From: Desulfuribacillus stibiiarsenatis
GTDB lineage: Bacteria > Bacillota > Bacilli > Desulfuribacillales > Desulfuribacillaceae
Assembly: GCF_001742305.1 (NCBI RefSeq)
Contig: NZ_MJAT01000038.1
Span: 62,001 to 126,000, forward strand
Length of the DNA stretch: 64,000 nucleotides
Reading direction: 5' to 3'
Part shown: one piece after another, positions 1-64,000 of the stretch
How positions within the stretch are numbered: position 1 is the first letter of the stretch
How the letters are laid out: every line of letters begins with the position of its first letter
Position numbers and translations under genes: made by a program
The notes under the pieces: generated by a model
What the model was told of the DNA's origin: nothing
Databases searched by the model: none
Seen by the model: only the letters and a program-made list of their open reading frames with translations

Positions 1-209
1 GCTTAAGTTGAATTCCTTAAGATCTCAGAGGCGGTATTCTCATGTCAGCACATAGATAAGCTTTCAGCCTAGGCTTATCCTCTCTGGAAGTCTAATCATA
101 AGAACATATCCTCATCAGCGACTCATTATTAATATTATAAATCGAATTGCAAATTCAGTAATATAATTATTATATATATTTTTTTGCATAATACAAGAGC
201 TACTTCCTA
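1..209. other. Left-edge non-coding stretch
   Basis: No coding sequence is visible here. It holds one short hairpin, GATAAGC at 55-61 pairing with GCTTATC at 73-79. It lies downstream of the leftward gene ending at 210 but has no T-run on either side, so it is not a convincing terminator. The rest is AT-rich. Confidence 0.5.
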
Positions 210-716
210 TTAATGATTCATGAAAATATCTCCGCCTTTTTTTGCATCTGGACTTTCCAGATAATTTGTAGCCATGTGGTATAAACCTGTAAAAATAATA
301 GCAGAGATAATCATAGACCCGAAAATAAGGACAATCGCTTCCTTACCAGTTAATGAATATTCATTTTTCACAGTGAAACTTAATAGAGAAATAACAATCC
401 CAGATGGTATTAGATATGACACATATATAGGTGCCTCTTTAAAATGTGCTATCCCTCCACTTATCATACCAATACCAATTGCTAAACCTAAAGAACTAAA
501 TATAAGTTTCAATACTTTACTAACAGAAATCTGTTTTTTATCAATAACAAATTCATTGATGTATGAACCAGCAGTAAAAAGCAATAGACCAAATAACAGT
601 ACCGTAGAATACCTTATAAAATTAAATGGCATCAAAACAATCCCACTAGACGTCATACCAATTCCTAAAAAATACACGACATATATTACGTACATCGAAA
701 CCAATTTCTTTAGCAT
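210..716 (-). CDS. Hypothetical integral membrane protein, 168 aa
   Basis: Not recognised as a named family. The protein is almost entirely hydrophobic, with about five predicted membrane segments (near residues 8-25, 35-52, 65-87, 97-112 and 125-148). A short hydrophilic tail rich in Lys and Gly follows. The ATG at 716 has a good ribosome site (GGTGGGAG) a few bases upstream. It lies about 100 bp downstream of the glycosyltransferase gene on the same strand and may be its distal partner. Function unknown. Confidence 0.7.
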   Translation of the reverse strand: MLKKLVSMYVIYVVYFLGIGMTSSGIVLMPFNFIRYSTVLLFGLLLFTAGSYINEFVIDKKQISVSKVLKLIFSSLGLAIGIGMISGGIAHFKEAPIYVSYLIPSGIVISLLSFTVKNEYSLTGKEAIVLIFGSMIISAIIFTGLYHMATNYLESPDAKKGGDIFMNH

Positions 717-813
717 GTTACTCCCACCTTAGTGATTTACAATCATAATCTTAACATGCCCATTATTTCTTGTTTTATTTAGAAAGCAACTTCATTACAA
801 GTTCCTGTATTTC

Positions 814-1905
814 TTAAATACTACCAAGCACTTCTAGCACGTTATCCTGATTGTCGTTGTTATATTGTATATGGAAGTAGTCGAGAAACTTAGTGGGATT
901 GTTACTGAAACTTTCTAAACAACGATTTAAACTTCCACCGTCCGGTGTATACATACTATATTGATGCTTGTTCATAAATAAGAGATTCCCTTCTTCTTGC
1001 CCAGGTAATGGCTGTAATAACAATGTGGGTAGTTTCTTAACTAATGCTTCTGCACAAGTGACTCCTCCAGGTTTTGTAATCATTAAATCGGAAGCGTCCA
1101 TTAGTTCATCAACATTTTCCACAAAAGAAAACAAATGCACATAATCTTTATCATATCCGTTGGTTTCAATCATTTGGTACAGTCGATTGTTTCTTCCAGT
1201 AACAAAAAGGATTTGGATATTCTGTGTAGTTAGAATCATATCGATTAACTCTTTATCAAATCCTACACCTAGTCCACCACCCATACATAAAATCGTAGGC
1301 ATATCCGCTAATCCAAGTTTTTTACGGACTAGTGTCTTATTGCTCTTTATTAGAAATTTAGGTTGGACTGGTATTCCAGTAACTTTTAATTTTGATGGAG
1401 AAACTCCAAACTGGATGAACTCTTGAAAAACATTATCTGATGGCAATAAGTAAACATCTACACCATCATTTACCCAAGAACTATGGAAGCAATAATCAGT
1501 GACTACAGTACATAACATAACATGTAAACCGCTCTTTTTTAATTTCGATATCATCATAGCGGGAAAAGGATGAGTACAAATAATTACATCCGGTTGGTGT
1601 TCTTTTATAACAGCTTCTATTCTTGCATACATCAGATGTCGAAGTAAAAATTGTGTATGTGCGGGAATCGGTGTATATTGAGTTTTCTTATAAATTTTAG
1701 CCCAAAGCGATGGCGAGTACTTCAAGGACTGTAAATATGCAAATGAAATCATCTGGCTTATAGCAGGCCTTAATAAACTACTTAACTCTAAGACATCCAC
1801 TTTCCATCCTGCTTTATTGCAGATGATTAAATCTCTGATAGCTTTCGCCACCATTGTATGACCAGACCCAAAAGGTTCTGATAATATCAATATCCGCTTC
1901 ATCAT
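814..1905 (-). CDS. UgtP/MGDG-synthase-type glycosyltransferase
   Basis: A 363-residue GT28-type glycosyltransferase of the monogalactosyldiacylglycerol synthase/UgtP class. These enzymes transfer a sugar from UDP-sugar to diacylglycerol at the inner face of the membrane to make glycolipid anchors. The N-terminus (ILILSEPFGSGH followed by VAKAI) is the typical acceptor-binding glycine loop. The C-terminal half has the nucleotide-sugar part: an MGGGLGVG loop near residue 210 and TKPGGVTCAEAL near 280. Length is close to Bacillus UgtP (about 380). It sits 15 bp after a PAP2 phosphatase gene, so the two probably form an envelope-lipid operon. The exact sugar is not visible from sequence. Confidence 0.82.
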   Translation of the reverse strand: MMKRILILSEPFGSGHTMVAKAIRDLIICNKAGWKVDVLELSSLLRPAISQMISFAYLQSLKYSPSLWAKIYKKTQYTPIPAHTQFLLRHLMYARIEAVIKEHQPDVIICTHPFPAMMISKLKKSGLHVMLCTVVTDYCFHSSWVNDGVDVYLLPSDNVFQEFIQFGVSPSKLKVTGIPVQPKFLIKSNKTLVRKKLGLADMPTILCMGGGLGVGFDKELIDMILTTQNIQILFVTGRNNRLYQMIETNGYDKDYVHLFSFVENVDELMDASDLMITKPGGVTCAEALVKKLPTLLLQPLPGQEEGNLLFMNKHQYSMYTPDGGSLNRCLESFSNNPTKFLDYFHIQYNNDNQDNVLEVLGSI

Positions 1906-1920
1906 TAGAACATCACTTCC

Positions 1921-2451
1921 TTACTGTAAAAACAAAACTTTTGATACATAGACGACGATTCCTGATGTGAAAGATCCCAAGAAAGCTCCTATAATACAAT
2001 CCGTCGGATAATGTAATCCGAGATACATACGCGATAAACCTACAAGAAAAGCCATGAAAATTAGTGCTGGTGCTAAAAACGAGAAATACATTGAAAACAT
2101 AACAGCAATAGCAAAAGCAGCTGTAGTATGACCTGATGGGAAGGAATAATCCTTAAGTGGATGCGCACAAAGGTTGACTGCACTGAGGACATTATAAGGG
2201 CGTGGACGGCAATATGCCTTTTTAATAATATGAGCAATCACATGGCTAAGACTTAGGGATAACAGTGATTGCGCTGCCACTAAGCGAAGTTCCGAAAAGA
2301 ACATCATTAGAAATAATAAAGATAACAACGTAAAAGTTGCACCGCCTAAATGCGTAATAATCGGAAATGCTACATCGAGGAATCTACATTTCATTTGACA
2401 ATTTACCATTGTAAATGCTCGCTGATCGTTTACTGAAAGCCAATGAACCAA
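1921..2451 (-). CDS. PAP2-family membrane phosphatase
   Basis: A 176-residue lipid phosphatase of the type 2 phosphatidic acid phosphatase superfamily, related to BcrC-type undecaprenyl-diphosphate phosphatases. The three catalytic motifs are present: KKAYCRPRP (K-x6-RP), PSGHTTAAFA (PSGH) and SRMYLGLHYPTD (SR-x5-H-x3-D), within five or six membrane segments. The TTG at 2451 lies 15 bp from the best ribosome site (AGGAGGGG at 2467-2474). An in-frame CTG at 2460 would be better spaced, so the exact start is uncertain. Substrate could be undecaprenyl diphosphate or phosphatidylglycerophosphate. Confidence 0.8.
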   Translation of the reverse strand: MVHWLSVNDQRAFTMVNCQMKCRFLDVAFPIITHLGGATFTLLSLLFLMMFFSELRLVAAQSLLSLSLSHVIAHIIKKAYCRPRPYNVLSAVNLCAHPLKDYSFPSGHTTAAFAIAVMFSMYFSFLAPALIFMAFLVGLSRMYLGLHYPTDCIIGAFLGSFTSGIVVYVSKVLFLQ

Positions 2452-2584
2452 TCGACTCAGGTATAACCCCTCCTATTGCGAGTATATATTTCCTCTTTAT
2501 CATAATATTAAATTATTAAGGTATCGTTATTGATCTATAAAGTTTACTTATTAATCCTATTCTCACCTTAACGGAAAATTAATA

Positions 2585-2613
2585 TTAAAAAAGCGCTAGT
2601 TTTCACTAGCGCT
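2585..2613 (-). terminator. Terminator of the tRNA cluster
   Basis: Read leftward, a perfect 9-bp stem (AGCGCTAGT / ACTAGCGCT) with a GAAA loop is followed by TTTTTTA. It begins 7 bp after the 3' CCA of tRNA-Leu, so it closes the six-tRNA transcript. Confidence 0.9.
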
Positions 2614-2619
2614 GCGCTT

Positions 2620-2708
2620 TGGTGCCGAGGACCGGACTTGAACCGGTACGAGATTTGAGCCTCGCAGGATTTTAAGTCCTGTGCGTCTGCCAATTCCGCC
2701 ACCCCGGC
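2620..2708 (-). tRNA. tRNA-Leu (TAA)
   Basis: The leftward strand shows a long-variable-arm class II tRNA. It has acceptor GCCGGGG paired with CCTCGGC, T-loop GGTTCAAGTCC, encoded CCA, and the 7-base anticodon loop CTTAAAA giving anticodon TAA. It is the last gene of the cluster. Confidence 0.95.
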
Positions 2709-2719
2709 AGGGTGTATTG

Positions 2720-2793
2720 TGGAGGCGGCACTCAGAATCGAACTGAGGATAAGAGATTTGCAGTCTCCTGCCTTACCACTTGGCTATGCCGCC
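2720..2793 (-). tRNA. tRNA-Cys (GCA)
   Basis: 74 nt including an encoded CCA. The acceptor starts GGCGGCA, the T-arm reads GTTCGATTC, and the anticodon loop CTGCAAA gives GCA for cysteine. Confidence 0.95.
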
Positions 2794-2797
2794 TTAA

Positions 2798-2872
2798 TGG
2801 AGCGGAAGACGGGATTCGAACCCGCGACCCTCGCCTTGGCAAGGCGATACTCTACCACTGAGCCACTTCCGC
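2798..2872 (-). tRNA. tRNA-Gly (GCC)
   Basis: 75 nt with an encoded CCA. Acceptor GCGGAAG pairs with CTTCCGC, and the anticodon loop reads TTGCCAA, giving GCC for glycine. T-loop GGTTCGAATCC. Confidence 0.95.
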
Positions 2873-2878
2873 AAAATA

Positions 2879-2954
2879 TGGTGGCTTGGGACGGAATCGA
2901 ACCGCCGACACGTAGATTTTCAGTCTACTGCTCTACCGACTGAGCTACCAAGCC
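2879..2954 (-). tRNA. tRNA-Phe (GAA)
   Basis: 76 nt with an encoded CCA. Acceptor GGCTTGG, D-arm TAGCTCAGTCGGTAGAGCA, anticodon loop CTGAAAA giving GAA for phenylalanine. Confidence 0.95.
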
Positions 2955-2969
2955 GTACTATGATAAAAA

Positions 2970-3046
2970 TGGCGGAGCTGACGGGATTCGAACCCGCGAT
3001 CTCCTGCGTGACAGGCAGGCATGTTAGGCCTCTACACCACAGCTCC
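2970..3046 (-). tRNA. tRNA-Asp (GTC)
   Basis: 77 nt with discriminator G and an encoded CCA. Acceptor GGAGCTG pairs with CAGCTCC. The anticodon loop CTGTCAC gives GTC for aspartate. Confidence 0.95.
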
Positions 3047-3049
3047 TAA

Positions 3050-3125
3050 TGGTGGACGGTGACGGGATCGAACCGCCGACCCCCTGCTTGTAAGGCAGGT
3101 GCTCTCCCAGCTGAGCTAACCGTCC
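3050..3125 (-). tRNA. tRNA-Val (TAC)
   Basis: 76 nt with an encoded CCA. Acceptor GGACGGT, anticodon loop CTTACAA giving TAC for valine. It is the first gene of the cluster, which reads Val-Asp-Phe-Gly-Cys-Leu in the transcribed direction. Confidence 0.95.
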
Positions 3126-3145
3126 ATTTCTTAGCGACAAAATTT

Positions 3146-3174
3146 ATTGTATCATACCATGAATCTCTTGTCAA
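3146..3174 (-). promoter_or_regulatory. Sigma-A promoter of the tRNA cluster
   Basis: Leftward strand: perfect -35 TTGACA (3174-3169), exactly 17 bp, then -10 TACAAT (3151-3146). The -10 lies about 20 bp before the mature 5' end of tRNA-Val. This is a near-consensus strong promoter. Confidence 0.88.
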
Positions 3175-3255
3175 CAAATTCTTTTAAAATGATTTCATTT
3201 CCAAGAGGACAAGTTTTATTATACTAACATTGCCGCTTGCATGCAATACCTTTAT

Positions 3256-3702
3256 TTAAATTAATGTTTTGAGCTCTTCCATAAAAGCAGCAGCATTTTC
3301 AAACTCACGGTAGACCGATGCAAAACGAATATACGCTACCACGTCTATATGTTTCAGCTTCTCTAATACTCGATCTCCTACTTCAGTGCTTGGAATCTCG
3401 CTTTTCATTTCATTTTGAATTTCTCTTTCGATTGTATCCACTAAATCTTCCCATGTGACAATAGGAATATTTCGTTTTTCCCCAGCTCTAAGTAATCCCC
3501 TGATTAATTTCTGGCGGTCAAACTCTTCTCTACTTCCATCTTTTTTCACGACAATGATGGGCTTTTGTTCAATAATTTCATAGCTTGTAAAACGTTTACT
3601 GCATTGCTCGCACTCACGACGGCGCCGAATTTGTTTTCCATCATTAAAGGGCCTTGAGTCAAGCACCCTAGTACGCATCGATTCACAAAACGGACAACGC
3701 AT
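3256..3702 (-). CDS. nrdR: Transcriptional repressor NrdR
   Basis: A 148-residue regulator of ribonucleotide reductase genes. An N-terminal zinc ribbon (Cys3, Cys6, Cys31, Cys34) is followed by an ATP-cone (PIIVVKKDGSREEFDRQKL onward) that senses ATP/dATP. Length matches the family. The start at 3702 has GTGGTGA as ribosome site. In B. subtilis nrdR also lies near gapB; here a SASP gene, a phosphate transporter and an HD-GYP gene have come between them. It is divergent from the HD-GYP gene. Confidence 0.95.
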   Translation of the reverse strand: MRCPFCESMRTRVLDSRPFNDGKQIRRRRECEQCSKRFTSYEIIEQKPIIVVKKDGSREEFDRQKLIRGLLRAGEKRNIPIVTWEDLVDTIEREIQNEMKSEIPSTEVGDRVLEKLKHIDVVAYIRFASVYREFENAAAFMEELKTLI

Positions 3703-3751
3703 AGATTCACCACTCTTTCACATAACTTTGAAATATTATAACATATATACC

Positions 3752-3780
3752 TTGTATACTGATTGTTTTTTTTATACAAT
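3752..3780 (+). promoter_or_regulatory. Probable promoter of the HD-GYP gene
   Basis: TTGTAT (3752-3757), 17 bp, TACAAT (3775-3780), ending 48 bp before the GTG start. The -35 is only a fair match. The two boxes also form an inverted repeat (TTGTATA/TATACAA), so a dual role in the nrdR divergent region cannot be excluded. Confidence 0.5.
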
Positions 3781-3828
3781 GTAAGAAACATCTTTGACCT
3801 TACAGAATCAAGAACTGGAGGATTTTCC

Positions 3829-4917
3829 GTGCGATTAGTAACAGTCTCGAAATTAGTTGAGGGGCAGGTTTTAGCGAAAAACATCTTGAATGATAACGGA
3901 CAAATTCTATTAAATAGTAATGTCGCGTTAACATCCTCACTAATTAGACGTCTAAGTGATATGCAAATCCCTTATGTATATATAGAAGATGAACGTACTG
4001 ATGATATTATGATTGATGATATTGTTAGTGAACAAACTCGCAGACAAGCCTTACAAAAAGTAAATAAAACTATGACGACATTATTTGCACAGCAAAAAGA
4101 TCGTTCTGTTGTATCTACACCTACGCTAGCTAAAGATTTCAATAAACTCTTGGACGATATCATATCGGATTTAAGTCAGAACAAGCAAGTCATGTACCAT
4201 ATGGTGAATATCCATAGCAAAGATGACTACCTCTATCATCATAGTGTAAATGTCGGAATCCTTGCTACTGCCATTGGCTTAGCATTGAATTATCCCAAAA
4301 AGGATCTCATCGATTTAGGAATTGGCGCTATGCTTCATGACATCGGAAAGACGCGAATCCCTATGAGTATTTTATGTAAACCGGGTAGGTTAACAGATGA
4401 AGAATTTGACATTATGCGAAAGCATTCGGAATACGGCTATGAAATATTGAAAAATCAGCCTGGCATTTCCTTACGAACTGCCCATGTCGCTTTTCAGCAT
4501 CACGAACGATTTGATGGTTCCGGCTATCCGCGACGAATCACTGGCAATGAACAGCATGAATTTGCTAAAATTGTGGCAATCGCTGATGTGTATGATGCCC
4601 TTACATCAAATCGCGTATATAGAAGCTCCTATTTACCCCATGAGGCTTTCGAATTAATATTAGGTGGCGGGGACTATTATTTTGAACATAAGATTATTCA
4701 GAAATTCGTGCAAAACATAGCTATTTATCCTATCGGATTAACCGTTACTCTGAATACTGGAGAAACGGCTGTAGTAACTAAAGTTGATAATTATTACCCT
4801 CAACGGCCAACTGTACGAGTCATTACTGATCCTAACGGCATTGATTTAACAGCTCCTTACGAAATTGATTTAACTCAACACCTAACAACTATGATACTAT
4901 CTACACCGGCAAGTTAA
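3829..4917 (+). CDS. HD-GYP cyclic-di-GMP phosphodiesterase
   Basis: A 362-residue protein started here at GTG 3829, because GGAGGA (3817-3822) is 6 bp upstream. The longer open frame from 3763 overlaps the promoter. An N-terminal region of about 110 residues precedes a full HD-GYP domain. That domain has YHHSV, the metal-binding LHDIGK (His170-Asp171), QHHERFDGSGYP (HHE at 224, GYP at 232-234) and AIADVYDALTSNR. All the canonical residues are present, so hydrolysis of c-di-GMP to pGpG/GMP is expected. There is no membrane segment or receiver domain. It is monocistronic. Confidence 0.88.
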   Translation: MRLVTVSKLVEGQVLAKNILNDNGQILLNSNVALTSSLIRRLSDMQIPYVYIEDERTDDIMIDDIVSEQTRRQALQKVNKTMTTLFAQQKDRSVVSTPTLAKDFNKLLDDIISDLSQNKQVMYHMVNIHSKDDYLYHHSVNVGILATAIGLALNYPKKDLIDLGIGAMLHDIGKTRIPMSILCKPGRLTDEEFDIMRKHSEYGYEILKNQPGISLRTAHVAFQHHERFDGSGYPRRITGNEQHEFAKIVAIADVYDALTSNRVYRSSYLPHEAFELILGGGDYYFEHKIIQKFVQNIAIYPIGLTVTLNTGETAVVTKVDNYYPQRPTVRVITDPNGIDLTAPYEIDLTQHLTTMILSTPAS

Positions 4918-4932
4918 GCGCTTGCCTTTTTT
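4908..4932 (+). terminator. Terminator overlapping the HD-GYP stop codon
   Basis: GGCAAG, a 7-base loop, CTTGCC, then TTTTTT. The left arm runs over the last sense codons. Confidence 0.72.
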
Positions 4933-5007
4933 ATTTGTCGAAATTTGATGAATTTCTAAAACTTATGTGTTTCTATTCATATAACATTCATGTATAATGA
5001 TTGAGGG

Positions 5008-5050
5008 TTTACAAAACCTTAACCAAATCTTCACGAGAAAACAATACGAA
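5008..5050 (+). promoter_or_regulatory. Pho box and promoter of the Na/Pi transporter gene
   Basis: Three TT(A/T/C)A(C/T)A-like PhoP half-sites stand at exact 11-bp spacing: TTTACA (5008), TTAACC (5019), TTCACG (5030). Nine bases later comes a -10-like TACGAA (5045-5050). The first 16 bases of the array are identical to those upstream of pstS (reverse strand, 18647 downward), and the 9-base gap to the -10 is the same. This predicts PhoP~P activation in phosphate limitation. Confidence 0.75.
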
Positions 5051-5223
5051 TAACCTAAGCAATTAACCCTATGACGAAAGCTAAAAAATTGAAGCAATAA
5101 AAATACCAGTAAAATAAATTCTTTTAAAAAGATATAAAGGAAATAATAACATTAGAGACTATACAACAATAAGAGGATACAATATTTCTTACAAGATACT
5201 TAAAAGAGAGGATTTAGGGATTT

Positions 5224-6849
5224 ATGGATATTTCTTGGCAGGATTTAATTTTTTCGTTCTTTGGTGGTTTAGGGGTTTTCTTATTCGGGTTGCATTACAT
5301 GTCGGACGGGTTACAGAAAACAGCAGGTGAAAAATTACGGAAGCTATTAGAAAAAATGACAACCAATCCAGTAATGGGTGTTATAGCAGGAGCCTTAATT
5401 ACAGGTATTATCCAAAGTAGCACAGGTACAACTGTAATGGCAGTCGGGTTTGTAAACGCAGGCCTTATGACTCTTAGACAAGCCATTGGTGTAATCATGG
5501 GTGCTAATATTGGAACAACCGTAACAGCTTTTCTCATTGGATTTAAAATCAGTAAATATGCACTTCCCATGATAGGCGTCGGTATGGTCTTACTGTTTTT
5601 CACCAAGAAAAAGCGCATTAACTATTTCGGACAAGTTATCTTTGGTGCTGGGATGCTATTTCTCGGGTTGAATTTAATGTCTGATAGTATGAAACCACTT
5701 CGTTCTTGGCAGGTCTTCCAAGATCTTATGGTTACATTGGGCGACGTGAAGATTCTAGGTGTATTAGTTGGCGCAGTTTTTACAGCAGTTGTACAAAGTA
5801 GTACTGCAACGATCGGGGTGTTACAAGAACTAGCGTATCAGGGTGGTGTAACCTTCCATCAGGCATTGCCGATATTGTTTGGAGAAAATATAGGTACTAC
5901 GATTACCGCCGCTTTAGCTGCTATCGGAGCTAGTATTAGTGCTCGCCGAGCAGCACTTACTCATTTTATCTTCAATGCATTTGGAACCATTATTTTCTTA
6001 CTACTAATAGGGTGGTTTGAACCACTCGTGATATGGATAGCATCTCATACAGGTGCAGACATTAAGTTACAGATTGCGTATGCACATGGTATTTTTAACG
6101 TTAGCAATACGTTAATATTCTTACCACTTACCGGACTCCTCGCTGCTGTTGTTACGAAAATGATACCTGGAAACGATGTAGAAATAGAATTTGGGACAAA
6201 ACATTTAAACCCTCATTTCCTATCGACTCCAAATGTAGCTCTAGGACAGGTAGTCAATGAATTAACTCGTATGGGAAATTATGCTCGAGAAGCCTATAAT
6301 GACGCGTCAGAATATTTCTTCGAGGGTAATCATAAACGCGCATCCATAGCAATGCAAAAAGAAGCCCTTGTGAACGAACTAGATAAGAAAATTACTGAAT
6401 ATATGATTCAACTTTCACAGAATTCTCTCTCTGAAAAGGATTCCAATCAACATAACATCTTATTCCAAACCATTAATGATATTGAACGAATTGGTGACCA
6501 CGCAGAGAACATTCTAGAGCTTGGCGACTATAAGATGGACAAGAAAATTGTGTTTTCTGACGAAGGTTACAACGATTTGAAAACTATGGTTGCTGCCGTA
6601 GACGAATCTATTCGCATGGCAATCGAAGCTTTAGAAAAGAATGACAAGGAATTAGCCCGTAAGGTTATGGAAAATGAAAAACAAATTGACATGTATGAAC
6701 GAATGTTTAGAAAAGCCCATATCCAGCGATTAAACAATGGCGTTTGTACTGGAAATGCTGGTATTGTATACCTTGATACTTTAAGTAATTTAGAGCGCAT
6801 TGGTGACCATGCATACAATATCGCTAGATCGGTACTTGGAGAATATTAA
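5224..6849 (+). CDS. nptA: Na/Pi-cotransporter family protein with PhoU-like tail
   Basis: A 541-residue sodium-dependent phosphate transporter of the Na/Pi cotransporter II family. The membrane part (about residues 1-320) carries the two internal repeats with the paired QSSTGTT (near 65) and QSSTATIG (near 190) motifs. Each is followed by a GANIGTT- or GENIGTT-type loop. The C-terminal 200 residues are a PhoU-like helical domain with duplicated ERIGDHA motifs. It would import phosphate by a Pst-independent route. The Pho box upstream puts it in the same regulon as pstS. Confidence 0.9.
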   Translation: MDISWQDLIFSFFGGLGVFLFGLHYMSDGLQKTAGEKLRKLLEKMTTNPVMGVIAGALITGIIQSSTGTTVMAVGFVNAGLMTLRQAIGVIMGANIGTTVTAFLIGFKISKYALPMIGVGMVLLFFTKKKRINYFGQVIFGAGMLFLGLNLMSDSMKPLRSWQVFQDLMVTLGDVKILGVLVGAVFTAVVQSSTATIGVLQELAYQGGVTFHQALPILFGENIGTTITAALAAIGASISARRAALTHFIFNAFGTIIFLLLIGWFEPLVIWIASHTGADIKLQIAYAHGIFNVSNTLIFLPLTGLLAAVVTKMIPGNDVEIEFGTKHLNPHFLSTPNVALGQVVNELTRMGNYAREAYNDASEYFFEGNHKRASIAMQKEALVNELDKKITEYMIQLSQNSLSEKDSNQHNILFQTINDIERIGDHAENILELGDYKMDKKIVFSDEGYNDLKTMVAAVDESIRMAIEALEKNDKELARKVMENEKQIDMYERMFRKAHIQRLNNGVCTGNAGIVYLDTLSNLERIGDHAYNIARSVLGEY

Positions 6850-6850
6850 A

Positions 6851-6901
6851 GAAATGCATAAAGGGAACAAGGATAGAGTCCTTGTTCCCTTTATGCATTT
6901 C
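6851..6901. terminator. Perfect 23-bp hairpin after nptA
   Basis: A flawless 23-bp inverted repeat (arms 6851-6873 and 6879-6901, 5-base loop TAGAG) starts 2 bp after the nptA stop. No T-run follows on either strand, so it may act as a stability hairpin or a Rho/pausing-assisted terminator rather than a simple intrinsic terminator. Confidence 0.55.
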
Positions 6902-6967
6902 TCAAAGTTTGCTGTATTCCATGTATTATTCCATGTAAGTGTTTCCTCTACATCCACTACTCTCCCA

Positions 6968-6996
6968 GTATCACCTTTTCGAATTATCACATAATA
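6968..6996 (+). promoter_or_regulatory. Sigma-G-like promoter of the SASP gene
   Basis: GTATC (6968-6972), 17 bp, CATAATA (6990-6996), which is close to the forespore sigma-G/F consensus. It lies 32 bp before the SASP start, as expected for a gene expressed only in the forespore. Confidence 0.6.
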
Positions 6997-7028
6997 AGGA
7001 TACATCAACGCAAAGGAGGTGAATACAC

Positions 7029-7271
7029 ATGGGTATCGGTCAAGAGCGTCCAAGTAACTTCTTAGTAGTACCTGAGGCTTACCAAGCATTAGATCAATTC
7101 AAGTACGAAGTAGCTTCTGAACTTGGAATTCAAACTCCACAAAACGGTTACTGGGGTACAATGACTTCTCGCGATTGTGGTGCGGTAGGTGGTCATATTA
7201 CTCGTAAGCTTGTGAAGCTTGGAGAACAACAACTAATGGGTGGTTCTTCTTCTTCTTCTAGCACATTCTAA
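7029..7271 (+). CDS. Alpha/beta-type small acid-soluble spore protein
   Basis: An 80-residue alpha/beta SASP. These proteins saturate forespore DNA, shift it to an A-like form and protect it from UV, so damage takes the form of spore photoproduct. Family signatures are FKYEVASELGI (containing the germination-protease cleavage region) and GYWGTMTSRDCGAVGG then ITRKLV. The ribosome site AAAGGAGGTG is near perfect. The C-terminus has an unusual GGSSSSSSTF tail. Its DNA-repair partner SplB is encoded at 52.0 kb. Confidence 0.95.
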   Translation: MGIGQERPSNFLVVPEAYQALDQFKYEVASELGIQTPQNGYWGTMTSRDCGAVGGHITRKLVKLGEQQLMGGSSSSSSTF

Positions 7272-7277
7272 TGGTTT

Positions 7278-7310
7278 GAGGCACTGATTGAATCAGTGCC
7301 TCTTGTATTT
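7278..7310 (+). terminator. Terminator of the SASP gene
   Basis: GAGGCACTGATT and AATCAGTGCCTC form a 12-bp inverted repeat with almost no loop, followed by TTGTATTT. It separates the SASP gene from convergent gapB. Confidence 0.8.
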
Positions 7311-7332
7311 ATATTTTCTTTTTTGCAAAAAA

Positions 7333-8340
7333 CTACTTCATCATATATTTTACCAAATCAATGACTCGACACGAGTAACCCCATTCATTATCATACCACG
7401 CAAAAACCTTAGCAGTCTTATCACCCATCGTCATTGTAGTAAGACCATCAATAATACTTGAATGACTATTGCCGATAAAGTCTGAGGAGACTAATGGCTC
7501 GTCACAAAATTCTAGGATGCCTTTTAACTTTTGCTCTGCTGCAGACTTTAACGCTTGGTTAATTTGGTCCTTCGTTACCGAAGTCTCTAACTCTACAACT
7601 AAATCCACAATGGATACATTCGGTGTAGGCACACGCAAGGAAATTCCGTTTAACTTACCCTCTAATTCTGGCAGAACGCGACCTACTGCCTTCGCTGCAC
7701 CAGTAGAAGTTGGTATAATCGATTCTGCACAAGCTCTTGCTCTACGTAAATCCTTATGCGGATTATCTAAGTTCTTTTGGTCATTGGTGTAAGAATGCAC
7801 CGTCGTCATCAGCCCTTGAACAACTCCGAATGTTTCGTGTAATACCTTTACTACAGGAGCAAGACAGTTTGTTGTACAAGATGCATTGGATACGATATGA
7901 TGGTTCTCTTTATCATATTGCTCCTCATTGACACCCATTACAATCGTTATATCTTCATCTTTACCAGGTGCGGTAATACATACTTTTTTAGCACCTGCTT
8001 GCAAATGAAGAGAAGCGCCTTTACGGTCTGTGAACTTACCAGTTGCCTCAACAGCTATATCAATCCCTAAATCACCCCAAGGTAATTTCTCCGGATTTCT
8101 TTCTGCAATAATTTGAATTGTCTTTCCATTGACCGTCATCGTTTTATTATCATTATCAGCAGATATTTCTAGTTTCATTTGACCATGCACCGTGTCATAT
8201 TTTAACAAATGAGCTAACACAGTCGGATCGTAGCTGGCATTGATTGCTACCACCTCAATATTCTCATCTTCGATCGCTCTTCTATGCACTAGTCTTCCAA
8301 TCCGTCCATACCCGTTGATAGCAATTTTAATTGGCACCAT
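7333..8340 (-). CDS. gapB: Glyceraldehyde-3-phosphate dehydrogenase, GapB type
   Basis: A 335-residue GAPDH. The nucleotide loop is NGYGRIGR and the active site is SNASCTTN (catalytic Cys near 155). The cofactor strand ends AINASYD where strictly NAD-dependent enzymes have Asp after INDL. That loss of Asp is the mark of GapB, the NADP-preferring gluconeogenic enzyme. The long conserved string around NDQKN, NPHKDLRRARA and DEPLVSSD also follows GapB. The syntenic place next to coaE-mutM-polA agrees. No second GAPDH is in the window. Confidence 0.92.
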   Translation of the reverse strand: MVPIKIAINGYGRIGRLVHRRAIEDENIEVVAINASYDPTVLAHLLKYDTVHGQMKLEISADNDNKTMTVNGKTIQIIAERNPEKLPWGDLGIDIAVEATGKFTDRKGASLHLQAGAKKVCITAPGKDEDITIVMGVNEEQYDKENHHIVSNASCTTNCLAPVVKVLHETFGVVQGLMTTVHSYTNDQKNLDNPHKDLRRARACAESIIPTSTGAAKAVGRVLPELEGKLNGISLRVPTPNVSIVDLVVELETSVTKDQINQALKSAAEQKLKGILEFCDEPLVSSDFIGNSHSSIIDGLTTMTMGDKTAKVFAWYDNEWGYSCRVIDLVKYMMK

Positions 8341-8418
8341 AATAATCTCCCTTCACATAAAAATCCATTATCATATTTCGACATTTTAGTATTAAATCCT
8401 GCATTAAAACAAAAACTT

Positions 8419-8958
8419 TTATTGGTAAATTCTTTTATATATATCATAAAAATGTTGAATCCTCTGCAAGTAGTGACGCGTCTCGCCAAATGGGACTTGG
8501 TCTATATTATCAAGAGTTCCATCCCAGACTTGATCTTTCAACCAATTATCAACTCGTGTGGGACCACTATTGTAGCTCGCCACAACTAATGGTGTTCGCT
8601 CATTATACTTCTTATGTAAATATTGTACATACCAAGTTCCAATTCTTATATTTAAGTCTGGTCTAGCTAGTTCTTCGATATCGGTATACGTGATGTTATT
8701 GATCTCTGCTCCCCATTGTGCCGTCGCTGGCATAAGCTGCATTAAACCAATGGCTCCTTTTTTTGATACACGCCGCTTATCATATTGGCTTTCAACTTTG
8801 ATAATCGCAGCTATTAGAAATGGGTCTTGCTGGAATTCTTCAGAAATATCCCAAATTAGAGACTTATATTGAATAGGATAAATTGTTTGCCAAAATTTAT
8901 CCGTATTAATAAATAGAATGAGTAAAATTAGTAATAATAGCCACCATCTCTTTCTCAC
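8419..8958 (-). CDS. Lytic transglycosylase (SLT domain)
   Basis: A membrane-anchored murein lytic transglycosylase of about 180 residues. One N-terminal membrane segment (WWLLLLILLILFI) is followed by a Slt70-type domain. The catalytic glutamate is in IIKVESQYD (Glu56), and GAIGLMQLMPATA, VASYNSGP and ETRHYLQRI are typical. The GTG at 8958 was chosen because the G-rich ribosome site (8968-8977) is correctly spaced from it. The upstream TTG at 8967 abuts that site. It lies 22 bp after coaE on the same strand. Confidence 0.87.
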   Translation of the reverse strand: MRKRWWLLLLILLILFINTDKFWQTIYPIQYKSLIWDISEEFQQDPFLIAAIIKVESQYDKRRVSKKGAIGLMQLMPATAQWGAEINNITYTDIEELARPDLNIRIGTWYVQYLHKKYNERTPLVVASYNSGPTRVDNWLKDQVWDGTLDNIDQVPFGETRHYLQRIQHFYDIYKRIYQ

Positions 8959-8980
8959 AACCCGCAATCACCCCCCCGAT

Positions 8981-9571
8981 TTACTTCTCTTTTATACCTT
9001 GTAACAAGTCTTCTACTTGAAGCTTCGTATTATGGATTGTCCCGCTATTATCAATCACAAAATCAGCCATTTGAGATTTCAAATCCAATGGCATCTGTGT
9101 AGATATCTTTTGTTTTGCATAATCTTCCGGAATTTCCGATCGATCCATCAAACGTTGTACTTGAATATCAAATGGGACAAATACCACAATTACAACATCG
9201 ACAAGTTTCTCATATTTCGTTTCAAACAGCAAGGGAATATCTAAAAAAACTATTCCCTCGCTATTCTCTATTTCTTCTGCTTGTTGAAGCATTGTATTAC
9301 GAATAATCGGATGCGTGATTTTGTTAAGGACTTCCCTTTGTCCAGCATCACGAAAAATAATCTGCCCAAGCTTCTCACGGTCAATATCGCCAACGTCATC
9401 AAGAATTCCCAAGCCAAAATGATGTGCGATTTCCAGATAGGCTTGACGACCGGGCTCCACAATCTCCCTAGCAATTCGATCAGCATCTAAAACTGTGTAC
9501 CCATGTTCTCGAATGATATGACTGACTAAACTCTTCCCGCTAGCAATACCGCCCGTAATTCCTATTTTCAT
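8981..9571 (-). CDS. coaE: Dephospho-CoA kinase
   Basis: The last enzyme of coenzyme A synthesis, phosphorylating the 3'-OH of dephospho-CoA. The P-loop is GITGGIASGKS at the N-terminus. DADRIAREIVEPG and the lid region (VQRLMDRSEIPEDYA) are typical. The ATG at 9571 (MKIGITGG) is preferred over the one at 9583, because GAGGGA falls between them at proper spacing. At 196 residues it matches the family. It is close behind ytaF and probably cotranscribed with mutM-polA. Confidence 0.93.
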   Translation of the reverse strand: MKIGITGGIASGKSLVSHIIREHGYTVLDADRIAREIVEPGRQAYLEIAHHFGLGILDDVGDIDREKLGQIIFRDAGQREVLNKITHPIIRNTMLQQAEEIENSEGIVFLDIPLLFETKYEKLVDVVIVVFVPFDIQVQRLMDRSEIPEDYAKQKISTQMPLDLKSQMADFVIDNSGTIHNTKLQVEDLLQGIKEK

Positions 9572-9582
9572 ATGGTCCCTCA

Positions 9583-10260
9583 TTAATAGAATATTTTCGT
9601 TAGGCCTAAAACAATTAGTAACATACCAGGTAAGTAAGATACTTTTTGAAATATTTTTACATCAGAAAAGGTTTTTCCCAAGAAAACCCCAGAATATAAG
9701 CATGCAAAGCTACAGACACCTATCAATAGCGCTGTCAAAAATGGCGGATAACCAACTAACGCAGCACCTATACCAGCACCGAATGCATCCAGTGAAAGAG
9801 CCAAACCAAGAACTGCTGCCTCGGCAATACTAATTGCACCCGAGCGATCGATGTCGGCTTTGCTAGGTGTGCGAAGAATTTGAATAAGAATCCCTAACCG
9901 CTTTACTTCTATAATTATGAGATTAGGACCCTGTTCATGTCCTTGTTCACGTAAATTGTTATTCTTGGACTCTTCCGTAATAGGAACTTTATCCTTTTGC
10001 GTTAATAAATTATATATAGCCCATATACCAATGACGATTAAGATGAAACCACCGAGGGCCTGGGCCCAAAATTCTGGAATTATATATAATAATCCACTTC
10101 CAAGCTGTGTGGCCAATAAAATTACACATGCCGAGAGCAAGGAAATGACAATAAGCGGGAAAATAGTAATGGTAATTTTTCTCAATCCATAAGTTAAGCC
10201 TACACCAAAGCTGTCTAAACTAACAGCAAATGCTAATACAAAGATGGATATCCATGTCAT
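9583..10260 (-). CDS. ytaF: Sporulation membrane protein YtaF
   Basis: A 225-residue membrane protein of the MntP/YtaF family with six predicted helices and two pseudo-repeats. The repeats are FAVSLDSFGVGLTYG near the N-terminus and ALSLDAFGAGIGAA in the second half, each with the conserved Asp in a helix. A hydrophilic loop of about 40 residues lies between them. In B. subtilis ytaF is also between mutM and coaE. MntP relatives export Mn2+, but the substrate here is not known. Confidence 0.88.
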   Translation of the reverse strand: MTWISIFVLAFAVSLDSFGVGLTYGLRKITITIFPLIVISLLSACVILLATQLGSGLLYIIPEFWAQALGGFILIVIGIWAIYNLLTQKDKVPITEESKNNNLREQGHEQGPNLIIIEVKRLGILIQILRTPSKADIDRSGAISIAEAAVLGLALSLDAFGAGIGAALVGYPPFLTALLIGVCSFACLYSGVFLGKTFSDVKIFQKVSYLPGMLLIVLGLTKIFY

Positions 10261-10309
10261 TCTAACTCCTCCTCATACCTAGAATATGGGCATGAATAGG
10301 AGTTGGTGC

Positions 10310-11140
10310 TTATCTAAGTTTTTGACATTTTGGGCAGTAGTGAGTTCCCCTGCCGGCTACTCTCGTTTTTACAATTTCGTCTCCACAAACCAAACAAGGT
10401 GTTCCGTGTTTCTGATACACATACAATTGCTGTTGGAACAACCCCATCTTACCTTGACCATTCACGTACGACTTTACAGAAGATCCACCCGCCTCAATGG
10501 CTTCCCTTAAGACGATTTTCATATTCTCATAAATCGCATGGATTTTTGGTTTCGTTAAGTTGTTGGCGAGCATCTCTGGTCGAATCCGTGAGCGGAATAG
10601 TATTTCGTCCGCATATATATTTCCAATACCAGCTACAACCTCTTGATCTAATAATACAGCTTTTATGGACTTATTCTTCTTCTTTATCTTCTCATAAAAC
10701 AACTTTTCTGTCAGGCTTAAATCAAAAGGTTCTTTCCCTAAATTTCGAAAAAACTTAAGTTGGTCCACATCCTGATTCTTCACTAAATCCATTGTACCAA
10801 ACTGTCGAGTATCCCGATATCGTAGCTCCTCACCATCGTCAAAATGAAAAATCACATGGGTATGAGTTGCCGCAGCATCCATACTGTTGAATACACCATA
10901 ATTCCCTTCCATCCGCAAGTGGGATATCAGTGTGTAGTGCGAGCTTAATCGGAACAATAAATACTTTCCCCGACGGTCAATTGCAAGGATTTGTTTCCCT
11001 TTTAGCAATGCCCTAAATTGATCTGGTTCTGGGGAGCGCACAATTCTTGCGAGATTTATAGTAACATCTTCAATCGTTTTGTGAAGCACGAGTTGTTCAA
11101 GGGTACGTTTGATTGTTTCAACCTCAGGAAGTTCAGGCAC
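10310..11140 (-). CDS. mutM: Formamidopyrimidine-DNA glycosylase
   Basis: A base-excision repair enzyme removing 8-oxoguanine and FapyG, with beta/delta lyase activity. The processed N-terminus PELPEVETIKRTL supplies the catalytic Pro and Glu. A conserved lysine lies in AIDRRGKYLLF, a helix-two-turn-helix with GIGNIYADEILF comes later, and a C-terminal zinc finger has CLVC and CPKC. Full length at 276 residues. It sits 15 bp downstream of polA, a common repair operon in Bacillales. Confidence 0.95.
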   Translation of the reverse strand: MPELPEVETIKRTLEQLVLHKTIEDVTINLARIVRSPEPDQFRALLKGKQILAIDRRGKYLLFRLSSHYTLISHLRMEGNYGVFNSMDAAATHTHVIFHFDDGEELRYRDTRQFGTMDLVKNQDVDQLKFFRNLGKEPFDLSLTEKLFYEKIKKKNKSIKAVLLDQEVVAGIGNIYADEILFRSRIRPEMLANNLTKPKIHAIYENMKIVLREAIEAGGSSVKSYVNGQGKMGLFQQQLYVYQKHGTPCLVCGDEIVKTRVAGRGTHYCPKCQKLR

Positions 11141-11155
11141 TCATATCACCCAATT

Positions 11156-13786
11156 CTATTTAGTATCAAACCAGTTACCTCCAACTGCTAAATCAACCTT
11201 AAGTGGAACGGACAATGAGATACAATTCTCCATAACTTCTGGTACTAGTTGCGTCATAATGACAATTTCATCTTCAGGTACTTCAAAAATCAATTCATCG
11301 TGCACTTGTAATAACATCCGAGTCTTAAGATTTCGTTGTTGTAATTCTTCATCAATTCTTACCATAGCGAGCTTTATTATATCAGCAGCTGTACCTTGAA
11401 TCGGCGTATTCATAGCTGTTCGCTCTGCGAAACTGCGGATATTAAAGTTAGGGCTATGGATATCTGGTAAATATCTTCTACGATGAAGAATTGTTTGAAC
11501 AAAGCCTTGTTTCTTGGCAAGTTTAATAATACTCGACATATATTCCTTCACGCCGCTAAAGTGCGCTAAATATAGGTCGATAAATTCTTTTGCTTCTTTA
11601 CGAGATATATTTAAGTTTTGCGATAAACCATAATCACTAATACCATAAACAATTCCAAAATTCACAGCTTTAGCTTGTCTACGCATATGCGAATCGACAG
11701 CTTCTAAAGGAACTCCAAACACATCGCTAGCCGTCTTTGTATGAATATCAATTCCCTGATGGAATGCTTCAATCATTCGCGCGTCTTTCGATATATGTGC
11801 CAAAATTCTTAATTCAATTTGCGAGTAATCCGCAGCTAATAGCTTCCACCCTTTTTCTGATGGAACAAACGCCTTCCGAATTTTACGTCCTTCTTCTAAT
11901 CGAATCGGAATATTTTGTAGATTTGGCTCAGTACTACTAAGCCTTCCTGTTGCCGTCAACGCCTGATTATAGAAAGTATGGATTCTTTGAGTTTCTGGAT
12001 TGACCACTTTCAGCAGACCCTCTATATATGTTGAGTTTAATTTCACAAGTTGACGATGCAACAAAATTCGATCGACAATTTCATGTTGATCTGCTAATTT
12101 CTCTAACACATCTGCATTCGTCGAATAACCTGTTTTCGTCTTCTTTATTGGTGGTAAACCAAGCTTATCAAACAATATATGTCCCATTTGCTTAGGCGAA
12201 TTGATATTAAACTCTTCCCCTGCCAAGGTATAAATTTCAGTCGTAACATTCTCTATCTGCTCTGATAACTCTTGTCCAATGGTCGCTAATATCTCACTAT
12301 CGACAGCTACTCCTTGTTTCTCCATAACCGATAATATCATCGCTAACGGAAGCTCCAAATCTGTAAAAAGCTTTTCCATTTGACTATCTTGTAGTTTTTC
12401 TAGCAGTAGGTTGCTTAGTTTACCAATCACTTCTGTCTTTTGCATAAGGTAGTTGGCGATGTGGTCTCTGGTTATCTCTTTATTCTTCTTATTAAATATC
12501 GTCTCTTCCTTAATCAATTGAATGCCATATTGATTCGCTATATCTGATATGTCCTTGTCACTATCCGTAGGATCTAATAAATAATTCATCAGCATTACAT
12601 CTGCTTCTATTTGAGAGAATCGAACCCCTAAACGATTCCCGATAAAAAATGTGCGTTTTGCATCATAAACAAGTAACCTAGCATTTTCAATGATATCTTT
12701 TAACTGGTTATGATATAAGAGTTCTTGCATAATTAGAAATCTATGTTCCCCCTGGACAATAGAAAGAGAGATTACTTCATCCTTGTGATAGTTGCTACCA
12801 CTTGTCTCAAAGTATAGGGCCATAGGCTCCTTCAGGTCGAGTATTTGAATTTCAGCTAGATGCGATTCTTCTGTAATGTTACGAAACGATATGTCATCCA
12901 TTTGAATGTCATTGAATCCATCATCTTTTGATAGACCTAATCGATCCACTAATTGCTTAAATTCTAAGTCCATAAATATCGGTAATATCTTCTCTTTGTC
13001 ATAGCTAGTATATCTAGCAATCTCCCAGTCTATTGTCAAAGGTGCTTCACAATCGATGGTAGCAAGCCTTTTGCTTAACAGTGCTTGCTCTTGATGCTCC
13101 ATTAAACGCTCCTTTAACTTGCCTTTTATTTGCTCGATGTTCGCTATTACATTTTCTAGTGTCTCATATTCCTGGATGAGCTTGAGTGCTGTTTTCTCAC
13201 CAACCCCAGGAACACCTGGTATATTATCGGATGTATCTCCCATCAGACCTTTTACATCAATCATTTGTTGCGGCGATAAGTCGAATTTCTCTTTCAAAAC
13301 TTCCACATTGATAATTTCAGTTTCGCTAATACCTTTTTTCGTTAAATATACTTTAGTATGTTCACCAACCAATTGAAATGTATCCTTATCTCCAGATACG
13401 ATGATTGTCTCTATTCCTTGGTTACTTGCTTGTTTAGAGAACGTACCGATTATATCATCAGCTTCATAATTTTCCATTTGATATATAGCAATGCCAAAAC
13501 CCTCAAGAATCGATTGAATCATTGGGAATTGACCAGAGAGCTCTTGTGGCGTTTTTTGTCTTGTCCCTTTATATTCTTGGTAAAACGCATGGCGAAACGT
13601 TACCTTTCCCGCGTCAAAAATGCAGGCTATATAGTCCGGCTTTTCTTCCTCTAGAATTCTCAATAACATAGTGGTAAACCCTAACGCTGCGTTTGTATAT
13701 ACACCCTTACTACTCGTTAGTAGTGGTAAAGCATAAAATGCGCGATTCGCAATACTATTTCCATCAATTAAAAGCAATCTAGCCAC
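11156..13786 (-). CDS. polA: DNA polymerase I
   Basis: An 876-residue repair and Okazaki-fragment polymerase. The N-terminal 5'-nuclease (LLLIDGNSIANRAFYAL, ENYEADDIIGT, GLMGDTSDNIPGVPGVGEK) is intact. The polymerase domain has motif A LAADYSQIELR (near 650), motif B RRQAKAVNFGIVYG and motif C QVHDELIFEV (near 828). The middle 3'-5' exonuclease region has YFETSGSNYHKDEVI where a proofreading enzyme has the DxE metal ligands. So it is probably inactive, as in other Bacillales. Starts at GTG behind a GGGGGTA ribosome site. Confidence 0.96.
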   Translation of the reverse strand: MARLLLIDGNSIANRAFYALPLLTSSKGVYTNAALGFTTMLLRILEEEKPDYIACIFDAGKVTFRHAFYQEYKGTRQKTPQELSGQFPMIQSILEGFGIAIYQMENYEADDIIGTFSKQASNQGIETIIVSGDKDTFQLVGEHTKVYLTKKGISETEIINVEVLKEKFDLSPQQMIDVKGLMGDTSDNIPGVPGVGEKTALKLIQEYETLENVIANIEQIKGKLKERLMEHQEQALLSKRLATIDCEAPLTIDWEIARYTSYDKEKILPIFMDLEFKQLVDRLGLSKDDGFNDIQMDDISFRNITEESHLAEIQILDLKEPMALYFETSGSNYHKDEVISLSIVQGEHRFLIMQELLYHNQLKDIIENARLLVYDAKRTFFIGNRLGVRFSQIEADVMLMNYLLDPTDSDKDISDIANQYGIQLIKEETIFNKKNKEITRDHIANYLMQKTEVIGKLSNLLLEKLQDSQMEKLFTDLELPLAMILSVMEKQGVAVDSEILATIGQELSEQIENVTTEIYTLAGEEFNINSPKQMGHILFDKLGLPPIKKTKTGYSTNADVLEKLADQHEIVDRILLHRQLVKLNSTYIEGLLKVVNPETQRIHTFYNQALTATGRLSSTEPNLQNIPIRLEEGRKIRKAFVPSEKGWKLLAADYSQIELRILAHISKDARMIEAFHQGIDIHTKTASDVFGVPLEAVDSHMRRQAKAVNFGIVYGISDYGLSQNLNISRKEAKEFIDLYLAHFSGVKEYMSSIIKLAKKQGFVQTILHRRRYLPDIHSPNFNIRSFAERTAMNTPIQGTAADIIKLAMVRIDEELQQRNLKTRMLLQVHDELIFEVPEDEIVIMTQLVPEVMENCISLSVPLKVDLAVGGNWFDTK

Positions 13787-13900
13787 ACGAATACCCCCAT
13801 ATTAACACATAACTTTAATCTTAAGGTATCATATCATAACTCAAGACTTTTCAGCAAAGCAATCATGCTAGCGCACAAATCTAAGTCTGTACATCAATGT

Positions 13901-13953
13901 AAAAATCCCCTCACACTAAACAGTTACTATCGAAACTGTCTACTATAAGGGGA
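13901..13953 (-). terminator. Terminator of the pst-phoU operon
   Basis: Read leftward, a two-tier hairpin: CCCCT with AGGGG outside and ACAGTT with AACTGT inside, followed by ATTTTTAC. It stands about 50 bp after phoU and before the polA promoter region. Confidence 0.75.
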
Positions 13954-14006
13954 CATATTAAATTCAACCTAACAACATATTAAAAATTCATACAAATAAC
14001 TTTTGA

Positions 14007-14666
14007 TTAATTTAAATCCGAACGCTTTGCATCTACCATGTATACTACGTATTCTGCTATATTTGTCACATAGTCACCAAGACGCTCAAAGTGTCTTCCT
14101 AAGAATGCAAGCTGGGTTAAAGTCTCGACCTCGTCAGGATTCTGACGGATATGGGCAAATAAATTATTTAAGAATTCTTTATACAAACGGTCGACCGTGT
14201 CATCCTTTAAAGCAATTGCTTTCGCAGCGTCCACATCCTCATTGATATATGCTTGAATAATATCATGAATCATTGTTTTCACAATCGCAGCAATTTCTTG
14301 GATTTGTTGGATTACTTCTAATTCAGGTTCTAACTTCATACGGATGGATGTTTTTGCAATATTACATGCTAGGTCGCCCATACGTTCAAGGTTCGCATTC
14401 ATCTTCAAAGCAGTAACTATCCTTCTTAAATCCTTCGCTACAGGCTGTTGATGAGCGATCAATTGGATGACTAATTCATCAATAGTATCTTCAGTGTCAT
14501 TTATTGCCCCATCTTGATCAATTACCTCTTTCGCAAGGTCATTGTTATGATCAACAAACGCTTGTAACGCTTTATCCAATGCTTCTTCCACTGCAGTACC
14601 CATATTTAACAATCGTTCATTTAGTGCTGTAAGACCAGCATCAAACGATTTTCTTTGAAGTCCCAT
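14007..14666 (-). CDS. phoU: Phosphate signalling protein PhoU
   Basis: A 219-residue helical protein made of two PhoU repeats with metal-binding E/DxxxD motifs (for example MNANLERMGDLACNIAKT and GRHFERLGDYVTNIAEY). PhoU couples the Pst transporter to the PhoR kinase and limits phosphate influx. The ATG at 14666 was chosen because AAAGGGTGG lies 6 bp upstream; the GTG at 14675 overlaps that site. It is the last gene of the pst operon. Confidence 0.93.
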   Translation of the reverse strand: MGLQRKSFDAGLTALNERLLNMGTAVEEALDKALQAFVDHNNDLAKEVIDQDGAINDTEDTIDELVIQLIAHQQPVAKDLRRIVTALKMNANLERMGDLACNIAKTSIRMKLEPELEVIQQIQEIAAIVKTMIHDIIQAYINEDVDAAKAIALKDDTVDRLYKEFLNNLFAHIRQNPDEVETLTQLAFLGRHFERLGDYVTNIAEYVVYMVDAKRSDLN

Positions 14667-14762
14667 GAAAACCACCCTTTAATATTAGTTATAAACTATA
14701 TTTATGTTATGCCATTTACTGAATGTTATGTCAAGAAATATCTCAGGCAACTAGAGTTTTCT

Positions 14763-15551
14763 TTATCCAAAGCGCCCACTAATGTAATCTTCGGTACGTT
14801 TATCCGAAGGATTTGAGAAAATTGTAGTGGTGCTATCATATTCAATAACTTCCCCGTTTAAGAAGAACGCTGTCTTATCAGAAATGCGTGCTGCTTGCTG
14901 CATATTATGAGTTACGATTATAATTGTATATTTTTCTTTCAATTCTTGGGCAAGTTCTTCAATTTTAAGAGTTGAAATAGGGTCTAATGCAGATGTAGGT
15001 TCATCCATGAGAATCACATCTGGTTGGATTGCTAGACAACGGGCGATACATAAACGCTGTTGTTGTCCACCGGATAATCCATAGGCATTTTCATTCAAAC
15101 GGTCCTTTACTTCATCCCAGAGCGCCGCACCACGCAAACTATTCTCTGCGACTTCCATTAACAACTTTTTGTCATTGATTCCGTGAATCCTTGGACCATA
15201 TACAACATTTTCAAAAATAGACTTAGGAAACGGATTCGGTTTTTGGAATACCATTCCTACATCCGTACGAAGCTCTACTAAATCGTACTTCTTGTCTAAA
15301 ATGTTTTTGCCACGGTAGTAGACTTCCCCTTCAGTATGAACAGATTCTACTAGCTCTACCATGCGGTTTAAAGTTTTAATAAATGTTGATTTTCCACAAC
15401 CAGAAGGGCCAATGATGGCCGTAATCTCGTTCTCATTAATTGATAAATCTATATTTTTTAATGCTTGATCCTTGCCATAGTATAAATTCAATTTATTCAC
15501 TTGAAATACTTCTGCCTTTTGTATATCTAACTTGTTTGTTGCAAATTCCAT
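14763..15551 (-). CDS. pstB: Phosphate ABC transporter ATP-binding protein
   Basis: The ATPase of the high-affinity phosphate importer, 262 residues. Walker [11 protein letters not shown]-loop [11 protein letters not shown] typical of PstB, signature LSGGQQQRL, Walker B VILMDEP and H-loop VTHNM are all present. The ATG at 15551 follows GGGAGGA by 6 bp; the ATG at 15566 lies on that site. It is 14 bp after pstA. Confidence 0.95.
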
Positions 15552-15565
15552 GATATGTCCTCCCA

Positions 15566-16441
15566 TTATCTCTTAGTCGACAGCTTATTCCTTAGATAGA
15601 TTGCCAATGAATTTAGTGAAACTAACATCACCAATAATACAATGATACCTGCGGCAGCAACATGTTGGAAATCAGCTTGTGGCCTTGAAATCCAGTTAAA
15701 AATTTGAATTGGCATTACCGTAAAGCTATCCATTGCACTTGTTGGCGTAAACGCTACGAACGTTAGTGCTCCAATCATAATGAGTGGTGCAGTCTCGCCA
15801 ATCGCACGGGACGTAGCAAGAATGATACCTGTTAATATCCCAGGAAAAGCTGCTGGGAAAAGAATTCTACGTATAGTCTGCCATTTCGTACCACCTACGG
15901 CATATGATGCATGGCGTAAATCAGCAGGCACTGCGCGAATCGCTTCCTGTGATGCTACAATAACAATAGGCAATACTAGTAAAGCCATTGTGAATGAACC
16001 AGCTAAGATACTTCTACCAAGGTCCATTGCCCGTACGAATAATGTTAAACCTAATATTCCAAAAACAATCGATGGAACGCCAGCTAAGTTCGTAATATTA
16101 ATTTGTATAAAACGCGTAATGACATTCTTTTTCGCATATTCTTCTAGGTAGAATGCAGTACTCACTCCAATAATAAACGCTATCGGAATCGTAAAGCCAA
16201 TCATCCATAAAGTTCCCCATAAAGCAGCTTTAATGCCTGATTTTTCAGGGAATCTTGAAGCAAAATTGTTAAAGAAATCCCAAGTGAGCCATCCGCTTCC
16301 CTCAGACCAGATTTCAGATACTAATAATATTAAAGCAATCACACCGACTGATGTAGATAATAGAAAGAGTCCCTGCCACATGCGATCATAGTAAGTGCGT
16401 CGAACGATCAGGCTTTTCATTTTGTCTTTGTTGATCTTCAT
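15566..16441 (-). CDS. pstA: Phosphate ABC transporter permease PstA
   Basis: A 291-residue inner-membrane permease with six segments. The conserved cytoplasmic loop binding PstB reads [20 protein letters not shown]. The stretch [16 protein letters not shown] is the family hallmark. The ribosome site GAGGAG lies inside the last codons of pstC, so the genes are translationally coupled. It forms the channel with PstC. Confidence 0.95.
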
Positions 16442-16443
16442 GC

Positions 16444-17424
16444 TTAGTACTCCTCTCTAAATTTCTTCGTTAGCCAGTTCGCGAATATATTCATAACAAA
16501 GGTAATAATAAATAGTGTCATACCAACAGCATAAATCGTATAATATGCGATACTACGATACGGAGTATCACCTAAGCTAACTTGCACAATATAGGCAGTC
16601 ATTGTCTGCACTGGTTCTAATGGATTAAAAGTGAAATTCGGCATTGCTCCCGCTGCGATAGTTACAATCATTGTCTCCCCTATCGCTCGGGATATTGCTA
16701 ATACAAATGACGCTATAATTCCAGAGAGTGCCCCTGGAATAATTACCTTATACGCAGCTTCAAACCGTGTCGATCCTAATGCGTAAGCCCCTTCACGAAT
16801 ATGTTTCGGCACTGCTGCCATTGCATCTTCACTTAAAGAAGCAATCATCGGTATAATCATAATTCCCACAGCTATACCCGCACTTAATGCATTAAACAAT
16901 CCTAAACCCGGCATCAGTGATTGAAGTACTGGTGTAATAAAATTCAATGCAAAAAAACCGTAAACAATGGTTGGTACTCCAGCTAATACCTCTAAAATAG
17001 GTTTTAATGTCTTCTTCACCCGATCAGGTGCATACTGGCTTAAGTAAACTGCTGCTCCCAGACCTATTGGACCAGCAATCGCAATCGCAATAACAGCCAC
17101 AAGGACAGACCCTAAAAGTAAGGGCAGAATTCCAAATTGCTGTGGTTCAAACAATGGAGTCCATCGCGTTCCAGTTAAGAATTCTTTAATGGAAACGAAA
17201 CTAAAAAACGTGATTGTTGATTCAAATAATGTATAAACAATACCTAAAGTAACAAATATCGAAATTGTAGAAATCAGAAAAAGGATTTTTGGCATAATAT
17301 ATTCTACGAATTTATTGTATCTAGCAGATACTCCCGTTTTATTTTTGATTTTATCTCTAACAGTGAGATTTAAGCTATTCATTTGTTGTTTTGAATTAGC
17401 TTCCAGCGTGTTGTGATCTGTCAT
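16444..17424 (-). CDS. pstC: Phosphate ABC transporter permease PstC
   Basis: The second permease of the Pst system, with six membrane segments after a cytoplasmic N-terminus of about 50 residues. The coupling loop reads AMAAVPKHIREGAYALGST and the hallmark is AISRAIGETMIV. The ATG at 17424 is preferred because GGGAGAGG lies 5 bp upstream. The longer frame from 17472 adds 16 residues without a ribosome site. Operon order is pstS-C-A-B-phoU. Confidence 0.94.
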   Translation of the reverse strand: MTDHNTLEANSKQQMNSLNLTVRDKIKNKTGVSARYNKFVEYIMPKILFLISTISIFVTLGIVYTLFESTITFFSFVSIKEFLTGTRWTPLFEPQQFGILPLLLGSVLVAVIAIAIAGPIGLGAAVYLSQYAPDRVKKTLKPILEVLAGVPTIVYGFFALNFITPVLQSLMPGLGLFNALSAGIAVGIMIIPMIASLSEDAMAAVPKHIREGAYALGSTRFEAAYKVIIPGALSGIIASFVLAISRAIGETMIVTIAAGAMPNFTFNPLEPVQTMTAYIVQVSLGDTPYRSIAYYTIYAVGMTLFIITFVMNIFANWLTKKFREEY

Positions 17425-17526
17425 CTTTACCTCTCCCTTATCCCCCATAGTCCTTATATTTATACATGGCAAAAGTGCGATGTAATACTACATCACACTT
17501 ATAGCCTTTAGGTTTCATTATTTAGA

Positions 17527-18519
17527 CTATTTTAAAGAATCCAGTAATTTTTTATTGTCTTCATACATCTGTGCTGGCATGTTGATATATCCTACTTGAA
17601 GAGCTAACTCACCAGCTTTTTCATTCATAAAGTAAGCGAAATCTTGAATTTGTGGATTTTCCTTGAATGACTTCTTATTTACGTATACGAAAATCGGTCT
17701 AGATAAAGGTGCGTATGTTCCATCATTGATTGTCTTCTCTGTTGGAAGGATTGCAGCTTCTCCATCCTTAGGTGAGATTGCAACTAAGTTTAACTTGTCA
17801 TGGTTTTCTTCATAGTACGCATAACCAAAGTAAGCAATACCAAACTTATCTGCTGATACACCACGTACAATGATATTATCATCTTCCGATGCTACAAAGT
17901 TAGGTGTAATTTTCTTATCTTTACCAATTATTGCTTCCACAAAGTAGTCGAACGTTCCAGAGTCTGTACCAGGGCCAAATAATTTAATTTCGGCATCTGG
18001 AAACTCTTTACGGACTTGGTTCCACTTTGTAGCTTCTCCAGTCCAAATCTTTTGTAACTCGTTTACAGAAAGATCTTTCACGAAATCATTTTGCTTACTA
18101 ACAACTACAGATAAACCGTCATATGCTAATGGTAGTTCTACATACTCAATGCCATTTTTCTCAGCTGCTTCTTTCTCTTCACCTTTTATGTGACGAGAAG
18201 CGTTACTCATGTCAGTTTCACCAGCAGTGAACTTCTTGAATCCTCCACCTGTTCCAGATACCCCAACTGTCACTCTTACATTTGGCTGAACAGATCTATA
18301 TTCTTCAGCAATAGCTTCTTGAATTGGGTAAACTGTAGAAGAACCATCAATTAGTACATTTCCTGATAATTTAGGTGCTTCTGCTTTTGGTGCTTCTGCT
18401 TGCGGTTTTTCTGGTGATGGAGCTGCTGGCGTTGCAGTGCCGCCTCCACAAGCAACTGTAAATACCATTAGTGAAGCTACTACTAATAAAAGTACGGCTT
18501 TTTTGAAACTTTTCGACAT
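17527..18519 (-). CDS. pstS: Phosphate-binding lipoprotein PstS
   Basis: The extracellular phosphate receptor of the Pst importer, 330 residues. A lipoprotein signal (hydrophobic stretch then lipobox FTVAC with Cys24) is followed by a Pro/Ala/Glu linker. The binding domain has [22 protein letters not shown] and [12 protein letters not shown] phosphate-contact motifs. Ribosome site AGGAGG. It leads the operon behind a Pho box. Confidence 0.95.
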
Positions 18520-18593
18520 TGTTAAGTACCCTCCTGGAAATTCCCATTTAATTTATGTTTGTTTTATGAGGATGTCCCTCACTTACATTTTTT

Positions 18594-18647
18594 ATTGTAA
18601 CGTGCGTATATTGAGTTGGTTTTAATGAATTGTTAAGGTTTTGTAAA
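18594..18647 (-). promoter_or_regulatory. Pho box and promoter of pstSCAB-phoU
   Basis: Leftward strand: four PhoP-type half-sites at 11-bp intervals, TTTACA (18647-18642), TTAACA (18636-18631), TTAAAA (18625-18620) and TCAATA (18614-18609). Nine bases further is a -10 TACAAT (18599-18594). No good -35 is present, as expected of a PhoP-activated promoter. Confidence 0.82.
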
Positions 18648-18666
18648 GATGTCCACTATAAATGTA

Positions 18667-18710
18667 AAAGGCCATGAAAGACGTAGATACCCACGTTTTT
18701 CATGGCCTTT
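18667..18710 (-). terminator. Terminator after the coat-like gene
   Basis: A long hairpin (GGCCATGAAA pairing with TTTCATGGCC, extended by ACGT/ACGT) followed leftward by TTTTAC. It ends the gene at 18742 just before the pst Pho box. Confidence 0.78.
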
Positions 18711-18741
18711 GATTAGACCATAGCTAATCAACAGCTTTTTA

Positions 18742-19305
18742 TTATCTCATTGGATTGGAATCAGTATACCCATGGTACTGGGATTGTTGTATGCCTGATG
18801 GCATGTAAGACGAACCCGTATTCATCGAATTAGTCGATCCATTTTGAGATCTTTGATGATATTGCGTACCACCCTGCATTTGATTCATCATATTCATGTT
18901 AGACATGGAACCACTCGTACTTGACATTGGATGGCTCGTACTTGACATTGGATAGCTCGCACTTGACATGGACGACATATGTGTTGGCATATGCGACATA
19001 TGGCTCACACCGCTACTCATTGTCGTATTCATAACGGCAGTCTCTAATTGCTGGCAAATCTGATTTGCTTGTTGCATTTTGTGAATGGCAGACTGATGGC
19101 CTTGAAGGGCAGTTTGAATCATCTGTGTCGCTTGTCTTTCTCTTCTTGCAATATCTTCTAATTGCGACGCGTTTTGTTGCTCCTGTTGTAGCATTTGTTG
19201 ATACATAGAGTTTGATTGCTGCGTTTGTTGAATCAACTGGCTTAACAATTGTTGACATTGATTGATTTGCTCAGAAATATTTTGACTGCTCATTTGATTG
19301 TACAT
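18742..19305 (-). CDS. Met/Ser/Gln-rich coat-like protein
   Basis: Not a named family as far as I can tell. Of 187 residues, the first 100 form a Gln-rich coiled coil (CQQLLSQLIQQTQQ, MLQQEQQN). The rest is a low-complexity Met/Ser/His/Pro/Tyr region with short repeats of the type PMSSTSxPMSS. Such composition is common in spore coat proteins and in proteins next to the spore surface. The ATG at 19305 is chosen because AGGAGG lies about 10 bp upstream; the frame from 19341 runs through that ribosome site. Single gene with its own terminator. Confidence 0.65.
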   Translation of the reverse strand: MYNQMSSQNISEQINQCQQLLSQLIQQTQQSNSMYQQMLQQEQQNASQLEDIARRERQATQMIQTALQGHQSAIHKMQQANQICQQLETAVMNTTMSSGVSHMSHMPTHMSSMSSASYPMSSTSHPMSSTSGSMSNMNMMNQMQGGTQYHQRSQNGSTNSMNTGSSYMPSGIQQSQYHGYTDSNPMR

Positions 19306-19432
19306 TATTGGGTGTCCTCCTAAAGAGATATTTTGAACCATTCACTATTCTTTGTTGTTGTCCAAAATACATTAGCGGTAATATATACCTCATTTGAATT
19401 ATCATTGGAAGAGACATATTCCTGAAAACACA

Positions 19433-19461
19433 TTGACTTTTTGTCATAATATATGTAAAAT
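19433..19461 (+). promoter_or_regulatory. Promoter of tRNA-Leu(CAA)
   Basis: TTGACT (19433-19438), exactly 17 bp, TAAAAT (19456-19461), 29 bp before the tRNA 5' end. Confidence 0.75.
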
Positions 19462-19490
19462 AAAATTTGTGATAAAAAATCACGCAGCAT

Positions 19491-19572
19491 GCCGGAGTGG
19501 CGGAATGGCAGACGCATACGACTCAAAATCGTACGGGCAACCGTGCCGGTTCAAGTCCGGCCTTCGGTACCA
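19491..19572 (+). tRNA. tRNA-Leu (CAA)
   Basis: Class II tRNA of 82 nt with an encoded CCA. Anticodon loop CTCAAAA gives CAA. The acceptor GCCGGAG pairs with CTTCGGT, leaving a G-U as the terminal pair. T-loop GGTTCAAGTCC. Confidence 0.94.
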
Positions 19573-19587
19573 AACAAAGCATACAAA

Positions 19588-19627
19588 AAACACAAGCACT
19601 GATATTCAGTGCTTGTGTTTTTTTGTT
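19588..19627 (+). terminator. Terminator of tRNA-Leu(CAA)
   Basis: A perfect stem (AAACACAAGCACTGA with TCAGTGCTTGTGTTT, 3-base loop) followed by TTTT. The transcript holds only this tRNA. Confidence 0.9.
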
Positions 19628-19641
19628 TCATCCTAACGAAA

Positions 19642-19776
19642 TTATCTACCGTGAATTAACGCTGGTAGACATTTTACACAAACATATCCTTCTTTCCCTT
19701 CAACTACTGCCTTAATAAGGACACGCTCATCTTCGTTCTTACTGCAAACAGTACAGCTACGTTTTTCTTCTGACAT
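19642..19776 (-). CDS. Small zinc-ribbon protein, 44 aa
   Basis: A short gene found by reading the leftward strand. It has an ATG at 19776, a ribosome site AGGGGG 6 bp upstream and a TAA at 19642. The protein begins MSEEKRSCTVCSKNEDER and ends YVCVKCLPALIHGR. Two CxxC pairs (CTVC and CVKC) about 25 residues apart predict one zinc ribbon resembling the ClpX-type C4 zinc-binding domain. It lies between phoR and tRNA-Leu. Function unknown; the good ribosome site and intact Cys pairs argue it is real. Confidence 0.72.
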   Translation of the reverse strand: MSEEKRSCTVCSKNEDERVLIKAVVEGKEGYVCVKCLPALIHGR

Positions 19777-19906
19777 TTTGTAACCCCCTAGTCTATTTGT
19801 AACATTGATAGCATTACTATCTGATGTTTAATCTTTACTTAAGACTAGTGTAACAAAGTTTTCATTTTTTATAAGTGATTCGGGTCAACTTAATTCGTGA
19901 GATTAA

Positions 19907-21673
19907 TCACTTCGTGAATGTAATACGGAAAGTTGTTCCCACTCCGACTTTACTTTCCACTTCTAGGTTGCCATTGTGAATATCTACTATATGTTTAACA
20001 ATTGATAGCCCTAATCCAGTACCACCGGATGCACGACTTCTATCCTTATGCACACGATAAAATCGTTCAAAAATCCTTGGTAAGTCTTTTTCTGGAATTC
20101 CAATACCATTATCTTCAACCTCAAGGACGATCCAGTTATCAAACTCATTAATTCTCGTATAGACTGTGGAATTCTCTTTTGAATACGTTAACGCATTGCT
20201 TATTAAATTGATAAATACTTGTTTCATTCGATCGCGATTGACAAAATGAAAAATCTTTTCTTTATTTGATTCAAATTTTAAGGATTTTCCGCTCTTTGTT
20301 GCTTCGTTTCCTAAATTCTTTATGACATCGCTAGCAATCTGAACCAGATCTTCATTATGCTTTTCAATCGCGTAGACACTGGACTCAATTTTCGACAGTT
20401 CTAACAAATCGTGCACAAGCTTACTCAGGCGATCGGACTCTTTATAAATAATATTGGTAAACTCCAGCGTTGTATCTTTATCGTCAATCACTCCATCGAT
20501 GATCGTTTCTGCGAAACCTTTAATCGAAGTTATCGGCGTTTTCAACTCATGGGATACGTTCGCTACGAATTCCGCCCTAATTTGCTCTAGGCGTTTAATA
20601 TCGCTAATATCATGAATTACAACAATTACACTATGTATCAATCGGTTGATATTTCGTATTGGTACGATACTTACCTCTACTACCCTAAGAATGGAAGTTT
20701 GTATCTTAATTTGGTCTCGATAAAACTCGCCCCGTTGGAGTGCGTCTTCAATAAATTCTTGCAGACCATAGGGACCTAACACATCGGAGTAATGTCTGGA
20801 AATCAAACTTTCCTTACTAGCTACCAGAATCCTTTCCGCTGAAGGATTCGTGTAACGTACTTGTCCCTTTTGATTAATGAGAATCACGCCACTTAACATG
20901 TTGTTTAATACGCCTTCTAACTTACTTTTCTCATCAGACAGCTCTGTAACCTTTTCTCGAATTGCTTGAATCATTCGATTCAAGGTCGTCGCTAATAAAT
21001 CAAATTCGTCCTTACGATTGACATACACTCTATGTTCAAATTGACCTTCCGTAACCTTCCCAGCGATGGAAGTGATTTTCTTTAAAGGATTGGATATATC
21101 CCTCCAAATAAAGAAACCAACAATTACACCTAAAAGTGTGAAAACAATCATGATAATCACTAGCAGCAGAAACTTCTGATTCAATTTGTTATCAATCATT
21201 TCTTCCATCGGATACGATACCAATATGAACTGAGGAACATCAAAGCTTAGTCGATAGATTACCATTAAATGTTCTTTGTGATCCTTCATACTTTTCTTTT
21301 TGAAGAACATATGCTCATTGGAATTATTCCGCATGAAATCGGATAAATAATCGGAAAAGGCGATAAATTGTTGTTCTAATTGCTTATGATTCTGTGGTTT
21401 TGCTTCCCATACTACCTGCAAATCACGATCATAGATATTGATGATTACATCCTCATCAGCGTATTTCTTACTGATATTTGTTAGGTACCGTTGGACTTCA
21501 GCTTCCGTGTTAAGATACTCAACATTGCCAAGATTTGCAATCCATTGATCACGATATGCTTCTTCCATATCTATTTCATACCAATACTGCCATAGCATAG
21601 TCATAATGATTGAAGTAACCAGAATCAATACAGTGAGTGGTACTACAATGGTCCATCGAAAACTTCTAGTCAT
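19907..21673 (-). CDS. phoR: Sensor histidine kinase PhoR
   Basis: A 588-residue membrane kinase for phosphate starvation. Membrane helices lie at about 9-29 and 168-190, around an extracytoplasmic sensor region. Then follow HAMP (about 191-245), PAS (about 252-355), the phospho-acceptor helix FVANVSHELKTP (His375), N-box NLISNALTYS, G1 EDNGIGIP and G2 GGTGLGLSIV. It starts behind AAGGAGAT, 27 bp after phoP. WalK/ResE-like kinases have the same layout. The PhoR call rests on phoP pairing, the polA/mdh synteny and nearby Pho boxes. Confidence 0.9.
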   Translation of the reverse strand: MTRSFRWTIVVPLTVLILVTSIIMTMLWQYWYEIDMEEAYRDQWIANLGNVEYLNTEAEVQRYLTNISKKYADEDVIINIYDRDLQVVWEAKPQNHKQLEQQFIAFSDYLSDFMRNNSNEHMFFKKKSMKDHKEHLMVIYRLSFDVPQFILVSYPMEEMIDNKLNQKFLLLVIIMIVFTLLGVIVGFFIWRDISNPLKKITSIAGKVTEGQFEHRVYVNRKDEFDLLATTLNRMIQAIREKVTELSDEKSKLEGVLNNMLSGVILINQKGQVRYTNPSAERILVASKESLISRHYSDVLGPYGLQEFIEDALQRGEFYRDQIKIQTSILRVVEVSIVPIRNINRLIHSVIVVIHDISDIKRLEQIRAEFVANVSHELKTPITSIKGFAETIIDGVIDDKDTTLEFTNIIYKESDRLSKLVHDLLELSKIESSVYAIEKHNEDLVQIASDVIKNLGNEATKSGKSLKFESNKEKIFHFVNRDRMKQVFINLISNALTYSKENSTVYTRINEFDNWIVLEVEDNGIGIPEKDLPRIFERFYRVHKDRSRASGGTGLGLSIVKHIVDIHNGNLEVESKVGVGTTFRITFTK

Positions 21674-21700
21674 ACATTATCTCCTTGAAAAATGAGCCAG

Positions 21701-22414
21701 TTATTGATTGTTTTTATAATCGATTTTGTAACCAATGCCTCGAATCGTCTTTATATATTGAGGCTTTTTCGGATCTTCTTCAATTTTCTCTCGCAAATGA
21801 CTGACATGGACGTCTACAATTCTAGTATCCCCTACGAAGTCATAGTTCCAAACTGTGTTTAGCAGGTGGTCACGACTAATGACCCGCCCCTTATTCGTTA
21901 CTAGGACCTTTAACAATTCAAATTCTTTCGGAGTCAGTTCTATTAATTGATTGTGAAACGTTACCTCGTAAGTACTGATATTGACAATCAAATCCCCAAT
22001 ACTAATAATCTCTTCTGGATTCTCTTCCTTTTCCATACTTGCTTCCGAGGTTCTTCGTAATACCGCTTTTACCCTTGCCATTAACTCTCGCGGGCTAAAA
22101 GGCTTTGTTATATAATCATCTGCACCTAGTTCAAGACCTAAGACTTTATCGAATTCATCATCTTTAGCACTTGCCATGATGATTGGAACTTTAATTTTAT
22201 TCTGACGAATTGATTTACATACGTCCATGCCATCCATACCTGGTAGCATAAGATCTAGGATAATTAAGGCGAGTTTCTGTGTTGCAGCAATTTCTACTGC
22301 CTTTTCTCCATCCGTTGCAGTGAGCGTTTCATAACCTGCTTTTTCTAAATTGAATGTAATTAGTTTTAAAATCGATTCTTCATCGTCGACAACTAGAATT
22401 TTTCTGCTACTCAT
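21701..22414 (-). CDS. phoP: Response regulator PhoP
   Basis: A 237-residue OmpR/PhoB-class regulator. The receiver domain has KILVVDDEE, phospho-acceptor Asp54 in LIILDLMLPGMDG and the conserved Lys in DDYITKPFSPREL. The C-terminal winged helix has ELTPKEFELLKVLV and TRIVDVHVSHLREKI. The ATG at 22414 follows GAGGGGGAGC; the longer frame to 22501 has no ribosome site and reads through the promoter. It probably binds the two Pho boxes in this window. No clear Pho box was seen before phoP itself. Confidence 0.93.
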   Translation of the reverse strand: MSSRKILVVDDEESILKLITFNLEKAGYETLTATDGEKAVEIAATQKLALIILDLMLPGMDGMDVCKSIRQNKIKVPIIMASAKDDEFDKVLGLELGADDYITKPFSPRELMARVKAVLRRTSEASMEKEENPEEIISIGDLIVNISTYEVTFHNQLIELTPKEFELLKVLVTNKGRVISRDHLLNTVWNYDFVGDTRIVDVHVSHLREKIEEDPKKPQYIKTIRGIGYKIDYKNNQ

Positions 22415-22429
22415 TTCTGCTCCCCCTCT

Positions 22430-22499
22430 TGTCTCATGATGTAAGAATAACAAAAATTCAAAAAAATATAAAGAAAACTTAGTATTTGCCAAGCTAATC
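22430..22499 (-). promoter_or_regulatory. phoPR promoter region containing a repeat remnant
   Basis: Leftward strand TTGGCA (22487-22482), 16 bp, TATATT. The -35 lies within a decayed copy of the window's dispersed repeat (22473-22499, reverse strand GCTTGGCAAATACTAAGTTTTC). This resembles GCTTGGCGAATGCCTAGTTTTC in the copy before narK. Assignment of the promoter is tentative. Confidence 0.4.
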
Positions 22500-22528
22500 A
22501 AAAAAAGTATAGCAAGACGCTATACTTT
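22500..22528 (-). terminator. Terminator of the CBS-chemoreceptor gene
   Basis: AAAGTATAGC and GCTATACTTT form a 10-bp stem with loop GTCTT, followed leftward by TTTTTTT. It lies 13 bp after the stop codon. Confidence 0.9.
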
Positions 22529-22540
22529 AGAATCTTTGAT

Positions 22541-23653
22541 TTATTCTTCTGTTACTATACTTTGTGCATTTTTTTTCGTATTCTCATATAGTTGCTGTAA
22601 GACTTTCGTCATTTTCACGGCGTCTTTTGATGCTTGCATAGATAGTTGGTTCACTTTATCCATTTCTTGATTGGATTTTGTAATTTCATATACTAATGTA
22701 TGAAATGATTGTTTCGTGGAATCTAAAACCCTTCTTACTTCTTCTACTTCATGAAGGCTTTCAATGGTGGTGTTAGAATTATCTTTAATCATAAGAAATA
22801 TATTCACCATTTGGTCTTTAATTTCCTTTGAAACCTGCGATGTATGACCAGCAAGTTTCCTCACTTCCCCTGCAACCACAGCAAACCCACGACCATGCTC
22901 GCCAGCTCGTGCCGACTCAATCGATGCATTTAATGATAGGATGTTGGTCTGGTCGGCTAAAGAAAGAATATTCTCAACGAATTTTAGTAGTTCTTCACTT
23001 TTTTCCTGAAGTGATAGCGATAAGTCACTTTGCATCTTTGAGATATTTGTAACACTCTGATATACAGAATCCATTTTCACTAGCTTTTCTTTACTATCTT
23101 CCATTACATCCATGAGTGCCTCAAAGTCTTTCACATGGGAGTGAATATGTGCACTCACAGTGTTAAATGATTCGCTTAGATCATTTGCGTTTTTCACGCT
23201 ATCCGTAAGCTTGTCTGCTTGTAAAAGCATACTATCTCGCTGAAACGAATTAACTTTCAATAATAACGCTCTGATGCTTAAAGTACGAATCCCATATATG
23301 GTACTTACTATGATTGGATCGTATAGGTTTTCTTCCTTGCGTTCCATTGCTTTCTTTATTACTGTATGTAATGGCTCATCTTCATGAATCATTAAATAGT
23401 TGGTCTCCATAAGATTCGTTATCGAACGATATAGATATAAATCATTATTAAATCTTTGTCCCAATTGCCTATATAAGTGTGAACGAACTACAATTCCAGC
23501 AATTTTGTCCTTCTCCATAATCACAATTAAAGCAGCATCTTTGTGTTTTTCAAACAGCTCTGTAATTTCATTTACATTTTGTGTAATGGATGCAAGTATG
23601 GGTACTCGGCTGATTTCTAAATACGTACTTTTATGATCGAGTAATGTGTTCAA
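22541..23653 (-). CDS. Soluble chemoreceptor-like protein with CBS-type input
   Basis: A 370-residue protein with no membrane segment. Residues 10-135 look like a pair of CBS modules ([19 protein letters not shown], then [21 protein letters not shown]). Residues about 145-370 are the helical signalling part of methyl-accepting chemotaxis proteins. The hairpin tip is [20 protein letters not shown] (232-251), followed by [20 protein letters not shown] pairs usually bind adenine nucleotides, so it may report energy state to CheA. TTG start at 23653 behind GAGGAG. Monocistronic with its own terminator. No che genes are in the window. Confidence 0.82.
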
Positions 23654-23811
23654 TCGGTGTGCTCCTCTGCTATGTAATGCTTCCTTCTGTATCTAGATTA
23701 GCAGATGTATATTAAGAGCATGTAAACCTTTCGCGAACTTTTGTTAAAAGTACTGTATGAAGAAGAAAAAAAGCCAGATGCATATGATTTAATGCATACT
23801 GACTTTAACTC

Positions 23812-23880
23812 AGCGGCGTTACTAATACTCCCCTTCTATAAGCGGAAGTATTAGTAACGCCTTGCCTCGAAATAAGTATT
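23812..23880. repeat. Structured intergenic repeat (copy G)
   Basis: Begins CTCAGCGGCGTTACT and contains a perfect 15-bp inverted repeat (GGCGTTACTAATACT with AGTATTAGTAACGCC), followed by CTCGAAATAAGT. Both the beginning and the end match the larger element at 25381-25550. It lies in the gap between the chemoreceptor gene and fumarase. Confidence 0.65.
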
Positions 23881-23897
23881 ATCTAAAAGCATCTATA

Positions 23898-24455
23898 TTA
23901 CATTGGTTGTGAGTACTGTTTTACCCCTTCTTCGTAAAGGTCGTTACCATGAACGTCATTAACAACGATTGCTGGAAAATCAACGACTTTTAGTTTGCGA
24001 ATAGCCTCTGCACCTAGTTCTTCGTAAGCAATAATCTCTGCTTCTTGAATTGATTTCGCAATCAGGGCTGCCGCCCCACCAACTGCCGCTAAATACGCTG
24101 CGTTATGGTTTACCATAGCATCACGAACTTCTTGACTGCGTGACCCCTTACCTACCATGCCTTTCAAACCCTGCTCAATCAGTCTTGGAGCATAAGAGTC
24201 CATTCTATAACTCGTTGTCGGCCCAGCAGAACCTATAACTTTTCCTGGCTTCGCTGGAGATGGCCCTACGTAATAGATAAACTGACCTTGAATGTCAAAA
24301 GGTAGTTCCTTTCCTTCATCAAGCAATTCTACTAGTTTCTTATGTGCCGCATCCCTTGCAGTATATATATAGCCTGTGAGAAGCACACGGTCGCCTGCTT
24401 TTAACTTACGGATATCTTCATCTGTTGCTGGTGTAGTGATTCGAACCCAATCCAT
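23898..24455 (-). CDS. Fumarate hydratase class I, beta subunit
   Basis: The C-terminal half of the two-subunit [4Fe-4S] fumarase, 185 residues. It carries the swivel domain with LTGYIYTARDAAHKKL, YVGPSPAKPGKVIGSAGPTT and GKGSRSQEV. The subunit pair interconverts fumarate and malate. The start at 24455 follows AGGAGGTG, 11 bp after the alpha subunit. Related L-tartrate dehydratase cannot be ruled out by sequence alone, but mdh next door supports fumarase. Confidence 0.9.
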   Translation of the reverse strand: MDWVRITTPATDEDIRKLKAGDRVLLTGYIYTARDAAHKKLVELLDEGKELPFDIQGQFIYYVGPSPAKPGKVIGSAGPTTSYRMDSYAPRLIEQGLKGMVGKGSRSQEVRDAMVNHNAAYLAAVGGAAALIAKSIQEAEIIAYEELGAEAIRKLKVVDFPAIVVNDVHGNDLYEEGVKQYSQPM

Positions 24456-24466
24456 CAGAGCACCTC

Positions 24467-25309
24467 CTATAATTTCACTGACTTGTGTCTAGCCGCATGG
24501 CAATTAATATTGACTGCCACTGGTAAAGACGCAATGTGAGCAGGATAAACATCAATGAATACATCTAACGCTGTCGTTGTTCCACCTAATCCTTGTGGTC
24601 CAATCCCAAGCTTATTAATCTTTGTCAGAAGCTCCACTTCCAATGCTGCAATCTCAGGATCAGCATGACGTTCCCCAATATTGCGTAACAGCGATTTCTT
24701 CGCGAGTAGTGCTGATTTCTCAAATGTTCCACCAATCCCTACTCCTACAACGATTGGAGGACAAGGGTTAGGACCCGCTTCTCTGACTCGCTGGATTACA
24801 AAATTCTTAACACCTTCTACTCCATCAGCAGGCTTCAACATCTTAATACCACTCATATTCTCGCTACCGCCACCCTTTGGAGCGATAGTAATCTTCACTT
24901 CATTGCCAGATACTAAATCGATATGTATTACAGCGGGAGTGTTATCCCCTGTATTCTTGCGATTTAGCGGATGCTCTACAATGGACTTTCTTAAGTATCC
25001 ATCCGTATAGCCTTGTCTTACCCCTTCATTAATAGCATCCGTCAATGTTCCACCTTGGATATGAACATCCTGGCCTAACTCCACGAAGAATACCGCATAT
25101 CCAGTATCTTGACACATTGGTACGCGCTCATTTTTTGCAATTTCAGCGTTTTCCAATAATTGCTCGAGAATTCCCTTGCCAGTTGGACTTGCTTCACTCT
25201 CATGGTAGCTCTTGAAAGCGTCGACGACATCCTGGCCTAAATCATAGTTCGCTGTCATACATAATTCTTTTACTGCTGCCGTGATTGAATCTACATGAAT
25301 TTCCTTCAT
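24467..25309 (-). CDS. Fumarate hydratase class I, alpha subunit
   Basis: The iron-sulfur subunit, about 280 residues. Three cysteines placed to hold the [4Fe-4S] cluster are VPMCQDTG, GPNPCPPIVVGVGIGG and NINCHAARH. The loop KGGGSENMSG is typical. The ATG at 25309 is preferred to the GTG at 25318 because of the GGTGAGG ribosome site. These enzymes are oxygen-sensitive and common in anaerobes, while B. subtilis uses the iron-free class II enzyme. Confidence 0.91.
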   Translation of the reverse strand: MKEIHVDSITAAVKELCMTANYDLGQDVVDAFKSYHESEASPTGKGILEQLLENAEIAKNERVPMCQDTGYAVFFVELGQDVHIQGGTLTDAINEGVRQGYTDGYLRKSIVEHPLNRKNTGDNTPAVIHIDLVSGNEVKITIAPKGGGSENMSGIKMLKPADGVEGVKNFVIQRVREAGPNPCPPIVVGVGIGGTFEKSALLAKKSLLRNIGERHADPEIAALEVELLTKINKLGIGPQGLGGTTTALDVFIDVYPAHIASLPVAVNINCHAARHKSVKL

Positions 25310-25380
25310 AGACCTCACCCCATCTTTGTAAAATATTATTGTATTTTATATAACAAATAATCTATTAGTACGAATATTAT

Positions 25381-25550
25381 CTCAGCGGCGTTACTATTAC
25401 TCCCACTTCTACAGAATGGTTCTTCTATTTTTAAAATAATTAGAACCATAACGTACCCTTAGGTGAAAGTGAGTGATAAGTGCCGCCAAGCTTCGAAATA
25501 AGTGCAACTAAAGTTCAGTTGGAATAAAAACTCCATCTGAACTAAGTTTT
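25381..25550 (+). repeat. Large structured repeat between fumarase and mdh (copy F)
   Basis: About 170 bp with three nested or consecutive stems. An outer, imperfect stem joins GGCGTTACTATTACTC (from 25387) to GAGTGATAAGTGCCGCC (to 25487). Inside it ATGGTTCT pairs with AGAACCAT. Next comes the conserved GAAATAAGTGCAACTAA (25495-25511), then a third hairpin (AGTTCAG 25512-25518 with CTGAACT 25537-25543) and AAGTTTT. The conserved tail matches the copies at 26644 and 56577. No open frame. Confidence 0.65.
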
Positions 25551-25571
25551 CTTTAAGAATATTATTAACGG

Positions 25572-25597
25572 AAAAATCCCCGGGAAAATCCCCGGGG
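25572..25597 (-). terminator. Terminator of mdh
   Basis: CCCCGGG and CCCGGGG with loop GATTTT, followed leftward by ATTTTT. 18 bp after the mdh stop. Confidence 0.92.
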
Positions 25598-25614
25598 TAT
25601 TCATTTGATGTAGA

Positions 25615-26562
<948 letters not shown>

Positions 26563-26643
26563 TTAATCTTGAAAATCATCTATAAGAATATATTACTACT
26601 GATAAGAGTACTAAGCCAAGATAATTATTTGAATATTATAAAG

Positions 26644-26698
26644 AAACTTGACATTCGCCAAGCTTTCGCGAAGAGAATGTCTTAGTTGCACTTATTTC
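26644..26698 (-). repeat. Dispersed repeat, copy A
   Basis: In the leftward reading: GAAATAAGTGCAACTAA (26698-26682), hairpin GACATTC...GAATGTC (26681-26675 with 26656-26650), then AAGTTT. It shares its first 17 bases with copy F and about 42 of 49 positions with copy B. It may double as the mdh leader or the icd 3' end, since it begins 3 bp after the icd stop. Confidence 0.75.
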
Positions 26699-26700
26699 GC

Positions 26701-27918
26701 CTAAGATAAATTTTTTATAATCGCATCAGCAAATTCAGATGTCTTTAACTCAGTAGCTTGGTCCATTTGTCTCGCTAAGTCATAAGTGACTGTCTTTTGT
26801 TGAATTGCTTTTTCCATAGCTTCGGTAATCATGGAAGCTGCTTCTGTCCATCCAAGATAGTCGAGCATCATCACACCCGAAAGAATCACAGAGCTTGGGT
26901 TAACCTTATCAAGACCCGCATACTTAGGTGCTGTTCCATGCGTTGCTTCGAAAATCGCAATATGATTGCTGATATTTCCACCTGGAGCTAGTCCTAAACC
27001 ACCAACCTGTGCAGCTAGAGCATCTGACAAATAGTCTCCATTTAGGTTAAGCGTTGCTATAACATCATATTCTTCTGGACGAATTAACGCCTGCTGGAAC
27101 ATATTGTCAGCAATGCGATCTTTTACAACGATTTTGCCTTCTGGGACTTTCCCATTATATTCATTCCATAGTTCATCTTCTGTGATAATGTACTCGCGGA
27201 ATTCTTGAGTAGCTACTTCATAGCCCCAATCTTTAAACGCGCCTTCCGTGAATTTCATGATGTTTCCTTTATGAACTAACGTAACACTACTACGCTTTAA
27301 ATCAATAGCATATTGAATCGCTTTACGCACAAGACGCTTACTACCTTCAATAGAGACTGGCTTAATTCCAATACCAGAGTCAGGACGGATGTTCTTACCA
27401 AACTCCTCATTGATATAGGCAATGATTTTCTTCGCTTGCTCGCTACCTTCGCTCCACTCGATACCAGAGTATACATCCTCGGTATTTTCACGGAAAATCA
27501 CCATATCTACCTTTTCAGGCTCTTTCACAGGGCTAGGTACTCCTGTAAAATAACGAACAGGACGAACGCATGCGTACAAGTCTAAAATTTGTCGAAGAGC
27601 AACATTTAAAGAACGAATCCCTCCACCTACTGGAGTCGTTAATGGTCCCTTAATTCCTACTATGTATTCCTTCATTGCTTCAATCGTCGCATCAGGCAAC
27701 CATTCACCTGTTTCGTTCTTCGCCTTTTCACCAGCTAAGACTTCTTTCCAAGCAATCTTCTTTTCTCCGTTGTATGCCTTTGCTACAGCCGCGTCAAACA
27801 CGCGAACAGACGCGCTCCAAATGTCTGGCCCGATTCCATCTCCCTCAATAAAAGGAATAATTGGATTGTTTGGAACGTTTAACTTACCATTTTGAATCGT
27901 TATTTTTGAACCTGTCAA
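26701..27918 (-). CDS. icd: Isocitrate dehydrogenase (NADP)
   Basis: A 405-residue enzyme oxidising isocitrate to 2-oxoglutarate. Motifs: [14 protein letters not shown] at the start, substrate serine loop RSLNVALRQ and [14 protein letters not shown]. Later come the metal-site [31 protein letters not shown] and the coenzyme loop [11 protein letters not shown]. In B. subtilis citZ (citrate synthase) precedes icd; here the upstream neighbour is ytwI. Confidence 0.96.
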
Positions 27919-28006
27919 GATGATTCCTCCCTATCCTCAGTGAAACACATGATTTGTGATACTCTGTTTCATTAGTTGAAAATTATATCGTAAAAATCGC
28001 TTTTTA

Positions 28007-28468
28007 TCAACCGCTAAACATCGCATAAATCCGCATGAATATCACCGCAATTCCAGCACCAATTAAAGGTCCGACTGGAATCCCCTTTAGAAAAATGACT
28101 CCCAAAATCGTCCCTATGACTAATCCACCCGTAAGCTGCGGGTCATTCTTGAGTAAGTCAACTCCAGCACCACCAAGCATTGCTACTAATAATCCGGATA
28201 TAATTACAATCCAACCTTGTGGAGATTGCAAGGTATCCGAGAGCTGCCGTAACTCCACTTCACCAGTGGCAATCGGAATTAAAACGGCTATGGTTATAAT
28301 AATAATTCCCACATTTAATCCATGACTCTTCAACCAAGGAAAGATATATGGTGATAAAGTTGTCCAACGAATCAACAGTAAAACCGCTACAGCCACTACC
28401 ACAGATTGATTCTTACTAAGTAATCCCAAACCAAGTAATAGGATTAAAAATATCGATGCTTGAGACAT
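28007..28468 (-). CDS. ytwI: DUF441 membrane protein YtwI
   Basis: A 153-residue, four-helix membrane protein of the DUF441 family. It contains the family stretch LGLLSKNQSVVVAVAVLLL and a Gly-rich third helix (LTGGLVIGTILGVIFLKGIP). Position between ytvI and the icd-mdh block is as in B. subtilis. Function is unknown in the whole family. Confidence 0.88.
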   Translation of the reverse strand: MSQASIFLILLLGLGLLSKNQSVVVAVAVLLLIRWTTLSPYIFPWLKSHGLNVGIIIITIAVLIPIATGEVELRQLSDTLQSPQGWIVIISGLLVAMLGGAGVDLLKNDPQLTGGLVIGTILGVIFLKGIPVGPLIGAGIAVIFMRIYAMFSG

Positions 28469-28579
28469 ATGTTCACCTCTAAATTGATTTACTGAATGCT
28501 ATACTATATGGTATTGTTTTTATATGCTTAAGCATAATGAATGGATTATAGTTTCTCAAAAACAGAAAGAAGGATACTA

Positions 28580-29524
28580 TTGGCACCGTTATCAGACATA
28601 AACAAAACGTATATCTCTTTAATTCTATCAACCTTTATATGGGGAAGTGCATTCATTGCCGCAAAGGTTTCCGTTGCGGTGTTTCATCCCTTTACCGTCG
28701 CGTTCCTACGTTTTTTCGGGGCATCGATTGTACTATGGATTGTCATGACACTTCGAGAGCCCAATCGACCGAAGTTAGCCAAGCAAGATATTATAACATT
28801 TACCATTTTAGGGCTTGTGGGAATCTACGGCTATAATGTCTTATTCTTTTATGGCGTAATGCTTGCACCTGTTACGAAAAGCTCATTAATGATCGCAACA
28901 AATCCAATATTTATTGCTATTTTATCTGTTATTGTACTAAAAGAAAAGTTGCGTCCACTACAATTTTTGGGTGTCCTGTTGGGAATCGTAGGTGCCTTTG
29001 TGATTATCACGAATGGCTCCATCCTATCATTCTTTGAAGCTGGAGTGACAAAAGTAGACTTCATTCTTATTGGTGCCGTCATTTGTTGGGCGATTTACTC
29101 GATTGTTGGGAAAATTAGTTTACAGCGGTTTTCACCACTCGTATCAACGACATATGCGTGTATTGCAGGCACATTCTTTCTGTTTGTCTTTTCTTTACCA
29201 CAGATTATGAACGAACAATATTCAAATGCTAACATTACCGTATGGTCAGCGATTGTCTATATGGCTGTTGTCGTGTCCGCCTTAAGCTTTGTTCTTTGGT
29301 ATGATGGTATCCGTGTAGTTGGCGCTGCGAAAGCTGCATCTTTTATTAACTTAATGCCAATTTCAGCAGTTACACTAGCTGTCTTAATATTCGGAGAAAA
29401 GTTATCGATTTATCAATTCTATGGGGCAGTGCTTATCATCATAGGAGTATATTTGAGTAATCGTAAGTATTCTACAAAACCTCTTGTTAACCAAGAACAG
29501 AATATCAAATTACAGGATTCTTAG
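28580..29524 (+). CDS. EamA/DMT-family transporter
   Basis: A ten-helix drug/metabolite transporter with two EamA repeats. The first opens STFIWGSAFIAAKV; the second opens ICWAIYSIVGK near the middle. It probably exports or imports a small metabolite, and the substrate cannot be told. The TTG at 28580 follows AAGAAGGA by 5 bp. The ATG at 28541 gives a 13-residue longer, charged N-terminus with no ribosome site, so TTG is preferred. Not part of the B. subtilis order at this place. Confidence 0.82.
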   Translation: MAPLSDINKTYISLILSTFIWGSAFIAAKVSVAVFHPFTVAFLRFFGASIVLWIVMTLREPNRPKLAKQDIITFTILGLVGIYGYNVLFFYGVMLAPVTKSSLMIATNPIFIAILSVIVLKEKLRPLQFLGVLLGIVGAFVIITNGSILSFFEAGVTKVDFILIGAVICWAIYSIVGKISLQRFSPLVSTTYACIAGTFFLFVFSLPQIMNEQYSNANITVWSAIVYMAVVVSALSFVLWYDGIRVVGAAKAASFINLMPISAVTLAVLIFGEKLSIYQFYGAVLIIIGVYLSNRKYSTKPLVNQEQNIKLQDS

Positions 29525-29600
29525 TCTCATAATCAATGAATGCAAGTCTTCTCGATATAATCAGATATGAGATAGTCTATTATAGTACATGGAGGTGAAA

Positions 29601-30716
29601 ATGGTGTTCACAAAAAGAAATGGCGTAATTTTACTTCGATTGCTTATATTGTTATTGATTTTGTCCATTATAGGATATTTGTTTGTGCATTTATTTGCTA
29701 TCTTCTTACCTTTTATTTTAGGAACTTTCGTTGCTTTTCTTATGGTTCCATTAATTAATGTTTTGGAAAAACGATATCGGATGCATCGGTCCGTAGCAAC
29801 TCTAATCATCTTATTATTATTCTTAGTAGTTGGGACAACCTTTATTACCTTAATTACGGCGCAAATTATCTCTGAAGGAATTAAGCTTGCTTATCAGCTA
29901 CCAAATTATATTGCGGCCAGTACGGAATATATGCAGGAATTATTAGTACAAGAGTATTTTGTCGATTACTTTGATACTCTGAATGATTATTATCAAGGCT
30001 TACCAGCAGAAGCGCAACACAATATTATGATGACTATTCAAAGCAATTTCCCTAGTTTAGTGGATCAGGTGCAGGCATTTATTAAAACCGTGCTCACGGA
30101 TACAGTGCGTATCGTAGGTGGTATACCGGGGACTTTAACTATCGTTGTAGTGGCGATTCTAGCAGCATATTTCATAGCAAAGGATTGGAACCTCTATAAA
30201 GCCAAACTACAAGAGCGTCTCCCCGAGGAAGTTTCTGATAAAGGAGCGATTGTATACCATCAGCTTGTGAAAGCTTTCGGCGGCTATATCAAAGCCCAAG
30301 CAATTCTAGTAAGTGTCACAGGGGTTATCGTTATTATTGGACTGATAGCACTAGATGTAGAATATGCGTTTACGCTAGGACTAATCTCTGCATTTCTTGA
30401 TATCTTACCTTACATTGGTATTGGACTACTGTTTGTTCCTTGGGTTATATATCTCTTTATCTTCGGGCAATACAAGCTTGCCATTGGCCTTTCTGTACTT
30501 TATCTAGCGATTGCAATTACAAGACAATCAATTGAACCGCAGATTCTATCTTCTAGTGTTGGAACGAAGCCCTTACCGACATTAATCGCATTATATGTTG
30601 GTCTGAAAACTTTAGGGGTATTTGGACTCATCATGGGGCCCATCATACTCGTACTATTGACTACCTTGTATAAAGCAGAAGTATTCCATGACATATGGAA
30701 AGTGGTAAAAGAGTAA
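29601..30716 (+). CDS. ytvI: Sporulation membrane protein YtvI (AI-2E family)
   Basis: A 371-residue AI-2E-transporter-family protein with about seven helices and the family's amphipathic central region. Signature stretches are FAIFLPFILGTFVAFLMVPL, SAFLDILPYIGIGLLFVPW and the C-terminal KTLGVFGLIMGPIILVLL. Start ATG 29601 directly follows GGAGGTGA; the upstream ATG at 29589 overlaps that site. Length equals B. subtilis YtvI. Role in sporulation is known only from annotation of the homologue. Confidence 0.88.
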   Translation: MVFTKRNGVILLRLLILLLILSIIGYLFVHLFAIFLPFILGTFVAFLMVPLINVLEKRYRMHRSVATLIILLLFLVVGTTFITLITAQIISEGIKLAYQLPNYIAASTEYMQELLVQEYFVDYFDTLNDYYQGLPAEAQHNIMMTIQSNFPSLVDQVQAFIKTVLTDTVRIVGGIPGTLTIVVVAILAAYFIAKDWNLYKAKLQERLPEEVSDKGAIVYHQLVKAFGGYIKAQAILVSVTGVIVIIGLIALDVEYAFTLGLISAFLDILPYIGIGLLFVPWVIYLFIFGQYKLAIGLSVLYLAIAITRQSIEPQILSSSVGTKPLPTLIALYVGLKTLGVFGLIMGPIILVLLTTLYKAEVFHDIWKVVKE

Positions 30717-30735
30717 TACTCTTTTACCACTTTTT
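30702..30735 (+). terminator. Terminator shared by ytvI and fxsA
   Basis: GTGGTAAAAGAG and CTCTTTTACCAC with a 5-base loop, then TTTTT. The left arm lies in the last ytvI codons and the right arm contains the convergent fxsA stop, so it may serve both directions. Confidence 0.85.
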
Positions 30736-31119
30736 GTATATTAGTATGTTCCCAGAACGCAGGATGTTTGAAAACCATGTTCTCATCCATAGTTTTAAAA
30801 TCCCCCTGGACGTCGGTATTAACAAAAGAAACCCTACAACATCTGTTACAAACCCTGGAGTCAATAAAAGTAACCCACCAACCAGAATGGCTAAGCCATC
30901 TAATATTGCCTCGCCCGGAATCCTTCCTTGCTGTAAATCTAATTGTGCAAGTAATAACGTCTGTCTTCCTTGACTTTTTGCCAAATATGCTCCTAAAAAG
31001 CCTGTGAATATGATGAATCCAAGGGTAGTCCAAGCGCCGAAGATTTGACCAACTTTAATAATAACATAAATTTCTAAAGCAGGAACAAGTATAAACAGTA
31101 GGGTAAGTAGTCTTAGCAT
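30724..31119 (-). CDS. fxsA: FxsA family membrane protein
   Basis: A 131-residue cytoplasmic-membrane protein of the FxsA family, named for suppression of phage exclusion in E. coli. It has hydrophobic N-terminus LLTLLFILVPALEIYVIIKVG, the conserved GFIIFTGFLGAYLAKSQG and a central glycine-rich helix (AILVGGLLLLTPGFVTD). The ATG at 31119 is spaced correctly from GGGGGG; the ATG at 31134 lies on that site. Its start overlaps the end of the thioesterase gene by 7 bp. Physiological role unclear. Confidence 0.88.
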   Translation of the reverse strand: MLRLLTLLFILVPALEIYVIIKVGQIFGAWTTLGFIIFTGFLGAYLAKSQGRQTLLLAQLDLQQGRIPGEAILDGLAILVGGLLLLTPGFVTDVVGFLLLIPTSRGILKLWMRTWFSNILRSGNILIYKKW

Positions 31120-31541
31120 TGTGCACCCCCCCATAGTTGTTCAATGATTCGCGCCAATTGCGGATACTTTCTTTGTATGCTGATTGGTCTACCATTTTGA
31201 ATCAATGCATGTGTTGTATACCCTGTCGCCAGTAGCTCTTGTCTCTCTTTATGAACCACTTTGTAGGTAAAAACAAGCTTTACACCTGTAAAATCATGAA
31301 TCGCTGTATGAATCTCAACAATGTCATCATATTTCGCAGGCTTTACATATTTACAGTATAAGTCCACGACAGGCATCATGATTCCATCTTCTTCTAAACT
31401 CTTATAGCTAATGCCATGGGTCCTCATGAAATCCGTCCGAGCCACTTCAAACCATATGGCATAATTCGAATGGTATACTACTTGCATTTGATCTGTTTCC
31501 TGATATCGAACGCGCAGTTCTGAATAGTTATGACCTGTCAT
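31113..31541 (-). CDS. YbgC/4HBT-type acyl-CoA thioesterase
   Basis: A 142-residue hot-dog thioesterase. The signature VRYQETDQMQVVYHSNYAIW includes the catalytic Asp and the HxNY turn of the 4-hydroxybenzoyl-CoA thioesterase family. These enzymes hydrolyse short acyl-CoAs or acyl-ACPs. It is coupled to fxsA by overlap and lies just downstream of pyk. Substrate unknown. Confidence 0.86.
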   Translation of the reverse strand: MTGHNYSELRVRYQETDQMQVVYHSNYAIWFEVARTDFMRTHGISYKSLEEDGIMMPVVDLYCKYVKPAKYDDIVEIHTAIHDFTGVKLVFTYKVVHKERQELLATGYTTHALIQNGRPISIQRKYPQLARIIEQLWGGAQC

Positions 31542-31567
31542 GTAGTACTCCTTCCCACGGTTAGCAA

Positions 31568-33322
31568 TTATAGTATATTTGCTCTACCTGAGTAGATTAC
31601 GCCGCGCGATGCATCTACGGTAATTTCATCACCATTTTTCACTTTATGTAAAATTCCTCGAACACCTACAATGACAGGTATGCCTAAGCTAATACCAACG
31701 ATGGCCGCATGTGATGTGATTCCAGCTTCCTCAGTGATAATCGCACTCGCTTTTTCTATGGCTGGCATAAGATCTTTCTCAGTAGCGTATGTGATTAGAA
31801 TTTCTCCTTCTTTCATCTCATCACAGGCAGTACTATTGACTTCACATACACGAGCAATTCCACTTACACTCTTCTCACCAACACCAGTCCCTCTTCCAAT
31901 GATTTCACCCATAATATGAACCTTCATTAGATTCGTAGTTCCTGACTGCCCTACTGGTACACCGGCAGTGATAATAATCAAATCACCGCTTTTAATATAT
32001 TTCGAATGGTCTACAGCTTCAATCGCAACTCGGAACATTTCGTCCGTAGAATGGGTTTCCTTGCCTAATACAGGCTGTATTCCCCAGGAAATAAGCAATT
32101 GTCTGCTCACCAACGGATCTGGTGTAACCGCTATAATCTGACATGCTGGACGAAACTTCGATACCATTCTAGCTGTATATCCACTAGATGTTGATGTGAC
32201 TACTGCTTTTGCATGTAGTTCGTGGGCGACATTCGCGACAGCATAACTGATTGCGCTAGTAACGGATGATGGAAGAATGCATTGATAGTCGGCACGCAAG
32301 TTATTCTTATAAATATTCGAGTTTTCTGTTGTTTCTGCAATTTGAGCCATGATAGAAACTGCTTGCAATGGATAATCGCCGGCAGCCGTCTCACCAGATA
32401 ACATAATGGCGTCTGTTCCATCGAGGATTGCATTAGCTACATCGCTTGCTTCTGCCCTTGTTGGTCGAGGATTGCGCTGCATAGAATCAAGCATTTGCGT
32501 AGCCGTTACAACTGGCTTACCAGCTTCGTTACATTTTTTAATAATTTCTTTTTGCACTAGTGGGACTTGCTCTGGCGGAATCTCTACTCCTAAATCCCCA
32601 CGAGCTACCATAATTCCGTCGGACACTTCGATAATTTCATCAATATTTACAACCGCTTCTGTGCTTTCAATTTTAGAGATAATTTGGATTTTCGAATTAT
32701 GTTTCTCTAAAATCTCACGAATTTGTAACACATCAAGGGCTTTTCTAATAAACGAGGCAGCAATGAATTCTACATTGTTCTCAATCGCAAACAGAATATC
32801 TTGCACATCTTTTTCTGTAATACTTGGAAGTTGTGTGGATATTCCTGGAAGATTAATTCCTTTCTTGTTCTTCAATATTCCTGAGTTGATAATCTTACAA
32901 TGTACCTCAGATGCAGCAATACTAACGACCTTTAATTCGATTAGACCATCATCCACAAGGATCGTATCGCCAACCGATAAATCTTCAGCTAAATGGTCAT
33001 ACGTGATTGCTACCTTTTCCTGTGTTCCTATAAAATCGCCTGGAACTAATGTGATCATTTCACCTGACTTTAACTCTACCTTCCCATCTACTACTTCCTT
33101 CGTACGAATCTCTGGGCCCTTCGTATCTACCATAATCGCAACAGGAATATTTACTGATTGGCTAACTTTACGAACAAGCTCGACTCGACGTTTGTGTTCT
33201 TCATGGGATCCATGAGAGAAATTTAACCTTGCGACATTAATGCCTGCTTTAATGATTCCTCTTAATGTTTCTAGTGAGTCTGTAGCTGGTCCTATTGTCG
33301 CGACTATTTTTGTCTTTCGCAT
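31568..33322 (-). CDS. pyk: Pyruvate kinase with PEP-utilising C-terminal domain
   Basis: A 584-residue pyruvate kinase. The barrel carries TKIVATIGPAT, NFSHGSHEEH, the catalytic-lysine strand IQIISKIESTEAV, the MVARGDLGVEIP signature and TRAEASDVANAILDGTDA. After the regulatory domain comes an extra domain with EEAGITSHAAIVGISLGIP, the PEP-utilising swivel domain typical of Bacillus enzymes (His in TSHAA). It lies downstream of pfkA with a 140-bp gap holding nothing recognisable. Confidence 0.96.
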   Translation of the reverse strand: MRKTKIVATIGPATDSLETLRGIIKAGINVARLNFSHGSHEEHKRRVELVRKVSQSVNIPVAIMVDTKGPEIRTKEVVDGKVELKSGEMITLVPGDFIGTQEKVAITYDHLAEDLSVGDTILVDDGLIELKVVSIAASEVHCKIINSGILKNKKGINLPGISTQLPSITEKDVQDILFAIENNVEFIAASFIRKALDVLQIREILEKHNSKIQIISKIESTEAVVNIDEIIEVSDGIMVARGDLGVEIPPEQVPLVQKEIIKKCNEAGKPVVTATQMLDSMQRNPRPTRAEASDVANAILDGTDAIMLSGETAAGDYPLQAVSIMAQIAETTENSNIYKNNLRADYQCILPSSVTSAISYAVANVAHELHAKAVVTSTSSGYTARMVSKFRPACQIIAVTPDPLVSRQLLISWGIQPVLGKETHSTDEMFRVAIEAVDHSKYIKSGDLIIITAGVPVGQSGTTNLMKVHIMGEIIGRGTGVGEKSVSGIARVCEVNSTACDEMKEGEILITYATEKDLMPAIEKASAIITEEAGITSHAAIVGISLGIPVIVGVRGILHKVKNGDEITVDASRGVIYSGRANIL

Positions 33323-33461
33323 AATGTACCTCCAACATTGATACTGAATATCTTCATTCTTTCTTTCAAGTGTAATATAAAAATGTGAATGGTGTATGTA
33401 TGTTTCTTATTGTTTTAGTTAATATTAAATGTTTTGTTACGCAGTTTTCTATTATGGTAAC

Positions 33462-34436
<975 letters not shown>

Positions 34437-34455
34437 TCAGTTTACATCTGTAACA

Positions 34456-34480
34456 CAAAAAGCACTGCAAATACAGTGCT
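34456..34480 (-). terminator. Terminator of accDA
   Basis: AGCACTG and CAGTGCT with a 6-base loop, followed leftward by TTTTTG. It lies 9 bp after the accA stop and precedes pfkA. Confidence 0.85.
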
Positions 34481-34488
34481 GTGTCTTA

Positions 34489-35427
34489 CTATTGATAACA
34501 TCCAATATTCTTATATTTATTATATCGTTGCTTTAGCATTTCATCCTTGCTCAAGTGATATAACTCTTCTAATGCCGATACAATGATAGACTTCATCGCA
34601 TCTGCTGTTTTCCCTGTATCCTTGTGTGCTCCACCCTTTGGTTCTTCAATAATGCCGTCGATAATATTAAATCCATACAAATCTTTGGCAGTAATTTTCA
34701 TTGTCTCAGCAGCTTTTTGAGCTAAAGATGCATCCTTCCATAATAGAGCTGCCGCACCTTCAGGAGATATTACGGAATAAATGGCATTCTCTAGCATATA
34801 AATCCGGTCCGCTACGCCTAATGCTAACGCACCACCACTACCACCCTCACCAGTGACAATAGAGATTATAGGTACGGTTAATCCCGCCATTTCAAATAGG
34901 TTCTTAGCAATCGCTTCCCCTTGTCCACGTTCCTCAGCAGCCTTGCCAGGGTAGGCCCCCGGGGTATCAATCAAGCAAATGATCGGTCGCTTGAACTTCT
35001 CTGCTTGTTTCATTAATCGCAATGCCTTACGATATCCTTCTGGATGTGGCATGCCAAAGTTTCTAGCAATATTGTCCTTAGTATCTTTCCCTTTTTGATG
35101 ACCTAAAACAGTCACTGGCTGACCATTCAAAATTGCAATACCACCAACGATTGCTGGATCGTCAGCAAAACTACGATCACCATGCAACTCTATAAAGTCT
35201 TCAAATATAGCTTTTATGTAGTCCAAACTCGTAGGTCTTAAGCTATGACGAGCAATTTGTGTCTTTTGCCAAGGTGATAGATTGCCATAAATTTCATTCT
35301 CTAACTTAACAGCACGTTCTTCTAGTTTAGCAATTTCATCGGATAAGTCGATATCGGATGAAATTGTGAATTTTTTCAGTTCATCTATTTTCTCTCGTAA
35401 TTCTGTAAGTGGCTTTTCAAAATTCAT
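34489..35427 (-). CDS. accA: Acetyl-CoA carboxylase carboxyltransferase alpha
   Basis: The alpha subunit of the carboxyltransferase making malonyl-CoA for fatty-acid synthesis. Motifs: [48 protein letters not shown] and [19 protein letters not shown] 35427 gives 312 residues but has no ribosome site close by. GGAGGTGGG inside the accD end is spaced for an ATT at 35439 overlapping the accD stop. An ATT start would give an N-terminus of the same length as B. subtilis AccA. Start therefore uncertain. Confidence 0.94.
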
Positions 35428-35434
35428 ATCATTC

Positions 35435-36295
35435 TTAATGGTGCCCACCTCCGAGCGCATGCATTTTTATTATCTTACTCAAAAACGAACGCATATCTTT
35501 ACGGTGAACCACTTGGTCTAACTGACCATGTTTTAATAGAAATTCTGCTGTCTGAAAATCGTCAGGTAGCTTTTGGCGAATCGTTTGCTCAATAATTCTT
35601 CTTCCAGCAAACCCAATTAAAGCCCCTGGCTCGGCAATATTCAAATCCCCTAAAGATGCAAAGCTAGCAGTTACTCCACCTGTTGTGGGATTGGTCATAA
35701 CTGATATGAACAACCCGCCCTGACGATCAAGCTCCTTTAGAGCTGCAGAGGTCTTTGCCATTTGCATTAAGCTATAAATCCCCTCTTGCATTCTTGCTCC
35801 ACCAGAAGCTGAGAATAATACAAACGGATAGTTTTTAATGATTGCCTTCTCTATCGCTCTAGTAATTTTCTCTCCTACAACAGAACCCATACTAGCCATC
35901 CGAAAACGAGAGTCCATAATCCCGAACACGAGCGGCATCCCGTCGATTGTTCCTTCACCTGTGACTACTGCCTCTTTTAGACCAGTTTTTTCAATGTCTG
36001 AAGCAAGCTTATCCTCATATTCAGGGAATTCCAGTGGATTGCAAGATTGTAAATCCTCATCATATTCGAAAAAGTTTTCGTTATCTAAAGTATAGCTAAT
36101 ACGTTCTCTTGAAGTAATTGCAAAATGATAATTGCATTTATTACAAGTTTTATAATTCTTCTCTAATTCTTTCGCATATAGTATTGCACTACAGGACGGA
36201 CATTTCACGATAATACCCTGTGGTACATCCTTTTGAACTTGTTTCGCTGTAACTGATGCGTACTTTTTCTTTTTCTGAAATAAATCTTTAAGCAC
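35435..36295 (-). CDS. accD: Acetyl-CoA carboxylase carboxyltransferase beta
   Basis: The beta subunit, 286 residues. An N-terminal zinc finger (CPSC and CNKC about 20 residues apart) is followed by the crotonase-like fold with [21 protein letters not shown] and [16 protein letters not shown]. It pairs with AccA, whose frame overlaps the accD end. It lies 11 bp downstream of a small conserved gene. Confidence 0.95.
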
Positions 36296-36306
36296 TACGT
36301 TTCACC

Positions 36307-36504
36307 TCACAAATGGGAAGAATGCAATACTCTATGTAATGCATCCTGAACTTCGTCTAATTCACTTTCTGGCACTAATATTTCAAACTGACGTTTGGAT
36401 CCACTCACTTGTTTTACCTTTATTAAAAAACCTTCTTCTGTTAATTGAGTGCGAATCTTCTCCGCTATTTTCTCAGTAGGAGAGATGTAAATAACGGTCC
36501 ACAT
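36307..36504 (-). CDS. Small conserved protein upstream of accD
   Basis: A 65-residue protein opening MWTVIYISPTEKIAEKIRTQ and ending with an amphipathic helix. The beta-alpha-beta pattern (VIYISP, helix, FLIKVKQV, FEILVP, helix) resembles the DUF2007-type putative signalling fold, but this is a fold impression only. The ribosome site GGAGGGAGG-like stretch before the ATG and tight spacing to accD suggest one operon. Function unknown. Confidence 0.72.
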   Translation of the reverse strand: MWTVIYISPTEKIAEKIRTQLTEEGFLIKVKQVSGSKRQFEILVPESELDEVQDALHRVLHSSHL

Positions 36505-36550
36505 GGAGTTTCCTCCCTCTCATATCCGATTAATTTAAGTTTCTGTATAA

Positions 36551-36586
36551 ATAACGCATACTGCTATTATAAACAGTATGCGTTAT
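36551..36586. terminator. Perfect 13-bp hairpin before the accDA operon
   Basis: ATAACGCATACTG and CAGTATGCGTTAT with a 10-base loop. Leftward it would end the malic enzyme-regulator operon or form a leader hairpin for the accDA unit. The following sequence has few T on that strand, more on the other (TATTTTTAG). Confidence 0.55.
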
Positions 36587-36639
36587 AGTGTATTTTTAGT
36601 TATAATATCACAATTTATAGGACTGGCGCAACAAGACCA

Positions 36640-37326
36640 TTATTCACCAAATAGGTCCGTTTTAACCTTTTTCAGGTGATTACGCATCGCTTCTCTCGCT
36701 CGTTCGCCATCTTGATCTTTTACTGCATAAAGAATTTCATAGTGGTCTTTAACAGATTTTTGTGGTCTGCCTGGCAAAGTTAAACTGCCTTCTTTCCCTT
36801 TGCGAATAAAATCTCCGATGGTATGCATAACACGTACTAGAATTTCGTTCCCAGATGCTTCTGCTAATGCATAATGGAACTCCGTATCTTCTGTTAAAGG
36901 AATTGTTCCTTCTTTTACAGTTTTATCTGCACGACTTAAAATCATCTCTAGTCGTTCTAGATCCTCTTCACTTGCTCGTTCCGCTGCTAAACGTGCCGTC
37001 TCACACTCTAATATTTCACGGACCTCAAATAAATTATCTAATGTATCCTTTTCTTTGAGGATGAGTAGTGCTAATGATTCAATCATTTCTGTCCCGGAAT
37101 GGCTTTTTATAAAAGTTCCTTCTCCTTGTCGGCTTTCTAGAAAGCCTAACAATTCTAAGGCTCTGATCGCTTCTCTTACAGAGGATCTAGCAACTCCAAG
37201 TGTTGTTGCAAGGTCTCTTTCGGAAGGCAATTTATCGCCAGGTAAAAATCTCCCATCCATTATCAATCCGCGAATTTGAAACATGATTTCTTCATATAGA
37301 CGTCGTTTTTTCACAGGTTCAAGCAT
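36640..37326 (-). CDS. FadR-family (GntR/FCD) transcriptional regulator
   Basis: A 228-residue regulator. The N-terminal winged helix has GDKLPSERDLATTLGVARSSVREAIRALE. The C-terminal FCD helical bundle has metal-site residues in TEDTEFHYALAEASGNEILVRVMHTI. FCD regulators bind carboxylic acids. It lies 9 bp downstream of the malic enzyme gene, and a TNGTNNNACNA operator with extra repeats stands at that gene's promoter. So it probably autoregulates the pair in response to malate, pyruvate or a similar acid. Confidence 0.88.
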   Translation of the reverse strand: MLEPVKKRRLYEEIMFQIRGLIMDGRFLPGDKLPSERDLATTLGVARSSVREAIRALELLGFLESRQGEGTFIKSHSGTEMIESLALLILKEKDTLDNLFEVREILECETARLAAERASEEDLERLEMILSRADKTVKEGTIPLTEDTEFHYALAEASGNEILVRVMHTIGDFIRKGKEGSLTLPGRPQKSVKDHYEILYAVKDQDGERAREAMRNHLKKVKTDLFGE

Positions 37327-37335
37327 GATTCGTAC

Positions 37336-38574
37336 CTACTTTCCAATCGTAGCAAGAAGTTTTGTTTTCTCCTCAATGATTTTAGGATCTACAGTAATCC
37401 TTGCAACACCAGTTGCCATGGCAGCTGTTGCAACAGCCTTCGCTACATTTGGTGCGACCCGTGGGTCGAAAGGGCTAGGAATTACATAGTCTGCTCTTAA
37501 CTCATGAGGTTCAATTAATTCAGCAATCGCTTTTGCTGCTGCTACCTTCATATCTATATTAATGCATTTTGCTCGAACGTCAAGAGCTCCACGGAAAATT
37601 CCTGGGAAAGCTAATACATTATTCACTTGATTCGGAAAATCTGATCTTCCTGTGCCGACAATCTTAGCACCTGCCGCTATCGCATCTTCTGGCATAATTT
37701 CTGGTACTGGGTTCGCCATGGCAAAAATAATGGCATCTTCATTCATGGATCGGACCATATCCTGTGTGACAGCACCAGCAGCGCTAACACCAATGAACAC
37801 ATCTGCTCCAACTAAGCAGTCAGCTAAAGAGCCTGTTTTCATACTTCGATTCGTAGTTTTAGCAATGGTATCCTTCATCGGATTCATGCCAGTAGGACGT
37901 CCCTCATAAATAGCGCCTTTCGTATCACACATGATTACATCTTTCACACCTAAGTGCATCAACAGTTTAATAATTGCAATACCTGCTGCTCCCGCACCAT
38001 TCGCTACCACTAGAACATCTTCTATTTTCTTATTGACTAGTTTTAATGCATTAAACAAGCCTGCGAGTGTAACAATTGCCGTACCATGTTGGTCATCATG
38101 AAAAACAGGAATATTCATTGTATCCTGAAGCATTTCTTCAATGATAAAGCATTGTGGAGCAGCAATGTCTTCTAAATTAATACCACCAAAAGTTGGCTCT
38201 AAAAACCTTATGACTTCAATTAATTTTTCTGGACTATCATCATGTTTAATACAAATTGGCATAGCATCTACACCAGCAAAGTTCTTAAAAAGTACTGCCT
38301 TGCCCTCCATAACTGGTAGCGCAGCCTCTGGTCCAATATTACCAAGACCGAGTACAGCTGTACCATCAGAAACAACAGCAACCATATTACCTTTAGACGT
38401 ATAATCATATACCGTGTTGACATCTGCATGTATTTCCTTGCAAGGCTCAGCTACCCCGGGAGAATAAGCAAGTGATAAATCGTCCGCGTCCTTTAATTGC
38501 ACTTTCGAACAAACTGATAATTTTCCCTGACTCTGTCTGTGCATCTCTAAAGCTCTCTCTTTAAGATTTAACAT
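37336..38574 (-). CDS. NAD(P)-dependent malic enzyme
   Basis: A 412-residue short malic enzyme without a phosphotransacetylase fusion, oxidatively decarboxylating malate to pyruvate. Motifs: LAYSPGVAEPCKEI, TDGTAVLGLGNIG-like DGTAVLGLGNIGPEAAL, FGGINLEDIAAPQCF, DDQHGTAIV and the dinucleotide loop VVANGAGAAGIAI. The homologue in B. subtilis (ytsJ) also lies between dnaE and accDA. It is under a promoter with a striking repeat array. Confidence 0.94.
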   Translation of the reverse strand: MLNLKERALEMHRQSQGKLSVCSKVQLKDADDLSLAYSPGVAEPCKEIHADVNTVYDYTSKGNMVAVVSDGTAVLGLGNIGPEAALPVMEGKAVLFKNFAGVDAMPICIKHDDSPEKLIEVIRFLEPTFGGINLEDIAAPQCFIIEEMLQDTMNIPVFHDDQHGTAIVTLAGLFNALKLVNKKIEDVLVVANGAGAAGIAIIKLLMHLGVKDVIMCDTKGAIYEGRPTGMNPMKDTIAKTTNRSMKTGSLADCLVGADVFIGVSAAGAVTQDMVRSMNEDAIIFAMANPVPEIMPEDAIAAGAKIVGTGRSDFPNQVNNVLAFPGIFRGALDVRAKCINIDMKVAAAKAIAELIEPHELRADYVIPSPFDPRVAPNVAKAVATAAMATGVARITVDPKIIEEKTKLLATIGK

Positions 38575-38593
38575 GACCTTCAGCTCCTACTTT

Positions 38594-38676
38594 AGTGGTA
38601 TAATGGTCTAGTGGTCTAGTGGTCATACCACTTATCTATTTTGTTCCATTATATCAGTACTACAGATGCTTGAAAA
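38594..38676 (-). promoter_or_regulatory. Malic enzyme promoter with 8-bp operator array
   Basis: Leftward promoter: -35 TTTTCA (38676-38671), 17 bp, -10 TATAAT (38653-38648). Just downstream, forward-strand bases 38594-38633 read AGTGGTAT, AATGGTCT, AGTGGTCT, AGTGGTCA, TACCACTT. These are four 8-bp tandem units and one inverted unit. The last two form the palindrome AGTGGTCATACCACT, which includes TGGTCATACCA, an exact TNGTNNNACNA FadR-type site. Its position over the start site predicts repression. Confidence 0.75.
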
Positions 38677-38748
38677 GTCCCTGTTTGTCCTAATTGTTAT
38701 AAAACAGAATTATCCTCTTATTGGTCATTTTGTTAATATTGGTCTGAA

Positions 38749-39291
38749 TTATGTAAGACTTTGAGAGTTTTCTTCATCTTCTTCATCGGAGTCTATATCT
38801 TGATCAAGATAGCTTCCGATTGATCGATGGGCGATTCTTGCCGATGCTGCAGCAGCAATGCCTGCTACTAAATCATCAAGAAACGTATGAATCGATTCTT
38901 CGTCCGTATCTAATTTTTTAATAATGCCGATTTTTTCTTTATCTAAATAGCCGAAACTCGTAAGCCCTATCGATCCATATACATTCGTAATTCCGAATGC
39001 AAGGATTTCGTCAACACCGTATAGCGGTTCATCTGTTTCAATGATTCCTTGTAAAGGTTCAGGCAAAAGCTTTTGTTCTGCTAGCTGGTCAAGAGCTATA
39101 CCAGTATACAAAGTAAATTGCACTTCGCGTTTATTGAGAACGCGTAATACACTTTCCTCACACTCTTCCATTGAAATATGTGGGATATATGGAGACTGAA
39201 GCCGATGGACAATCGAAGCAATATCTCCAATTGTCACACCTCTTTGATTCAGTAAATCTACAATTCGCTGCTGTTGTATGTTCAATCGCAC
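38749..39291 (-). CDS. Phosphatidylglycerophosphatase A-like protein (YutG type)
   Basis: A 180-residue soluble PgpA-superfamily protein. It has the Firmicute-specific stretches SPYIPHISMEECEESVLRVL and YGVDEILAFGITNVYGSIGL, then HTFLDDLVAGIAAAASARIAH, where the acidic FLDD residues would bind metal. Unlike E. coli PgpA it has no membrane helices. The C-terminus is very acidic. It lies 12 bp downstream of dnaE. Actual substrate is not established for this branch. Confidence 0.83.
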   Translation of the reverse strand: MRLNIQQQRIVDLLNQRGVTIGDIASIVHRLQSPYIPHISMEECEESVLRVLNKREVQFTLYTGIALDQLAEQKLLPEPLQGIIETDEPLYGVDEILAFGITNVYGSIGLTSFGYLDKEKIGIIKKLDTDEESIHTFLDDLVAGIAAAASARIAHRSIGSYLDQDIDSDEEDEENSQSLT

Positions 39292-39303
39292 GACCTCCTA
39301 ATG

Positions 39304-42300
39304 TTATTTCAACACAATATTTCCTTCTGTCAAAATCTCACGCAACTCTTCTAACAGTGAAGTATCCTCTTTTACAAAGAAATTCGATTGTAGCGGACGA
39401 TAGGATTTCTTTTTCGGATGATACAGAATCACAGGTATACTGCCATGATATAATTGTAAAGTTTGGAGCACCTTATCAAAAATTTCATCCTGCTCTTCAT
39501 AGTCAAATTTCAAGTACAGCTTCTTCGGCTTTTCATTCAGTTTCTCTAAATCCATATCATCTAAACGTGAAATTCGTTCTGCGATGAGTTTCACTTGCTC
39601 TTCTTGTTGCTGAACCTTTCCTTTAATGAGTAAAGGAGTATCCTTTTCTAGCATATGTGCGCAGTCCTTGTATAATTCTGAAAAAACTACGACCTCTACA
39701 GTAGCCGTTAAATCTTCTAATACTAGAAAACCCATCAATTGGCCACGTTTTGTCATAATTTGTTGTTTACTATGAATCATCCCCACAATCATATGTTGGC
39801 TGTGATCCTCGACTTCTTGCAGTTCGCTGATTCGTGTAATCGTTAAATCCTGTAACATTTCACGATACTTCTCTAAAGGATGCCCAGAAATATACAGTCC
39901 TAGTAATTCACGTTCCATTTCTAACAATTCGTCCTTACTAAACTCAGGTACTACAGGTAGTTGCGGTTCAGGTTCCGTGTGTCCCTCTTCTTCCAGAATA
40001 CCGAATAGACTGATTTGTTGATCACTCAGTTCCCTTTGCCTTCTTGCGCCATAATCAATCGCTAGGTCTAGCCCTGCTAGATGCATTGCTCTACTTCCGA
40101 ATTTAAAAAATGCACCGCTTTTAATTAAGTTCTCCAGCACGTTTTTCTTACATACCTGACTGCTCATACGCTCACAAAAATCAAACAAAGACATGAAATC
40201 CCCTGCTTTACGCTCTTCAATGATTTCTTGTAGCACACCCACGCCGATGCCTTTGATGGCAGCGAGTCCAAAGCGTATAGCATCCCCAGAAACAGTGAAA
40301 TTTGCATAGGATTCGTTGATATCAGGTGGTAAAATCGCAATCCCTGACTTTTTCGTATCGTCGATATATTGGGAAACCTTGTCGGAACTGTTCATCGCAC
40401 CTGTAAGGACAGCAGCCATGAATTCCAATGGATAGTTAGCCTTTAAGTATGCCGTCTGGTAGGCAATTACAGCATAGGCAGCAGCATGAGAACGATTGAA
40501 GCCATAATTCGCAAACGCAACAATCGTGTCATACACATCATTAGCGACTGTATCTGCAAAACCCATGGTGCGACAGCCACTGACAAACAGCTCCCTCTGC
40601 TCATCAAGAATCTCACGCTTTTTCTTAGACACTGCTCGTCGTAATAAATCTGCTTGTCCAAGACTAAAACCTGCCATTTCTGAAGCAATCTGCATGATTT
40701 GCTCTTGATACACAATGATCCCATGGGTATCTTTCAATATATGTTCTAGTTTTGGATGTGGGTAGCGAACAGGAATTTTACCATGTTTCGATTTGATATA
40801 GACAGGTATGTTTTCCATCGGTCCTGGACGGTAAAGGGCAAGAACAGCGACAATATCTTCAAAATTCGTTGGTTTTAAGTCCTTTAGAACATTGCGCATG
40901 CCGACGGATTCTAACTGAAATACCCCTGACGTGTCGCCTCGACCTAATAATTGATAAGTAGAATGGTCATCGTATGGAATTGCATCTAAGTCAATCGCAA
41001 TATTGAGCCTTTGCTTAATATTCTTAATCGCATCGTTGATAATTGTAAGCGTACGTAACCCTAGGAAATCCATTTTCAGCAGCCCTATACTCTCTAATAT
41101 ATCCATAGGATATTGAGTGACTACTGACTGGTCATTTCCTCTCTGGAGCGGCACATACTTCGTAAGCTCTTCCTTCGCAATTACTACCCCGGCCGCGTGG
41201 GTAGACGCGTGGCGCGGTAAGCCCTCAATCGCTGATGCAGCATCAATCAATTGCTTCACTGTAGTATCTTGATGATACAACTCGCGCAGATTAGGACTCA
41301 CTTCTAATGCCTTATCAATAGTAATTCCTAATGTATTAGGTATCATCTTCGCAATTCTATCAACATCTCCATATGGCAGATTCATCACCCTACCAGCATC
41401 TCGTACAGCTGCTTTGGCGGCCATTGTTCCAAAGGTAATGATTTGTGCTACATTTGCCTCACCATACCTTCTAACCACATAATCAATAACTTCTCCCCGT
41501 CGCTCATAGTCAAAGTCAATATCAATATCCGGCATCGAAATGCGGTTTGGATTGAGGAATCTCTCAAATAGCAGTTTATATTCTATTGGATCGATATTCG
41601 TAATACGTAATACATAGGCTACTATACTTCCCGCAGCAGAACCACGTCCTGGGCCTGTTAAAATACCGTTTTCATGGGCATATTTCATAAAATCCCATAC
41701 AATCAGGAAATAGCTATCAAAATCCATGTTATGAATGACCTGTAGCTCATATTCGAGTCGTTCCACAATCTTTGAATCAGTAGCATTATCTCCATATCTT
41801 TGGCGTAGACCTTCATAACATTTTTCTCGCAAATAGCTCGCATGCGAATAGTTTTCTGGCACTTCAAAATAAGGTAGATGGCGCTGATCGAAATCAATAG
41901 AAAAATCACACTGTTGCGCAATTTTCATCGTATTCTCTAGCGCTTCCGGCGCATAAGAAAATAACCTATGCATTTCTTCATAGGTTTTCATATAGAACTC
42001 ATCACTTGGAAATTTCATTCTGCCTTCATCCAATAAGGTTTTGCCCGTTTGGATACAGAGCAGCTTATCATGGTATATCGCATCATCTTTTTTTACATAA
42101 TGTATATCATTGGTTGCTACTAGTCCTATCCCTAATTCTTTACTTAAAGCCACTAACGATTGATTTACGATTTTTTGTTCAGGGATATCGTGGTCTTGAA
42201 TTTCTAAGTAGAAATTCTCTTTTCCGAATATGTCCACGTAATCGAGTGCAATTTCCTTTGCCTTTTGTTCGTCTCCGCGGAGAAAATGTCTAGGAATTTC

Positions 42301-42720
42301 ACCAGCTAAGCATGCACTAAGCCCAATTAACCCTTCCGCCCGTTCCTTAAGCAAATCACGATCGATTCTTGGACGATAATAGAACCCATCTAGCGACGCC
42401 TTACTTACAAGATATAGTAAATTTTCATATCCTATCTGATTCTTAACTAACAGTACTAAATGGTAGGAGTTATCTCCTTTTTGTCGATGCTTATCATGCA
42501 TCGATCCGTTGGCTACATATAGTTCACAACCGATGATTGGTTGAATGCCTTTTTCTTTGCATGCTTTATAAAATGGGATAGCGCCATACATTACACCATG
42601 GTCCGTAATGGCCAAAGCTGGCATCCCTAAGTCCTTTGCACGGGCAACCAATTCCCGGATTCTACTCGCTCCATCCAGAAGGCTATATTCCGTATGTGTA
42701 TGCAAGTGAACAAAACTCAT
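39304..42720 (-). CDS. dnaE: DNA polymerase III alpha subunit DnaE
   Basis: A replicative polymerase of about 1138 residues. The N-terminal PHP domain keeps HLHTHTEYSLLDG and ITDHGVMYGA, more like the DnaE1 class than the degenerate B. subtilis protein. The catalytic aspartates are in PDIDIDF (near 396), with GPGRGSAAGSIVAYVL before it. Helix-hairpin-helix and OB-fold regions follow. No 3'-5' exonuclease insertion is present. The ATG at 42720 follows GGGGGAGAT; the frame to 42750 adds residues upstream of that site. Confidence 0.95.
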   Translation of the reverse strand: MSFVHLHTHTEYSLLDGASRIRELVARAKDLGMPALAITDHGVMYGAIPFYKACKEKGIQPIIGCELYVANGSMHDKHRQKGDNSYHLVLLVKNQIGYENLLYLVSKASLDGFYYRPRIDRDLLKERAEGLIGLSACLAGEIPRHFLRGDEQKAKEIALDYVDIFGKENFYLEIQDHDIPEQKIVNQSLVALSKELGIGLVATNDIHYVKKDDAIYHDKLLCIQTGKTLLDEGRMKFPSDEFYMKTYEEMHRLFSYAPEALENTMKIAQQCDFSIDFDQRHLPYFEVPENYSHASYLREKCYEGLRQRYGDNATDSKIVERLEYELQVIHNMDFDSYFLIVWDFMKYAHENGILTGPGRGSAAGSIVAYVLRITNIDPIEYKLLFERFLNPNRISMPDIDIDFDYERRGEVIDYVVRRYGEANVAQIITFGTMAAKAAVRDAGRVMNLPYGDVDRIAKMIPNTLGITIDKALEVSPNLRELYHQDTTVKQLIDAASAIEGLPRHASTHAAGVVIAKEELTKYVPLQRGNDQSVVTQYPMDILESIGLLKMDFLGLRTLTIINDAIKNIKQRLNIAIDLDAIPYDDHSTYQLLGRGDTSGVFQLESVGMRNVLKDLKPTNFEDIVAVLALYRPGPMENIPVYIKSKHGKIPVRYPHPKLEHILKDTHGIIVYQEQIMQIASEMAGFSLGQADLLRRAVSKKKREILDEQRELFVSGCRTMGFADTVANDVYDTIVAFANYGFNRSHAAAYAVIAYQTAYLKANYPLEFMAAVLTGAMNSSDKVSQYIDDTKKSGIAILPPDINESYANFTVSGDAIRFGLAAIKGIGVGVLQEIIEERKAGDFMSLFDFCERMSSQVCKKNVLENLIKSGAFFKFGSRAMHLAGLDLAIDYGARRQRELSDQQISLFGILEEEGHTEPEPQLPVVPEFSKDELLEMERELLGLYISGHPLEKYREMLQDLTITRISELQEVEDHSQHMIVGMIHSKQQIMTKRGQLMGFLVLEDLTATVEVVVFSELYKDCAHMLEKDTPLLIKGKVQQQEEQVKLIAERISRLDDMDLEKLNEKPKKLYLKFDYEEQDEIFDKVLQTLQLYHGSIPVILYHPKKKSYRPLQSNFFVKEDTSLLEELREILTEGNIVLK

Positions 42721-42784
42721 ACTATCTCCCCCATGACGCTGATGAATCACGTTTCCATAATAATAAAAATAATTGAACTAGTCG

Positions 42785-43936
42785 TTACGAGAAAAGTGAA
42801 GGTTTTTTTCCAATGCCGATACTGAATACAAGCCCCATACATATATATGTGGCGAGAAGCGAGCTCCCTCCATAGCTTATAAATGGTAATGCTAGTCCAG
42901 TAATCGGCATAAGCCCAACTGTCATGCCGATGTTTTGGTATACTTGAAAAACGATAAGTCCAATAATCCCACCTGCTACATAGCTCCCGAATAAGTCTTT
43001 TGAATTCCCCGATGTTAATAAAATCCGATAAATTAGAAAGAAGAATAAACAGATTAATAAACTAACCCCAAAAAAACCAAGTTCTTCTCCTACAACAGCA
43101 AAAATAAAATCCGTGTGATGTTCTGGTATCCATCCACCTTGGGTTTGGCTACCGCTACTTAAACCCTTCCCCGTTAACTGCCCTGAGCCTACAGCAATCA
43201 AAGATTGGGTCACTTGAAATCCACTTTGTAACGGATCACCTTCGGGATTCATAAAAGATGTAATTCTAGATAACTGATATGGTTTAATGAACTTAAAAAA
43301 TAATTCTTCATTCACATAATAGAAAAACACTAACATGCCAATAAACAGGGCAGCGATGATAAAGAGAATCAAAAATACTCTCCAATTCACACCTGCTATA
43401 AGAAACATACAAATCATAATTCCAATCAAGACCAGAGATGTTCCCAAATCCGGCTCCATAATTAGCAATAGAAACGGTACCCCAACAATTACAAACGATC
43501 GGATTAAGTCTCTAAATCGATAAATTTCCCCTTCAAACTTTGATAATTCTTTGGCTAGCATCAAGATTACACAAATTTTCACGAACTCTGAAGGTTGCAT
43601 TCGAAAGAAACCTAGATCAATCCAGCGCTGAGATCCCTTCGTTGCAAATCCTTGCACTTCTACGTAAAGTAGCAACAAAACTCCTATAATATATAATGGC
43701 AGTGCATACTGCTCAAATACTCGATGGTCAGTGATTGCAACGACAGCCATTAAAATGGTGGCGATTACAATCCATAGTAACTGTCTTTTTGCGTAGAAGG
43801 ATAACCCTTCTTCCGCGTCACTACCTGTTGCACTATTAATAATCGTAACACTAAAAAGTGCAAAGGCAAATAATAGTAGTAGTAAAAACATATCGAGATT
43901 TTTCCAATTTTTCTCTAAAAGCCATTTATAAGACAT
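42785..43936 (-). CDS. rodA: SEDS glycosyltransferase RodA
   Basis: A ten-helix SEDS peptidoglycan polymerase, 383 residues. Motifs: GSQRWIDLGFFRMQPSEFVK, HTDFIFAVVGEELGF, NIGMTVGLMPITGLALPFISYGG-type C-terminal signature. The NIGM and LMPITG wording is RodA-like rather than FtsW-like. SpoVE remains possible in a spore former. The ATG at 43936 is preferred to the GTG at 43945, which is too near GGAAG. Confidence 0.88.
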   Translation of the reverse strand: MSYKWLLEKNWKNLDMFLLLLLFAFALFSVTIINSATGSDAEEGLSFYAKRQLLWIVIATILMAVVAITDHRVFEQYALPLYIIGVLLLLYVEVQGFATKGSQRWIDLGFFRMQPSEFVKICVILMLAKELSKFEGEIYRFRDLIRSFVIVGVPFLLLIMEPDLGTSLVLIGIMICMFLIAGVNWRVFLILFIIAALFIGMLVFFYYVNEELFFKFIKPYQLSRITSFMNPEGDPLQSGFQVTQSLIAVGSGQLTGKGLSSGSQTQGGWIPEHHTDFIFAVVGEELGFFGVSLLICLFFFLIYRILLTSGNSKDLFGSYVAGGIIGLIVFQVYQNIGMTVGLMPITGLALPFISYGGSSLLATYICMGLVFSIGIGKKPSLFS

Positions 43937-43965
43937 GGTACACACTTCTTCCGCGATATATTGAT

Positions 43966-44014
43966 TGCATTCACCTGCGTCTTAACGACTTGGCGTATGC
44001 CAAGTTTTGTTTAT
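43966..44014 (+). repeat. Dispersed repeat, copy C1
   Basis: TGCATTCACCTGCG, then a 28-bp segment (43987-44014) identical to 44084-44111, containing the palindrome ACTTGGCGTATGCCAAGT and ending in TTTTGTTTAT. GCAT pairs with ATGC around a small GTC/GAC hairpin. Confidence 0.8.
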
Positions 44015-44052
44015 ACTATCAGAATTTATAAATATAATGTAGATAGTATAAC

Positions 44053-44111
44053 GGCAACTAAGGCATTCACTTTCGTCCAAAAGGACTTGGCGTATGCCAA
44101 GTTTTGTTTAT
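44053..44111 (+). repeat. Dispersed repeat, copy C2
   Basis: GGCAACTAA (44053-44061), stem GGCAT (44062-44066) with ATGCC (44094-44098), inner hairpin GTCC-AAAA-GGAC, then AAGTTTTG. Same architecture as copies A, B and F. The 28-bp right half is identical to C1, 70 bp to the left. Confidence 0.8.
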
Positions 44112-44174
44112 GATATTAGTTATGTTAACATACTAGCATAAAGAAAAAAAGTATCCTTTCTCTTGCGAAAAAGA

Positions 44175-44894
44175 CTACTTTTTCTCTACCAAATCTATAT
44201 GTCCCATATATAACTCCACTCTATACAAATGATCATACATATTTTGTTCTGCTAACATACTATTCTGATTTTTAATTGCTTCATAGATTTTTTTATGTTC
44301 TTCATAAAGCTTTTTCGGCATGCCGTTTTGTTCGAACAATAATCTACGGTTCGTTTTCATTGATACTCTCATATTATCAGCCACTGTATGCATAAGACGA
44401 ATTAATAATGAGTTATGAGACGCCTCAGCAACCGCATAATGAAATTCCCAATCGGCTTTTTCGCCCAGATTTCCTGATTGAATGTCTTTTTCCATTTTTC
44501 GCAACGCTTTTTCCATCGTCAGCAGTTCTTCAGCAGTTCTTTGTGTGGCCGCAAGACCTGCAGCGCCAACCTCTAGGAATTTCCGCACATGCAATACTTC
44601 AAGGGACAAATCCCTCTCTAATAACAGCATCATACTCAAAGGTTCGATTGTCTCATCTGTCTGTGAGCGGCGAATATACGCCCCTCCACCTTGACGAATT
44701 TCAACTAATCCCATTGCCTCTAATACCGTAAGAGCTTCACGCACTGCGGACTGACCGACTTGAAGATTTTCAGCGAATTCCTTTAAAGTCGGTAATTTAT
44801 CACCCGACGACAGTTTTCCCGCTTTTATCTGGTCCTTAATCTGCTCTACAATTTCAGCATAAATCTTCTTCACTTTTACTGGTTTAAAATTCAT
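44175..44894 (-). CDS. FadR-family regulator of lactate/glycolate genes (LldR-like)
   Basis: A 239-residue GntR/FCD regulator. DNA-binding helices: GDKLPTLKEFAENLQVGQSAVREALTVLE. FCD metal-site region: DWEFHYAVAEASHNSLLIRLMHTV. It is encoded just downstream of the lactate permease on the same strand. A TGGTCTGACCA operator lies before glcD, 5 kb upstream. Start ATG 44894 follows GGGGTG; the GTG at 44903 overlaps it. Ligand is inferred to be lactate or glycolate from context. Confidence 0.85.
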   Translation of the reverse strand: MNFKPVKVKKIYAEIVEQIKDQIKAGKLSSGDKLPTLKEFAENLQVGQSAVREALTVLEAMGLVEIRQGGGAYIRRSQTDETIEPLSMMLLLERDLSLEVLHVRKFLEVGAAGLAATQRTAEELLTMEKALRKMEKDIQSGNLGEKADWEFHYAVAEASHNSLLIRLMHTVADNMRVSMKTNRRLLFEQNGMPKKLYEEHKKIYEAIKNQNSMLAEQNMYDHLYRVELYMGHIDLVEKK

Positions 44895-45152
44895 TGGATA
44901 CACCCCATATAATCCAATTCAATCTCTTATCAAATGTCTCTACTGTTGCATCTTATATGGTTTTGCTCATAATCATCCATTTAAAAACACCAGTATTTCA
45001 TACAATAATATAATAACTAGGAAATTTCAATGCTTGTATTATAACACAAAGGAGAAAAAATTTGTTTGAAAAAAGGAGAGGCTAACCTCTCCCCTGTTCA
45101 AACAAGTATTACTTCTTGTTTGTGCAATTTCAATAAATCAAACGATTTCGAA
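44895..45152. other. Intergenic region between regulator and lldP
   Basis: No gene. It holds the terminator at 45067-45092 and a second inverted repeat near 45099-45122 (AACAAG with CTTGTT). The rest is AT-rich and should contain the regulator's promoter, which I could not place confidently. Confidence 0.5.
45067..45092 (-). terminator. Terminator of lldP
   Basis: GGAGAGG and CCTCTCC with a 4-base loop, followed leftward by TTTTTTC. It lies about 60 bp after the permease stop. Confidence 0.9.
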
Positions 45153-46823
45153 TTATAGCATGATTCCTGCGCCAATGTTGATAGCAACCAGGGTTAAGAT
45201 ACCTGCCATGATGAGATAGTAGGTCAACGGAATAATCGTTTTCCGTATAATCTCTCCCTCTCTATCCATCAAACCAACCGTCGCTGAAGCTGCTACTACG
45301 TTATGAACTGTAATCATGTTACCTGCTGCTCCACCTACCGCTTGCGCAGCTACGATAACTGTCTGTGCTACACCAATCTCAGTTGCAACACCATACTGGA
45401 ATAAAGAGAACATCATGTTACTTACTGTGTTACTACCAGCAATGAATGCACCTAAAGCTCCGATAACTGCTGCGAAGAACGGCCATGCTCCACCAGCTAG
45501 TGCCGCAACACCTGATGCTAATTCTAGTGGCATACTGCGTAATCCTTCAATATCAGTCATACCAGAACGGATGAATACGCGTACCATTGGTACAGCGAAA
45601 CCGATTGCAAGTGAAGCGCTTACAGTTGTCTTGAAAGAAGATTTAATAGCCCCTGTCAATTCACTAACTTTCATGCTTTGAATAAAGAATGTGCAAATTA
45701 CTACTGCTACGAAGATAGCAAAAGGAAGATATAATGGTTCAATCATCTTCGTTACACCTGTAACGCCTAAGATATCAGTCATACCTACTTTGAAATCTCT
45801 TAAGAAAGTAGTTAGTGGCTTAATTGTTCTACTAGCGATTAAGAAAACACCAACTAATACATAAGGAAGCCAAGCTTTAAATAGGTTCATACCTTTACGC
45901 TCTTCACCTACGTTAAGCGTAACACTACCAATCCACTTCGGATCCCAAGCACTCTTTTCTGGGAAATCCCATGTAGTTTTAGGCATTAAGAACTTGTTTT
46001 TCGCAGCAAATACTACAATTACAAGACCCACTAATGGACCAATTACTGATGGGAATTCAGGTCCTAATAAATAAGCAACTGCCATATAAGGAATCGTTAA
46101 TGCTAGACCAGCGAAGATTGCGAAAGGTGCAACTTCTAGACCTTCTTTAAACGATTTATTTTTACCAAATGTTTTCGTTAATAATGCTACGATGAATAAA
46201 GGAATCAAAATACCGATTGTACCGTGAAGTACAGCTACATTTAGACCAATTTCGTAAAGGTATTGCGACCACTCCATACCTGAAGCAGCTACTGCATCTT
46301 TAACCATTGGATCATTTAAACCACTGTTAACCCCAACTAGGATTGGCGTACCTACAGCTCCGAAGGATACTGGAGTACTTTGGATAATAAGTGCAGACAT
46401 TACCGCAGCCATCGCTGGGAATCCTAACGCTACTAATAGTGGCGCTGCAACCGCTGCTGGAGTACCGAAACCAGCTGCTCCTTCAATAAACGCTCCAAAC
46501 ATCCATGCAATGATAATTACTTGAATTCTTCTGTCAGGTGTGATGTCCATAAATCCTCTGCGGATTGTACTAACGGCACCACTGTTCGTTAATGTGTTCA
46601 AAAGTAATATTGCACCAAAAACGATTAAAAGAATTTCAAAAGATATTAGTAAACCTTCAATAATTGCTGCAGTTACTACTGTACCTGATACTCCCCAATA
46701 AGTAAGAGCAAGGATTGATGTTACTGCTAATGCTAATGGCATCGCGTATTTTGCTGGCCATCTAAGCACTACTAGGAAAATGAATACGGTCAATACAGGT
46801 GTTAAAGCTAATATTGCGTTCAT
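45153..46823 (-). CDS. lldP: L-lactate/glycolate permease
   Basis: A 556-residue LctP-family permease with about 12-14 helices, moving lactate or glycolate with protons. Family stretches: [58 protein letters not shown] and [21 protein letters not shown]. It is expressed in the same direction as glcDF, 340 bp downstream. So a common role in importing and oxidising 2-hydroxy acids is likely. Confidence 0.93.
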
Positions 46824-46939
46824 TTTAAACCTCCTCAGTTTTTGTGTACTTCTTGTGTTTTGATACTAAACTTCTACATTTCTCTCTATTATGTTCCAAG
46901 AACTCTCTTTCTATAACACCCCCCTAACGAAGTAACTCT

Positions 46940-47107
46940 TCAGCAAGTAATTCTGCTGATTATTTGTTCGAGTGTCTCTCTTCTAGTATTATACACAAGC
47001 TGTGAAAAATCCTGCACTTTAGCGCCCATAATTTTAGCACATTCATGCCATTCTGGACCAAAATGCAACCAATGCGCAAAATGGTCTTTTGCTTCATTCC
47101 CTAAGAC
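46940..47107 (-). pseudogene. Possible gene remnant between glcF and lldP
   Basis: A 55-codon stretch with protein-like composition, opening VLGNEAKDHFAHWLHFGPEW and ending ETLEQIISRITC. It has no ATG near its beginning; an in-frame TAG stands 4 codons upstream, and no ribosome site is seen. It reads like the tail of a decayed gene, but I do not recognise the family. The remainder of the 340-bp gap (46824-47163) shows nothing else. Confidence 0.28.
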
Positions 47108-47163
47108 CTTCGTATACTAATACATATTTCAAAAATATCTTTTCATTCGTTTCAATTCATTTG

Positions 47164-48447
47164 TTATGATTTTTTATTGCGATAGGACTCTGCCAGCACT
47201 TCCATGGTATGCATAATTGGAACTTCTATCTTTGCTTGATCATGACCGTCAGCAAACTGCATCATACAAGAGCCGCAGCCTGTAACAACCGTATCTGCCC
47301 CACTAGCCTTTAGTGCCTCTGTTTTATGCTTATGGATATCCATAGATAAGTCAAAGTGCGTTAGACTAAATGAGCCAGCTCCCCCACAACAGCGATCAGC
47401 ATTTTTCATTTCCACGAACTTCAGCCCCGGTATACTCTTAAGAAGTTGTCTCGGCTCTTTATAGACATTCATCCCACGTTTTAAGTGACAAGGGTCATGG
47501 TACGTAACTGTACGATTGACTTCACCTAATAAAGATGTGTCGATTTGTAAGATATCTGTCAAAAAGTACGCAATATCATATACTTTCTTCGAGTATTCTT
47601 TCGACTTTTCCGCCTCTGGTTGATCTTCCATCATTTCCGGGAAATACTTTTGCCATTGGCTACCACAAGTGCCACATCCAGTAATAATTGCTTCAATATC
47701 GTCATGCTTGTTCATTGCCGCAATATTTCCTTTTGCCATCCCGATAGCTGCTTTACGGTCTCCATGGATATAAATTGGAGCTCCACAACAAGACTGGTCT
47801 TTCGGAATCACAACATCGACACCATTCGCATTTAGGATTTCTACAATCGACTTCCCGACATTGGGATATATATAGTTCATAGAACAGCCCGTGAACAAAG
47901 CAACCTTCGTAGGCTTCTTCGCTCTCTGCTTTGCTTCTGCACTCGCTGGATTGAACTCTGGCAATCTGTTTTTCACTGGCGAAGTTGATAATAGTGGATA
48001 TACCTTCTTCGGATTTAGTACGACCGGGACTCTTAGCTTACCTTTTTTATTAAACATCAGTGGGCTAAAGATGGCAGCCGAACGCATCGATAAATCGAAT
48101 ATCATCGGACGTTTTACCACTTCAAAGATGGCTCTCTTGATTTTTGGCAGACCTTTCTTAGCTCCCAATGCCTGTCTAGCAGCAACGATAATTTTCGTGC
48201 AATCGACGCCACATGGGCAGTTCGCAGAACAAGCTTTACAAGTCAAACAATTGAGAAGACGTTTTTCCACACTTGGAGAATATCCAATCTCACCAGCCAG
48301 TACTGCTGCTGCTAATTGAATCTTACCCCTAGCTACGTCACCCTCCATTTTTGTTTCTTTATATATTGGACAGAAAGCTTGGCAGTTTCCGCATTTCATA
48401 CATTTGATGATGTCATCCTCTAGATGTTCTAATATATATTGAGCCAC
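47164..48447 (-). CDS. glcF: GlcF-type iron-sulfur oxidoreductase subunit
   Basis: A 427-residue electron-transfer subunit. Two [4Fe-4S] motifs lie at the N-terminus (CMKCGNCQAFCP, CLTCKACSANCP). Two CCG domains follow (CCGAPIYIHG near 210 and CCGGAGSFSLTH near 345), typical of glycolate/D-lactate oxidase and heterodisulfide-reductase-type proteins. It would pass electrons from GlcD to the quinone pool. It lies 2 bp after glcD. Confidence 0.92.
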   Translation of the reverse strand: MAQYILEHLEDDIIKCMKCGNCQAFCPIYKETKMEGDVARGKIQLAAAVLAGEIGYSPSVEKRLLNCLTCKACSANCPCGVDCTKIIVAARQALGAKKGLPKIKRAIFEVVKRPMIFDLSMRSAAIFSPLMFNKKGKLRVPVVLNPKKVYPLLSTSPVKNRLPEFNPASAEAKQRAKKPTKVALFTGCSMNYIYPNVGKSIVEILNANGVDVVIPKDQSCCGAPIYIHGDRKAAIGMAKGNIAAMNKHDDIEAIITGCGTCGSQWQKYFPEMMEDQPEAEKSKEYSKKVYDIAYFLTDILQIDTSLLGEVNRTVTYHDPCHLKRGMNVYKEPRQLLKSIPGLKFVEMKNADRCCGGAGSFSLTHFDLSMDIHKHKTEALKASGADTVVTGCGSCMMQFADGHDQAKIEVPIMHTMEVLAESYRNKKS

Positions 48448-48449
48448 TA

Positions 48450-49835
48450 TTATTCACTCCTCTGAACCATTTTACCTGGATTTAATAGATACTTCGGATC
48501 AAGTGCCTCTTTCACTTTACGCATTACCGCTAAACCTTCTTCTCCTAATTCCCAACCTAGATATCTCATCTTCGCCATGCCAATACCATGCTCACCAGTC
48601 AATGTACCACCAAGCTTTAGCGCAGCAGCGAAGATTTCATCAACTGCCTTGTGTACTCTTTCCATTTCTTCCTTGTTTCTCTCATCTGTTAAAATGGTAG
48701 GATGCAAGTTTCCATCTCCTGCATGACCAAATGTTCCTATGTGTAGATTATATTGTTCTGCGATTCTCTTTAATTCACGTAGCATCGCTGTAATTTCACT
48801 TCTTGGAACAGTAGCATCTTCAAGAACAGTCGTAGGACTCACTTGAGCTAATGCTGGAAGCGCCGCACGTCTAGCAGCCCACAGCTTATCTCGCTCTTCA
48901 TCTGTTTGTGCTATTTGTAACTTACCGTTATTCTTCTTAACAACTTCTTCTACTATTTTCGCTTCCTTTTCTACTACTTCTGCAATACCATCTACTTCAA
49001 TTAGTAGAATTGCTTCTGCGTCTACCGGAAGTCCTGCCTTTGTATAATTCTCAACTACTTTAATCGTTGTGTTATCCAAAATTTCTAAAGTCGCTGGAAT
49101 AACCTTCCCCGCTACAATATTGGAAACTGTATTTCCTGCATCATCTAATGTTTGGAAAGATGCAAGCATTGTTTTACGATGTTCTGGAGCTGGAATCAGT
49201 TTTACGATAATTTTGGTAATGATACCAAGTGTTCCTTCTGAACCAGTAAATAGTTTAACAAAGTCATAGGCGGTAACATTTTTAACCGTTTTCCCACCAA
49301 ACTTCACTAAATCACCATTCGCCATTACGAGCTCCATGCCCATTACATAATGCTTTGTCACGCCATACTTTAAACCTCTTAGTCCTCCAGAGTTCTCAGC
49401 GACACTTCCACCCATCGTCGCTGTTTTAACAGTACCTGGATCTGGCGGATAGATCAGCCCATGTACCATGACTGCGTCATTTAAATCTTGAATGATAACG
49501 CCTGGCTCTACTGTAGCCGTTAGATTCTCTGCATCTACCTCAAGAATTTTATCCATTTTCACCATTAGTAGGACAATTCCTTTGTTGATTGGAATCGTTC
49601 CACCACTTAAATTCGTGCCGGCACCTCTTGTGTAAATTGGGGCATCATATTGATCTGCAATTTTCATGATTTTAATTACATGTTCCGTCGTCATAGGAGT
49701 TACGATAGCATCTGGACGTTGACTAGGCATATCTGGAGTTGCGTCAAACGAATAACTAACCAAATCCGCATCATCGTATAGTACATTTTCACTACCTATC
49801 GCTGCAATTAGTTCATCTATAAGCTTTTTATTCAT
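48450..49835 (-). CDS. glcD: GlcD-type FAD-linked 2-hydroxyacid oxidase
   Basis: A 461-residue FAD enzyme oxidising glycolate or D-lactate. The FAD-binding PCMH domain has TRGAGTNLSGGTIPI, PPDPGTVKTATMGGSVAENSG and FTGSEGTLGIITK. The C-terminal domain has the metal-ligand GHAGDGNLHPTI and GEHGIGMAKM. Partner glcF follows, and lldP probably supplies the substrate. Lactate is the more likely substrate given the LldP-type permease, but GlcD and D-LDH cannot be told apart by sequence alone. Confidence 0.92.
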   Translation of the reverse strand: MNKKLIDELIAAIGSENVLYDDADLVSYSFDATPDMPSQRPDAIVTPMTTEHVIKIMKIADQYDAPIYTRGAGTNLSGGTIPINKGIVLLMVKMDKILEVDAENLTATVEPGVIIQDLNDAVMVHGLIYPPDPGTVKTATMGGSVAENSGGLRGLKYGVTKHYVMGMELVMANGDLVKFGGKTVKNVTAYDFVKLFTGSEGTLGIITKIIVKLIPAPEHRKTMLASFQTLDDAGNTVSNIVAGKVIPATLEILDNTTIKVVENYTKAGLPVDAEAILLIEVDGIAEVVEKEAKIVEEVVKKNNGKLQIAQTDEERDKLWAARRAALPALAQVSPTTVLEDATVPRSEITAMLRELKRIAEQYNLHIGTFGHAGDGNLHPTILTDERNKEEMERVHKAVDEIFAAALKLGGTLTGEHGIGMAKMRYLGWELGEEGLAVMRKVKEALDPKYLLNPGKMVQRSE

Positions 49836-49887
49836 ATTAAAACCTCCTTGGGAATATAGGCAAAGGTAACTATTTTTTCATATAGTC

Positions 49888-49936
49888 ACTATAGCATAAA
49901 TTGTTAAATAATTGTTAAGTATTGATGGTCTGACCA
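49888..49936 (-). promoter_or_regulatory. glcDF promoter with FadR-type operator
   Basis: Leftward -10 TATAGT (49893-49888); the -35 is poor. Palindrome TGGTCTGACCA at 49926-49936 fits TNGTNNNACNA exactly and is centred near -50. That suits an activator or a repressor acting with a second site. The cognate protein is probably the regulator at 44175. Confidence 0.68.
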
Positions 49937-50377
49937 ATGCTTATACCTTAATTACTTAGACTTTTTTTAATCTATGTAATTATTATTTACATATGCTTTT
50001 AGTGAAAATATATAAATTGTAATGTGCTTTAAAAATATTTCATGTTACTGAAACAGATATACAGTTGTATGTGATACAGTTTATTTACTAGTGATTTATA
50101 AGGACTTCGCGTCTAATGATTCACAAGCCAAATAATTATACAGTTTGTAAACATAATAAAAAAAATCCAACTACATAAAAAATGTAATTGGATTTTTATT
50201 TATATTTATAAGTTTTATCTTACATTTTTGAAACCCATTTTCATTTACTTGAATAAAATATACCGTGATAATTATTATACTTTCTTTGACTTTTATTGAC
50301 CTTCAGTTGAACCTCAGTCGTTTGAATTTTCATTCATGTTTCATTGAAGTATCTTTGAAATGCCAATTCAAGTGCAA
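49937..50377. other. AT-rich gap between ytoI and glcD
   Basis: No open frame of note. It contains a 13-bp palindrome TGTATGTGATACA (50066-50078) and the ytoI terminator (50153-50197). Then comes about 180 bp of 3' flank with several TTGA words at roughly 10-20 bp intervals (near 50288-50360), whose meaning is unclear. Confidence 0.5.
50153..50197 (-). terminator. Distal terminator of ytoI
   Basis: Stem AAAAATCCAA-TACAT with ATGTA-TTGGATTTTT, followed leftward by a run of T (TTTTTTTTATTATG). It is about 180 bp after the ytoI stop, implying a long 3' UTR. Confidence 0.75.
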
Positions 50378-51688
50378 TTATTTTTCCAGTACCTGGGCAG
50401 TTAGCAGTGATTTACATACAAGCTGATCACCGTGATACACTTCTATATCCGCTTTCCCAAACTTTCTACTACTATCTATGACTCTTGAACGAACCGTTAG
50501 TTGAACATCGATTTGTACTGGCTTCAGGAAGTAAATGACGATATTCTCTACGACTAGGTCACTATTCTTCGTCTTTCTCAAAGCAGAGTAACCAGCCTCT
50601 GTAATTAGCATCATCAACACTCCGCTCGACACACCACCTAATTGATTCGACATTTGTGGTGTAATCTCACCATGTAATCGAATAGAACGATCGTCTACCT
50701 TCTCTTCCGTAAAGTTAGATAGAACAATATCCTCAATCGTTTGTCCGATTTGCGGTTGTTTTTGGATATATTGCAATGCCTTAATTACATCCTGTCTACT
50801 AATAACACCTACGAGCTTTCGATTTTCCACTACAGGAAGAAGCTCTATACCTTCCCAAACCATTACGTGCGCAGCAGAAGCAACCGAAGTTTTCATTGCT
50901 ACTGAGATCGGATTTTTTGTCATGATTTTTTCTATTGGCGTATCATCAGATTGACCAAGAGTATCCTTTGGAGTAATAATCCCCTGGACTCGCATAACTT
51001 CATCGACAACTGGAAACCTGCTATGTCCGGATGACTCAGCAAGTTTGCTCCAATCCTTTACTGTGTCATATATGGACAGATAGCTAACATCAGGATTTTT
51101 ATGTATGATATCTTCAATTAAGACGATTTCTTTTTTAATTAGGCGGTCATAGATTGCTCTATTAATCAATGAAGCTACTGTAAACGTATCATAAGAAGAT
51201 GTAATCACTGGCAAATCTAATTCATCCGCTAGACGTTTTACCTCTTCCGTCGTATCAAAACCACCAGTAATTAAAACAGCTGCACCTTGGTGTAATGACA
51301 TCTTATGAACCTCATAACGATTCCCTACAATGAGCAAACTACCTGGATCGACATAACGAACCATAGCATCGATTTCCATTGCACCAATTACGAACTTATG
51401 TAATGTCTTATGGAGTCCAGAACGCCCACCTAACACAGACCCATCTACAATGTTTACAACCTCAGCATATGTAAGCTTCTCGATGTTTTTCTTCTGTTTC
51501 TTCTCAATTCTGACTGTACCTACACGTTCAATTGTGCTTACATAGCCCTGGGTTTCTGCTTCTTTAATCGCTCTATATGCTGTACCTTCACTAACTTCTA
51601 AATCTTTAGCAATCCTTCTTACGGAAATTTTATTTCCTACAGGAAGATCCTCGATATAACGTAAAATTTGTTCATGTTTTGTCGGCAT
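50378..51688 (-). CDS. ytoI: YtoI: HTH-DRTGG-CBS-CBS-thioesterase protein
   Basis: A 436-residue regulator-like protein of the YtoI family. The N-terminal helix-turn-helix reads ISVRRIAKDLEVSEGTAYRAIKEAE. A DRTGG domain (about 70-180, SLHQGAAVLITGGFDTTEEV) is followed by two CBS domains (about 195-310) and a C-terminal hot-dog domain (about 325-436). CBS pairs bind adenine nucleotides and DRTGG resembles phosphotransacetylase tails. So it may sense energy or acyl-CoA state. Its DNA target is unknown. Confidence 0.9.
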   Translation of the reverse strand: MPTKHEQILRYIEDLPVGNKISVRRIAKDLEVSEGTAYRAIKEAETQGYVSTIERVGTVRIEKKQKKNIEKLTYAEVVNIVDGSVLGGRSGLHKTLHKFVIGAMEIDAMVRYVDPGSLLIVGNRYEVHKMSLHQGAAVLITGGFDTTEEVKRLADELDLPVITSSYDTFTVASLINRAIYDRLIKKEIVLIEDIIHKNPDVSYLSIYDTVKDWSKLAESSGHSRFPVVDEVMRVQGIITPKDTLGQSDDTPIEKIMTKNPISVAMKTSVASAAHVMVWEGIELLPVVENRKLVGVISRQDVIKALQYIQKQPQIGQTIEDIVLSNFTEEKVDDRSIRLHGEITPQMSNQLGGVSSGVLMMLITEAGYSALRKTKNSDLVVENIVIYFLKPVQIDVQLTVRSRVIDSSRKFGKADIEVYHGDQLVCKSLLTAQVLEK

Positions 51689-51781
51689 AATACACCCCCT
51701 TCAAGCACTGTCTATCATTCGTCATTCTGTATTATATATATTTCCCAGCTATTATACAACAATATCACATTTCAGAAAGTG

Positions 51782-51928
51782 TTATGCAAATAAAAATAAG
51801 AATGAACTACCTACTAATCCAATCACAATCATTATGATAACCGCTAAGAAGAACAATCTAGCAACCTTGATTTTCTTCTTTTTCTTTGTAGAAAAACCAT
51901 CAGTTTTATATTTTTTCACTTCTGTCAT
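51782..51928 (-). CDS. Small membrane protein, 48 aa
   Basis: Read from the leftward strand: ATG at 51928, ribosome site AGGGGG 8 bp upstream, TAA at 51782. A basic N-terminus (MTEVKKYKTDGFSTKKKKKI) precedes one membrane helix (LFFLAVIIMIVIGLVG). It is the typical layout of short single-pass proteins with a positive-inside start. It lies between ytoI and divergent splB. Not recognised. Confidence 0.6.
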   Translation of the reverse strand: MTEVKKYKTDGFSTKKKKKIKVARLFFLAVIIMIVIGLVGSSFLFLFA

Positions 51929-52025
51929 ATTTTAAACCCCCTTAGACCAAAATAACATTAAGAAATAGTGATAAAGACATTATGCCAACATCGGATATAT
52001 GTGTAAAGTACCTGGAGGGATTGTA

Positions 52026-53051
52026 TTGAAACGTTTTCGGCCGGAACAAGCCTTTTTCGAAAAAGAAGCTCTCGAATACCCACTTGGAAAAAGAATGCAT
52101 ACATTTTTACAAAAACATAGTATCCCAATTACAATCATCCCTTCCCATAATCGAGTCACTGGAATTCCAGGTGCAAACCCTATGGAAGCTTATCGGAATG
52201 CTAAGCGTACAATCGTCGTTGGAATCAAGCGAACGATGGAGTTAGATATTTGTAAACCTTCAGCAAACTATCAATTTTCCCTCTCAACGGGCTGTGTCGG
52301 TGGATGTCATTATTGCTATCTACAAACAACAATGGGCAAGAAACCATATATACGTATTTATGTAAATACAGATGAAATCTTTGATAATTTGAATCAATAT
52401 ATTGAAAAGCGAGCACCAAGACTCACGTTTTTCGAATCCTCAAGTAGCTCAGATCCAGTCGGTGTAGAACATATGACAGGTTCTTTAAAAAAGGCCATCG
52501 AGTTTTTTGCTAAATCAAAATATGGTCGCTTACGAATTGTTACAAAGTTTGCGCAAGTAGACTCTTTACTAGACATTCATCATAATCAACATACCCGTTT
52601 CCGTTTCAGTTTAAACTCAGATTATGTCATACGAAATTTCGAACAGATGACAGCAACACTTGAGGAACGTATTGAAGCTGCTGGAAAAATCGCACAAGCT
52701 GGCTATCCATTAGGCTTTATCTTAGCTCCCATCATGCATTATGAAGGATGGCAGGACGAGTATTCATATATGCTTTCCCACTTAAGTAAAACTTTAGCTA
52801 ATACAAGCGTAAAAGACTTAACATTTGAGTTAATCCAATATCGTTTTACAAAGGCAGCGAAAAACATTATTCTTGAACGTTTTCCTAACACGAAATTAGA
52901 TATGGATGAATCGAATCGAAAATATAAGTGGGGCAAATATGGGCGTGGAAAATGGGTCTATCCTGATGAGAAATCAAAAGAGTTAGACCAGTTCATACGC
53001 CAACAAATCAAAGAAAAATTCCCTGCAGCAAGAGTCCAGTATTTTACATAA
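52026..53051 (+). CDS. splB: Spore photoproduct lyase homologue (SplB) with altered active site
   Basis: A radical-SAM enzyme of 341 residues that reverses the spore photoproduct (5-thyminyl-5,6-dihydrothymine) at germination. Starting at TTG 52026 (GGAGGGA 5 bp upstream) places the cluster cysteines at 90, 94 and 97 (CVGGCHYC), as in B. subtilis. The family's C-terminus (YKWGKYGRGKW...VQYFT) is intact, and Tyr96 and Tyr98 are kept. However the H-donor Cys expected near 141 (B. subtilis FEASCTSD) is Ser here: the DNA reads FESSSSSD (Ser140). An extra Cys76 lies in LDICKPSA. Confidence 0.88.
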   Translation: MKRFRPEQAFFEKEALEYPLGKRMHTFLQKHSIPITIIPSHNRVTGIPGANPMEAYRNAKRTIVVGIKRTMELDICKPSANYQFSLSTGCVGGCHYCYLQTTMGKKPYIRIYVNTDEIFDNLNQYIEKRAPRLTFFESSSSSDPVGVEHMTGSLKKAIEFFAKSKYGRLRIVTKFAQVDSLLDIHHNQHTRFRFSLNSDYVIRNFEQMTATLEERIEAAGKIAQAGYPLGFILAPIMHYEGWQDEYSYMLSHLSKTLANTSVKDLTFELIQYRFTKAAKNIILERFPNTKLDMDESNRKYKWGKYGRGKWVYPDEKSKELDQFIRQQIKEKFPAARVQYFT

Positions 53052-53077
53052 TACGGTTACTCAGCAAGGAACTTACA

Positions 53078-53482
53078 TTATTTATGCTTGATAAGGGTAT
53101 CAAACGTCACCTTCTCAAGTTCTTCGATTAATTTTTGGTTAATGGTCTTCCACGCCGGATGTGTATCACAAGTTTGGGTTCTGTCACAACGCATAGAACT
53201 TTCTATACATCGATTTAAAGCAATTGGACCTTCCACGGCTTCTATCACATGACGGAAGTTTAATTCTTTCGGATTTCTTAGTAGACGGACACCTCCGCGG
53301 GCACCACGAATTGTTTCTAGAATACCTGAGCGGACTAACATCTGCACAATCTTCGTTAAATACACTTCAGGGATATTTTGAGCGCTTGCAATTTGCTTCG
53401 TTGGCACTACTGCATTAGGTATTTGTTTACTTAATTCTATCACTGTTCGAATGGCATAATCGCCTTGTTTGGTTAGCTGCAA
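53078..53482 (-). CDS. Rrf2-family iron-sulfur regulator
   Basis: A 134-residue regulator. The winged helix has AIRTVIELSKQ, PTKQIASAQNIPEVYLTKIVQ and RGARGGVRL. Three cysteines (92, 99, 105 in CIESSMRC...C) would bind an Fe-S cluster. This resembles IscR, NsrR or a related Rrf2 protein. No isc or NO-detoxification genes are adjacent, so the regulon is unknown. Convergent with splB. Confidence 0.86.
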   Translation of the reverse strand: MQLTKQGDYAIRTVIELSKQIPNAVVPTKQIASAQNIPEVYLTKIVQMLVRSGILETIRGARGGVRLLRNPKELNFRHVIEAVEGPIALNRCIESSMRCDRTQTCDTHPAWKTINQKLIEELEKVTFDTLIKHK

Positions 53483-53581
53483 AATAAGACCTCCCTAAAG
53501 TAGCCATAAAAGACCTACTTTTCTTATTATACCGTAACGTGTGTTTCCGTCAATGTAAAAAAGAACTGGTGCATAAGTAAC

Positions 53582-53619
53582 AAGAAACGCTCTAGAAATA
53601 ATATTCTAAAGCGTTTCTT
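53582..53619 (-). terminator. Hairpin after the SHOCT-tail gene
   Basis: A 16-bp inverted repeat with one mismatch (AAGAAACGCTYTAGAA type arms, 53582-53597 and 53604-53619). It begins 5 bp after the leftward gene's stop. T-rich sequence follows on both sides, more clearly on the forward strand. Confidence 0.7.
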
Positions 53620-53623
53620 ATTT

Positions 53624-54622
53624 TTAAAGCTTCTTTAATTTGTCTTTATATGTCTGTTCATCAATCTCTCCTGCAATTAACTGCCTACGAAGCTCTTTTT
53701 GATCTTCCGTGGCAACTGGAGCAGCTTTTTTCGGTGATTGATTTACTATTTTGTTGTCCTGCTGAGTTTTCGAAGCAACTTTCACTTCTTTTTTCGGTTC
53801 TTGCTGCTTGGCTTGCTTAGTTTTATTCTTTTGCTTTTTCGAGTTGTCTGTTGGACCTAGTTTTAATACAAAGAAAAGAATAATCGCTAGAATAATTATG
53901 AAAGCAACATAACCTACAGCTTTAGAGTCAAAATCACTTCCGCCTGCTTGTCCACTTTTATCTAATGGTTTATTGGTAGGAACATTGTCCGCTTTATCAT
54001 ACTCGATCGCTACATTCACCGGATTGTCTGCATTGACGTTCGTATAGTTCCCTTCTTTTAATGCAAGCTCCGCAGGTTCAACCTTAGCGTTTCTACCAGC
54101 CGGCGGCACAATCACATTAGAAACAACCTTTTCCACAGTGAATGGCGGTGCAAATTCAAAAGAAAACGATTTACGTATGCCATCTAAAGCAAATGGGCTG
54201 TAATAATATTGAACTACCAACGAATAAAGTTCTTTTGGTGGAATTGGCTGTTCTCTTAAATCTACGTGAATCACTCTATCACCTAGCACATGTGGGGCTG
54301 GGAAATACTGTCCAGGTCCACCAGATTTGCCAGTGGCAAATACATAGAAATTCGGTTCATTTGTTGGTGCCGGGAAACTAAAGGTAGTTAATTGTTCATC
54401 TGTATTGTTGATAATATCTACTTGATTAATGACAAGTACTGCTGGAATTTCTGGATTCGGCCAATCCACTGGTTGATCATATTCTGGTCGAATCGAGATA
54501 AATACCTCTTTTACCGTAAAATCCGTTTGTTCAGCTGCTACCATACTTGGTTGAACCATAGTGGCAACGAGCAGAGTGAATATGAACAAAATAAATAATT
54601 GCCTTTGTTTCAAAACCCTCAT
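53624..54622 (-). CDS. Secreted, membrane-anchored protein with SHOCT-like tail
   Basis: Unrecognised 332-residue protein. A signal peptide (about 1-30, LFILFIFTLLVATMV then SMVAA) is followed by an extracytoplasmic beta-rich domain of about 200 residues. Then come one membrane helix (about 238-260), a long Lys/Gln-rich cytoplasmic linker, and a final KELRRQLIAGEIDEQTYKDK stretch. That last stretch has the look of a SHOCT oligomerisation motif. Alone, with its own terminator. It may be a surface sensor or an assembly factor; no function can be assigned. Confidence 0.7.
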   Translation of the reverse strand: MRVLKQRQLFILFIFTLLVATMVQPSMVAAEQTDFTVKEVFISIRPEYDQPVDWPNPEIPAVLVINQVDIINNTDEQLTTFSFPAPTNEPNFYVFATGKSGGPGQYFPAPHVLGDRVIHVDLREQPIPPKELYSLVVQYYYSPFALDGIRKSFSFEFAPPFTVEKVVSNVIVPPAGRNAKVEPAELALKEGNYTNVNADNPVNVAIEYDKADNVPTNKPLDKSGQAGGSDFDSKAVGYVAFIIILAIILFFVLKLGPTDNSKKQKNKTKQAKQQEPKKEVKVASKTQQDNKIVNQSPKKAAPVATEDQKELRRQLIAGEIDEQTYKDKLKKL

Positions 54623-54887
54623 TATACTTAGCCTCCTAATAACTTTCTACTTTTAACTTTCTACTTTTTTTCTATTATGTACCTAGAAATGCTAACTTAT
54701 AATTATGAAGAAAGTGTGAACTTCACAATTTTGACACGATTATGACATATTTAAAAGTGTTTGAGTTTTGCCATAGGAATCGCAAAGTGTGATAAATTTA
54801 ATAGTGTATTGTGTGATGCATTACTTACAATCTATTAAAAAAGGACTATGCTTACAGATAATACCACGAATTCCAGGAGGAATGCAC

Positions 54888-55841
54888 ATGTTTTTTTCAC
54901 GCAAAAGAATGCCAGAAACCGAGCAAATACATCACTTACCGAACGATGACTGCATGAATAAAGAGGCAAATGCAGAATCAGATGCAGACTTTCTTAACAG
55001 CTTATATCTAGAAATTAATAATATAATTACACAGCACGACCACGTAAATAGCCAGCACAACCTACTAGCTGATTTGGCTACACGCATCAAAAATAGAGTC
55101 GATGCCGTTCGAATGATTAGCGAGAAGTCTAAGGATGTTTCCAATGAAATGATTACGATTAGTAACCATTTAACCGTAATGGCTAACACTACGTCAGAAA
55201 GAACAATTGAAAGTAGCAAATCAGTAGAAGACGTTACTAGTTTAGTCGAACAGCTTGGCCTAGAAGCCAAGGAAACCATGAACAACATGAATTTGTTAGA
55301 CATTCGCTCTAAAGATATCGGCCATATTGTAAAAACAATCAAAGAGATTGCCAATCAAACAAATCTACTTGCGCTGAACGCATCTATTGAAGCAGCTAGA
55401 GCTGGAGAGCATGGCAGAGGCTTTGCTGTCGTTGCTGACGAGGTACGTAAGTTGGCTTCGCTAACTGAAAAAAGCACGAAAGAAATTACCTTACTCATCA
55501 CAGATATTCAGAAAGATATTAAGGATGCCATTCGGTCTTCCGAGAGAAACCAGGTAACTATAGTAAAAGGCATTGAATCTAGCAAGATAGCAAATACCAA
55601 AATCCTAGAATTGCAAAATTCTTACGATATTGTTAAGAATCAGGTCAATCGTGTGAAAGAAATCGTCACTTCCCAGAATGAACACTCGAATGAAGTATTC
55701 CAAGCTATCAATCAGATCGAAGATCTGTTACTAGACATGAACACCAAGTTAATCGATCATGTGACACAAGCAAGTATAGTAGACTCTCAATTAGAACATA
55801 ATATCAAGACATTAAAAGAGAAGTTACCTTCCCAATCGTGA
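54888..55841 (+). CDS. Soluble methyl-accepting chemotaxis-like protein
   Basis: A 317-residue cytoplasmic chemoreceptor signalling protein. Residues about 40-310 are coiled coil, with the conserved tip [20 protein letters not shown] and then [17 protein letters not shown]. There is no membrane segment and no recognisable ligand domain in the first 40 residues. The ATG at 54888 lies 8 bp after AGGAGG; the longer frame from 54789 has no ribosome site. Adapter (CheW/CheA) contact residues are kept. Confidence 0.87.
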
Positions 55842-55869
55842 GAATTAAGTAATGCACATTGCAAATAAA

Positions 55870-55917
55870 AAAAGGAAATTACACTCTACGGGAAGTAGTT
55901 TGTAATTTCCTTTTCCT
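55870..55917. terminator. Bidirectional terminator between chemoreceptor and ferritin genes
   Basis: GGAAATTACA and TGTAATTTCC enclose a 17-base loop. TTTTCC follows on the forward strand and TTTTTTTATTTG on the reverse. It serves the two convergent genes. Confidence 0.85.
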
Positions 55918-55918
55918 A

Positions 55919-56428
55919 TTAAGCATTTAACGGAGGCGTGAACGTGCGTAATGCTAATTCCTTATCCAGTTCATATAACGCTAGGTTATTATCCTGTAGT
56001 TTCTTAATTTTTGATAACAAGTTCGACATGGCAGCTTCTTCTTCCACTTGCTCATCTACGTACCAATTTAACAAACTTATCGTTGCGTATTGTCTTTCAT
56101 CCTGCGCAATGTCCATAATTTGATAAATTCTTTTTGTTACTTCTTTTTCGTGGCTAAGTGCAACTTCGAACACATCTTGTACATTTTCATACTCGTTTTT
56201 AGGAGTATCCATTCCTGCAATGATTACACGGCCATCCATGTCCTTTATATACTTATAAAATTTCATCGCATGGAATTGCTCTTCTTCTGCTTGTCGTAAG
56301 AAATAATTAGCAAACCCTTCTAGTTCAATTGAATCACAATATGCCGCAATTGCTATGTAGTAGTGTGCAGAGAAAAACTCAAAATTCATTTGTTTGTTTA
56401 AGGCTTGTACAAGTTTATCTGACAGCAT
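55919..56428 (-). CDS. Ferritin
   Basis: A 169-residue non-haem ferritin, iron-storage cage subunit with ferroxidase centre. Glu17 (MNFEFFSAH), Glu50 and His53 (AEEEQFHAM) and later acidic residues of the fourth helix (VDEQVEEEA) are present. It begins behind AGGAGG. It lies near narK, which would fit control of iron and redox balance in a switch to anaerobic growth, though separate promoters are likely. Confidence 0.94.
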   Translation of the reverse strand: MLSDKLVQALNKQMNFEFFSAHYYIAIAAYCDSIELEGFANYFLRQAEEEQFHAMKFYKYIKDMDGRVIIAGMDTPKNEYENVQDVFEVALSHEKEVTKRIYQIMDIAQDERQYATISLLNWYVDEQVEEEAAMSNLLSKIKKLQDNNLALYELDKELALRTFTPPLNA

Positions 56429-56526
56429 AGTAACCCTCCTAATAATAATACACTTTCACATCGAGTCTATATTCTATGGTTATGTTTGTCAATCCATATG
56501 AAAATAATCATAAATTCGAACATGAA

Positions 56527-56569
56527 TATGACATGTATCACATATAAAGGAACCTAATCGTGATATAAT
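56527..56569 (+). promoter_or_regulatory. FNR/CRP-type activated promoter of narK
   Basis: TATGA-CATGTA-TCACA (56527-56542) matches TGTGA-N6-TCACA with one change. The -10 TATAAT is at 56564-56569, so the site is centred about -41.5 from the expected start, the class II position for FNR activation. No -35 is needed. Confidence 0.7.
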
Positions 56570-56576
56570 GTTACAG

Positions 56577-56626
56577 AAAACTAGGCATTCGCCAAGCTTT
56601 AGTGAAGAGAATGCCTTTAGTTGCAC
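56577..56626 (-). repeat. Dispersed repeat, copy B, in the narK leader
   Basis: Leftward: GTGCAACTAAA (56626-56616), stem GGCATTC with GAATGCC (56615-56609 and 56590-56584), then TAGTTTT. Compared with copy A, both stem arms change together (A-T pair to G-C pair). It begins at the predicted start of the narK transcript. Confidence 0.75.
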
Positions 56627-56750
56627 TGACGCAAAAGCACAGTAATTTATTACTGATGTGTTGCTAATGCAGAGCTATGTACATCAGATAAAATTATTAA
56701 TTCTGATGTACTAACAAAGTATATATAACCCCATGGTTACAGGAGATTCT

Positions 56751-57941
56751 ATGACGAGACTAAAGAGCTTCTCTAAGGCCGGACATTTCCCTACACTCAT
56801 ATCATCCTTGTTGTATTTTGATGTAAGTTTTATGATTTGGGTCTTATTCGGAGCTACTTCTAATTTTATTGCAACGGATTTACAATTGTCAGATGCACAA
56901 AAAGGCATGATGGTGGCGATTCCTATTTTAGGCGGAGCATTCTTGCGCCTCCCTTTGGGTATTCTCGCTGACAGATACGGCGGAAAACGTGTTGGATTAA
57001 TCGGAATGGCAGTAACAATGATTCCATTAGCAGCAACAGCCTTATTCGCTGACCAAATCCACGAGATTTATGCCTACGGAATACTACTTGGTATAGCTGG
57101 TGCTAGTTTCGCTGTAGCACTTCCTCTTGCAGGGCGCTGGTACCCACCAGAGCATCAAGGGTTAGCCATGGGACTCGTTGGCGCAGGTAATAGCGGTACA
57201 GCTCTAGCTATGCTATTTGCCCCTCGCCTATCTGAAATGTTTGGCTGGAATGCAGTATTTGGCTTAGCGTTAATCCCATTAGTAATAGTATTTATCCTAT
57301 TTTCCATCTTTGTAAAAGATAGCCCTAATCAACCAAAACAAGTGAAATTTGCAGATTTTATCTCCATCATGAAGCGATTAGATTCATGGTATTTATGCTT
57401 AGTGTATAGTTTATGTTTCGGATCTTTCGTAGGCTTATCTAGTTATTTATCGATATTTTTCTTTGATTACTATCATGTATCTAAAGTTCAATCCGGTGAT
57501 TTTGTCACCTTTTTAGCCTTCACTGCTAGTTTTATCCGGCCGGTTGGTGGATATTTAGCTGATCGCTTCGGTGGGACTTATATATTGCAATACATTTTCT
57601 TAAGTATTTCATTCTTACTTTTCATGATAGGATTCTTACCTCCAATATTGCTCGCGATTGTATTATTCTTCCTATTGATGTTATCTTTAGGGCTAGCAAA
57701 CGGAGCACTTTTTCAAGTAATTCCGAATATGTATCGTGAAAATGTTGGTGTCATAACTGGTTTAGTAGGGGCCGCTGGTGGATTTGGAGGTTTCTTTTTG
57801 CCGAATATTCTCGCCACAATGAAGCAATTGACGGGCACATACTCGTATGGCTATTGGTGGATAGCTGCTACTGCTCTTACCATCACAGCTCTCTTAATAA
57901 AATTAAAAGACCGCTGGACTCATATAAGTTCTAATTCATAA
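56751..57941 (+). CDS. narK: Nitrate/nitrite transporter NarK
   Basis: A 396-residue major-facilitator protein of the nitrate/nitrite porter family with 12 helices. Motifs: FGATSNFIATDLQLSDAQKG, ADRYGGKRVGL (loop 2-3) and GRWYPPEHQGLAMG. The glycine-rich nitrate signature GLVGAGNSGTALA and its second copy GLVGAAGGFGGFFLPN are both present. The ATG at 56751 follows AGGAGAT. With an FNR-like site upstream it is probably induced without oxygen. No nitrate reductase is in the window. Confidence 0.92.
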   Translation: MTRLKSFSKAGHFPTLISSLLYFDVSFMIWVLFGATSNFIATDLQLSDAQKGMMVAIPILGGAFLRLPLGILADRYGGKRVGLIGMAVTMIPLAATALFADQIHEIYAYGILLGIAGASFAVALPLAGRWYPPEHQGLAMGLVGAGNSGTALAMLFAPRLSEMFGWNAVFGLALIPLVIVFILFSIFVKDSPNQPKQVKFADFISIMKRLDSWYLCLVYSLCFGSFVGLSSYLSIFFFDYYHVSKVQSGDFVTFLAFTASFIRPVGGYLADRFGGTYILQYIFLSISFLLFMIGFLPPILLAIVLFFLLMLSLGLANGALFQVIPNMYRENVGVITGLVGAAGGFGGFFLPNILATMKQLTGTYSYGYWWIAATALTITALLIKLKDRWTHISSNS

Positions 57942-58030
57942 AAAATAAGCCACCTCTGTGAAGTGACCCCCAATTGTTAGATGGTGTCTAACATTAGGGG
58001 TGCAGTTCACTGTAGAGATTGGCTTATTTT
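57942..58030. terminator. Terminator hairpin with an IS3-like inverted repeat in its loop
   Basis: Outer stem AAAATAAGCC (57942-57951) with GGCTTATTTT (58021-58030). Inside lies a second, longer palindrome (57958-58010): GTGAAGTGACCCCCAATTGT and its partner ending GGGGTGCAGTTCAC, with loop TGGTG. The inner part resembles IS3-family ends. The outer part can terminate narK. Confidence 0.65.
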
Positions 58031-58032
58031 CT

Positions 58033-58060
58033 CAGCTAAAGCTTGGCTAATGTCAAGTTT
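58033..58060 (+). repeat. Truncated dispersed repeat, copy D
   Basis: CTAAAGCTTGGCTAATGTCAAGTTTT matches the right half of copies A and B. The left stem arm is missing. It abuts the stop codon of the gene at 58061. Confidence 0.6.
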
Positions 58061-58417
58061 TTACGTTCTTTTGGCTATTAACTGAAGTAACGGTAGTAAT
58101 GCTTGAAGTTCTTCCATAGAAAGCTCCTTTATGATATTGATAGCTTTCTCTTTCGGATCATACTTCACCTGGAGCCTCACACTTGGCTTTTCTTCTTTTT
58201 TCGCTGGTTTTTGAAATGGATGTATATCTTCGATTTCAGACATCGATAAATTATAGTTTTTCTTTTGATCCAAGTCATAGAATAATATACTTTGAGATGA
58301 TTCATCATAAAAAATTATATTTCCCACATGGGTTTGATGACCTTTACCCTTTTCTACGGTTATAATGCGCAATAAAGTTTTATCTGTCTGCCAATTCGTA
58401 AATTGTGATGTAACCAT
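58061..58417 (-). CDS. Hypothetical protein, 118 aa
   Basis: Unrecognised. The N-terminal 70 residues look beta-rich (IITVEKGKGHQTHVGNIIFY, SILFYDLDQKKNYNLSMSEI), perhaps a small PH-like or Tudor-like fold. A charged linker and a helix (MEELQALLPLLQLIAKR) follow. The ATG at 58417 lies 11-15 bp after GGAGAGGGTGG. A GTG at 58432 touches that site, so the start is ambiguous. Its downstream end meets a repeat copy. Confidence 0.62.
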   Translation of the reverse strand: MVTSQFTNWQTDKTLLRIITVEKGKGHQTHVGNIIFYDESSQSILFYDLDQKKNYNLSMSEIEDIHPFQKPAKKEEKPSVRLQVKYDPKEKAINIIKELSMEELQALLPLLQLIAKRT

Positions 58418-58591
58418 GAATGTAACTGCCACCCTCTCCGCAATATGGTACGATTATATGATAGCAAAATTAAAAACACAAGGAAAAAGCAATGACAAAA
58501 AAACTTCATTATAATAATATATAAACACAACTTGACATGCACATACTAATCTTACCATTCTATATGAACATTATGCGAGGAGGATTTTTTC

Positions 58592-58978
58592 ATGACAAAA
58601 GAAAAAAAAGTAATCTTTACAGAAAACGCACCAGCAGCAATCGGCCCTTACTCTCAAGCAATTGCATGGAATGACCTATTGTTAATCTCAGGACAAATCC
58701 CTGTAAACCCGTCCACTGGCGAGATTCCAACTGACGTGCAAGAGCAGACGCATCAAGTCTTAAAAAATCTTGGAGCAATCCTAGAACAAGCTGGATGCAG
58801 TTATCATAATGTACTGAAGACTTCCGTATTTATTAAAGACATGAACGATTTCGCCAAAATCAATGAGGTGTACGCACAATATTTCAAAGAGAATCCCCCA
58901 GCTAGAGCTTGTGTGGAAGTTGCGCGTCTACCAAAAGATGTTTTAGTAGAAATCGAAGCAATCGCAGGTCTTAAATAG
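58592..58978 (+). CDS. ridA: RidA family reactive imine deaminase
   Basis: A 128-residue YjgF/YER057c/UK114 protein that hydrolyses reactive enamine/imine intermediates such as 2-aminoacrylate. Motifs: [33 protein letters not shown] and the Arg-containing [20 protein letters not shown]. Ribosome site GGAGGA. 39 bp before the amidase gene, possibly cotranscribed. Confidence 0.94.
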
Positions 58979-59017
58979 TATAGGTATAGCTGAAACAGAA
59001 ATGCGGGGTATATTTAT

Positions 59018-60619
59018 ATGAAAAGAAACTTCATTTACATGTTGATTGGCAGCGTTATTATTGCATCCATTGTATTTCTTTTAATACATACTTTCATCGA
59101 TGCAGAACAGATTCATGACAATCAACAGCTGCAGCCAGACAAGCATATCTATTCTAACGACGCGAATGAAGTTTCGTATCAAGCTACAACTTTAGTCTAC
59201 AAACACATATTTGATAATTATAACCCTAAGCTACAATATGAACTTCCTACAATCAACAAATACGGTATCATCACTGCAAAGACAGTCAACCTGAGAAGCA
59301 CACCGAGTACGACTTGGGGAGTAAAGATACTGCATACCCTTTCTAAAGATGAAGAAGTCATCATCCTAGCCGAGAATAGTCGCTGGTTTCAAGTAAGTTA
59401 CAATGGTATAAAGGGATGGATTTTAAAGGAATATCTAAACACAAGAGTCGAACTTACAACAAAGGAGACAAACGGATTACCAATTCGTCTTTTGTTTAAA
59501 GATAGAAACACTTTAAGTATCTCTTTACCATCTACGAATCATCTAGCTTTGCATAATCATAAGGATGGTAAGTTTACTATTAGTGGTTTTCCTCCCCTAT
59601 CTAAAAGTTCCTTTGATGTAGATCATCGTTCCGTTCCTGTGTTTTCCGTTAGTGATGGAACTATCGATATTTATACAACAGGCTGGACCCACGCAGAATT
59701 GCGAAAAGATGCAGAATCGGAGTATACGTTATACTTCACTCCCGTTGTCCTTGATACCTTTGTCACACAAAAAAATAATCGAGATATCATAAACATCGTT
59801 ACAAGTGGCGACCCTGCATATTCCTTCATTACAGAAGATAAAAGTGTAGATATTGCATTCGATGAAACAGTGAATAATCAAATACCTGTTAAACATATCC
59901 CGAAGGGGTTATACCTTGACTCAATACAAATATCCCCAAGGTTAATTCAAATAAAAAGCCATCAAGTTACCACATGGAAGGTATATCCCGATCGAAACTC
60001 TATAACAATCGATCTGAGCGCTACTGGTATCAAGGGTAAGAGGATTGTGATTGACCCAGGACATGGCGGGTCTGAACCAGGCACCTATGGACGTGTTTTA
60101 GGGATACTAGAGAAAGATTTCAACTTAAGCGTCTCTATGCGTTTGAAGCAACACTTAGAAAGGGAAGGCGCCATTGTACATCTAACCCGTTCAACGGACA
60201 ATACTCTATACAACGGAGATAATTACGAGACATTTCTAGATTTAATGGAACGTATCCATTTTACGAATTCTGTGGATGCCGATTTATTCGTTAGTGTTCA
60301 TGCCGATAACTTTCCAGCAGACTTATCTCTTAATGGTACAGCGAGCTTTTATTATGATGAAGCGCCACATTCTTTTCAAAATCAAAAGCTCGCATCCCTA
60401 TTAAGTGCCAAAGTGGCTGAAGCTATTGAGACTAAATGGCTAGGAAATCAACCACAATCATTTGTTGTCATACGCTATAACCGATACCCTTCCGTCCTTA
60501 TGGAATTAGGATTTCTGTCAAACAAGAATGATGAGGCAAAATTAATCGATCCCATCTATCAAGATAAAATGTCTCAGGCTATGACAGAAGCAATAATAGA
60601 ATATTTCACTACGCCTTAA
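59018..60619 (+). CDS. N-acetylmuramoyl-L-alanine amidase with SH3 domain
   Basis: A 533-residue exported cell-wall hydrolase. An N-terminal anchor (IYMLIGSVIIASIVFLLIH) is followed by an SH3-type wall-binding domain (about 85-150, TVNLRSTPS...WFQVSYNGIKGWI) and a beta-rich middle. The C-terminal Amidase_3 domain begins near residue 343. Zinc and catalytic residues are IDPGHGG (His), LEKDF (Glu), VSVHADNF (His) and LMELGFLSN (Glu). It cleaves the amide bond between MurNAc and L-Ala. Role in sporulation or growth is not clear. Confidence 0.9.
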   Translation: MKRNFIYMLIGSVIIASIVFLLIHTFIDAEQIHDNQQLQPDKHIYSNDANEVSYQATTLVYKHIFDNYNPKLQYELPTINKYGIITAKTVNLRSTPSTTWGVKILHTLSKDEEVIILAENSRWFQVSYNGIKGWILKEYLNTRVELTTKETNGLPIRLLFKDRNTLSISLPSTNHLALHNHKDGKFTISGFPPLSKSSFDVDHRSVPVFSVSDGTIDIYTTGWTHAELRKDAESEYTLYFTPVVLDTFVTQKNNRDIINIVTSGDPAYSFITEDKSVDIAFDETVNNQIPVKHIPKGLYLDSIQISPRLIQIKSHQVTTWKVYPDRNSITIDLSATGIKGKRIVIDPGHGGSEPGTYGRVLGILEKDFNLSVSMRLKQHLEREGAIVHLTRSTDNTLYNGDNYETFLDLMERIHFTNSVDADLFVSVHADNFPADLSLNGTASFYYDEAPHSFQNQKLASLLSAKVAEAIETKWLGNQPQSFVVIRYNRYPSVLMELGFLSNKNDEAKLIDPIYQDKMSQAMTEAIIEYFTTP

Positions 60620-60646
60620 CAATCAATACAATCATCTTTATAAAAT

Positions 60647-60689
60647 ACAAGCTGTCATCTTGCAACAGATGGCAGCTTGTTATTTTTTA
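60647..60689 (+). terminator. Terminator of the amidase gene
   Basis: ACAAGCTGTCATCT and AGATGGCAGCTTGT form a 14-bp stem with one G-T pair and a 6-base loop, followed by TATTTTTT. Confidence 0.9.
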
Positions 60690-60742
60690 TACCTATGTAA
60701 ATTTATTTTTTTAAGAAGATTAATAGCAATATTTATCAAAAA

Positions 60743-60751
60743 CATATCATA
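60743..60751 (+). promoter_or_regulatory. Sporulation-type -10 motif before the 105-aa gene
   Basis: CATATCATA fits the CATANNNTA form seen at mother-cell sigma-K promoters, 32 bp before the ATG. No convincing -35 was found, and the region is AT-rich, so this is tentative. Confidence 0.35.
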
Positions 60752-60783
60752 GATATAAGTATAACACCTAGGAGGTTGATAAA

Positions 60784-61101
60784 ATGTCCTTTCCGAATAT
60801 CCCAGATTTAAAGCCTGAAATTGATATTTCCCGTGAACAAGTGGTAAATTTGTTGTTATCTTCTATCGCTTTCGAGGAACTTGCATTGGCACACATCGTG
60901 AATGCAGAAGCCGAGAAGATTCAATCCGTTTTAGGCACTATTAAGGGGCAGACAGTAAAGAACCCAAAAGTTGAAGATTTATTAGCGATTAACAAAAGTG
61001 TAGAAAAGACACTGAGAAATGTAATTAAAAAAGAAATGCTGTTGCAGTTTAAACTTGAGGATGTAATGGAGATACCTGACGACGAACCTGATAAATACTA
61101 A
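60784..61101 (+). CDS. Small conserved protein, paralogue of the gene at 61769
   Basis: A 105-residue, mostly helical protein. The central signature SIAFEELALAHIVNAEAEK and the later KSVEKTLRNVIKKEMLLQFK are repeated, with changes, in the 127-residue protein encoded 0.7 kb away on the other strand. From memory, similar sequences occur widely in spore-forming Firmicutes, sometimes near spore-surface genes, but I know no function. Ribosome site AGGAGGTTG. Alone on its strand, convergent to its paralogue's operon. Confidence 0.75.
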   Translation: MSFPNIPDLKPEIDISREQVVNLLLSSIAFEELALAHIVNAEAEKIQSVLGTIKGQTVKNPKVEDLLAINKSVEKTLRNVIKKEMLLQFKLEDVMEIPDDEPDKY

Positions 61102-61114
61102 ATATAGCAAATTT

Positions 61115-61152
61115 AAAAAAGGATCCTAGATGTTTCTAGACGATCCTTTTTT
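61115..61152. terminator. Bidirectional terminator
   Basis: AAAAAAGGATC-CTAGA and TCTAG-GATCCTTTTTT form an almost symmetric hairpin with T-runs on both strands, separating the convergent small genes. Confidence 0.9.
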
Positions 61153-61157
61153 GTTTG

Positions 61158-61772
61158 CTATTTTGTTGCTTTTTTTGTTTTCTTTTTTTGTTTGCTTTCA
61201 TCATTTAATCTCATATGTGAGATTTTATTTTGATTAATCCATGGCCTTGGGAGCTGCGATTGTGGGTATTGTGGCCCAAAAAGATTCGCATGTGATTGGT
61301 CTGTTTTTACCTTCTGTGGTTGATTTCTAGGTATTACTATGGGCTCTTTTAGTTTAATATCCTGCAAGCATTCCTGCGCGCGTAATTTCTGCTGTATCAG
61401 CTTCATAGCATCTACAATCAATTGCTGATACTTTAGATTTGAAAGGTCTGTGTTTCCAAAGTTCTTTTGTAATTCTTGTAACTTTGATCTGATTACTAAT
61501 AATCTGTCTCGTTGATGCATAACTCCTTCATTTGCATCGGAAATTCTAGGTAATCTGGGCATGCAAAGCTTCTTTCTATCCATAATAGATTGCATCGATT
61601 CTATGATATATAGTGTTTCTAGGAATGTTTCTATACATTCAGTATCATCCAAGTGCTTGACCTTGAAGTGTCGAGATGATTGCGCTTTTGATGCAAATTG
61701 AATCATACTGGATTGAAGACGGTGAATTGACTCTAGTCCTTTGCCCAATGAATGAATCATTATTTCATTCAC
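61158..61772 (-). CDS. Hypothetical helical protein, 204 aa
   Basis: Unrecognised. About 140 residues of predicted helix (RLQSSMIQFASKAQSS, FLETLYIIESMQSIMDRKK, LKYQQLIVDAMKLIQQKL) precede a Pro/Gln/Asn-rich stretch and a very basic end (ESKQKKKTKKATK). The GTG at 61772 overlaps the stop of the upstream gene (GTGA). An in-frame ATG lies at 61760. Tight coupling means it is made together with the SIALEE-type protein upstream. Confidence 0.68.
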   Translation of the reverse strand: MNEIMIHSLGKGLESIHRLQSSMIQFASKAQSSRHFKVKHLDDTECIETFLETLYIIESMQSIMDRKKLCMPRLPRISDANEGVMHQRDRLLVIRSKLQELQKNFGNTDLSNLKYQQLIVDAMKLIQQKLRAQECLQDIKLKEPIVIPRNQPQKVKTDQSHANLFGPQYPQSQLPRPWINQNKISHMRLNDESKQKKKTKKATK

Positions 61773-62152
61773 TCTTCACTATTATCCTCACTCATTGGCT
61801 CCTCATCAATGAATTCGGCAGCTCCCCCACGCCCAGTCTCTTTACAAAACTCACAGTCTTGATATTTATCGATTCGCATAACATTTTCTAACTTTTTCAA
61901 TAGAAGCCATTCCTTCATTAGTACTGTATCTAGAACCTGATTTACGGATCGATTAAATCGAATCAGCTCCTCATAAGATGAGCACATTGGGAAATCTGCT
62001 TCTCCCCCAATAAATGCTTGCACCTTTTCCGCCTCTGCATTCACTATGTGAGATAACGCAATTTCTTCTAACGCGATAGACTCTAGTAAATCGACAACCG
62101 CTTGTTTTAAAGTTGGTCGATGTTTTGATTCTGGAATTTCTGGCATACTCAT
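61769..62152 (-). CDS. Small conserved protein, paralogue of the gene at 60784
   Basis: A 127-residue protein whose SIALEEIALSHIVNAEAEK matches the 105-residue neighbour at most positions, followed by NRSVNQVLDTVLMKEWLLLK. It has an extra tail with CEFC and a run of acids (DEEPMSEDNSEE). The ATG at 62152 is 6 bp from AAAGGTG; ATGs at 62158 and 62146 are alternatives. A CATATACTA motif (62184-62176) precedes it. First gene of a two-gene operon. Confidence 0.74.
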   Translation of the reverse strand: MSMPEIPESKHRPTLKQAVVDLLESIALEEIALSHIVNAEAEKVQAFIGGEADFPMCSSYEELIRFNRSVNQVLDTVLMKEWLLLKKLENVMRIDKYQDCEFCKETGRGGAAEFIDEEPMSEDNSEE

Positions 62153-62298
62153 CAGCATCACCTTTTCCCTTAGTTTAGTATATGTTGATATAATTGTATG
62201 CATTTGTTGATTTTTCTAGCACCATTGAAATCGTACAAGAATTCCTTCTCTATACCTCATACCTTATGATATCGATACATGGAAGGGAGGAAAACATT

Positions 62299-64000
62299 GT
62301 GCGTATCATAATGAACTGGAAGACACTTACTAAGATTATTGTTTTAGTTGGTATTATGGGCTTTTTCATTACAGCGACTGGCATCATGGGACAGTATTTT
62401 CTAGGGAAAGCCAATGATCGCTTAGACGAGATTTATCACGAAGACATTCAAGCTTTAATTGCTATTACCGATATACGATCACATAATAGAACGATTGAGA
62501 GGTTAACCTTAGAATGGCTACTAATATCGGATGAAAATGGGATTAATTTTTCCTTAGATGAAATTACAAAGCATAAACTTGCTATTGATCAAGCATTAGA
62601 GCAGTTAGCCGGAATCGAGAATGGTACTGAGCATCTTGAAATGGCAAACCAATTGAAGAAATCTATGCTTGAATATCGTGAACATCATAATCAAGTGCTG
62701 CAATATATGAATCATAATCAAATCGATAAAGCGATAGCGAAGTACAGAAGCATATCTCCAATGGTTAATGATGTGAATGATCAGCTCAATGGATTGGCCG
62801 ATATGTATGCCATGCAAGCTTATGACAAACATATCCGTAATGATCAAGAGAACGCATTTGCTGGTAAAGCTTTAACATCTCTGAAAATAGTTGGTATAGT
62901 CCTCTCTCTTAGTATTGGCCTGATTCTTGCGACTATCATTGCAAAGCCGCTTATGAATATGGCAACTCATGTGCAATATATCGCAACTGGTGACTTAACT
63001 CTAGAACCACTTAGTTATAATCGTAAAGATGAGGTCGGTCTACTAAGTCATGCAATTAATGACATGACATATAAGTTGCGAGATCTTGCATTGAAAATAC
63101 AGCATACTGGAGAAAATGTTGCCGCTTCCTCCGAGCAATTATCTGCTAGTGCAGAAGAAAGCAAAGGAGCGACCAAACAAATTGCTAGACTCGCACAAGG
63201 AGCGGCAGAAGACGCTGAGAAACAGTTCGAGAATATTATGAATGTATCTACTGCGATTCACAAAATGGCTGATGACATAAACGAAATGAATAAAAATAGT
63301 ATAGACATGAAGAACTTATCAGCCGATAGTATAACTCTATCCCAAGCTGGAACAACCTCAATCTCACACGTATTAGTGCAGATGCAAGAAATACAAGATT
63401 CTGTCGTCCAAACCAGCCAAATTATTCAAAACTTAGGCGAACAATCGAAAGAGATTGGCGAGATTACAGAAATGATACGTGATATTGCTGATCAAACCAA
63501 TCTATTATCACTAAATGCCGCCATTGAAGCCGCAAGGGCTGGAGAACACGGAAAAGGTTTTGCAGTAGTCGCTGATGAAGTTCGTAAACTTGCAGAATTA
63601 ACGAAAAAGTCATCAGAAACAATTGGGAAAATGATACAAGAAGTGCAAGAGCATACGAATCAAGCAGTTATCTCAATGAGTAGTGGGAACGCCAAAGTAC
63701 AAGAAGGAATCGTTACGACCGAGAAAAGCAATCAAACATTTATTAGTATCAACCATTCTATTCTTTCATTAGCAGGTAAAATACAAGATGTAACAACTGC
63801 ACTAAGTCGAATGATACTTCTAAGCAAAGAAGTCACGAAATCTATGGAACAGCTAAATATTATTGTAGAAAAAGGTGTAGCTTCCACCCAAGAGAGTTCA
63901 GCAGCGACGGAACAGCAGTTAGCGACAATGGAAGAAATCTCCGCGGCAGCTAACTCCTTGTCAAAACTCTCGGAAAACCTTCAAATTGTAATTTCCATAT
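62299..64000 (+). CDS. Methyl-accepting chemotaxis protein (partial)
   Basis: A transmembrane chemoreceptor cut by the window end; 567 codons are visible. GTG 62299 follows GGAAGGGAGG. First membrane helix near residues 11-32, then a four-helix-bundle ligand domain (about 33-190). A second helix follows ([19 protein letters not shown]), then HAMP. The cytoplasmic coiled coil has the tip [20 protein letters not shown] and [20 protein letters not shown]. The end of the adaptation region lies outside. Ligand unknown. Confidence 0.92.

Follow-up and report, generated by a model that had tools for sequence, protein, structure and literature searches.

A spore photoproduct lyase from an order of Bacilli with its putative hydrogen-donor cysteine at the Clostridium-type position

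In Bacillus the spore photoproduct lyase (SPL) works through a sequence that includes SAM cleavage, abstraction of H6(proR), scission of the C-C bond, return of a hydrogen from a cysteine and return of the radical through tyrosines (PMC3742179). The cysteine in question is Cys141 in B. subtilis, and the question raised by the present locus is how an SPL may complete this chemistry when a serine stands at that site. The gene lies in a 64,000-nucleotide stretch of the Desulfuribacillus stibiiarsenatis genome (contig NZ_MJAT01000038.1, positions 62,001 to 126,000), called here the window, and the features concerned are listed below.

52026-53051, plus strand: spore photoproduct lyase gene (SPL, splB homologue), 341 amino acids, TTG start, TIGR04070 match
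52251-52253, plus strand: TGT codon of Cys76, the putative donor of the hydrogen atom; S76C of 4RH0 is its aligned counterpart
52293-52316, plus strand: radical-SAM motif CxxxCxxC (C90/C94/C97), overlapping Tyr96, from translation and alignment
52311-52319, plus strand: relay tyrosines Y96 and Y98, both present here and near-invariant among the 284 SPLs compared
52443-52445, plus strand: Ser140 codon AGT, equivalent to the B. subtilis Cys141 site, from translation and codon reading
7062-7235 (approximately), plus strand: alpha/beta-type SASP gene, PF00269, 93.1 bits (G000:C37:69062-69235)

An intact lyase gene with a serine at the Cys141 site

The open frame runs over 341 codons without internal stop, is preceded by GGAGG upstream of its TTG start, and encodes the only SPL of the genome. 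The protein matches the NCBIfam family TIGR04070 (photo_TT_lyase) with 504.9 bits against a cut-off of 400, over positions 1-338 of 338. Its AlphaFold2 model (pLDDT 90.3) could be superposed on the crystal structure 4RH0 over 338 residues at 1.5 Å with a Z score of 46.7, the next-best fold reaching only 13.9; judged by this model the protein has the SPL fold.

Residue numbers are the same in the Geobacillus and the window enzyme, while Cys141 of B. subtilis corresponds to position 140. The two proteins share 53-54% identity, and in their gapless alignment C140 of Geobacillus stands opposite S140 and S76 opposite C76. The loop in the window enzyme reads F136 E S S S140 S S D143 (codons TTC GAA TCC TCA AGT AGC TCA GAT), and there is no cysteine anywhere between F136 and D143. 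The original prediction had reported a serine at the Cys141 site and radical-SAM cysteines at 90, 94 and 97, and the alignment, the AGT codon and the translation bear out both readings. Besides these three cysteines the protein contains a single further one, Cys76 (TGT, in LDICKPSA). In its fold, cluster motif, Y96/Y98 and C-terminus the window enzyme resembles the B. subtilis and Geobacillus SPLs; it differs from them in that their donor cysteine (C141/C140) lies across the pocket, and in having C76, Q83 and G93 in place of S76, A83 and H93.

Since Cys141 is essential in B. subtilis (PMC3742179), its absence could mean that the gene has decayed, is damaged or was misread in sequencing, and this is the sole point in favour of such a reading, to which we give a practically negligible chance. 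All 46 near-invariant residues, those shared by more than 97% of 284 SPLs, are retained, both relay tyrosines included, which makes decay unlikely. The window's order is represented in the collection by two genomes of two genera, and the SPL of the second genome (G001), which is 77% identical, also has C76/S140 and also AGT at codon 140; a sequencing or strain artefact is thereby ruled out, and the consistent pairing of Ser140 with Cys76, which it had been proposed to look for in close relatives, was found. Between the two genes the identity at first, second and third codon positions is 78/91/45%, so that changes are concentrated at third positions and purifying selection on this SPL family is indicated; dS between them is saturated. 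The earlier statement that the protein is intact and decay unlikely was thus confirmed by the full frame, the retained residues and the signature of selection.

The substrate can also be expected in this organism, as was originally argued from a retained alpha/beta SASP: SASP creates the condition for spore photoproduct, and the genome holds three PF00269 matches, the one listed above and two elsewhere.

Two neighbouring genes were recorded. One (53078-53482) encodes an Rrf2-family regulator, and the other, close to it (53624-54622, minus strand), a 332-residue protein of no assigned family with a hydrophobic start, a charged Lys-rich tail and a very weak NCBIfam match.

Positions 76 and 140 across the SPL family

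SPLs were surveyed from Bacilli, from the wider phylum and from the class of a C76-bearing relative (G041), altogether about 280 distinct sequences, and residues 76 and 140 were read in the numbering of the window enzyme. Every one of the 162 distinct Bacilli SPLs outside the window's order has S76/C140. Outside Bacilli the opposite state prevails: C76 occurs with S or A at 140 in 18 of 18 distinct SPLs of the G041 class and in 99 distinct SPLs from other Bacillota, 85 having A and 14 having S at 140, the single exception being one S76/C140 sequence (L203). With distant paralogues left out, C76 accompanied by A or S140 is therefore found in 117 of 118 distinct SPLs outside Bacilli. Both members of the window family have C76/S140. 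If the Bacillus type is defined by S76 with C140, and the Clostridium type by C76 with A or S at 140, the window enzyme falls outside the former and within the latter; its Ser140 is the less frequent variant, Ala being the commoner clostridial state.

Columns 76 and 140 split the two SPL types with zero overlap, the comparison setting 162 S76/C140 sequences against 115 that have C76 and A or S140, in addition to the window pair. No true SPL with both or neither of C76 and C140 was present among the roughly 280 distinct sequences, 33 further loci gave no exception to the rule, and a two-cysteine intermediate sought in further classes was not found. True SPLs carry exactly one of the two donor-site cysteines, and this strict exclusivity means that one cysteine is always retained. 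The types are strongly separated at further positions too, among them 83 (A/S versus mostly Q/E) and 93 (H versus nearly always another residue), H93 being also present in several C76 enzymes.

It follows that the lack of Cys141, which had been taken as exceptional, is ordinary in the wider SPL family, being the standard condition of Clostridium-type SPLs, whose cysteine is described in C. acetobutylicum as Cys74 (PMC5368176). Likewise Cys76, originally regarded as a novelty, turned out to be the normal state of non-Bacilli SPLs. The C76-type arrangement itself is already known; what is modestly new is its occurrence in a probably early-branching order of Bacilli, together with the family-wide pattern.

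The only sequences outside the two states are distant paralogues (23-33% identity), which were not counted as true SPLs. Three of them (L244, L245 and L246; about 31% identity) have the radical-SAM core and Ser140 (AGY) in common with the window enzyme; they differ from it in having neither C76 nor C140 and in additional cysteines at 101, 106 and 311 of the alignment, and belong to a different family. In genome G250 at least one of the three adjoins a true SPL. Two SPL genes look broken, one (G155:C2:34389-35395) with two in-frame TAA codons in its C-terminal part and another (G502:C1:2823018-2824019) with one in-frame TGA.

Cys76 as the putative hydrogen donor

In the SPL of C. acetobutylicum the conserved cysteine is C74, located on the side of the pocket opposite the tyrosine, and the enzyme yields about 80% TpT and 20% TpT-SO2- (PMC5368176). 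In the surveyed Clostridium-type SPLs the donor cysteine, numbered from most of the nearest starts, falls at 74-77; from the alignment and this numbering of other clostridial-type enzymes C74 most likely equals C76 of the window. Thus the substitute donor proposed in the original prediction occupies a position to which the donor role had already been ascribed in the other half of the SPLs. Both enzymes belong to one family with, most likely, the same chemistry, and in each a conserved cysteine, in the window enzyme the putative donor, lies across from the relay tyrosine at the clostridial position and not at the Bacillus 141 site; the window protein differs in being overall nearer to Bacilli SPLs, and its host belongs to Bacilli.

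An additional parallel comes from protein engineering. The C140A/S76C variant of Geobacillus SPL was made and its structure solved, as the title of the 4RH0 entry ('C140A/S76C mutant with bound AdoMet') states, and according to citing reviews a cysteine relocated elsewhere in the Geobacillus active site restores activity (PMC5682303, PMC9692996). The window enzyme has its candidate donor at the same position as this G. thermodenitrificans mutant (4RH0, 4RH1), with 54% identity and no gap over 340 residues; unlike the mutant it is natural, has S140 in place of A140, and carries Q83 and G93 where the mutant has A83 and H93. It can thus be regarded as a natural Bacilli instance of a donor arrangement earlier engineered in Geobacillus SPL.

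On these grounds we consider it highly probable that the window gene encodes a functional Clostridium-type SPL using Cys76 as hydrogen donor. The 5'-deoxyadenosyl radical would take H6(proR) from the spore photoproduct, after which the C-C bond would be broken to leave a thymine allylic radical. Cys76, which faces the Bacillus Cys141 site from the other side of the substrate pocket, would give its hydrogen to this radical, and Tyr98 and Tyr96 would pass the radical back so that SAM is regenerated. The donor role of Cys76 is well supported by homology: the hydrogen return is deduced from the homologous enzyme of C. acetobutylicum, from the rescue achieved by engineering and from the strict either/or occurrence of the two cysteines, and the suggestion of Cys76 as a likely substitute gains from the same three arguments. 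With a putative quenching cysteine at the Clostridium-type position, the window SPL is most likely a normal enzyme.

It might be supposed instead that a solvent thiol or a tyrosine supplies the hydrogen and that the protein itself lacks a thiol donor. The C141A mutant of Bacillus SPL does still turn over, at 0.14 per min, about a third of the wild-type rate of 0.41; nevertheless it yields mainly adduct, and C141A spores are UV-sensitive (PMC3742179). Moreover, a family in which a cysteine is retained at one of two sites in every member speaks against dispensing with it, and we regard a donor-free enzyme as very improbable.

Placement of the window enzyme and probable relocation of the cysteine

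The evolutionary step of the argument is weaker than the chemical one, owing to the outcome of the AU tests and to the resolution of the RpoB tree. That tree places the host inside Bacilli (99/99), but the branching point of its order within Bacilli is not resolved; that this class is the one with Brevibacillus was read from G022 and L041, whose coordinates are identical. In a careful maximum-likelihood tree of SPLs, from which columns 76 and 140 were excluded, the window pair is the sister of all S76/C140 Bacilli SPLs (97/86). The window enzyme has the clostridial state at 76, 83, 93 and 140 and is Bacilli-like at N58, H95, Q271, W302, K304 and Y305, a mixture that appears to be explained more readily by an early-branching lineage than by transfer. 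It is most likely that the window's order, a rare and probably early side branch of Bacilli, has retained the older C76 and that the other Bacilli moved the donor to 140 after the split.

Two other histories, both of which leave Cys76 as the donor, have to be weighed against this retention. Cys76 may have been re-acquired from an S76/C140 Bacilli ancestor, through two single-base changes, TCY to TGY at codon 76 and TGY to AGY at codon 140; such a reversal would agree with the quick tree, where the window pair is nested beside L247 (SH-aLRT 81), with AU tests in which a nested position among the Bacilli was not rejected (p 0.08 and 0.21), and with an S140 codon, AGT, which is one base away from Cys. 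The careful analysis speaks against it, since in 99% of its 200 bootstrap trees the S/C Bacilli SPLs cluster together to the exclusion of the window pair, and Q83 and the non-histidine residue at 93 are likewise in the clostridial state. Nor is the AGT codon a sign of a past cysteine, because Ser140 is encoded by AGY in every C/S-type SPL (42 of 42 loci, and 6 later loci) as well as in the three distant paralogues. We therefore hold re-acquisition to be unlikely. The gene could also have been transferred from a C76/S140 lineage outside Bacilli, and grouping with the G041 class was not rejected either (AU p 0.18). Transfer seems still less probable than re-acquisition: the closest relatives by tree path are Bacilli, many non-core positions are Bacilli-like (those named above), and both genera of the order carry a C76/S140 SPL.

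If C76 was retained, the codons allow the change in the remaining Bacilli to be followed. Cys140 is encoded by TGY, and Ser76 of Bacilli-type SPLs by TCN in 180 of 182 loci; given AGY for Ser140, one base change at each of the two codons leads from C76/S140 to S76/C140, presumably by way of an intermediate that had the two cysteines at once.

The exceptional S76/C140 sequence outside Bacilli belongs to the following locus.

L203:1-1014, minus strand: non-Bacilli SPL (genome G331) with S76/C140; its relative L356 (G721), from the same genus, is 93% identical

L203 groups with the non-Bacilli SPLs in the tree (98). Both proteins combine S76/C140, A83 and H93, as in Bacilli, with the clostridial background residues E58, G138, R277 and Y307. 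The possibility that L203 had taken up a Bacilli segment by recombination was considered and set aside: in 30-residue windows its identity to the two types is similar throughout, with no clear import. It seems that this lineage relocated the donor cysteine independently. As A83 and H93 are shared along with S76/C140, positions 76, 83, 93 and 140 look coupled; this pattern is suggestive, coming from two relocations only, which is not statistically secure, and H93 also occurs in several C76 enzymes.

We lean slightly towards a model in which the donor cysteine has moved on two or more occasions, on the stem of Bacilli and in the lineage of L203 and L356, within a coupled module of positions 76, 83, 93 and 140. 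The window's order would then represent the pre-relocation stage of Bacilli, its AGY Ser140 being one base from Cys and the change traceable as two single-base steps. Across Bacillota the position of the donor is a strict either/or, and residues 83 and 93 are indicated as partners in the switch.
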